Under the pieces are notes generated by a model, which had not been told where the DNA came from, made no database searches, and worked only from the letters and a program-made list of their open reading frames with translations. From NCBI RefSeq assembly GCF_008326305.1, contig NZ_BIXY01000079.1, positions 1 to 34,221 of the forward strand: 34,221 bases of DNA. Reading direction: 5' to 3'. This DNA comes from Dictyobacter arantiisoli (GTDB taxonomy: Bacteria > Chloroflexota > Ktedonobacteria > Ktedonobacterales > Ktedonobacteraceae). How positions within the stretch are numbered: position 1 is the stretch's first letter; every line of letters starts with the position of its first letter. Shown here piece after piece: positions 1-34,221 of the stretch. A program made the translations under genes and the position numbers.

Positions 1-13
1 GCCTCGCACGCAT
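1..13 (-). CDS. Possible start of the T-box-controlled gene (proS?), partial
   Basis: On the minus strand an ATG at 13-11 begins a reading frame that leaves the window after four codons and reads Met-Arg-Ala-Arg. Many bacterial prolyl-tRNA synthetases begin Met-Arg-x-Ser/Arg. The T-box upstream carries a probable proline specifier, so proS is a reasonable guess. The ribosome binding site is weak. Other frames across positions 14-99 hit stops quickly, so the controlled gene must begin about here or further left. This is a guess from position and context; four residues prove nothing by themselves. Confidence 0.3.
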
Positions 14-99
14 TGGTACCTATTTCTTCCCGAACGGAGTTTCTCTTTCAAAACTGAGTCTGCTCATGAGGGCTTACACAAAGGACACCTTTCTGCAAG

Positions 100-361
100 C
101 CCCGGTTTTAAAACGTGACACTTAGTCACAAATCTTTCATCTCGGAAATTCATCCCAGGATGATGGGACGGAGAGATAACGCCTCTCTGACACAATGGTT
201 CTGTTCAATTGTTGAGTGTCAAAGCCCTCTGGAGGCGGCTTTCTTTGAAAAGCGGAACTATATCCCTCCTCTTTTACCTCAGGAGGCATAGTTCCCTTCA
301 TCACAGTGGGCATTTTCCTACAGTCTCATTTGTGTAAAAGTGTCACGTTTTAAAACCGGGG
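100..361. mobile_element. Small inverted-repeat element (MITE-like), 262 bp
   Basis: Positions 100-123 and 338-361 are perfect 24-bp inverted repeats; the outer end reads CCCCGGTTTTAAAACGTGAC. The 214 bp between them has no credible reading frame. It is itself partly palindromic, with an AGGAGG/CCTCCT-like pair around 266-290. No clear target-site duplication is visible: the flanks are GCAAG on the left and TTCATG on the right. Perfect long termini and no coding capacity fit a non-autonomous element mobilised by a transposase elsewhere. It lies between the T-box terminator and the gene the T-box should control. Confidence 0.75.
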
Positions 362-386
362 TTCATGACTATCTGCAAACGAGCAT

Positions 387-414
387 AAAAAAACTCGTCC
401 TCACAAGGACGAGC
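387..414 (-). terminator. Intrinsic terminator of the T-box leader
   Basis: On the minus strand CTCGTCC pairs with GGACGAG across a short TTGTGA loop and is followed by seven T residues. It sits just downstream of the T-box antiterminator sequence, as expected for the terminator form of the switch. Confidence 0.88.
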
Positions 415-660
415 ATATAACCCGTGGTACCACCTCTTTTGAACTGCCTGCGCCGCTTCTATCCACAGATAAAAATCAACAGCAATTCCACTCATGCGGT
501 CAACAAAGAACCGCGCCTTCTGATAACGGCGAAGAGTGGCCGGTCAGGTTTCTACTGACGCTCTCAGGTGGGTTCGATGCTGGCTTCGCATGCCGCCTTG
601 CACTATCGCGGCTCGCTGTCCGAAACCATACGCATCTACTGATCCTGATCGAAGCGTTAA
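387..660 (-). promoter_or_regulatory. T-box leader (tRNA-sensing riboswitch), probably proline-specific
   Basis: Read on the minus strand, this has the T-box landmarks in order. Stem I begins near 650 with a GATCAGGATCAGTA segment containing the AGTA loop-E motif. The distal loop has CAGCGAGCCGCGATAGTG. The specifier region reads GAACCCACCTGAG. The conserved T-box sequence AGGTGGTACCACGGG lies at 421-435, and an intrinsic terminator at 387-414 ends the leader. The specifier is most simply CCC or CCA (proline), with ACC (threonine) as the alternative. The TGGT in the antiterminator bulge would pair with a tRNA end carrying discriminator A, which suits tRNA-Pro. Uncharged tRNA would favour antitermination and expression of a synthetase or amino-acid gene to the left. 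Confidence 0.88.
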
Positions 661-903
661 CATTGTTTTTTAGTCAGGCAAAGCATACACCATCAACTCA
701 GGTGTGTCAAGCAATGCAAAGAGAAAGTTGGGGTTCCAATTCCCAACTTAATTTGGCAGAATTGGCTTTTAGTCTGGACACAAACAGACCAGGTAATTTG
801 GCCATCCAACATTCATCAAACCTTTTACCATTAGACTTCCCACCAGGTGAGAAAAGATGTGTAATACATGTTCCACATAGTAGGAGAGGAACAGCACACT
901 CAA

Positions 904-1304
904 TGCGATTTTTAAGTTGGGAAAGAGTAATAAAATCATTCGAAAAACGCTTCGCCCCATTCCACATTTTGAAAGCTTTTTCGGCATGCCTTACATTCAT
1001 TGCGTGCCTTGCTATGTTTAGTGGTAATGCATTTGCATATAACAGGCCAAATATTATAAATTACGTAGGTAAGTGGGCAAAGAATCGAAATGGATTCTGG
1101 CCATCATATGGGTCAGATTGCACGATTTTTCTGTCTCAGTCTATGAATGCAGGTAGAGATGGTATGGATGGCACCTGGCATGCACAATATTATTTATAGC
1201 ACTGGGATGTAACACTAGCATAGGACAACGCCAGCTACAATTTTCAATATGAGACGCAAAACAAGACACAATCAAAAATAAAAGCAGCTCAACAAAAACC
1301 CTAA
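904..1304 (+). pseudogene. Secreted amidase (Amidase_6-like) remnant with two in-frame TAG codons
   Basis: The frame from ATG 904, with an AGGAGAGG ribosome site upstream, encodes a hydrophobic signal segment ending in SGNAFA. A stretch follows that resembles the start of the Amidase_6 (putative amidase) domain: YNRPNIINYVGKWAKNRN and then SDCTIFLSQSMNAG, where the DCTxFxSQ motif holds the family's conserved Cys. The frame is stopped by TAG at 1197-1199. It then continues sensibly as HWDVTLA, meets a second TAG at 1221-1223, and runs on as DNASYNFQYETQ to a TAA at 1302. Both TAGs could come from CAG by one transition. Even read through, the product lacks most of the domain, including the usual downstream His/Asn, so it is a fragment. 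An ATG at 663 extends the frame upstream but adds nothing recognisable. Confidence 0.65.
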
Positions 1305-1318
1305 ATACGCTGACAAAG

Positions 1319-1352
1319 CAAGATCAGGTTTTGTTTTAAAAACCTGATCTTG
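1319..1352. repeat. Perfect 14-bp hairpin between amidase remnant and WD40 gene
   Basis: CAAGATCAGGTTTT (1319-1332) is the exact reverse complement of 1339-1352, around a 6-base loop. No strong T-run follows on the plus strand, so it may be a weak terminator for the upstream frame or a structured 5' region for the WD40 gene. Confidence 0.6.
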
Positions 1353-1397
1353 TTCAACACAATCGCAGATACGACAACATAAAAATGGAGATTGCAA

Positions 1398-2492
1398 ATG
1401 TCTGAACTACCTTTTCAAAATAACGTTCATAAAGAAAAAAGTGTAAATCAACCATCCACTCGAAATTCTCTATCTCGAAGGACGTTCTTAAAGAGAGGTG
1501 GTTTAGTAAGTGGTGGTGTTCTCCTCGCTCTTGGTGGTGCTTTTCTTTGGGAAAAAAATTATTGGCACGATTCTGCGATTTATACGTTTCATGATACAGT
1601 CTATAGTGTCACATGGTCTCCAAGCGGCAAAAGGCTTGCAACTCTGAACGCAGATGGGGCGCTCCACGTCTGGGATACCTCAACATATACAACAACATAT
1701 AGTAGCCATGCTACTGGAAATATCCCTACAGGTGCAACCAGATGGTCACCCAATGGACAGTATATCGCTTCATGCGATCAAAACCACGCTGTACGTATCT
1801 GGAATACTAACAACTGGTCATCATTCACGAATACATCTAACATGCAAACGGATGTAACCTCACTTGCCTGGTCGCCAGATAGCAATTTCGTTGCAGTGGG
1901 AAGTGCCAACAAACTCGTATGCATTTACCATGTAACGGCAGGAAAAACTTCTGCAGCTGAGCTAGCCTTTACCTATGATCAACATCAGGATGGAATAACT
2001 ACACTAGCGTGGGCATCTAATGGCACCTATATTGCTTCAGGTTCTTTAGATGGAACTGTTCGCATATGGCATCCTACGACAGGTGTCACACAAGCGACTT
2101 TTAGTGATCCCGCCATACATCCCATCACAGCCGTAACCTGGTCACCTGATAATCAAATGTTAGCCTTCACGTTTGGCCCAAAGGAAGATAATCTGCAACC
2201 GATGAGTACACACATCGTCCAGGTAGTTCATATTCCATCGGGCTCAGTAGTATCAAGCCATACGGGACACAGTGATTATGTAGCTTCACTGTCCTGGTCT
2301 TCCAATGGAGCCTATATAGCCTCCGCCAGCGATGATACTACTGTACATATTTGGCAGCCCAAACAAGCACAGAACGTTTATATTTATCGTGGCCATACGG
2401 CCCGTGTAAGAAATGTTGTCTGGGCGCCAGATAATATCCATCTGGCAACGACCAGTGAAGATAACACCCTTCAAGTCTGGCAAAACTCTTAA
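1398..2492 (+). CDS. Tat-exported WD40-repeat protein (seven-bladed propeller)
   Basis: The 364-residue product starts at ATG 1398, which has GGAG eight bases upstream; an in-frame TTG at 1392 is less likely. The N-terminus has a twin-arginine motif (SRRTFLKRG, about residues 28-36) followed by a hydrophobic stretch (GGVLLALGGAFLW), so export by the Tat route or Tat-dependent membrane anchoring is expected. The rest is seven WD40 repeats, each with a W-S-P/S-(D/N)-G segment and a closing VxIW or similar; examples are WSPNGQYIAS and DGTVRIWHPTTG. Seven repeats make one closed propeller, typically a protein-binding platform. No catalytic domain is fused. The partner is unknown, and the neighbours, a decayed amidase and an HxlR locus, give no clue. 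Confidence 0.9.
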   Translation: MSELPFQNNVHKEKSVNQPSTRNSLSRRTFLKRGGLVSGGVLLALGGAFLWEKNYWHDSAIYTFHDTVYSVTWSPSGKRLATLNADGALHVWDTSTYTTTYSSHATGNIPTGATRWSPNGQYIASCDQNHAVRIWNTNNWSSFTNTSNMQTDVTSLAWSPDSNFVAVGSANKLVCIYHVTAGKTSAAELAFTYDQHQDGITTLAWASNGTYIASGSLDGTVRIWHPTTGVTQATFSDPAIHPITAVTWSPDNQMLAFTFGPKEDNLQPMSTHIVQVVHIPSGSVVSSHTGHSDYVASLSWSSNGAYIASASDDTTVHIWQPKQAQNVYIYRGHTARVRNVVWAPDNIHLATTSEDNTLQVWQNS

Positions 2493-2789
2493 CACATCAT
2501 CTAGCCCTGGACCCAACGCAAGATCAGAAAGAGATGGAATTCCTCATGCTTTGAACCTTGTTTTTGAGAAACCGTCCCTAGTGCAGGTTCAAGAGACCCG
2601 TTGTGCAAGATGATCAGTTGTGTGAGAAACAAAGGGATCAGAGACGTGACGCTCCGTGTGCCACTGCAGTGAGCAGATGGGCTGATTCAGCACGGTCCCG
2701 TTGTCAGGGCTTTTCAATTCTGGAAATCGTCAGCCGCGATGGTTCTCCTAAGATCTTTCAGCTTCTGTTGGTCGTTGACATCTTCTCCC
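2493..2789. other. Intergenic stretch with nothing recognised
   Basis: About 300 bases between the WD40 gene and the HxlR regulator, which converge here. Short overlapping frames give no recognisable protein, and no strong hairpin with a T-run was found. Confidence 0.5.
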
Positions 2790-3137
2790 TTATTGCTCAC
2801 TTTGAGAGATCGCATCTTCTGCCAACGCCCAGGTTGTCATCGCCTCGAAGATAGGGCGCAAGCGTTGCCCTCGTTCCGTCAGTTTGTATTCAACGTGGAG
2901 CGGAACCTCCGAGTAGACCGTACGCGTCACGATGCCTTGCTCTTCCAATAAACGCAGCCGATCCGTCAGCGTTTTTGGGCTAATGGGAGCCAACGAACGA
3001 CGAAACTCACCAAAACGTTTGATCCCGCTGAACAGGTCACGCAGAATAAGAATAGTCCACTTGCCCTCTAAGATCTCCACGGTACGTCCGATTGGCTGAA
3101 AACAGGAAATGTCAGTCATCACTCTTGCTGGCTCCAT
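2790..3137 (-). CDS. HxlR-family transcriptional regulator
   Basis: The 115-residue product is a typical one-domain HxlR winged-helix protein. It has a Cys near the N-terminus (ISCFQPIGRTVEIL), then the family signature GKWTILILRDLFSGIKRFGEF, the recognition-helix region (ISPKTLTDRLRLLEEQGIV), the wing (YSEVPLHVEYKLTERGQRL) and a C-terminal dimerisation helix. HxlR proteins often sense electrophiles or oxidants through that N-terminal Cys; whether this one does is inference. It is divergent from the DUF1330 gene at 3313, the usual layout for a regulator of its neighbour, with a palindrome in the shared gap. The ATG at 3137 is used; an in-frame ATG at 3119 is an alternative. Confidence 0.9.
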   Translation of the reverse strand: MEPARVMTDISCFQPIGRTVEILEGKWTILILRDLFSGIKRFGEFRRSLAPISPKTLTDRLRLLEEQGIVTRTVYSEVPLHVEYKLTERGQRLRPIFEAMTTWALAEDAISQSEQ

Positions 3138-3207
3138 GCTAGTTCACTTTCTGAAACTATTGCACTTTTTTGAAACTACTTTACAAAAGTACCAGAGAGT
3201 TCTACTC

Positions 3208-3234
3208 TTGTCAACAAGACAAAATGTTTGTCTT
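3208..3234. promoter_or_regulatory. Candidate HxlR operator in the divergent promoter region
   Basis: AAGACAAA-ATG-TTTGTCTT at 3216-3234 is a perfect 8-bp inverted repeat. It overlaps a second pair, TTGTC-AACAA-GACAA, at 3208-3222. The site lies between the HxlR gene and the DUF1330 gene, where a dimeric winged-helix regulator would act. A direct repeat of TGAAACTA/TTGAAACTA near 3150-3176 could also contribute. The assignment to HxlR is inference from position. Confidence 0.5.
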
Positions 3235-3312
3235 CCCGAAGTGTCATGAGATGGAGATATATGTCTCTATTCACTCCAGAATACATTCATGAAGAATAAA
3301 GGAGAAAAAACA

Positions 3313-3606
3313 ATGGCAGCCTATCTTGTCTTTGATGTCGAGAAAATAACTGATGTTGAGATGATGATGGAATATCGTCGGCTCGCCGCGCCAACGCTGA
3401 AAGAATACGGCGTCAAATTCCTGGTAGAAGGAGGTGGCCCATATGAAGTAATTGAAGGGGAGAGGCCGACACAAGGGTTGGTTATCCTGCAATTTGAGGA
3501 TACGGATCACTTCAGACGTTGGTTTAATTCATCTGAATATCAGGAAGCTCGCAAGCTCCGTCTCCGGTCATCTACTGCTCAAGTCATTCTTATCGAGGGG
3601 CAGTGA
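3313..3606 (+). CDS. DUF1330-family protein (dimeric alpha-beta barrel)
   Basis: Start ATG 3313 is chosen because AAAGGAG lies at the right spacing before it; the longer frame from 3289 would read through that ribosome site. The 97-residue product (MAAYLVFDVEKITD, then GVKFLVEGGGPYEVIEG, RPTQGLVILQFED and FRRWFNSSEYQEARKLR) has the layout of DUF1330, a small ferredoxin-like fold that usually dimerises. Family function is poorly known. It is probably controlled by the divergent HxlR regulator. The reading frame is intact up to TGA 3604-3606, where a dehydrogenase remnant begins. Confidence 0.88.
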   Translation: MAAYLVFDVEKITDVEMMMEYRRLAAPTLKEYGVKFLVEGGGPYEVIEGERPTQGLVILQFEDTDHFRRWFNSSEYQEARKLRLRSSTAQVILIEGQ

Positions 3607-4068
3607 CTGCAGCCTCTGTCGTCGCGTCTATCCGGCGACCAGAACGAGCCGCAGAGATGAAAGAGAGCGGCGTCCATCAGACCGTTGGAGGAGAAGATCT
3701 CACGCTCGCACAAGCGTTTGGCCCCTATCATCTCATTATCGACTAGGGGCAAGACTCTTGCGACAGCCTTAACTCTGCTTGCGCCTGGCGAGATGTGTGT
3801 CAATCTTGGGACGTCAGAGAGTACTGAGGTCAGTTTGAATCTCAGAACCATTCTGAGCAAGAGCATTCATTTCTGTGAATTGTTTTTGCTGAAAGAGCTA
3901 GAACGCTCTTCAGTGGCAGAGGATCTTCAAGGTCTGGCCCAGCTTGTAGCCAATGGGCAGCTCAATCCGCGTATCAATGTACAGGCTCCCTGGACCGAGG
4001 CGAGCGAAGTAACACAACGCTTCCTGGATCGACGGATCACCGGCAAGGCCGTTCTCGCTCTCGCTTGA
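3603..4068 (+). pseudogene. Frameshifted remnant of a zinc-binding (MDR/quinone) oxidoreductase
   Basis: Two frames together give the C-terminal half of a medium-chain dehydrogenase. The first, from about 3603, reads VVASIRRPERAAEMKESGV and later EDLTLAQAFGPYHLIID, then stops at TAG 3747. The second, one base over, resumes at GKTLATALTLLAPGEMCVN and continues through LAQLVANGQLNPRI and APWTEASEVTQRF to the end ITGKAVLALA. A functional gene would run LIIDSVGGKTLATAL through this junction, so a small deletion near 3745 explains the shift. The N-terminal catalytic half is missing; the fragment begins at the stop codon of the DUF1330 gene. It is almost certainly non-functional. Confidence 0.8.
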
Positions 4069-4140
4069 GACGCTTTATGAGTCATCTCCATTTGTAAATC
4101 CCAACATTAAACGATTTACACCCATAGCAACAAGCCATCC

Positions 4141-4171
4141 TGGTGCAACAAACGAACGGTTTGTTGCACCA
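4141..4171. repeat. Perfect 13-bp hairpin upstream of the transposase
   Basis: TGGTGCAACAAAC (4141-4153) pairs exactly with GTTTGTTGCACCA (4159-4171) around a GAACG loop. It lies between the dehydrogenase remnant and the IS630-type transposase. It could be part of the insertion-sequence end or a terminator-like structure; no T-run follows. Confidence 0.55.
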
Positions 4172-4236
4172 AATTCATTCTGATCGTCTCCTTTTGAAAA
4201 ACGCGCGAGCTTCTCGCGAAGAAGAAAAAACGACAC

Positions 4237-5349
4237 ATGAAAGCTCCTCTCTTTGTCCAAACGTTGAGTCCAGACGAACAGGCAAAAATCTCCGATGGAT
4301 TGTGCTCATGTGACGCCTTTACCCTTCGTCGCTCTCAGATCCTGCTTGCCTCCAGCCGAGGGCAGCGCCCATCATCCGTCGCCAGAAACCTGGGTTGCGC
4401 GACCCAAACCGTGCGTAATGCCATTCATGCTTTTGAGCAGAAAGGGCTGGATTGCCTGAAGCCCGAGTCCAGTCGGCCAAAAACGGTGCAAGCCCAATTT
4501 GACCAAGACGTGTGCGAAGAATTACGAGCGATCCTCCACAAGCCGCCACACGTTTTCAACAAAACGACCAGCCTCTGGACGCTTCAACGAGCGGCCGAGG
4601 TATGTTTCGAGCAAGGACTGACCGAACAGCAGGTAAGCATCGAAACGATCCGTCAGGCCCTCAAGCGACTGGGGGTGAGGTGGCAACGTGCTAAACACTG
4701 GATCACGAGTCCCGATCCTGAATATATCAGAAAAAAACAACGACGTGATGCCCTTATTGCTCTCGCACAGCGGTACGGATGGGAGATTGGCTATATGGAC
4801 GAAGTGTGGTGGAGCCGACTGAGTCAACCAAACCTGCACAGTTGGAGTGAGCAGGACAAGCCGCTGCGTTTATAAGAGATGAACAAAGAAAAGGATGATC
4901 CTGACCCAAAAGCGCTGGCGTGTTATGGGATGCTTTCATCCTCCGATGAGCACATGTTCCTCCGCTTTGTCGCAGGTCGCCCAGTCAGTTCCGTCACGAT
5001 CGAGTTTCTACAATGGCTGGGCGAGCAGGTCCAGGCGCAGGGACACCACGTACTGGTGCTTATTTGGGATAACGCTTCCTGGCACGTGAGTAAGCAGGTT
5101 AAAAGTTGGCTGCGAGAGCATAACCAGGCAGTGCAACAAGAGACAGGTTCGAAAGCAGGCGTGAGGATTATTCCCTGCTGGTTGCCAGTCAAGAGTCCGT
5201 GGTTAAACCGCATCGAACCCAAGTGGGTTCACGGCAAACGTGCCATTGTTGAACCTGCACGGATTTTAACAGCAAGCGAACTCAAGCAGCGTGTCTGCGA
5301 TTACATTGGCTGTGAGCTGCTTGAGCCACTTACACAGGAGGTCTCTTGA
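4237..5349 (+). pseudogene. IS630-family transposase interrupted by one in-frame TAA
   Basis: One reading frame runs from ATG 4237 to TGA 5347-5349, with a single TAA at 4873-4875 after the residues KPLRL. The first part (212 codons) has a helix-turn-helix domain (RRSQILLASSRGQRPSSVAR, then GCATQTVRNAIHAFEQKGL) and a second Winged-helix-like block (SIETIRQALKRLGVRW). The DDE domain straddles the stop: first Asp in YMDEVWWSRL, second in LIWDNASWHV and Glu in NRIEPKWVHGK. All three catalytic residues are present, so only the stop separates this from an intact IS630 transposase. No convincing terminal inverted repeats were found. An ATG follows the TAA after one codon, so two half-proteins could be made. 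Confidence 0.85.
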
Positions 5350-5648
5350 ATCTGCACTAGCCAGCAGGAACAGCTGTTAGCTGAGGATTACTTCATTTTT
5401 TGGAATCGGAAGACCTTGCAGAGAAAGATGGGGCTAAATATCGGAATATGCTGACAAAAAATCAGGTGGCATCCCACTGCTGCTGAGTCTATAATAAGGA
5501 ATAGAAATATATTCTTGTATTGGCAACTATAGATTGCGTTATCTTCACGGACTCAGGCAAAACGCCGGCATGATCCATACAGTTGGTGGGAGAGAGAAAG
5601 AAGATAAAGCATTCATTCGATACGCATTCTCAGGAGCATATTCGTACA
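5350..5648. other. Intergenic stretch downstream of the IS630 remnant
   Basis: About 300 bases without a credible gene. A TATAAT occurs at about 5490 (CTATAATAAGG) but no matching -35 at normal spacing. This probably holds the right end of the insertion sequence and the promoter of the cupredoxin gene. Confidence 0.4.
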
Positions 5649-6032
5649 ATGAAAAAGATATTTGGAGCTCTGATAATTTTGAGCCTGCTGGCACTCTTGA
5701 TCTCGGCATGCGCTGTGGGCAGCAATCAAGCTACCGGGCCTAATCCGGTCCATATGGATGACTCAAGCTTTAAGTTACTCTCAATCGATATCAAAAAAGG
5801 TGACAAGATTACTCTGATCAACGATAATGCCCCGGTCCATATTATCGCCAATGGCACCTGGGGGGATAATAATACTCCGAAACCGGGAAGTGAGACGGGC
5901 GCACCTAAAATAAATAATCTACAGGTCGATGGCTTTGGGAGCGGCTCTATCGGCCCATTTAATACCGCTGGCACCTTTCAGATCTATTGCACGGTTCATC
6001 CAGGCATGAAATTAACGGTCAACGTGAAATAG
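5649..6032 (+). CDS. Cupredoxin-domain lipoprotein
   Basis: Start ATG 5649 follows an AGGAG about a dozen bases upstream; longer frames add an unlikely polar leader. The 127-residue product has a signal peptide with lipobox (LLALLISAC, Cys about residue 20), so it should be lipid-anchored outside the membrane. The rest is a cupredoxin fold with the type 1 copper ligands visible: His in DNAPVHIIANG, then Cys, His and Met in the closing motif YCTVHPGM. The likely role is single-electron transfer or copper handling at the cell surface. It stands alone, with no oxidase or reductase gene next to it, so its partner is unknown. Confidence 0.87.
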   Translation: MKKIFGALIILSLLALLISACAVGSNQATGPNPVHMDDSSFKLLSIDIKKGDKITLINDNAPVHIIANGTWGDNNTPKPGSETGAPKINNLQVDGFGSGSIGPFNTAGTFQIYCTVHPGMKLTVNVK

Positions 6033-6049
6033 GTGATCCCACCAAAAAA

Positions 6050-6070
6050 GCCCCGCCGGGATGGCGGGGC
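6050..6070. terminator. GC-rich hairpin after the cupredoxin gene
   Basis: GCCCCGCC (6050-6057) pairs with GGCGGGGC (6063-6070). On the plus strand only a weakly T-rich tail follows. On the minus strand six T residues follow, so it would also end any transcript coming from the right. Confidence 0.7.
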
Positions 6071-6488
6071 CTACATTTCTGGATAGAGATTCCACGTTAA
6101 AAGCCGTTAAAGGATGCGTTGATATCATAGGCTGCCGCCAATTGACTCTGGGCCAGGCCAGCTTGAGGTGCAGCTGCGTGAGAAGAAACGGAAAAATAAC
6201 GAAACCTCCATATTTTGTAGAAAACCCCTACAAAAAGGCTAGTCAAGAGCTGGTGTTTTGCAGTATGATACTAAGAGGAAAGTAACAGCGGTTACATATT
6301 TTGAGATAAAGAAAAGATGAGAGAATAGAAAAACTCGTCGATACGGAAGAGTAAACGAGACGAATCCTTTTAGGAGAGCGTATTATATTAAGTTATGGCT
6401 AAAGAAGAATTCACCTTCAAGCAATGTTGATAGAAATAAAGTATAATTAAAGCTCATTATTTCATGATGCGAGAGGAATTGCTACTGC
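6071..6488. promoter_or_regulatory. Long leader region upstream of the osmoprotectant ABC operon
   Basis: About 420 bases with no credible gene. A TATAAT at 6442-6447 is the best -10 candidate for the downstream operon, but no good -35 lies 16-18 bases before it. GAGAGGAA at 6471-6478 is the ribosome site for the ATPase gene. Nothing else is recognised. Confidence 0.4.
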
Positions 6489-7499
6489 ATGACAACAATT
6501 GTATTTAACCAGATCACCAAACGGTATCCAGGAACAGATACTCCAGCCGTTGATGCAGTCACCTTTGAGGTTCCTGAAGGCAGCACATGCATGCTCGTAG
6601 GCACCTCTGGCTCTGGAAAAACGACACTATTGCGTATGGTCAATCGTCTCATCGAACCAAGCTCGGGCGAGATCTTGATCGATGGCAAAAATGTCTTGCA
6701 GGAAGATCCCATCCAACTTCGTCGCCGTATCGGCTATGTTATCCAGCAGGTAGGTCTTTTCCCCCACCTGACGATTGCCGAAAATGTGCGTGTCACGGCA
6801 GAGATTGCCGGGGGCTGGAGCAAGCAGCGGCTCAAACAACGCGTCGATGAATTGCTCGAACTGGTCGGCTTACCACCAGATGAATATCGCAAACGTTTTC
6901 CACGTCAACTTTCAGGTGGACAACAACAACGCGTCGGTCTGGCACGTGCTCTGGCCACAGATCCAGCCATTCTATTGATGGATGAGCCATTCGGTGCGCT
7001 TGATGCGATCACGCGTGCCCGTATGCAAGAAGAATTACTGCGCATCCAAAAAGATGTACATAAGACGATTCTCTTTGTCTCGCACGATATGGAAGAGGCA
7101 TTCAAATTGGGCGATCAAATCGCGGTGCTTTCGCAGGGTAAATTGGTACAGTTAGGTACACCAGTGGAGTTGTTGGCCCAACCGGCAAACGGCTTTGTAG
7201 GCCAGCTGGTCGGTGCTGACAATATTCTGCGCCAATTGCAGTACTTGCCGATTTCGCATGCGCTGGCAAACAAACCAGAAGCGGTTTCATCCGCCCACTG
7301 GGGAGACGTACCAGAACTATCAACTGAAGCTACGTTGCTTGATGCTCTGCTACAACTCCTCGCCACCAACGCTCCCGCCCTTTCTGCAAAAGATCCCCAG
7401 ACCAAACAGCACACCGGTTATATCACACTCGACAGCCTGAATCGCGAGATTTCTCACATACGCCAGGAACAGAACTCAACCGTGGAATCGCGGATATGA
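6489..7499 (+). CDS. Glycine betaine/quaternary amine ABC importer, ATPase subunit (OpuCA/ProV-like)
   Basis: The 336-residue protein is an ABC ATPase that powers uptake of an osmoprotectant. Walker A is GTSGSGKTT (about residues 38-46), the Q-loop is IGYVIQQVGLFPHLT, the signature is LSGGQQQRVGLARAL, Walker B is AILLMDEPFGALD and the switch His is in FVSHDMEEA. The N-terminal IFNQITKRYPG and RMVNRLIEPSSG are typical of the OpuA/ProV group. OpuCA proteins usually carry two CBS domains; here only about 90 residues follow the ABC core, room for at most one degenerate CBS (TEATLLDALLQLL, GYITLDSL). It opens a four-gene operon with two permeases and a binding protein. Confidence 0.92.
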   Translation: MTTIVFNQITKRYPGTDTPAVDAVTFEVPEGSTCMLVGTSGSGKTTLLRMVNRLIEPSSGEILIDGKNVLQEDPIQLRRRIGYVIQQVGLFPHLTIAENVRVTAEIAGGWSKQRLKQRVDELLELVGLPPDEYRKRFPRQLSGGQQQRVGLARALATDPAILLMDEPFGALDAITRARMQEELLRIQKDVHKTILFVSHDMEEAFKLGDQIAVLSQGKLVQLGTPVELLAQPANGFVGQLVGADNILRQLQYLPISHALANKPEAVSSAHWGDVPELSTEATLLDALLQLLATNAPALSAKDPQTKQHTGYITLDSLNREISHIRQEQNSTVESRI

Positions 7500-7541
7500 G
7501 ATCAGATAGGCTGTGACGATAGCGAAAAGGAGCTCTGTTCT

Positions 7542-8204
7542 ATGCAATATATACTGAGTGGGTATAACTATGATCTGACTGATCCTGGGAGTATTCCAAA
7601 TCTTATCGTGCAACATATCTATCTTGTCGGCGTTGCGATGCTCATTTCACTGATCATTGCTATCCCCATCGGCATTGTCGTGGCGCGGAACCGCTGGCTG
7701 TATACGCCCGTGGTCACCTTTACTGGCATGCTCTATAGCATCCCCGGAATCGCCTTTCTGGCGCTTCTGATCACGATACCCTGGATCGGATTGAGTTGGG
7801 CCACGATTATGATCCCACTGGTTGCCTATACCCAGCTCGTCTTGATTCGTAATACAGCCACAGCCATTAATGGCATCGATCCTTTATTGATCGAAGTTGG
7901 CAAATCCATGGGCATGAATCGCTGGCAGTTGTTGACTCGCGTCACCTTGCCACTGGCCCTGCCCGTCATCGTTGCGGGCGTGCGGATCGCGACCGTGACG
8001 ACCGTTGGAACCGCCTCCCTGGCCTCGCTGGTGAACGAGGGAGGATTGGGAGATCTCATTTTTAAAAATCTGACCAGTGGGGATGAGCAAGCAATTATCG
8101 CCGGAGCGATCCTCATGAGTGTGTTCGCGGTCGTAGCCGACCTGATCTTACTCGGCATTCAAATGTTGTTAAGTCGGGGACGGAGCGCGACCTCGGTTGC
8201 ATAG
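7542..8204 (+). CDS. Osmoprotectant ABC importer permease 1 (OpuCB-like)
   Basis: A 220-residue membrane protein of the BPD_transp_1 type with about five or six transmembrane segments, for example IYLVGVAMLISLIIAIPIG and PVVTFTGMLYSIPGIAFLAL. The cytoplasmic EAA-like loop (VGKSMGMNRWQLLTRVTLPLALP) docks to the ATPase. The segment GIDPLLIEVGKSMGM is typical of OpuCB/OpuCD permeases. An AAGGAG ribosome site precedes ATG 7542. It lies 42 bases after the ATPase gene and pairs with the next permease to make the channel. Confidence 0.9.
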   Translation: MQYILSGYNYDLTDPGSIPNLIVQHIYLVGVAMLISLIIAIPIGIVVARNRWLYTPVVTFTGMLYSIPGIAFLALLITIPWIGLSWATIMIPLVAYTQLVLIRNTATAINGIDPLLIEVGKSMGMNRWQLLTRVTLPLALPVIVAGVRIATVTTVGTASLASLVNEGGLGDLIFKNLTSGDEQAIIAGAILMSVFAVVADLILLGIQMLLSRGRSATSVA

Positions 8205-8216
8205 AAGGGAGAAACT

Positions 8217-8867
8217 ATGAACGCACTCTGGCAATTTGTGACCGATCCAGGCAATACCTTTGCCAGCCATACGATTGCATATTTACAAATCTGCGGCATC
8301 TCCATTTTCTTTGCGATCCTGATAGGCGTCGTCTTAGGTGTGGCCGTATCGCGCAGTCCTCTGCTGGCCTTTGCAGCAGTGAATGTAAGTGGATTGATGC
8401 GAGCGATACCCGTGATTGCCTTTCTGATTGCCGCCTTGCCCTATCTGGGCACCGGCTTTAAACCGACCGTCATTGCCCTGATCGTGCTGGGTATTCCACC
8501 AGTGCTGCTGAACACCTATACAGGCATCCGTGGAATTGATCCCGCGATCATTGATGCCGCACGTGGCATGGGCATGACGCAATGGCAGATTATTACCCGT
8601 ATCCAGACGCCACTGGTGCTGCCGATTATCGCGGCCGGGGTGCGTACCTCTGCGGTACAAATCGTGGCCACGGCTACCCTGGCAGCCATCATCGGGGCGG
8701 GCGGATATGGTGAATATATTATTGATGGCTTAAATCGACTCGATAATACCGCAACGCTGGCGGGCGCGATTCCTGTCGCGCTCCTGGCGATTATTGTAGA
8801 ATTATTTATGAGTTGGTTACAACGCGCATTGACTCCCGCAGGACTGCGAGTCAGTGCCAAAGTGTAA
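8217..8867 (+). CDS. Osmoprotectant ABC importer permease 2 (OpuCD-like)
   Basis: A 216-residue permease similar to the previous gene product. It has the same GIDPAIIDAARGMGMTQWQ loop, hydrophobic segments such as GISIFFAILIGVVLGVAVS, and a glycine-rich C-terminal half (AAIIGAGGYGEYIIDGL) typical of the family. A GAAGGGAG ribosome site lies just before ATG 8217, only 12 bases after the first permease stop, so the two are co-translated. Together they form the membrane channel. Confidence 0.9.
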   Translation: MNALWQFVTDPGNTFASHTIAYLQICGISIFFAILIGVVLGVAVSRSPLLAFAAVNVSGLMRAIPVIAFLIAALPYLGTGFKPTVIALIVLGIPPVLLNTYTGIRGIDPAIIDAARGMGMTQWQIITRIQTPLVLPIIAAGVRTSAVQIVATATLAAIIGAGGYGEYIIDGLNRLDNTATLAGAIPVALLAIIVELFMSWLQRALTPAGLRVSAKV

Positions 8868-8995
8868 GCATCCTTTCGGGATACGGTTGTAGAAAGCAAG
8901 CATACTGCTTCTAGCTCGACTGTGATGGTATGTACGTTGAAGCACAACCGATCCATTTTTTATATTGTGCATCCTTGGAGCATTCAGGAGGAAAA

Positions 8996-9979
8996 ATGCC
9001 CTCATTATTCCGCTCATTACGAGCAAAAACCCTTGTTATCTTTGCCTGCCTGCCTTTATTCATCCTGGCAGCCTGTGGCAATAGCAGCACCACCACAACC
9101 GGTGGTGGTTCCAGTCCCAGCAATCCTAACGCCAATGTCACGCTCACTGTAGGCGGTAAACTTGATACCGAATCAAAGATTCTCACCAAGATTTATACCC
9201 TTGCGCTACGTGATGCTGGCTTTAAAGTAAATGAGAAAGCAGCCTTTGGTAATAATACAATCGTCTTCTCTGGTATCAAAAGTGGTGCCATCGATCTCTA
9301 TCCAGAGTTCACAGCCACCGGCCTGGATGCTTTGAAGAAAACATCGTCTCTTGACGATGCCAAAGACTATCAGACCGTCAAAGATGGCTTCAAACAGCAG
9401 TTCCAGATCGACTGGCTGGATTATGCACCACTCAATGACACCTATGCAGTCTGTGTCCAGCAGGGGAACAGCCTGGGACTCAAGACGATCTCTGATCTGG
9501 CTAGCAAAGCCAAACAGGTTACCTTTGATCTGCCCAGCGATAGCACCTATGTGTTCGATTATTTGAAACCCAAGTACAATCTGACACTGAATAGCTTCAA
9601 AGATGTGCATAAAGTTGACTATACGATTGGCTTCAAGGAAGTGAGCGGCGGTCAGGCGCAGGCCAACTTCTGCTATTCCACAGATGGTGGCATTACTACC
9701 AACAAACTGACAGTCCTGGCCGATGATCAGCATGCCTTCCCTGCCTATCATCCTGCTCCAATCGTGCGCGCCAGCGTTCTGTCAAAGTCGCCAGATATCG
9801 CGACCGCCCTGAACGCGCTCGCACCTAAACTTACCACCCAGACAAGCCTTGATCTGCAACAGCAGGTTGCCAAGAATATGAACAACAATATGTCTCAAAA
9901 TCAGGCAATCTACCAGGCAGCCAAAGCATGGCTACAAAATCAGGGTCTCTGTAAGAAATCTGGTTGCGCCAATAGCTAA
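8996..9979 (+). CDS. Osmoprotectant ABC importer substrate-binding lipoprotein (OpuAC/OpuCC-like)
   Basis: The start at ATG 8996 is fixed by a perfect AGGAGG; a longer frame from 8930 is unlikely. The 327-residue protein has a lipoprotein signal (LPLFILAAC, Cys about 24), a Ser/Thr/Gly-rich linker and an OpuAC-type binding domain: VGGKLDTESKILTKIYTLAL, KSGAIDLYPEFTATGLD, TYVFDYLKPKYNLTL and the closing MNNNMSQNQAIYQAAKAWL. The YPEFTATGL segment is typical of proteins that bind glycine betaine, choline or carnitine; the exact ligand cannot be told. It is the last gene of the importer operon, 128 bases after the second permease. Confidence 0.92.
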   Translation: MPSLFRSLRAKTLVIFACLPLFILAACGNSSTTTTGGGSSPSNPNANVTLTVGGKLDTESKILTKIYTLALRDAGFKVNEKAAFGNNTIVFSGIKSGAIDLYPEFTATGLDALKKTSSLDDAKDYQTVKDGFKQQFQIDWLDYAPLNDTYAVCVQQGNSLGLKTISDLASKAKQVTFDLPSDSTYVFDYLKPKYNLTLNSFKDVHKVDYTIGFKEVSGGQAQANFCYSTDGGITTNKLTVLADDQHAFPAYHPAPIVRASVLSKSPDIATALNALAPKLTTQTSLDLQQQVAKNMNNNMSQNQAIYQAAKAWLQNQGLCKKSGCANS

Positions 9980-10003
9980 AGCATTCGCCTTGGCTAGCTT
10001 ATC

Positions 10004-10050
10004 AATAGACCCTACACAGAGAAGATGTGTGCAGGGTCTATTCTTATTGT
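10004..10050 (+). terminator. Intrinsic terminator of the osmoprotectant operon
   Basis: AATAGACCCT (10004-10013) pairs with AGGGTCTATT (10033-10042), with an inner CACA/TGTG pair, and is followed by TCTTATTGTTACTTTT. It begins 25 bases after the binding-protein stop codon. Confidence 0.85.
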
Positions 10051-10158
10051 TACTTTTGACAAAAGACGGGATTTAGTAGTTTTGTTGTATACTATCAAAG
10101 TCGAAAAATAGAGCGAATCATTCCACTCTCCAGGAATGGATATGATAAGGAGCACTTT

Positions 10159-11067
10159 ATGCGTTTAGGATTGCAGGTTCCCAGTTTCACCTGGTCTAAC
10201 GGTCAGAGTGAACTCGGAGATACTTTTGCGATGATTGCCGAGCGCGCTGAGCGGGCCGGTCTGCATAGCCTGTGGGTGATGGATCATTTCTTCCAGATTC
10301 ATATGGTCGGACCAGCCGAAAATGAAATGCTTGAGGGTTGGAGCGCCCTGGCCTTTGCCGCCGGTCGCACCAATCGGATTAAACTCGGCACGCTGGTAAC
10401 AGGTATCACCTATCGCCATCCCGGCGTGTTGATCAAAACAGCGACGACGTTAGATGTGCTTTCCCATGGACGAGCCTATCTAGGAATTGGCGCAGCCTGG
10501 AATGAGCAAGAGCACAAGGGACTGGGGATTCCCTTTCCGCCTCTGGCCGAGCGCTTTGAGCGGCTGGAAGAGACCTTAAAGCTCGCCCATCAGATGTGGG
10601 CTGGCGATGATAGCGCCTTTACTGGGAAATATTATAATCTTGAGCGTCCACTCAACTCACCGCTATCGGTGCAAAAGCCTCATCCACCCATTATGGTTGG
10701 CGGTGGTGGTGAAAAGAAGACGCTGCGTCTGGTGGCACAGTATGGGGATGCCTGTAATCTTTTTGCGCGTATCGGCAAAGAAGAGTTACAGCGCAAGCTA
10801 GGCATCCTTCAGGAGCACTGCGCACAACTGGGACGCCCCTATGCGGAGATCGAGAAGACCACGCTGGATAGCATCCAGATCACAAAAGATGGTCATGGCG
10901 ATACCCTCTCGCCCAATGCAGCTATCGATCTGTTTGGCAGTCTGGCTGAACTTGGCATCGATCAGGCCCTATTTAGCCTGCGCAATGCCAACGATATCGA
11001 GGCCTTTGATCTGCTCGCCACACGGGTCATTCCAGAAGTCGAGAAAATCAAAGTCGCCGGGCGTTAA
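10159..11067 (+). CDS. F420-dependent LLM-class oxidoreductase
   Basis: The 302-residue protein belongs to the luciferase-like monooxygenase superfamily, F420-dependent branch. The N-terminus MRLGLQVPSF, the segment AERAGLHSLWVMDHFF and the core LGTLVTGITYRHPGVLIK are family hallmarks. YLGIGAAWNEQEHKGLGIPF and PIMVGGGGEKKTLRLVAQYG form the cofactor-binding end of the TIM barrel. The substrate cannot be told. A clean AAGGAG precedes ATG 10159. The next gene, 32 bases on, encodes another F420-type enzyme, which supports use of F420 by this organism. Confidence 0.9.
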   Translation: MRLGLQVPSFTWSNGQSELGDTFAMIAERAERAGLHSLWVMDHFFQIHMVGPAENEMLEGWSALAFAAGRTNRIKLGTLVTGITYRHPGVLIKTATTLDVLSHGRAYLGIGAAWNEQEHKGLGIPFPPLAERFERLEETLKLAHQMWAGDDSAFTGKYYNLERPLNSPLSVQKPHPPIMVGGGGEKKTLRLVAQYGDACNLFARIGKEELQRKLGILQEHCAQLGRPYAEIEKTTLDSIQITKDGHGDTLSPNAAIDLFGSLAELGIDQALFSLRNANDIEAFDLLATRVIPEVEKIKVAGR

Positions 11068-11099
11068 TATCAACTGGACAAAAGAAGAGAGATCCAACG

Positions 11100-11543
11100 A
11101 TGGCAGAGCAACAGGCAATCCTGACAACGGCGGAAAGCAACTTTGTACAACGGCAACGGGTCGCCCGGCTGGCGACATCCGATGAACAGGGAAGTCCCAC
11201 CCTGGTGCCTGTCTGCTATGCCTTCGATGGACACTATTTCTTTACCCCTTTAGATGAAAAACCCAAACGCGTCGCGGTTACACAACTGCGGCGCGTCCAT
11301 AACATCGAAGCTCGCCACGAGGCCAGCCTGCTGATCGATCAGTACAGCGACGACTGGTCACAACTGGGATATGTCCAGATCTATGGTCATGCCGAACTGC
11401 TTTATCCCGCTGCGCCCTTGCATGAGCATGCGCTCCCACTCCTGCGCGCTCGCTATCAACAATACCAGAGCATGGCGCTGGAAACACTTCCCATCATCCT
11501 CATCACCCCGCTCCGCATACGCTCCTGGGGGCCAGCCATCTAA
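11100..11543 (+). CDS. PPOX-class F420-dependent oxidoreductase (split-barrel flavoprotein family)
   Basis: The 147-residue protein is a small split beta-barrel of the PPOX/FDOR type. The N-terminal helix and strand (AESNFVQRQRVARLATSDEQ), the next strand pair (SPTLVPVCYAFDGHYFF), KPKRVAVTQLRRVHNIEAR and the central VQIYGHAELL are typical of the subfamily annotated as F420-dependent. It ends with RIRSWGP, a motif at the C-terminus of this group. It probably reduces or binds F420 with an unknown partner. It forms a two-gene unit with the LLM oxidoreductase upstream. Confidence 0.85.
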   Translation: MAEQQAILTTAESNFVQRQRVARLATSDEQGSPTLVPVCYAFDGHYFFTPLDEKPKRVAVTQLRRVHNIEARHEASLLIDQYSDDWSQLGYVQIYGHAELLYPAAPLHEHALPLLRARYQQYQSMALETLPIILITPLRIRSWGPAI

Positions 11544-11556
11544 CCTCACATAGCGG

Positions 11557-11766
11557 CCACCCTTCACGGGCAATACCGCTTAAAGAACATGAGCCTACCG
11601 CGGGATTGCCCGTACGATGAACGGGAAAGCGCACCTCGGTTGCGACCTTGGCACGCACCTACATCGCTGCCCAACGCTCTGTCTCAAGCCCCGGCATCGT
11701 TGTTGGAGTTCGAATACCCTTGTTCATCATTCCTTGTATTGAAGCGGGATTGCCCTTCACGGGTGG
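11557..11766. mobile_element. Small element with imperfect 25-bp inverted repeats (MITE-like), 210 bp
   Basis: Positions 11557-11581 and 11742-11766 are inverted copies of a 25-bp sequence ending CCACCC...GGGCAAT.CCGCTT. They agree except for an internal TTCAC/GTGAA inversion and one further base. A third partial copy (GCGGGATTGCCCGTACGATG) lies at about 11600. There is no credible reading frame. It fills most of the gap before the RNA ligase gene and is unlike the element at 100-361. Confidence 0.5.
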
Positions 11767-11865
11767 AGACGCATTCATATCTCACTCCGTAGAACGATGG
11801 AAGCAATGATACAAGTAAAAACCATATTCTACACAATCTAAGAAGCAAGCGAGGAGAAAATTATT

Positions 11866-12651
11866 ATGTCTATGCTCTATAAATATCCCCGCACACCGCA
11901 TGTGGAAGGTTCGGGCATACAACGCGGCGACGAAGATTTGAGGATGTTGCCTCTACGCGAGTTACCTGGACACTATGTGGTGGTTGAGGAGAAGGTGGAT
12001 GGGGCCAATAGCGCGCTTAGCTTTACCGAGGATGGTCAGCTATTATTGCAAAGCCGGGGCCATTATCTCAGCGGTGGTCCCAGAGAGGTGCAATTCCAGT
12101 TGCTAAAAAGCTGGGCCCATAGCCATAGCGCGGCCTTCTGGGATGTGCTGATGGATCGCTATATTCTCTATGGCGAATGGCTCTATGCCAAACATACGGT
12201 CTTTTATACAGCGCTCCCCCATTATTTCCTGGAGTTCGATATCTATGATAAACAAACAGGCACCTTTTTGAGTACAGCAAAGCGCCGCGCCTTGCTGGCA
12301 CAATTACCGTTTGTATGCTCGGTCAGAGTGCTCTTTGAAGGACAACTTCAGAGTACGCAGCAATTACTTGCTCTCCTCACCCGCTCTCCTTATATCGAGT
12401 ATAATCATCTAGAACAACTACGTGAGTTGTGTACGAAAAAGCATCTCAATAGCGAGCAGGCATTGAAAGAGACTGATCCCAGTACCTTGATGGAGGGTCT
12501 GTATATCAAGATAGAGACCAGCGAGAGTGTACAGGAACGCTGGAAATATGTGCGCGCTGGCTTTCAGCAGGCCATGCAAGAGTCAGAGAGCCACTGGATG
12601 AATCGTCCGATTATCCCTAATCTCTTGAGCAAAACGGCCTCGCTCTTTTGA
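11866..12651 (+). CDS. RNA ligase family protein (Rnl2-like nucleotidyltransferase)
   Basis: The 261-residue product is an ATP-dependent RNA ligase core. The nucleotidyltransferase motifs appear in order: motif I VEEKVDGANS with the lysine that would be adenylated (about residue 45), motif Ia LLQSRGHY, motif III YILYGEWLYAKH, motif IIIa YFLEFDIYD, motif IV LMEGLYIKIE and motif V ERWKYVR. There is no long C-terminal extension, so this is a compact enzyme. A GAGGAG ribosome site precedes ATG 11866. It should seal 3'-OH/5'-phosphate nicks in RNA. The next gene encodes an HD phosphoesterase/polynucleotide kinase that would produce exactly such ends, so the pair looks like a repair cassette. Confidence 0.9.
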   Translation: MSMLYKYPRTPHVEGSGIQRGDEDLRMLPLRELPGHYVVVEEKVDGANSALSFTEDGQLLLQSRGHYLSGGPREVQFQLLKSWAHSHSAAFWDVLMDRYILYGEWLYAKHTVFYTALPHYFLEFDIYDKQTGTFLSTAKRRALLAQLPFVCSVRVLFEGQLQSTQQLLALLTRSPYIEYNHLEQLRELCTKKHLNSEQALKETDPSTLMEGLYIKIETSESVQERWKYVRAGFQQAMQESESHWMNRPIIPNLLSKTASLF

Positions 12652-12714
12652 GGCGCAGTAATCAATTACTGATGATAAGCAATAGAAAAGTTAGTATGAA
12701 CAGAGAAAGATTAA

Positions 12715-13896
12715 ATGATGTCGAAATTGCATGACCCGGCAAGCATACAAAAACAACAGGATAGCTCTTTCCCTTTTTGTCCCGATCCAGCCCAGGGATG
12801 GAAACTCGACTGGGAGGGCGTCCAGCAGCAGTTTTCCTGGATACGTGCCATGGATGGTGTTCCTCAATATCCAGCCTATCATGCGGAAGGGAATGTACTG
12901 ATCCATACGCATATGGTGGCTGATGCTCTGACACAACTGGCTGAATGGCGCGCTTTACCTGCAATGGAACGGACAATCCTCTTCGCCTCCGCGCTGCTGC
13001 ATGATGTCGCTAAACCTGTGTGCACAAAAATTGAGCCGGATGGCATGATCAGTTCCCGTGGACATGCACGCCGAGGCGAGTTTATAGCTCGCCGTATCCT
13101 CTGGACAGGCACGGAACTGGCTGCTCCTGTCCCCTTTATCGCACGCGAATATATCGCGCGCCTGGTACGCTGGCATGGTTTGCCACTGCAATTCTTGAAT
13201 CGCGCCCATCCAGAGAAAGCCGTGATTGAGGCCAGCCAGAGTATTCGGATGGATCATCTGGCGTTGCTTTCTGAGGCCGATGTGCGTGGTCGTATCTGTG
13301 CCGATCAGGCAGAGCTACTGGAGCGGGTGGAGCTGTTCCGTCTCCTCTGTCAGGAACAACAGTGCTATGACGCACCATATGCCTTTGCTACTCCCTATAG
13401 CCGCTTTGTGTATCTGCACGACGAGAAGGGTGATCCCAATTATCAAGCTTACGACGATACGCAAAGCGAGGTCATACTTATGGCTGGATTGCCCGGGGCG
13501 GGGAAAGATATCTGGTTGCAGAACCACGGTCCCGATTGGCCGGTAATCTCGCTGGATGGGATACGCAAAGAATTGAAGGTCACCGCTACCGATGACCAGG
13601 GGCATGTGGTCCAGCTGGCCCGTGAACGAGCACGAGAATATATGCGCCAGGAACGTTCATTTGTCTGGAATGCGACCAATACGACACGAATGTTGCGCCG
13701 TCAATTGATTGATTTTTTTATATCTTATGGAAATCGCACTCATATTGTATACATTGACACCCCTTATAACGTCTTATTACAGAGAAACAATGAAAGGCAT
13801 GCAAATCTTCCTGAAGAGATTATTGAAAAGTTAGTGGACAAATTAGAGGTTCCAGATATCACAGAAGCACATCAAGTGGAGTGGATACAGCAGTAA
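12715..13896 (+). CDS. HD phosphoesterase-polynucleotide kinase fusion (HD-Pnk-like)
   Basis: The 393-residue protein has an HD domain (about 40-200) and a P-loop kinase domain (about 245-390). HD metal ligands are seen in IHTHMVADAL, ALLHDVAKP, RGHARRGEFI, RLVRWHGLP and LLSEADVRGRI. The kinase has Walker A as GLPGAGKD, the Asp-x-x-Arg motif ISLDGIRKEL and a lid NNERHANLP; the usual Ser/Thr after the P-loop Lys is Asp here. This matches the published architecture of HD-Pnk, in which the HD part removes 2',3'-cyclic or 3' phosphates and the kinase phosphorylates 5'-OH ends. It follows the RNA ligase gene by 63 bases on the same strand. Confidence 0.88.
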   Translation: MMSKLHDPASIQKQQDSSFPFCPDPAQGWKLDWEGVQQQFSWIRAMDGVPQYPAYHAEGNVLIHTHMVADALTQLAEWRALPAMERTILFASALLHDVAKPVCTKIEPDGMISSRGHARRGEFIARRILWTGTELAAPVPFIAREYIARLVRWHGLPLQFLNRAHPEKAVIEASQSIRMDHLALLSEADVRGRICADQAELLERVELFRLLCQEQQCYDAPYAFATPYSRFVYLHDEKGDPNYQAYDDTQSEVILMAGLPGAGKDIWLQNHGPDWPVISLDGIRKELKVTATDDQGHVVQLARERAREYMRQERSFVWNATNTTRMLRRQLIDFFISYGNRTHIVYIDTPYNVLLQRNNERHANLPEEIIEKLVDKLEVPDITEAHQVEWIQQ

Positions 13897-13932
13897 AAAA
13901 ATCTTCACGGTTTGTGTATTTGAGGAGAACAT

Positions 13933-15639
13933 ATGCTCGCAGAAACTCACTATCGCTATCCATCTAGTAAACTCATCCTTGCTTGCTTTATAGTGCTCAC
14001 CCTTCTACTCAGCGCCTGCACACCTGCCGGAACTCCCACCAGTTCGACCCATACGAATTCAGGGCAAATCACCAATGGAGGAACCTGGATCGATGATCTG
14101 GTGAATGAACCAGATTCGTTGCTTCCTAATGCAACGGTGCAGACCTTTTCCCAGATGGTAATGCAGGCACTCTATGCCCCACTCTTTATTGGGGATTCCC
14201 AGGGGCAGATCCATGCCGGAATCACGACCCGCGTGCCCTCAGTTACCAATGGCGATATCAGTCAGGATCAAAAAACCTGGACCTTTCATCTTCGGCCTCA
14301 TCTGGTCTGGTCGGATGGGCAGCCATTGAATGCCGATGATGTCTATTTTACCTGGCAGCTCTGGAAAAATCCACTGTTCGCCGCCTCAAACACGTCTGTA
14401 ATTAAACATATACAATCCGCGCAAGTCTCATCAGACAAGCTCTCTATCACCTTTCATCTCACTAATCCTTTTGCACCTTTCCTGACCGCCTGGACGGATG
14501 GTGGATTCGCTCCACTCCCACAACATCACTTTGCCAATATGGCACCTGGAAACATTAAGAAGTCCAGTGATAATCTTTTCCCAACAGTGACCAGTGGACC
14601 ATTCATGATGTCCGAAAGCAAACCGGGCGACCATTATACGGTCATACGCAATCCAAAATATTATCTAGCCTCGCAACACTTGCCGCATCTGGATAAGATT
14701 GTCTTCCGTGCTGTGGGCAATCAGGCGACAATTCTAGAGGACCTAAAATCTGGCGTGGTCGATTCGGCCTGGTTTCTGGACTCCTCAAAGATTCCATCTT
14801 ATCAGAAGTTAAACAACTATCAACTCATTCAAAACACCTCAGCCGGCTATGAAGCATTGCACTTCAATGAGAATAATCCAGCCTTAAAAGATGTCGCGGT
14901 TCGTCAGGCCATCTCAATGGCAATTGACCGTTCAACCCTGATCAAAGTAGCTCGCCTGGGTTCTGCTCAGATTCTCTGTACTGATCATAGTGCGGCCTAC
15001 CAGCCAGGCTATCAGCAAGAGGCCCCATGTCCCGCATTCAATATCGACGCCGCCAATAAACTGCTGGATAATGCAGGCTGGAAGACTGGTTCAGATGGTG
15101 TGCGACAAAAAAATGGCATGCGACTGGAATTGAAATATTCAACCACCGCCAATAATGCATGGCGAGAAGAAGATGAGACGATCAATCAGGCGAATTTCTT
15201 AAAGATTGGCGTCAAGGTAGACATTCAGAACTATCCATCCTCAACCTTCTTCAGCACCTTTCTGGGCGGCGGCAAGGCTGGCACATATGATCTGGCTGAA
15301 TGGTCAAGCAGCTATAATTATGATGCCAATGATGCATCTAACTTTGCCTGTAACCAGATTGGCTCATCCAACTTCAACTGGTACTGTAATCCACAACTCG
15401 ATGAGCTCTTCACCCAGGAGCAACAAACGACCGATGCAACGGCACGGCAGCAAGTCTTCAACCAGATTCATAGTATCTTATTAAAGGATGTCCCGGTCGC
15501 GGTCATGTTCAATCCAAACGACATCTCTATCGCAATGAAGGGCACCCATAACTATAAACCCGGACCTTTTGTGGCATCGGAAACTGTCAATCTGATGGAC
15601 TGGTGGTGCGATAATGGCACCTGCCCGGCGAAAGGCTAA
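13933..15639 (+). CDS. Oligopeptide/dipeptide ABC importer, substrate-binding lipoprotein (SBP family 5)
   Basis: The 568-residue protein has a lipobox signal (VLTLLLSAC, Cys about 29) and a family 5 solute-binding fold. Typical segments are WIDDLVNEPDSLLPN, TWTFHLRPHLVWSDGQPLNA, DDVYFTWQLWKNP, the signature AVRQAISMAIDRSTLIK, and a C-terminal QVFNQIHSILLKDVPV. TGAGGAG precedes ATG 13933. It should bind peptides or another small solute outside the cell and deliver it to the two permeases that follow. A 36-base gap separates it from the RNA-repair cassette, but that is probably only chance closeness. Confidence 0.92.
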   Translation: MLAETHYRYPSSKLILACFIVLTLLLSACTPAGTPTSSTHTNSGQITNGGTWIDDLVNEPDSLLPNATVQTFSQMVMQALYAPLFIGDSQGQIHAGITTRVPSVTNGDISQDQKTWTFHLRPHLVWSDGQPLNADDVYFTWQLWKNPLFAASNTSVIKHIQSAQVSSDKLSITFHLTNPFAPFLTAWTDGGFAPLPQHHFANMAPGNIKKSSDNLFPTVTSGPFMMSESKPGDHYTVIRNPKYYLASQHLPHLDKIVFRAVGNQATILEDLKSGVVDSAWFLDSSKIPSYQKLNNYQLIQNTSAGYEALHFNENNPALKDVAVRQAISMAIDRSTLIKVARLGSAQILCTDHSAAYQPGYQQEAPCPAFNIDAANKLLDNAGWKTGSDGVRQKNGMRLELKYSTTANNAWREEDETINQANFLKIGVKVDIQNYPSSTFFSTFLGGGKAGTYDLAEWSSSYNYDANDASNFACNQIGSSNFNWYCNPQLDELFTQEQQTTDATARQQVFNQIHSILLKDVPVAVMFNPNDISIAMKGTHNYKPGPFVASETVNLMDWWCDNGTCPAKG

Positions 15640-15661
15640 AGCAGACATGTGAAACGTAGAG

Positions 15662-15696
15662 AAGAAGGACCCGACCGCGAGGGTTCGGGCCTTCTT
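15662..15696 (+). terminator. Intercistronic hairpin between binding-protein and permease genes
   Basis: AAGAAGG-A-CCCGA pairs with TTCGGG-CCTTCTT, a 12-13 bp stem with one bulge. A poor T-run follows, so it is more likely a partial terminator or an mRNA-end stabiliser that keeps binding-protein transcripts more abundant than permease transcripts. Confidence 0.6.
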
Positions 15697-15717
15697 TGCA
15701 TGGGAAGGTTGGTGTTA

Positions 15718-16680
15718 ATGAGACAATATTTGTTACGCCGTTTATTACAAGCCATACCGCTATTGATTCTGACATCGATTCTGATGTTTCTGCTGATTCA
15801 TGCCATTCCTGGTGGCCCGGATGCTATCTATGATAATCCCAATCTGGATGCCGCCGGGCGTGCAGCGTTGCGGGCCAGCTTTGGGTTGAATGATCCACTC
15901 CCGATACAATATTTTAAGTGGGCAAGTAATATGCTCCATGGAAACTTCGGCAATTCGCTCTATACAGGACAACCAGTTAGTTCTGTGCTGGCACAACGTT
16001 TCCCGGCCACCGTAGAACTCTTCCTGAGTGCTTTTATACTATCACTCCTGTTGACGGCTATCCTGGGCACGCTATCGGCTGCTTATCAGGGTAAAGCCGT
16101 GGATTATACGATTACCACGCTGGCGTACTTTGGTATCTCCATGCCTATCTTTCTGCTGGGCCTGGTAATGCAAAATGTTTTTGCCTCCTCGCTCAACTGG
16201 CTACCACCATCGGGTACCGCGACGCTGGGCTATACCTTCAGTCCCTTTAACGCTCTGCTGGATCATCTGATGCACCTGCTGATGCCAATGGTGGTCCTGG
16301 CAGTAACATTTACCGCCGGTTGGAGTCGCTATCTCCGTACCAGCATGATTGATGTGATCAGGCAGGATTATATGCGAACCGGGCGAGCTAAAGGAGTCCC
16401 ACCGGCACGCCTCTTGCTGCGCCATGCATTGCGCAACGCGGTGATTCCTCTGATCACAATTGTCGCCATTGATTTTGGCGCGATTGCCGGGGGAGCGGCA
16501 ATTACAGAGAGTGTGTTTGCCTGGCCTGGTATGGGGCAGTTATTTATTGACTCCTTAAACCGGCGCGATTATCCCGTGCTCTTAACGGCATTGTTGCTCA
16601 GTGCAATCTTTGTGATTATCTTTAATCTGCTCGCGGACGTGCTCTATAGTGTGATGGACCCACGTATCCGCTATTCATAG
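15718..16680 (+). CDS. Oligopeptide ABC importer permease (DppB/OppB-like)
   Basis: Start ATG 15718 (MRQYLLRRLLQAIPLLI) is chosen because it gives the canonical DppB N-terminus; the frame is open back to 15649 but that part is a hairpin. The 320-residue protein has about six membrane segments. DppB features are LIHAIPGGPDAIYDNP early on, the extracellular FKWASNMLHGNFGNSLYTG, and the cytoplasmic loop RQDYMRTGRAKGVPPARLLL with the EAA-like segment HALRNAVIPLITI. It pairs with the next gene product. Confidence 0.92.
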   Translation: MRQYLLRRLLQAIPLLILTSILMFLLIHAIPGGPDAIYDNPNLDAAGRAALRASFGLNDPLPIQYFKWASNMLHGNFGNSLYTGQPVSSVLAQRFPATVELFLSAFILSLLLTAILGTLSAAYQGKAVDYTITTLAYFGISMPIFLLGLVMQNVFASSLNWLPPSGTATLGYTFSPFNALLDHLMHLLMPMVVLAVTFTAGWSRYLRTSMIDVIRQDYMRTGRAKGVPPARLLLRHALRNAVIPLITIVAIDFGAIAGGAAITESVFAWPGMGQLFIDSLNRRDYPVLLTALLLSAIFVIIFNLLADVLYSVMDPRIRYS

Positions 16681-16770
16681 CAAACAACTCAATACGAACG
16701 AACGATTGATGTATAAATAAACGGATTGAGATCAAGTCTTAGCGTGTTTGATTAGAAAGGATTAGCTGGA

Positions 16771-17703
16771 ATGGATGCATCAAAACAGGCTCATTCATCG
16801 CAAGAGGACTTTGAGATTCCAGCAGAGCTTACGCCCGCATTACAGGCCAGGAGGAGAAGTCAAAAGAGGATTATTTTCGACCGCTTTATGCGCAACAAAG
16901 TAGCGACGGCGGGCGCTCTCTTCCTGTTATTTCTGATACTTTGTTGCCTGTTTGGACCCCTGATCCCAGGCCACACGACGCCAGATGCCGTTGGCGTCAC
17001 GGCTCCTTTTGCTGGATCATCCCTGGCCGATCCCTTTGGAACGGATAACCTGGGACGCGATACCCTGGCGCGAGCGATGGTTGGCGGGCGCATCTCGCTG
17101 CTGGTGGCGCTCTCTTCGATGCTGATCTCGATTGTATTGGGGATTATCATTGGCGCGTTCGCGGGCTATTACGGTGGCTGGTTGGATAATATTTTGATGC
17201 GTCTGACCGATACGATTCTGACGATTCCGCTCTATCTTCTGCTCTTTGTGCTCTCTGCGACCTTCGCGAACGGCACACCGATCAGTGTGATCTTTTTGAT
17301 CGCAATCTTTGGCTGGACGAAAGCCGCGCGCCTGGTACGTGGAGAATTTCTGGCCCTGAAAGAACGGGAATTTGTGCAGGCAGCCGCGACAATTGGAGCT
17401 CGTGATCTACGCATGATGTTTTATCATATCCTGCCCAACGCCGCCGGGCCTATCATCGTCAATGCAACCTTGCTGATCGGCAGCAATATCATCCTGGAAT
17501 CTGTGCTGAGCTTCTTTGGCTTCGGCGTCAGCATTCCCGTCGCCAGTTGGGGAAGTATGATCAATCAAGGGCGGGATTATTTCGATGCAGCACCACGGCT
17601 CCTGCTCATTCCCGGCATTCTAATTTTCCTGACAGTGCTCTCCTGCAATCTGGTCGGTGACGGTCTGCGCGATGCGCTCGATCCACAGATGACCGAGCGC
17701 TGA
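16771..17703 (+). CDS. Oligopeptide ABC importer permease (DppC/OppC-like)
   Basis: The 310-residue protein starts at ATG 16771 after AAAGGA. It has the DppC arrangement: a cytoplasmic N-terminus, a first membrane segment (AGALFLLFLILCCLFGPLI), the conserved DPFGTDNLGRDTLARAMVGG loop, and the EAA-type loop EFVQAAATIGARDLRMMFYH. It ends DALDPQMTER, typical of the family. No DppD/DppF ATPase genes follow: the next genes are on the other strand. The importer must borrow ATPases encoded elsewhere. Confidence 0.92.
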   Translation: MDASKQAHSSQEDFEIPAELTPALQARRRSQKRIIFDRFMRNKVATAGALFLLFLILCCLFGPLIPGHTTPDAVGVTAPFAGSSLADPFGTDNLGRDTLARAMVGGRISLLVALSSMLISIVLGIIIGAFAGYYGGWLDNILMRLTDTILTIPLYLLLFVLSATFANGTPISVIFLIAIFGWTKAARLVRGEFLALKEREFVQAAATIGARDLRMMFYHILPNAAGPIIVNATLLIGSNIILESVLSFFGFGVSIPVASWGSMINQGRDYFDAAPRLLLIPGILIFLTVLSCNLVGDGLRDALDPQMTER

Positions 17704-17760
17704 TCCTATCCTTAGAGGATATGCCATAGGGGCTGTATGCAACAGAATGGAACGAGGAGG

Positions 17761-18681
17761 TTAAGGCAAGTCTTTGGTGGTGCGCAATGTCTCAAGCAAA
17801 CGTTGAAAACCGACGGCTTCAGAGATGGCATGGACACCTCGAAATCCTTCACCATAAATAGGATCTTGATTGTGCTCTTTATTCCTACTGTGATAAAGAC
17901 TCTCGGGGGTGTTGGCATCAAGATAGTAGCGATAGGAAAGCAGTTCGCAAAAACCTTCCTCAGCCCGGGAAGATAAGTTACTGATACCATTCACGATGAG
18001 CCAGACATGCCCAAGCTCATGCACAGCCACACCCTGGAAAAGTGTGGCTGGTAGTCCTTGTAATATGGCAATGCCATTGATTTCAGTGCGCATCGCCCGG
18101 CCATTTTGTGTATAGATAGCGCTTGTCGTAGCTCCGAGAGAATGTGAGGAATGGACATCCTGTAACAATATCGCCAGACGCGCACGATCACAGAGCTCCA
18201 GGCTTAACTTTAGATTGTTGTAGCGCAATCCATGGCTATTAAGCCAACGTACGCACTGTGAATACAACGGTCTGGCCTCATCAATTGTCTCGATCGCCGT
18301 TGTCCGACAGACGGGACAGCGCACAACCGCAGAACCTGCTTCGCGCTGTTGTGGAGAGACCAGACGCCCACAGTAAGCACAGGATGGGAATTGTCCCTGA
18401 TGCTCACGACAAAACTTTTGGCCCCAGTGATCGACCAGATATTGCCCCTGTAAAGGCTTGCCACAATACGCACAGCGTGGCGCAATCAAGCGAAGATAGC
18501 ATTCCGGATGATACGGTAACGCTTCGTGGACCTGAAAGCTATTGCTTTGAAAGGGCAGGCCACAGCCAGCACAGACAAAATGATCTGGATGCCAGGTCGC
18601 GCCCAGTGCCTGTATATACTTTCCCTGGATAGCTTGTCTACAGCCTTTGCACACAGGTTGTCCGGTATTCATTCCATGCAT
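17761..18681 (-). CDS. LIM-domain plus DA1-like zinc metallopeptidase
   Basis: The 306-residue protein opens with a LIM domain: CKGC, then ATWHPDHFVCAGC and YHPECY. A second LIM-like zinc block follows: CAYCGKP, KFCREH and CAYCGRL. A third Cys pair (RCPVC) leads to a region resembling plant DA1 (EARPLYSQCVRWLNSHGLRY). The C-terminal part holds the zinc-peptidase site HELGH (about residue 222) with the third ligand in SRAEEGFCELLSY, matching the HExxH...EEG(I/F)C layout of DA1 peptidases. No signal peptide is seen, so it should be cytoplasmic. DA1 in plants cleaves regulatory proteins; the bacterial target is unknown. ATG 18672 is an alternative start. Confidence 0.88.
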   Translation of the reverse strand: MHGMNTGQPVCKGCRQAIQGKYIQALGATWHPDHFVCAGCGLPFQSNSFQVHEALPYHPECYLRLIAPRCAYCGKPLQGQYLVDHWGQKFCREHQGQFPSCAYCGRLVSPQQREAGSAVVRCPVCRTTAIETIDEARPLYSQCVRWLNSHGLRYNNLKLSLELCDRARLAILLQDVHSSHSLGATTSAIYTQNGRAMRTEINGIAILQGLPATLFQGVAVHELGHVWLIVNGISNLSSRAEEGFCELLSYRYYLDANTPESLYHSRNKEHNQDPIYGEGFRGVHAISEAVGFQRLLETLRTTKDLP

Positions 18682-18702
18682 CCTATTTCAGACATCCTCT
18701 TT

Positions 18703-18746
18703 AAAGGACAAGACGATAATAATCAAAGGACAAGACGATAATAATC
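18703..18746. repeat. Tandem 22-bp duplication at the 3' end of the acetyltransferase gene
   Basis: AAAGGACAAGACGATAATAATC occurs at 18703-18724 and again at 18725-18746 without a break. On the minus strand the second copy holds the last codons of the GNAT gene (YYRLVL) and the first lies beyond its stop codon. The tail of the gene has been duplicated into the gap before the LIM-DA1 gene. Confidence 0.9.
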
Positions 18747-19595
18747 ATAACGACTCGTCTGTTTGAAACCATAGGAGAGATACAAGTCCAGAGCATGCTC
18801 GTTCTTGACCTCTACCTCTAACACGACCGGGCGCGGTCCTGTTTGCTGGATTGCCTGTAATGTCTGTGTTAGGATCTGTCGTCCGTATCCCTGGCGCTGA
18901 TATTCTGGCAGCACGCCAAAACCTGAAATAAAGGCTTCTTTTGCGCCATAGTAGACATCGATCTTGCCAACACAGGTATCGCCTAAGAAGGCCAGATAAT
19001 AGATCCTGGCCGCATCGTTCATGCTGCTACTTGAATACCAATCCACAGCGTGTTCATTCATCTCAAAGGCACGGGCCGTGATATGCGTCAATACCGATCT
19101 ATCTTCTTTTTGCGCCGGACGGAACTGGAGCGGAGAAGAGGGCAGAGTAGCAGGAAGCATGAGCCGATCTAAGCGCATTTTGTATTCCGAGTGATCATAA
19201 TCGGGCTGAAGCGACGCGACAAAAGCCTGACCAGAAGCGGATGAATGCTCAACAATAAACAATAAACTCGGAATCTTCCTGAGCAGGCATTCCTCACGCG
19301 CCGCTGCCAATAAACGGGAAAAGATCTTCTGGCGTCGCCATTGTGGTGACACCATGCCGCTGACCTCGGCCTCATGGAGATTAAAACAAAAGATGGGCAG
19401 ATAGCCGACTAATTTTCCCTGTTCATAATATAAGAAATCATTGGTTTGATTCTTTGGACGCGTACGCAGAAAGCTCCAGTTCAGCTTCAAATCGAGCTGA
19501 TCCGCTGCATTACATTCAGCCGCCAGCACTTCTATCTCAAGCAACTCATTCAAACTCAAGCCACGCACTGCGTACAACCCATGCTTCAATGTCAT
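18723..19595 (-). CDS. Tandem GNAT-domain acetyltransferase
   Basis: The 290-residue protein has two GNAT folds. The C-terminal one (about 155-290) has a good acetyl-CoA loop in FGVLPEYQRQGYGRQIL and closing strands with LEVEVKNEHALDLYLSYGF. The N-terminal one (about 1-145) has a weaker version, VSPQWRRQKIFSRLL, in which the usual Gly-x-Gly is missing. It probably serves as a structural or regulatory half, as in mycothiol-synthase-type proteins. The acceptor substrate is unknown. It lies upstream of the LIM-DA1 gene on the same strand with a 41-base gap, so the two may be co-transcribed. Confidence 0.88.
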   Translation of the reverse strand: MTLKHGLYAVRGLSLNELLEIEVLAAECNAADQLDLKLNWSFLRTRPKNQTNDFLYYEQGKLVGYLPIFCFNLHEAEVSGMVSPQWRRQKIFSRLLAAAREECLLRKIPSLLFIVEHSSASGQAFVASLQPDYDHSEYKMRLDRLMLPATLPSSPLQFRPAQKEDRSVLTHITARAFEMNEHAVDWYSSSSMNDAARIYYLAFLGDTCVGKIDVYYGAKEAFISGFGVLPEYQRQGYGRQILTQTLQAIQQTGPRPVVLEVEVKNEHALDLYLSYGFKQTSRYDYYRLVL

Positions 19596-19780
19596 ACTTT
19601 ACACCCTCATTATTTCTACTGGAGCCATAAATATTATTCGATCAATCTCATCATACAATAGAAAGGGAGGAGAACACAAAAATACATCTGATTCTGAGCG
19701 TTCCGTGATATACTGTGGAATAGACATGCACGCGTCAGGTCAACTACAAAAACCCCGCCGATTAGGAAGCAGGAACAAGT

Positions 19781-21061
19781 ATGCTCAATTCAGCATCACT
19801 GAAGGCAATCAATCAGTCGCGTTTTTCACAACGATTCATTCGTCCACGGTATGATTCCTATTGTTTTGCTAATTACCCCGCCACGATTCAATTTCTCTTG
19901 ACAGGAAACGGAAAGAGTACGCTCCCACTCGATGTATTTGGGGATCTTCCCACGCAATATGACACAGTCATTTTCTTTTTTATCGATGCTTTCGGTTGGC
20001 GCTTCTTTGAAAAATATGCTGAAAAATATGAAGTTCTGCAAACCTTTCTGAAGCAAGGGGTGGTCTCTAAATTAACATCACAATTTCCATCTACTACAGC
20101 GGCCCATGTTACCTGCATTCACACCGGCCTCGACGTTGGTCAAAGTGGTATATATGAATGGAATTATTATGAGCCACTGGTCAACGACATTATTTCGCCC
20201 CTGACATTTTCTTACTCAGGTGACAAATACACACGCGATACGGTCAAGCAATCCGGTATTCCTGCAACCGCGTTTTTCCCCAAAAAGACCTTTTATCAAA
20301 CGCTCCATGAGCAAGGTGTTGCATCACATATTCTGCAATATCAAGCCTACACACCTTCAACCTACTCGGACATCGTCTTCCGTGGAGCACAGGTACATCC
20401 CTATGAGACATTAAACGAGGCATTTCGGGACCTGACAGAATTGCTCACGCTACCACAGAAACAACCAACCTATTATTTTCTCTACTTTGATCGCATTGAC
20501 GCTACCTGTCATAATTATGGTCCATCATCCAAACAACTTGATGAGGCGGTGGATAACTGCTTTCAATTGATGAACCAATCATTCTTACAAAAGGTCAAAC
20601 CGAATGGTGGCAAAACGCTCCTTATGCTTACCGCCGACCATGGACAGGTTGAAGTCAATCCACGCAATACCTATTATCTCAATCAACAAATGCCTACTAT
20701 CAACCGCTATCTCAAGACCAATAGTCGGGGACATGTCCTCGCGCCCGCTGGCTCCGCACGCGATATGTTCCTACACATTAAAGACGAATATGTGGAAAAA
20801 GTGATTACTGAATTGCGCCAGCGTCTGACTAATCGAGCAGATGTCTATAAGACAGAGGACTTGATCGCGCAACATTTCTTTGGTACACAGCCACCTTCAC
20901 GCACCTTTATGGAACGTATTGGCAATGTGGTTATTTTGCCGTACAAACGTGAAACGGTCTGGTGGTATGAGGAAAGCAAGTTTAATATGCACTTTCAGGG
21001 ACATCATGGAGGCTTGACGCCAGAAGAGATGGAGATTCCTCTACTGGCCCTGGCCCTATAG
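19781..21061 (+). CDS. Type I phosphodiesterase/nucleotide pyrophosphatase (alkaline phosphatase superfamily)
   Basis: The 426-residue protein has the metal and nucleophile motifs of the phosphodiesterase group: first Asp in IFFFIDAFGWRFF, the nucleophile Thr in QFPSTTAAHVTCIHTG, Asp and His in YFDRIDATCHNYGP, the DH pair in LMLTADHGQVEV, and the last His in FQGHHGGLTPEEMEIPLLAL. It has no obvious signal peptide, so a cytoplasmic place is likely. Substrates in the family include nucleotide and phospholipid diesters and phosphonates; this one cannot be told. ATG 19781 follows an AGGAAGCAGGAAC ribosome site. It stands alone between divergent or convergent neighbours. Confidence 0.88.
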   Translation: MLNSASLKAINQSRFSQRFIRPRYDSYCFANYPATIQFLLTGNGKSTLPLDVFGDLPTQYDTVIFFFIDAFGWRFFEKYAEKYEVLQTFLKQGVVSKLTSQFPSTTAAHVTCIHTGLDVGQSGIYEWNYYEPLVNDIISPLTFSYSGDKYTRDTVKQSGIPATAFFPKKTFYQTLHEQGVASHILQYQAYTPSTYSDIVFRGAQVHPYETLNEAFRDLTELLTLPQKQPTYYFLYFDRIDATCHNYGPSSKQLDEAVDNCFQLMNQSFLQKVKPNGGKTLLMLTADHGQVEVNPRNTYYLNQQMPTINRYLKTNSRGHVLAPAGSARDMFLHIKDEYVEKVITELRQRLTNRADVYKTEDLIAQHFFGTQPPSRTFMERIGNVVILPYKRETVWWYEESKFNMHFQGHHGGLTPEEMEIPLLALAL

Positions 21062-21128
21062 CACCGACGAGCAGAGAGATACATACGATAATACGCACTA
21101 TCTCTCTGCTCATCAGGTGAAATGAGCT

Positions 21129-23873
21129 TTATTCGTACCGCAAGACTTCTAATGGACGTACTCTGACCGCTCCCCAGGCGACGATCAAAGCAATCAGCAT
21201 CGCCAACGCAGCCGAGCCAAGCACAATCGCCAGAACCATCGGCGTATTGACGGTGAAATGGGCATTGAAGGCGTAGGTGCCAAGCAGCCAGGTTACCAGC
21301 GACGCCAGCGCCATCGCCACTAAAGCCCCCAATCCTCCCACTGCGCCATTCTCAAGCATGACTTCGCTAAGGATGGTACCGCTTGTATAGCCAACAGATT
21401 TGAGAATACCCAACTCTCTCCGCCGCTCCAGCATTGCCAGCGCCACAGCATTAGCAATGATAATCAGGCCCGCCAGCAAGGTCAGGGAGGCAATCGTTGT
21501 CAACGTCAATAGAATATCGTTGAGCAACTGATTGACGAAATCGGTCAGGCTGGCGAGATTCAGGAGAAAAGCCTTAGGAACGGTAGCCCCGATGATATCC
21601 ACCGCGCTATTTAACTTCGCAGCATCGATCTTCATGTAGAAGACTGACTGCGCAAAGCCTGCCGGTGAGAGGGCTCTGGTGGTATCAGTTGTGCCCAGGA
21701 TAGGCTCAAAGGTAGCACCCAGGGTCGTCGATTTATAGAAACCAACCGCCGTGACGCTCTTCGAACTGGTCCCATCGGCACCCAGCAGGATAATCTTTGA
21801 ACCGATCTGCAAATGCAATGAAGACATCTTTAACAGCGCATCAGAGAGGAGCACATTATTGGTGCCCTCATCATCGGGACGCAAATTGCGGCCACTCACG
21901 ATTTGCAAGGTATTCGTGCGGGGCAATTGGTTATTGCCCACATCATATCCTTCCACGCCACTCAGGAAATAACGCAATTGCGAGCCACGTATCGAACTGG
22001 CACTTCGCTGCTGTGAACCGGTCAGGTAGGACTGAAATGGTTCGCCATTAATGCTCAAAGGGGTGGTTGTTGCCAGGGTGTGCTCCTGATACGAGGATAA
22101 ACCAGGAACCGAGGCTAATTTTGCACGCAATTTTGTGGTGTCGTCATTAGAGGTGATTGAATAGACATTATAATTGAGCGTGGTGGCGATAACATTATTG
22201 ACCTGATCACGCAAATTCTGACCCAACGCCAGGATCAGACCGATCGTAAAAATGCCCACGAAAAGTGCTAGCATGGTGGTGGTAGTCCGCGCACGCTGAC
22301 GAGACAGGTTACGCAAGGCCATTTTGGCAGTTACCTTCAGTGTGCGTGGCAAGAAAACAACCACGAGACCGGCCAGCGAGAAAAGAAAAAACAGCATCCC
22401 ATAAGCGGGCACCACGCGATATAAGCCATAGGAAATTGCCAGCATCACCACAACCAGCAGCAAGTGCCAGATACTAACACGCTCAGGGACAGGCAGTTTA
22501 CTCACCAGCACAATCAATAATCCCAGCACCAGACTGAGCAGGGCCAGGAAGAGGAAGATACCATAAACCGTGATAGTACCCAGGCGCACATCGCCATTCA
22601 AAATGACAATCGACAGGATGCAGAATAATAGCGAGAGCAGGATCAAAAGGAAACCCATCAAGACAAGGCTCCCTTTCCCACGCCCCTCTGGCAATTCGCG
22701 AATCACATTCAATGGTCGAATATTGGCAGCCTGTACAATGGGTAATAATCCGAAGATTAAAGAGGTTGCGATACCAATCACCACACCACCCAGAATCGTA
22801 AACCAATCCAGCACAAAAGGCACATTCAGGCCAAAACTCGCCACGACCAGATTGCGCACCAGATAACTGATTAATGTGGCTGCGCCAGCACCCAGCGCAC
22901 CGCCGATCAATCCCAATAAACCGGCTTCCAGGCCAAAGAGAAGATATAAGTCAAAACGTCGATAACCAGTGGTCTTCAACATCGCAATCTCTGCCTTACG
23001 ACGGGAAAGCAAGACCTGCATCGTATTGACGATACCCACGCCACCAATCAGCAAGGCCAGGAGGCCAGCAATTTCCAAAAACTTGCGAATGTTATCAATG
23101 ATGCTCTGCTGCTGCTTCAACACGTCGGCAGCGGTCTGAGTTGTCGCGATAGGAAACTGCTGCTGGATCTTCTTCACAGCACTATCGATTTTCGTTGAAG
23201 GCGCGGACACATCAACGGTATCATAGGACAGAGCCACTTTGGGAGCACTGGCCTGATAATCCTGTGTCGCTAAGAGAACGACGCTACCTGATTGCGCCAG
23301 TACGCCTGTTTCAGAGACAATACCCGCAATGTGAGCATGCACGATACGGCCATTTTGACGGGTAGAACTGATGATAATATCAAAGCTATCACCGAGGTGC
23401 TTCTTGTATTGATCAGCAAAAGCCTGTGTCACGACCACAGCATCATTTTTTACCAGATCAGAGACACTACCATGGGATGGGTTGACAAAGGTGGGAGATG
23501 TGATGGTAGCTTCAGGATAATGCTGTGCGTCGATCACACGTACACTAAAGGTTTGACGAGTGGATGCTTTGGCTCCCGTTGAAGCCTGCGACGTAACCAT
23601 CGGGGTATAATCTGTGATCAAACCGTCCTGCTTCCAGGTCGCGAAATGCTTGAGATCAGCCACTGTAAATGGCTGCTGCGAACGAATGGCGATATCCCCA
23701 CCATTGGCATCACGCACATTGCCATTAAAGGCGTTGTTGATCATTAATCCCACTAACTGGAGGGTCACAATCGCCATCACGCCAACCGCGACACAAAAGA
23801 TAGCCAGCAGGGTCCGTTGTCCATCGCGGAAGAGTGAGCGTGAGGCATAATTAAAGTATGTTGAAGCTTTCAC
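21129..23873 (-). CDS. ABC transporter permease with two FtsX domains (MacB/LolE-type)
   Basis: The 914-residue membrane protein begins with a typical MacB-type N-terminus (YFNYASRSLFRDGQRTLLAI then a hydrophobic helix) and a periplasmic MacB_PCD-like domain. The first FtsX block is at about 265-390 (IGGVGIVNTMQVLLSRRKAE, then MLKTTGYRRFDLYLLFGLE). A middle cluster of four or so helices follows, then a second extracytoplasmic domain, and a last FtsX block (about 790-910) with AMLERRRELGILKSVGYTSG. It overlaps the ATPase stop codon (ATGA), so translation is coupled. Function is export or extraction of lipoproteins, peptides or lipids; the substrate is unknown. Confidence 0.9.
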   Translation of the reverse strand: MKASTYFNYASRSLFRDGQRTLLAIFCVAVGVMAIVTLQLVGLMINNAFNGNVRDANGGDIAIRSQQPFTVADLKHFATWKQDGLITDYTPMVTSQASTGAKASTRQTFSVRVIDAQHYPEATITSPTFVNPSHGSVSDLVKNDAVVVTQAFADQYKKHLGDSFDIIISSTRQNGRIVHAHIAGIVSETGVLAQSGSVVLLATQDYQASAPKVALSYDTVDVSAPSTKIDSAVKKIQQQFPIATTQTAADVLKQQQSIIDNIRKFLEIAGLLALLIGGVGIVNTMQVLLSRRKAEIAMLKTTGYRRFDLYLLFGLEAGLLGLIGGALGAGAATLISYLVRNLVVASFGLNVPFVLDWFTILGGVVIGIATSLIFGLLPIVQAANIRPLNVIRELPEGRGKGSLVLMGFLLILLSLLFCILSIVILNGDVRLGTITVYGIFLFLALLSLVLGLLIVLVSKLPVPERVSIWHLLLVVVMLAISYGLYRVVPAYGMLFFLFSLAGLVVVFLPRTLKVTAKMALRNLSRQRARTTTTMLALFVGIFTIGLILALGQNLRDQVNNVIATTLNYNVYSITSNDDTTKLRAKLASVPGLSSYQEHTLATTTPLSINGEPFQSYLTGSQQRSASSIRGSQLRYFLSGVEGYDVGNNQLPRTNTLQIVSGRNLRPDDEGTNNVLLSDALLKMSSLHLQIGSKIILLGADGTSSKSVTAVGFYKSTTLGATFEPILGTTDTTRALSPAGFAQSVFYMKIDAAKLNSAVDIIGATVPKAFLLNLASLTDFVNQLLNDILLTLTTIASLTLLAGLIIIANAVALAMLERRRELGILKSVGYTSGTILSEVMLENGAVGGLGALVAMALASLVTWLLGTYAFNAHFTVNTPMVLAIVLGSAALAMLIALIVAWGAVRVRPLEVLRYE

Positions 23874-24625
23874 TGCGTAATACTCCCACCAGTGCGATCA
23901 AGCTCGGCTACCAGACCATCCACAATACGAATCGCACGATCCGCATGGCTGGCAATATTGGGATCATGGGTGGCAATGATAAATGTTTTGCCTGTCCTGG
24001 CACGCAAATCGGCAATCAGCTTCAAGACATTTTCGCCATTGCGGGCATCGAGATTGCCCGTCGGCTCATCGGCAATTACAATAGCGGGATCAGCGGCGAG
24101 CGAACGCGCAATAGCCACACGCTGCTGCTCACCACCCGATAACTGATTGGGACGATGATCGAGCCGATGAGACAGGCCAACCAGGTTGAGCAATTCTTTT
24201 GCCCGTGCGGATGGCGAACCTTTATGCTTCCCCACATACAAAGGAATTTCGACATTCTCTTGCGCGGTCAATGTTGGGATCAAATTGAAGGATTGGAAGA
24301 CCATACCTATTTTCTGATTGCGTATCGCCGCCAATTTTCCCTCTCCCATACGCGCAATATCGATGCCATCAATCAATACTTGCCCGCTGGTTGGATTATC
24401 CAGGCCCGCGATAATGCCCAGCAATGTACTCTTACCAGAACCCGAGGGACCAACAATAGAAACAAAATCGCCACTTATAATTTGAAAGCTAATACCCTTA
24501 AGAATATCTATACGCTCACGGCCCAGCGGGAGGCTTTTCTTAATATCATGTACATCCATGACGATGTTCCGCTTATCAACAGCCGTGATCGCTGGCACCG
24601 CATCTTGAAATCCAATTTCATCCAT
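23870..24625 (-). CDS. ABC transporter ATP-binding protein (LolD/MacB-type)
   Basis: The start at ATG 24625 is chosen because an AAGGAG lies upstream; the longer frame to 24688 adds an unlikely hydrophobic leader. The 251-residue ATPase has Walker A GPSGSGKST, the Q-loop GMVFQSFNLIPTLTAQENV, signature LSGGEQQRVAIARSL, Walker B IVIADEPTGNLD and the switch His in FIIATHD. The DEPTGNLD and FNLIPTLTAQENV wording is typical of the LolD/MacB/FtsE branch. It opens a two-gene operon with the FtsX-type permease. Confidence 0.92.
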   Translation of the reverse strand: MDEIGFQDAVPAITAVDKRNIVMDVHDIKKSLPLGRERIDILKGISFQIISGDFVSIVGPSGSGKSTLLGIIAGLDNPTSGQVLIDGIDIARMGEGKLAAIRNQKIGMVFQSFNLIPTLTAQENVEIPLYVGKHKGSPSARAKELLNLVGLSHRLDHRPNQLSGGEQQRVAIARSLAADPAIVIADEPTGNLDARNGENVLKLIADLRARTGKTFIIATHDPNIASHADRAIRIVDGLVAELDRTGGSITQ

Positions 24626-24775
24626 GGAAATGAAAACTCCTTCACAGACCAGGAAACAATAGAGAACAATATATGATGAATATAGCAATGACGGTAGAAT
24701 ATTTAAAATCGAGGCAAAAAAATGAAGGACCTCTACTTCATTCTAAGCAGCGAATATAGCCTACCATACAGAGTG

Positions 24776-24815
24776 ATAACTATAACGGATCACCAGTGAT
24801 CAGCGTTATAGTTAT
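24776..24815. promoter_or_regulatory. Near-perfect 40-bp palindrome upstream of the ABC exporter
   Basis: ATAACTATAACG (24776-24787) is the exact reverse complement of 24804-24815. Inside it GATCAC pairs with GTGATC around a CA centre, leaving only AG unpaired. It lies 150 bases upstream of the ATPase start. It could be an operator for a dimeric regulator; it has no T-run of a terminator. Confidence 0.6.
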
Positions 24816-24881
24816 TTGCATCATAAGCATTACGAAAAAGCTATCTCTATAGTTTTATATTTTTCTCTTTTCCGTTTGCGA

Positions 24882-24940
24882 CGGTAGGAGGGTGGAAACG
24901 GGGACACCCGTTCCCCGGCAGGGGGTTTGGGGCGGTCCTG
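24882..24940. repeat. G+C-rich palindromic patch in the A+T-rich gap
   Basis: CGGGGA...TCCCCG (24899-24917) and CCCCGGCAGGGG just after it give two nested hairpins. Base composition is quite unlike the surroundings. It may be a copy of a genome-wide repeat, which cannot be tested from one window. Confidence 0.4.
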
Positions 24941-25711
24941 CTTTTCTTGTGTGAGGTTGGAAAACTCAATCTATTATAGAAGCGGGGGCAGAAGGTAATC
25001 TGGTACTCTTCTCCTATTTTTCTTCATATTATTGCGATCATATTTCGCTGTTCTCCAGAAAGAGTAAAATTCACTGATCCAGGAGTTAAATTGTACCTAT
25101 CTCATAGAATGATATCCCTGACGTTTGCACGATGATTCACGACCACAGATACATGAGAAAGCGTGCGCAAGGTATGTGATAATAGTATATAGCCGGAGTT
25201 TAAAAGAAATGTTCAATTACTGTTCACTGTGTTGCATCCTGTGTAAGAATGTTTCTTGCACTTTATCCGCAGCTCGCTAATAATTATGATGAAACAGGCG
25301 ATAAAGATAGCCCGGCAATGGCTCCTGGAGGCGCTCGCTAAGCGCATCGAAGGCTACTCCCTTATCTGGCAACACACATGACATCAATTACCTATCATAA
25401 ATCGATTCTACTATATTCTTCCTTCTGTATAATGTAGAGAGAGAGATACACTGCATAGTGCCGAGGATAGAAGTGCTCAAAACGTTCGAATTTGCACTTA
25501 AAGCTTGTGAAAAAGCCCTCATATACAGCTATAGAGAAATGAACAGGATATGCAACTGTGTTCAACTATGCTATACTGCCTAGAAATAGGTTGGCGCGTT
25601 CCGTGTTTCTTTACAGGAGCACTCTATCTATGCGCCCGATGGGAAGAAGATGGGGCGTCTCGTTGCGCACCCAGGAAGATTTCAAACCAACCCAGTGAGA
25701 GGAAAATATTT

Positions 25712-27106
25712 ATGCGGCGAGGAACAATTGCACTCCTCATTTTTATTATTCTGTTAGCCGCGGGCGCATCATTTGTCGTCTTCTGGCCCAACAGAGATGT
25801 GTCCCTCCACGGTGTTAAGGTCAATAATCCCTTCACCGTAACACTTGGCCTTGACCTACAGGGTGGTTATCGTGTTCAACTCGAGCCCAAACCCAATCAG
25901 AATGTCACATCCGATAATATGGAAACCACACGTCAGTTGATTGAACAACGTGTGAACAGTGGCCTGGGTGTAAAAGAAGCCAATGTGGTCCTGCAACAGG
26001 GCTATGGCTCCAATAGCACCAGTATTGTGGTTGAGCTGCCGAATTTCAGTGGAGATCAGAATGCAGCATTGCAAACACTGCTGAAATCGGGAAAACTAGA
26101 GTTCTGGAATACCGGCTCAAGCGGCTTGCAAGATGGTACCACATTTGTGCCGTCACAATACACATCAACCAATCCTGGTGGGAAGCCGATTTTCACGGGT
26201 GGCGATCTCGATCCCAACGGACTGAGTGTTGGACAGGATCCTCAGACCAATAAGTACCTCATTAATTTCCAGATGAAGACCAACACAGGGGCGGCCGCAA
26301 GGTTTGGTCAATTTACGGCAAATAACGTCGGCAAATATATGACGGTAACTTTGGACGATACTGTCGTTACTTCGGCTGTCATTCAAGGTGCCATTACTGG
26401 CCAGGGGCAGATTAATGGCAATTTCACACAGCAATCTGCCAGCCAGGTGGTACAGTTACTGAAATATGGTTCATTGCCAGTGGCACTCGATCAGACCAGT
26501 GAACAAATTATTGGTGGAACGCTGGGTGCACAGGCCATTGCACACGCCATCCTGGCCGGTATCATTGGTTTGGCAGTTGTAGCGCTGTTTATGTTGCTCT
26601 ACTATCGCCTGCCTGGCTTCCTGGCAGACATTGCTCTGGTCATCTACGCGGTCGTAACATTTGCGATCTTTAAGATGATTGGTGTAACAATGTCACTGGC
26701 AGGTATCGCCGGTTTCATCCTCTCCATTGGTATGGCCGTAGACGCGAACGTGCTGATCTTTGAGCGTGTAAAAGAAGAATTGCGAGCTGGCCGACTGTTA
26801 GCATCCGCCATCGATATTGGCTGGAAACGTGCCTGGCCCTCGATCCGCGACTCAAATACCTCCACGATGCTCACCTGCGCCGTCCTGTATGCCTTTGGTA
26901 ACAACTTCGGTGCGACAATCATCGTTGGTTTTGCCACAACCCTGTTCCTGGGCGTTGTCATCAGTATGTTCACCGCCATTGTTGTCACACGTACGCTCTT
27001 GAATCTGCTTGTGCCAACCGGCGTCATCAATCACCCTGCACTGTTCGGAATTTCAGCCGATGCCATTCCTACCGCTAAGGTGGCGCGGCGTAATAGCGCG
27101 GTGTAG
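25712..27106 (+). CDS. secD: Protein translocase subunit SecD
   Basis: The start at ATG 25712 (MRRGTIALLIFIILLAAG) follows GAGAGG; the frame is open back to 25550 but that part is not SecD. The 464-residue protein has the first membrane helix, the conserved GLDLQGGYR motif (about residue 47), the periplasmic P1 domain and five C-terminal helices. The last part holds ILSIGMAVDANVLIFERVKEELR, the D4-D6 signature where the Asp/Arg relay for proton use sits. Its role is to pull secreted proteins out of SecYEG using the proton gradient. SecF follows after 11 bases. Confidence 0.95.
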   Translation: MRRGTIALLIFIILLAAGASFVVFWPNRDVSLHGVKVNNPFTVTLGLDLQGGYRVQLEPKPNQNVTSDNMETTRQLIEQRVNSGLGVKEANVVLQQGYGSNSTSIVVELPNFSGDQNAALQTLLKSGKLEFWNTGSSGLQDGTTFVPSQYTSTNPGGKPIFTGGDLDPNGLSVGQDPQTNKYLINFQMKTNTGAAARFGQFTANNVGKYMTVTLDDTVVTSAVIQGAITGQGQINGNFTQQSASQVVQLLKYGSLPVALDQTSEQIIGGTLGAQAIAHAILAGIIGLAVVALFMLLYYRLPGFLADIALVIYAVVTFAIFKMIGVTMSLAGIAGFILSIGMAVDANVLIFERVKEELRAGRLLASAIDIGWKRAWPSIRDSNTSTMLTCAVLYAFGNNFGATIIVGFATTLFLGVVISMFTAIVVTRTLLNLLVPTGVINHPALFGISADAIPTAKVARRNSAV

Positions 27107-27117
27107 AGGAGGCAGCA

Positions 27118-28395
27118 GTGTTAAATTTAGTTAAATACCGCAAACTGTTTATTCTGATCTCACTGATCGTGATCATACCAGGCACACTCTCTTTGATCCT
27201 GTTTGGATTGAATGTCGGCATTGACTTCAAGGGTGGCACCAACATTGTTTTGAGCCCTCAACAGGCTGTCGCCAGTTCAGATGTGATCGACAACTTGCTC
27301 AAGCCATTCAATCTCGATAGCACAAAGGTTGTCCTCGGACAAGATAAAGCCGACGCATCCAAGACCGTCTGGATTCGCTTTAATACGACGGTTGATAGTA
27401 CGGTTATCAACAGTGTCAAGACGAGCCTGGGCAAGAAATATCCGAATCTGGGATATGACCAGGTCAATATTACGAATGCAGGCCCACCCTTTACATTGTT
27501 GACTGTGACCAAATTCGCAACGCTGCCTAACGCAGATGATATTAAATCTGCATTGACCAATTTGCCAAAGACAGGGGGCACAACTCCGGTCAGCCTGACT
27601 GATGTCAAAGTCGGCAATAACTCGCAAACAATTAACATTGAGACGCTAACGACCGTCGACAAATCTGCTGCAAGCGGCAACGCAAAAGTTAACCTGACCG
27701 ATATCCAAGGCGCATTTATTAAAAATGGGGGACCTTACTTCCAGATTCAGAGCGAATCGGTCGTTGGTCCATCAGTTGCCGGACGAACGACCGAGATGGC
27801 GTTCCTGGCGGTCCTGGCGGCCTCTGTGCTGATCCTGCTCTACGTCTGGTTCTCATTCCGCAAAGTGCCACGAGCCTTACGCTATGGCGTCTGTGCTATC
27901 GTCGCACTGTTGCATGACGTATTAGTAGTAGCCGGTATCTTCTCGATCCTGGGGCACTTCTTCAATGTTCAGATTGACTCGCTGTTCATTACCGCCCTAC
28001 TGACAGTCATTGGTTTCTCGGTCCACGATACAATCGTCGTATTTGACCGTATCCGTGAAAACTTACTGCGCAGCACGACCGAATCCTTTGAAGAGGTTGT
28101 CAACGCCAGCCTGGTACAGACCCTGGCTCGTTCATTGAATACCTCACTGACTGTGCTGTTTACGCTGTTAACGCTGACACTCTTTACCGGTATCGGTACT
28201 GATATTCACACCTTTACCCTGGCTCTGTTAATTGGTATCTTTAGCGGTACCTACTCCTCAATCTTCAATGCCAGTATGCTGCTGGTTATCTGGAATAATA
28301 GGGAAATGGGCACAAAATATCTGCAACGCAAACGTGAGGAACTGCCAACCAAACGCAGCCGCGAATCACGTGAGCTTGCGCATACGCGTGGCTAA
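27118..28395 (+). CDS. secF: Protein translocase subunit SecF
   Basis: The start is GTG 27118 after GAGGAGG. The 425-residue protein has the N-terminal helix, GVDFKGGTNIVLSP, a longer than usual periplasmic domain, and the membrane core with AVLAASVLILLYVWFSFR, VIGFSVHDTIVVFDRIREN and SLNTSLTVLFTLL. SecF proteins are often about 300-330 residues; the extra length is in the domain between the first helix and the core (about 60-215). It forms a complex with SecD and SecYEG. Confidence 0.95.
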   Translation: MLNLVKYRKLFILISLIVIIPGTLSLILFGLNVGIDFKGGTNIVLSPQQAVASSDVIDNLLKPFNLDSTKVVLGQDKADASKTVWIRFNTTVDSTVINSVKTSLGKKYPNLGYDQVNITNAGPPFTLLTVTKFATLPNADDIKSALTNLPKTGGTTPVSLTDVKVGNNSQTINIETLTTVDKSAASGNAKVNLTDIQGAFIKNGGPYFQIQSESVVGPSVAGRTTEMAFLAVLAASVLILLYVWFSFRKVPRALRYGVCAIVALLHDVLVVAGIFSILGHFFNVQIDSLFITALLTVIGFSVHDTIVVFDRIRENLLRSTTESFEEVVNASLVQTLARSLNTSLTVLFTLLTLTLFTGIGTDIHTFTLALLIGIFSGTYSSIFNASMLLVIWNNREMGTKYLQRKREELPTKRSRESRELAHTRG

Positions 28396-28415
28396 ATTCA
28401 GTCCAGAGATACTTC

Positions 28416-28471
28416 AAAACCGGCAGGCTGCTTATTACTGAAAAGAGATAAGCAGCCTGCCGGTTTTTTTT
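28416..28471 (+). terminator. Strong intrinsic terminator after secF
   Basis: A perfect 20-bp stem (28416-28435 with 28448-28467; core CCGGCAGGCTGC) around a short loop, followed by eight T residues in all. It starts 20 bases after the secF stop. Confidence 0.95.
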
Positions 28472-28583
28472 ATAGCATAGGCACAAGAAAAGAGAAAAAA
28501 AAGATTATACCCTGACCTTAGTGGTAACAAATATCCATTGGAAGCATTAAAATAAAAGCAGGTCCAGGTCTGGCACATCGGGA

Positions 28584-29225
28584 CTAACTATAGACCACGA
28601 AGTGCAATTTACGGTGATAGACCTTCTCGAAGAGATCGGCTTTCTCCTGAGCGTGCTCTAATTCCTGATCTAAGTCGGCCAATGGACGGGTCCACAAGCG
28701 CAAGGACCACTCTTTTTCATTACAATGGGGTATATCAGCCTCGACTTTGAGCACACGTCCATCATGGTTATAATCCAGGGCATCAGAGATACGCAGCAAG
28801 GCGGCCATACTGGACACACGCTTGCGCGCAACCGATGACAGGACGGCATATTCTTCATGATCAGTACTGGGCAAGGCTCGGCGGTGATAGCGAGCGATGC
28901 ATGCGACTTCGTGACGCTGCTTCTCTGAAAAACCGGGTAGAGGAGTCTCGTTGATCAAACGATAAGAGTGCTTATGGTGTCTACGGCTTTCAATCATCAT
29001 TCCCGTATTGTGGAGAAGGGCCGCACGTTCAAGTAAACGCAAAGCATGCTTGCCATAACGGTGTATTGGCCTGGTCGCTTCAAATAGTTGTACAGAGAGT
29101 TGAGTCACGTGTCGGGCATGCGGCCAGTCTTCAACCAGTAAGCCGCCGCTCAAACGCAATTCCTCTTCTGTAGGTTGATCATGCTTCATCCAATCGACCT
29201 CTTTAACCGAATCTTGCAACATCAT
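28584..29225 (-). CDS. HD-domain protein of the Ppx/GppA C-terminal type
   Basis: The 213-residue protein resembles the HD domain often found at the C-terminus of Ppx/GppA enzymes: HARHVTQLSVQLFEA, LERAALLHNTGMMIESRRHH, KHSYRLINETPLPGF, EVACIARYHRR and LLRISDALDYNHDG. The Asp of the HD pair is Asn here (LLHNTG), so the metal site is incomplete and a binding or regulatory role is more likely than catalysis. A TAGGAGG ribosome site precedes ATG 29225. It is third in a polyphosphate-related operon, 106 bases after the CHAD gene. Confidence 0.85.
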   Translation of the reverse strand: MMLQDSVKEVDWMKHDQPTEEELRLSGGLLVEDWPHARHVTQLSVQLFEATRPIHRYGKHALRLLERAALLHNTGMMIESRRHHKHSYRLINETPLPGFSEKQRHEVACIARYHRRALPSTDHEEYAVLSSVARKRVSSMAALLRISDALDYNHDGRVLKVEADIPHCNEKEWSLRLWTRPLADLDQELEHAQEKADLFEKVYHRKLHFVVYS

Positions 29226-29331
29226 GCGAATTTCCTCCTAAGACAGGGCATAAGCCTTCTTGTGCATACAGGACGCTCTATCCACACCATTCCAACCTCG
29301 CTATACCCTAATATAAACAGACATCTGCTAC

Positions 29332-29916
29332 CTATGAAACATCCAACATCGTCACAATCTGATGTTGAAAATCTTGTCCTTTGAGCTTATACCAATGTTC
29401 ACGAAAAACAGTGTATTGACGTTTACGCTGCCGTTGTAAATGGCGGAGCAACGCTTCCAATCCTTCACGCTGCGCAGGAGAAGGGCCTTCAGAGGAACGG
29501 AGCAAGTGTGCCATCATAGCAGGATCAATCATCAGGCGGCCTTTATGTGCATGTTGAGCGACCGCAGCCAGAGACTGCTCATACTCGCCGCCACTATCCT
29601 GACCACCCAGACAGAGACGCAATAAAGCGATCATGACATCTTTATCATGGAGTGAGCCCAACTCCTCCTGAATATGTTCCAGTTCTTTAAGAATGGCCCC
29701 ACACGCATCAGGGAAAGTATCAACAAACACTTCCAGAGTATAGCGAAGACGCTTCGTCGCAATTCGCAAATTGTGGAGTTCCTGGACGCTATAGGAATTA
29801 TCGACATACTGAGCCCAGGAATACATCTCCTCCAGGCGTACGCTGGCAATTGCCCGAGCATTCTGCCCGGTGAGAGCATGCGCATCGAGATTGGCAACCA
29901 CCTTAGCCTTTGCCAT
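29332..29916 (-). CDS. CHAD domain protein, second half of a split CHAD
   Basis: The 194-residue protein has one helical bundle of the CHAD type: ELHNLRIATKRLRYTLEVF, then ELEHIQEELGSLHDKDVMIALL. A full CHAD domain has two such bundles, about 250-300 residues; only the second is here, and the first is at the C-terminus of the upstream gene. A perfect AAGGAG seven bases before ATG 29916 lies inside the end of that gene, with 14 bases of overlap. The conserved Arg/Lys/His face of CHAD binds polyphosphate, so this probably completes the platform of the partner protein. Confidence 0.85.
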   Translation of the reverse strand: MAKAKVVANLDAHALTGQNARAIASVRLEEMYSWAQYVDNSYSVQELHNLRIATKRLRYTLEVFVDTFPDACGAILKELEHIQEELGSLHDKDVMIALLRLCLGGQDSGGEYEQSLAAVAQHAHKGRLMIDPAMMAHLLRSSEGPSPAQREGLEALLRHLQRQRKRQYTVFREHWYKLKGQDFQHQIVTMLDVS

Positions 29917-31381
29917 GTTTTTCTCCTTCTTCAGCCAGGCAGGCCTTTAAAGAGCGCAACAATGCATCCTTGTCCAATTTGAGTAGCCGCTTCTCCAATA
30001 ATTGCTGATGGGACATGCGATATTCAGATAAGCCATCAATCAACCAGCGAATACCCGCCTGCTCAGACGCAGAAGCTTGTTCTAGCTGCTGACGTAAGGT
30101 ATCAATCATGACATCTGTATCACGAGCAATGCCCAACGCATCAGCAATATCTTTAATCTGGGCATAGACTGCCTTAAATGGGCGGCGCTGGCAGATAGAT
30201 TGATAGGCATCCATAACGGCGCGTAGACGCCGGGAAGCAACACGCATCTTATGGACTGCTTCACTATCCTCGTGTTTCAAAACCACATCGCGCCAACCAA
30301 GCATTGTCTCTGCGCGTGTCAAAAACAGCCGACGTCCAGAGGTAATAAACTCCTCATGATAGGTCACAATCTCAACGTTGGTGTTAACATGTGAGGTTGC
30401 CTGCGAAACATTGTGAGCTTGCTGGCGGGCCTCTGCTAACCATTGTGCACCATTGCGTGCATAAGCCAGTGCCACCCCCTCACGGATGCCATAGCTGCTG
30501 ATATGGACCTCTTTTAGATCAAAGGTCTCAAGCAAGGAGAGAAGAATCAGCACACCGGCGGTAATGATTCTGGCACGCTTCGTATCAAGCTGATAGCGTT
30601 GCGCAATCTCTTCCGCTGACAGAGCCCAGAGGAGGCCTTCACAACGCACCAGATCCTCATGGGTCAATATCGCATGGCTTGTATCGAGCCCAAAGGCACG
30701 CTGAGCCAGTATCAACAGGGTATTTGCGCTACCCCCCGTAGCAAATAAGATGGGCGGAAACTGCTGTAGTTGCAAGCCTGTAAGATAGGTATGCAAAAAT
30801 ATACGCGCACTTGCTCGATCAGCCTCTGTAGGAGGATCAGCTGTCAGATAACGATCATGAATAACACCAGAGCCAATTGGTAGCGAGGTATGCCAGGAAA
30901 TCTGCATATCTTTGGCGATGACCAGCTCTGTGCTCCCCCCACCCATATCCATTACACTCACTTTAGCAGGAGGTTGAGCACTTTTAGAGAGCTCATAGGT
31001 CGCTCCATAGAAGGTCAGTGTTGCCTCCATGTCACCATCAATGCAATGCACCTCAATCCCAGCTTCCTGCTGGATCACCGTTAGAAAATCATCTCTGTTA
31101 CTGGCTTTACGAATAGCTTCGGTTGCGATAGCCAGAATTGTCTGAGCAGAATGTTTAGTTGCTAAAGCTTTAAAACGCTGCAAAACAGAAAGTGCATGGG
31201 CTTGCTTTTCAGAAGAGATGGCACCGGTGGCATTCACACTTTCGCCAATACGTACGATAGCCTCATCGGTCTCCAGAATGTCCAGAACTCCATCTGGACA
31301 TGGACAACGTGCAACCACAAGGCGAAGTGTATTACTGCCAATGTCGATAGCAGCGCAAACAGGAACATTTTGTCCTTGCAT
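29903..31381 (-). CDS. Ppx/GppA phosphatase fused to the first half of a CHAD domain
   Basis: Start ATG 31381 has GGAG seven bases upstream; an ATG at 31405 is worse. The 492-residue protein has the Ppx/GppA actin-like fold: AAIDIGSNTLRLVVA, AIATEAIRKASNRDDF, DGDMEATLTF with the likely catalytic Glu, VMDMGGGSTELVIA, ATGGSANTL and SSYGIREGVALAYA. It should cleave polyphosphate or pppGpp. From about residue 345 a CHAD half-domain follows: VHKMRVASRRLRAVMDAY and IADALGIARDTDVMI. It ends EEGEKHGKG, inside the overlap with the next gene, which carries the other CHAD half. Confidence 0.9.
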   Translation of the reverse strand: MQGQNVPVCAAIDIGSNTLRLVVARCPCPDGVLDILETDEAIVRIGESVNATGAISSEKQAHALSVLQRFKALATKHSAQTILAIATEAIRKASNRDDFLTVIQQEAGIEVHCIDGDMEATLTFYGATYELSKSAQPPAKVSVMDMGGGSTELVIAKDMQISWHTSLPIGSGVIHDRYLTADPPTEADRASARIFLHTYLTGLQLQQFPPILFATGGSANTLLILAQRAFGLDTSHAILTHEDLVRCEGLLWALSAEEIAQRYQLDTKRARIITAGVLILLSLLETFDLKEVHISSYGIREGVALAYARNGAQWLAEARQQAHNVSQATSHVNTNVEIVTYHEEFITSGRRLFLTRAETMLGWRDVVLKHEDSEAVHKMRVASRRLRAVMDAYQSICQRRPFKAVYAQIKDIADALGIARDTDVMIDTLRQQLEQASASEQAGIRWLIDGLSEYRMSHQQLLEKRLLKLDKDALLRSLKACLAEEGEKHGKG

Positions 31382-31612
31382 GAAGAACTCCAGATTTCTA
31401 TCCAATATATTTATGCCGATATATGTTATACGTGGATAGACGATTCCGAGCGTACACTTGCATCAGCCAGTTTAGTGGGGGTTAACAATGACATTATAAC
31501 ACGAATTCCCGTCCACAATACTGTAGAGTTTATCCAAGGAATACCAGTTGCCATACAATTCCCCGGCAAGCAAGCAATTATATATCCGTTTTGAAAGTCC
31601 CGCAAAAACCTA
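31382..31612. other. Intergenic stretch between polyphosphate operon and tRNA genes
   Basis: About 230 bases with no credible gene; it must hold the promoter of the leftward operon. Nothing further is recognised. Confidence 0.4.
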
Positions 31613-31641
31613 TTGACAGTTACGGATAGATCCTGTATGAT
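31613..31641 (+). promoter_or_regulatory. Promoter of first tRNA-Leu gene
   Basis: TTGACA (31613-31618), 17-base spacer, TATGAT (31636-31641). A near-consensus housekeeping promoter about 23 bases before the tRNA. Confidence 0.9.
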
Positions 31642-31664
31642 AGACCCATCCTAAATGGATACAG

Positions 31665-31748
31665 GCCGAAGTGGTGAAATTGGTAGACACGCAACGTTCA
31701 GGGCGTTGTGCTCGCAAGGGCATGGGGGTTCGAGTCCCCCCTTCGGCA
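31665..31748 (+). tRNA. tRNA-Leu (anticodon CAG), copy 1
   Basis: An 84-base class II tRNA: acceptor GCCGAAG pairs with CTTCGGC, discriminator A. The anticodon arm CAACG-TTCAGGG-CGTTG has CAG in the middle (reads CUG). A long variable arm (TGCTCGCAAGGGCA) and the T-arm GGGGGTTCGAGTCCCCC follow. CCA is not encoded. Confidence 0.97.
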
Positions 31749-31762
31749 CTCATATTTCTACA

Positions 31763-31794
31763 CCGCCTTACAATCAGTAAGGCGGTTTTGTTTT
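31763..31794 (+). terminator. Terminator of first tRNA-Leu gene
   Basis: CCGCCTTAC-AATCA-GTAAGGCGG followed by TTTTGTTTT; the 9-bp stem is perfect. Confidence 0.92.
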
Positions 31795-31871
31795 GCCCAG
31801 TTATCTGATGCAGAAAGTAAGCGATGCTAAAATGTCAGTGTGATTTTGGCGAAATGCCCCAAAAGAGGGCG

Positions 31872-31900
31872 TTGACAAAGAGGCCAAAATCCTGTATGAT
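31872..31900 (+). promoter_or_regulatory. Promoter of second tRNA-Leu gene
   Basis: TTGACA (31872-31877), 17-base spacer, TATGAT (31895-31900). From CCTGTATGAT to the tRNA it differs from the first copy by one base (CCTAAATGG against CCTGAATGG). Confidence 0.9.
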
Positions 31901-31923
31901 AGACCCATCCTGAATGGATACAG

Positions 31924-32013
<90 letters not shown>

Positions 32014-32021
32014 CTTCTATA

Positions 32022-32054
32022 CCGTCTTACAATCTGTAAGGCGGTTTTGTTTTG
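32022..32054 (+). terminator. Terminator of second tRNA-Leu gene
   Basis: CCGTCTTAC-AATCT-GTAAGGCGG followed by TTTTGTTTT. One C-to-T change from the first copy leaves a G-U wobble, so the stem is kept. Genes to the right converge on it. Confidence 0.9.
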
Positions 32055-32104
32055 CCCCTGCAATAAACCGTCTTTCCCCAGTGAAACAGCCAATCACTGC
32101 CTGC

Positions 32105-33709
32105 CTATAGTTGCTGTAATGACGCCTGATCAATCTTCCAGGAACCATCCTGCTGCCTTGTGAGGGTCGCATTCCACATATAAGAGTGCGGCATCGGACA
32201 AGCACGAACAGCCAGTGACGTTTGAGAGTGCAGCATAATTTCGATATTGACTGCGCCCGGACCGCGCTCGATGGTCTGCTTAAAGATGAAGCTATTCAAG
32301 GACACAGACTGATATTCGGTCATAAATTGGCTATAAGATATGCGGTGCTGAAAACTATGATCTAACAGGCTATATGCAGAGCGGTAGTCTTGCCGCCTCA
32401 TATCAGCATAGTATCCAAGCACCAGCGCCTGGCCCTGAGCGATTGGTAAAGCTGATGGGTCTGGCGGAGCTGCGAAAGCTCCAAAGACTTGCAGGCAGGT
32501 GATGACGATGAGAGATAAAATTACCAGACAGGAGAGAGATTTTAGGAGCAAGCTACGCAGGAAGGATGGCTGGCGTAAGATGGTTGATGGGAGCGGCAAG
32601 ATCTGCGTGTGGAGGGTCGAGAAACCAAAGTCCGTGACTGCACTGGCAGGATCTGTTTCTAACGGAGTCACCGGAAGCGGTGCTAAAGGGATGGCTGGTG
32701 GGCCAGAAGTAAGCACACACTGAGGAGAACAGAGCTCCATTTGAGCCAGGATATCATCTACCAGATCAATATGATGGGATTGGCGCCTGGGATGCGGCGG
32801 CTCAAGCGCCTCGGCAAAGGCACGGGCGAGCGCCCCGGCAGATGCGTAGCGATCCTCACAGCTCTTAGCGGTTGCTTTGTACAATACGGCATCGATAGCG
32901 AAAGGAAGCGCAGGATCGTTGGCGTGTAACGACGGCAAGGGCTCCTGGAGATGTTGCCGGATCACACCAGGAACGTTGGCAGCCTTGAAGGGCACCCAAC
33001 CAGAGAGCATCTGGAAAAGGAGAATACCCAGTTGATAAATATCTGAAGCCGCAGCGAGAGCTTCGCCACGGATCATTTCGGGGGACATATAATATGGAGC
33101 ATCGCGCAATGGTTGATCGAGATCAGGATGTCCAGCGACTTGATACGAGATACAAAAATCGGTTAAGAGCAGTTGATCATTAGCGGTAAACAAGATATTG
33201 CCTGGCTTCAGATTGCCGTGTACGATACCCAATGAATGCGCGTAATCCAGGGCTGAGGCTGCCTGTAAGAGATAAGAGAGCGTTTGTTGGGGAGAGAGTC
33301 TTCCCTGCCGCCGCAGGCGCTGCTCCAGGTTACAATGACCTGTGGTAACATCTGTACTGTGGCTGTAGTTGACATCCAGATCACTGGCAGGCAGGTTGTT
33401 ATTAGTATTACGATTGTTACTAATATAAGGCATCACAAAATAAGCAAGCTGATTATATTCACTATAGTCTAGCACAGGCATAATGTTGGGATGCTCCAGG
33501 CGAGCCATGAGCGAAATGGCATGCTGAAAGCGAAGAGGAAAGCCATCTTTCCTCGATGGCTGAGGCCGAATGATCTTTACAGCCACCTGATATACCGAAA
33601 ACATCTGCCGGGCCAAATAGACACTACTCACGCTATCGTGATATCCAATATTGTGCTCCAATATATAATTGCCTAGCATGGAACCCGCAAGTTCATCGTT
33701 CACTGTCAT
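32105..33709 (-). CDS. Membrane-anchored Ser/Thr kinase-like protein, predicted pseudokinase
   Basis: The 534-residue protein starts at ATG 33709, with GGTGAG just upstream; a GTG at 33721 is possible. It has an N-terminal kinase fold (about 10-290), a linker, one membrane helix (SCLVILSLIVITCLQVFGAF, about 415) and an outside domain of about 110 residues resembling an NTF2-like fold (GYYADMRRQDYRSAYSLLD). The Lys of VAVKII is present, but other key residues are lost. The Gly loop is IGYHDSVSSVY, the alpha-C Glu is Ala (RFQHAISLMARLEHPNI), HRD is HGN (VHGNLKPGNIL), and DFG is DFC. The APE motif (SPEMIRG) remains. It is probably a sensor or scaffold without normal catalysis. Confidence 0.87.
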   Translation of the reverse strand: MTVNDELAGSMLGNYILEHNIGYHDSVSSVYLARQMFSVYQVAVKIIRPQPSRKDGFPLRFQHAISLMARLEHPNIMPVLDYSEYNQLAYFVMPYISNNRNTNNNLPASDLDVNYSHSTDVTTGHCNLEQRLRRQGRLSPQQTLSYLLQAASALDYAHSLGIVHGNLKPGNILFTANDQLLLTDFCISYQVAGHPDLDQPLRDAPYYMSPEMIRGEALAAASDIYQLGILLFQMLSGWVPFKAANVPGVIRQHLQEPLPSLHANDPALPFAIDAVLYKATAKSCEDRYASAGALARAFAEALEPPHPRRQSHHIDLVDDILAQMELCSPQCVLTSGPPAIPLAPLPVTPLETDPASAVTDFGFSTLHTQILPLPSTILRQPSFLRSLLLKSLSCLVILSLIVITCLQVFGAFAAPPDPSALPIAQGQALVLGYYADMRRQDYRSAYSLLDHSFQHRISYSQFMTEYQSVSLNSFIFKQTIERGPGAVNIEIMLHSQTSLAVRACPMPHSYMWNATLTRQQDGSWKIDQASLQQL

Positions 33710-33843
33710 TATTATGCTCACCCATCTTCTTACTACTAGCAGTGTATTTTAATCTATAAACATGATTGCTCAGGTATGATATCGATAGAAGTCGTGTGAA
33801 AAGATGCAGGATAAAGGAGAGTCCTTGAGTAATTTTGAGGCAC

Positions 33844-33878
33844 AAAAAAAAGACTCGTCATATATATAACGAGCCTTT
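33844..33878 (-). terminator. Terminator after the 23S rRNA gene
   Basis: On the minus strand AAAGG-CTCGT pairs with ACGAG-CTTT around an A+T-rich loop (TATATATATG) and is followed by a run of T. It lies about 140 bases after the 23S end. Confidence 0.8.
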
Positions 33879-34014
33879 AAGTGTTTTTCTGATTTGGAAT
33901 TTTGAACCACTGAAACGTGCATTTCCTCAATTTTGCCGAGCGCCTGTTTGTCAGCTTCGTTGAAGCAGACGACGCGCCATCCATTGCAGAGCCACGATGA
34001 AGATACAAATGTGT

Positions 34015-34221
34015 GAAACAAGCCGTACGATCATTAGGGCGGCTTCGCTGCACCTGTTACCAGGCTTGCACGTGCCGTCTATCAACCAGGTGTTCTGCCT
34101 GGGATCTTGATCTCACGAAGAGATGGGAAAACTTATCTTGGGTGCGGCTTCGCGCTTAGATGCCTTCAGCGCTTATCCCTTCTCGACATAGCTATCCAGC
34201 TCTGGCCCGGGCGGGCCAACT
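34015..34221 (-). rRNA. 23S ribosomal RNA, 3' end (partial)
   Basis: On the minus strand the window opens inside domain VI of 23S rRNA. GGATAAGCGCTGAAGGCATC, then AAGCGCGAAGCC, and GATCCCAGGCAGAACACCTG followed by GTTGATAGACGGCACGTGCA match the conserved bacterial order. The gene continues to the right beyond the window. The exact 3' end is set near 34015 by eye and may be off by about 20 bases. No 5S gene follows before the terminator. Confidence 0.9.

Follow-up and report, generated by a model that had tools for sequence, protein, structure and literature searches.

What purpose could be served by a compact RNA ligase whose gene is followed, on the same strand, by that of a protein combining an HD phosphoesterase with a polynucleotide kinase, and would the broken ends handled by such a pair be those of RNA or those of DNA? 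The question is raised by a stretch of 34,221 nucleotides of the Dictyobacter arantiisoli genome (contig NZ_BIXY01000079.1), hereafter referred to as the window, for which an earlier note, drawn up from the letters alone, had described the two genes as an RNA-repair cassette. This description proved accurate as regards domains, gene order and strand, and both reading frames lie exactly where the note had placed them (Table 1), the spacing between them being 63 bp. The pair is flanked by genes encoding an F420-dependent PPOX protein and an oligopeptide-binding protein; the promoter and terminator scans yielded sites no more numerous than those found in shuffles, and PADLOC has no model for either of the two products. 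In the same window two tRNA-Leu(CAG) genes having equal scores are located 174 bp apart (31665-31749 and 31924-32007), ~2 kb from a 23S rRNA 3′ end (34014-34221, opposite strand).

Table 1. Positions in the window of the ligase and HD-Pnk genes and of their main elements
Feature	Positions	Strand	Basis or remark
GAGGAG ribosome-binding site	11851..11856	+	9 bases 5′ of the ligase ATG, read directly
ATP-dependent RNA ligase (PF09414), 261 aa	11866..12651	+	nucleotidyltransferase domain and short conserved C-terminal tail
Ligase motif I, E-E-K-V-D-G-A-N, with predicted adenylylated lysine K43	11986..12009	+	motif conservation and DRB0100 K40 (PMC1997131)
HD-Pnk, N-terminal HD phosphoesterase and C-terminal P-loop polynucleotide 5′-kinase, 393 aa	12715..13896	+	Pfam, structure model
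HD domain, residues ~16-217, putative metal ligands H64, H96-D97, D189	12760..13365	+	Z 18.1 to 3wfo (tRNA processing enzyme)
Polynucleotide kinase domain, residues ~250-393; P-loop G258-K264, SLDxxR D281/R284, R328, R361	13462..13893	+	structure match
P-loop GLPGAGKD, Walker A Ser/Thr replaced by Asp (D265)	13486..13509	+	homologue alignment

The product of the upstream gene matches the RNA_ligase family (PF09414, E 7.6e-34), which is its sole Pfam match; the lack of T4_Rnl2_C indicates that this enzyme is not Rnl2 proper, and the model of the latter domain is a working one, since it detects the second ligase present at the Pseudobacteroides locus (L069). Alignment of 102 homologues bears out the statement of the earlier note that the full set of nucleotidyltransferase motifs is present: motifs I (KxDGxN), Ia, III, IIIa, IV (EG...K) and V are all recognizable, the residues E42, K43, D45, G46 and N48 of motif I being invariant together with R64, H66, G103-E104 (III), E210-G211 (IV), K227 and R230 (V). 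Searches by sequence, even with a profile and at E values up to 1, retrieved no solved structure for the ligase.

The downstream product consists of an HD domain followed by a P-loop kinase in a single chain of ~400 amino acids. Its kinase half is readily assigned by Pfam (AAA_33, E 3.1e-21, residues 253-380), while the HD call is just significant (23.0 bits vs a cut-off of 22.0, residues 61-158); this weak call is made firm by the family profile, which retrieves from the PDB the HD domains of 3wfo and its relatives, enzymes of the A/CCA-adding type (E 8e-10), and by the AlphaFold2 model of the protein (pLDDT 94.2, pTM 0.92), whose residues 14-217 align with tRNA A/CCA-adding enzymes over 177 residues (Z 18). 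The C-terminal half of the same model resembles the Pnk of C. thermocellum (Z 17) and that of T4 (Z 15), as well as Pnkp1 of the Pnkp1-Rnl-Hen1 complex.

The active-site residues of both halves are complete. In the 89 homologues aligned, H56, H64, H96, D97, K100 and H117 of the HD half are invariant and D189 is found in 88, the window protein included, so that the H, HD and D metal ligands of the HD superfamily are all present. The kinase half has the P-loop lysine, the general-base aspartate, the arginine of SLDxxR and the lid arginines, with G258, G263, K264 and D281 conserved in 89/89 sequences and R284, R328 and R361 in 88/89; D189 and the three arginines differ solely where a sequence is gapped. 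One HD-Pnk (L049:2457-3257) is ~105 residues shorter in its HD half, the position of D189 being included in the missing part, and is possibly phosphoesterase-dead. A peculiarity of the family is the replacement of the Walker A Ser/Thr by Asp (GKD) in 82 of the 89 homologues, that of the window among them, whereas the Deinococcus HD-Pnk whose kinase activity has been published has an ordinary GKS; the residue following this Asp is Thr in 67 of the 89 but Ile in the window. Owing to this combination of Asp and Ile, the kinase activity expected of the window variant is deduced from the conservation of the family.

Is the adjacency of the two genes a property of this genome or of the enzymes? Conserved adjacency in relatives had been set beforehand as a check on the proposal, and the outcome was strongly positive. 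Of 80 loci from named genomes that carry the ligase, 74 have HD-Pnk as the next gene downstream in the same orientation, with a gap not exceeding 286 bp and with frequent overlap; in two further loci (L069 and L087) it is found within 1.2 kb, a second ligase-like gene being interposed, in one it lies on the opposite strand and in three it is absent from the stretch. These 80 loci span at least seven phyla (Chloroflexota, Cyanobacteriota, Bacillota, Bacteroidota, Planctomycetota, Acidobacteriota and Actinomycetota), and Pseudomonadota and Deinococcota join them when copies on plasmids are counted. Of 301 evenly sampled Chloroflexota genomes, nine encode a close homologue of the ligase, a tenth giving a weak match; in eight of these nine HD-Pnk adjoins the ligase in the same orientation, the gaps being shorter than 150 bp except for one of 1.4 kb, and in the remaining genome ligase and HD-Pnk are separated by 147 kb. 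Furthermore, the two proteins co-diverge, their pairwise distances being correlated with r 0.78, a value reached by none of 500 permutations (permutation maximum 0.21). Both genes are under purifying selection, as indicated by a dN of ~0.19-0.20 against a saturated dS in the comparison of the window with its nearest relative.

The pair also travels. On a Pseudomonas aeruginosa plasmid it is located between two IS21 copies (L156:4962-6980), and it occurs as such on two viral contigs (L141 and L142). Phage contigs (L134-L148) carry the ligase mostly without HD-Pnk; among the 16 viral loci that encode this ligase, however, a calcineurin-like phosphoesterase family is found nearby in 11 and a P-loop kinase family in 12, so that the healing enzymes appear to have been swapped rather than lost.

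Taken with the predicted functions of the domains, this conserved adjacency supports the heal-and-seal logic put forward in the earlier note, and the ligase and HD-Pnk probably constitute an RNA-repair cassette. A structured RNA, most plausibly tRNA or rRNA, would be cut by a metal-independent ribonuclease or suffer some other insult leaving a 2′,3′-cyclic phosphate and a 5′-OH; the HD domain would take off the cyclic or 3′-phosphate to give a 3′-OH/2′-OH end and the P-loop domain would phosphorylate the 5′-OH, after which the ligase, having adenylylated itself at K43, would transfer AMP to the 5′-phosphate and seal the nick. The enzymatic activities, the choice of RNA and not DNA as the substrate and the nucleolytic origin of the damage are what we infer from the evidence presented here, and the anticodon nucleases or toxins named in the earlier note are conjectural sources of such damage. 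Against this reading count the inability of the distant homologue DRB0100 of Deinococcus radiodurans to ligate nicked DNA, a DNA-RNA hybrid or single-stranded RNA (PMC1997131), the atypical P-loop of the window kinase and the three ligase loci of 80 that have no HD-Pnk in the stretch. The cassette deserves attention for its wide distribution and its deep conservation as one unit, the more so as none of the results considered here, those on the Deinococcus protein included, shows sealing by this ligase clade.

A possible elaboration of this cassette is offered by its relatives. Among the 80 loci, 25 from at least six phyla have a gene for a methyltransferase of ~235 amino acids that directly precedes the ligase gene and shares its strand (e.g., L056:5226-5996, L111:2626-3327 and L060:5258-6004, with 22 further loci). 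In 28 aligned sequences K84, R91, the SAM loop, the ExxEH motif (E178, E181, H182) and H215 are invariant, and E178, E181, H182 and H215 align with the ExxEH...H of Hen1 proteins from Chloroflexota, the residues by which Hen1 binds its metal. The ExxEH motif is common among UbiG-like enzymes, and a profile search of the PDB returned Hen1 mixed among many other enzymes; since the Foldseek matches listed for the structure model are generic small-molecule methyltransferases with no Hen1 among them, the Hen1-like reading is drawn from the aligned residues only. No methyltransferase gene lies beside the window ligase, and the search of the window genome for a close homologue of the upstream methyltransferase gave generic matches only (best 30% identity, E 2e-8).

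In the Pnkp/Hen1 system the ligase depends on Hen1 (PMC4411300), and the methyltransferase-bearing form of the cassette suggests a reason why earlier sealing tests may have failed. It is conceivable, if on balance doubtful, that the pair lies at the heart of a third system of “repair with immunity”, independent of Pnkp/Hen1 in its assembly, in which the upstream methyltransferase would 2′-O-methylate the healed 3′ end before sealing and thereby make the repaired RNA resistant to recutting; the lineage of the window, which has the two-gene form with no methyltransferase beside it, might then borrow Hen1 from its separate Pnkp/Hen1 operon. The methyltransferase-bearing form makes the question of the substrate a testable one.

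Could the substrate be DNA instead? HD-Pnk enzymes reportedly accept DNA ends in addition to those of RNA (Munir and Shuman), and the pair might serve to mend the 3′-phosphate/5′-OH nicks caused in DNA by oxidative damage or radiation, an explanation that we consider improbable. It has a precedent in the homologous DRB0098-DRB0100 operon of Deinococcus radiodurans, whose expression rises strongly upon exposure to ionising radiation and for which a role in DNA repair was the original proposal (PMC1997131, PMC1978522). Disruption of DRB0100, however, left radiation resistance intact (PMC1978522), and no DNA ligation was obtained with its product, either alone or together with the two other proteins of the operon (PMC1997131). 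To these data must be added that the window ligase belongs to the PF09414 RNA_ligase family and that the neighbours of the pair in its relatives are RNA-end enzymes. Six cyanobacterial loci encode, two genes downstream of the ligase, a family of ~1000-aa proteins in one member of which (L070:8247-11258) the domains were read, namely an MJ1316 RNA cyclic-end recognition domain, an endonuclease/exonuclease/phosphatase, a 2H phosphoesterase and a poly(A)-polymerase-like domain; in Pseudobacteroides the pair is flanked by Thg1, by a second kinase and by the T4_Rnl2_C-bearing second RNA ligase mentioned above, an arrangement that agrees with published Thg1-kinase-ligase neighbourhoods (PMC2904730). 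These neighbours, and with them the upstream methyltransferase of 25 of the 80 loci, speak for RNA as the substrate.

An RNA ligase, on the other hand, need not be a repair enzyme, since an archaeal ATP-dependent RNA ligase circularises box C/D RNAs (PMC9014305). The possibility that the pair joins purposely made ends, for instance in circularising or splicing a specific RNA, nevertheless strikes us as likewise improbable, because its patchy presence (nine of the 301 Chloroflexota genomes) and its occurrence on plasmids, once between insertion sequences, and on viral contigs give it the look of a dispensable function in stress or conflict and not of a housekeeping one; moreover, no RNA gene was detected next to the two genes of the window. 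Two last readings are ruled out, chance adjacency by the 74 loci of 80 and a pseudogene by the intactness of all active-site residues and the low dN.

If RNA repair is the function of the cassette, it would not be discharged by this cassette alone. The earlier note had rightly remarked that neither a toxin nor RtcB adjoins the pair; RtcB is encoded elsewhere in the window genome (G000), on contig C80, and the pair does not belong to the RtcB pathway as far as the locus is concerned. The same genome has a complete Hen1-Pnkp operon (contig C42; L165:4517-8553) and one toxin of the MazF/PemK type. The earlier note takes account neither of these other repair systems of the genome nor of the methyltransferase encoded upstream in relatives. 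Neither MJ1316 nor AAA_13, the family of the PrrC-type anticodon nucleases, was found in this genome. The presence of RtcB, of the Hen1-Pnkp operon and of the MazF/PemK-type toxin renders damage of the ribotoxin type plausible and implies that the cassette is not the only answer to it; the ligase/HD-Pnk pair is likely the third RNA-repair route of the window genome. A genome endowed with RtcB, Pnkp/Hen1 and ligase/HD-Pnk offers a natural setting in which to learn how three routes divide the work.

The closest of the known systems is that of D. radiodurans, where DRB0100-DRB0099-DRB0098 (ligase, macro/PARG-like protein and HD-Pnk) form a homologous locus with the same gene order. DRB0100 is homologous to the window ligase (profile E 6e-17) and DRB0098 to the window HD-Pnk (29% identity over 87% of the query); the Deinococcus ligase, however, is shorter (210 aa) and without several of the residues conserved in the clade of the window, and the macro-fold gene that separates ligase and HD-Pnk in D. 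radiodurans has no counterpart between the two genes of the window. The product of this gene has been interpreted as a PARG by which ends of RNA or DNA that carry ADP-ribose might be freed (2025, PMC11833690). D. taeanensis has a two-gene form in which the genes overlap. As to activities, DRB0100 forms a lysyl-AMP adduct on its motif I lysine, K40, and DRB0098 displayed 5′-kinase activity, its 3′-phosphatase activity not being resolved (PMC1997131).

In the Pnkp1-Rnl-Hen1 and Pnkp-Hen1 systems (PMC4411300) the labour is split in the same way among kinase, phosphatase and ligase, to which a methyltransferase is added as in relatives of the window pair, and the kinase domain of Pnkp1-Rnl-Hen1 has the same fold as that of the window. 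Unlike these systems, the window protein has an HD domain instead of a calcineurin-type phosphatase and the order HD-kinase, its ligase partner belongs to a different clade, and neither a calcineurin-type phosphatase nor a Hen1 methyltransferase is found beside the pair. With T4 Pnkp and Rnl1 the window pair shares the distribution of end-healing and sealing between separate proteins and the kinase fold. In T4 Pnkp, however, a HAD phosphatase follows the kinase, while in the window HD precedes it, and Rnl1 is a ligase of another family.

A close likeness of the window HD-Pnk, by description, is the enzyme of Runella slithyformis, in which HD and kinase follow one another in one chain of similar size and for which 2′,3′-phosphoesterase and 5′-kinase activities were reportedly found (Munir and Shuman, J Bacteriol); the window protein, for its part, has Asp in the P-loop. 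According to the same authors, HD-Pnk has a wide distribution among bacteria and its gene often shares an operon with that of a putative ATP-dependent ligase; such a ligase neighbour, common though not universal, is found in the window as well. Thus, in view of the homologous DRB0100-0099-0098 locus and of the description of the Runella HD-Pnk, the Dictyobacter pair belongs to a kind already described.
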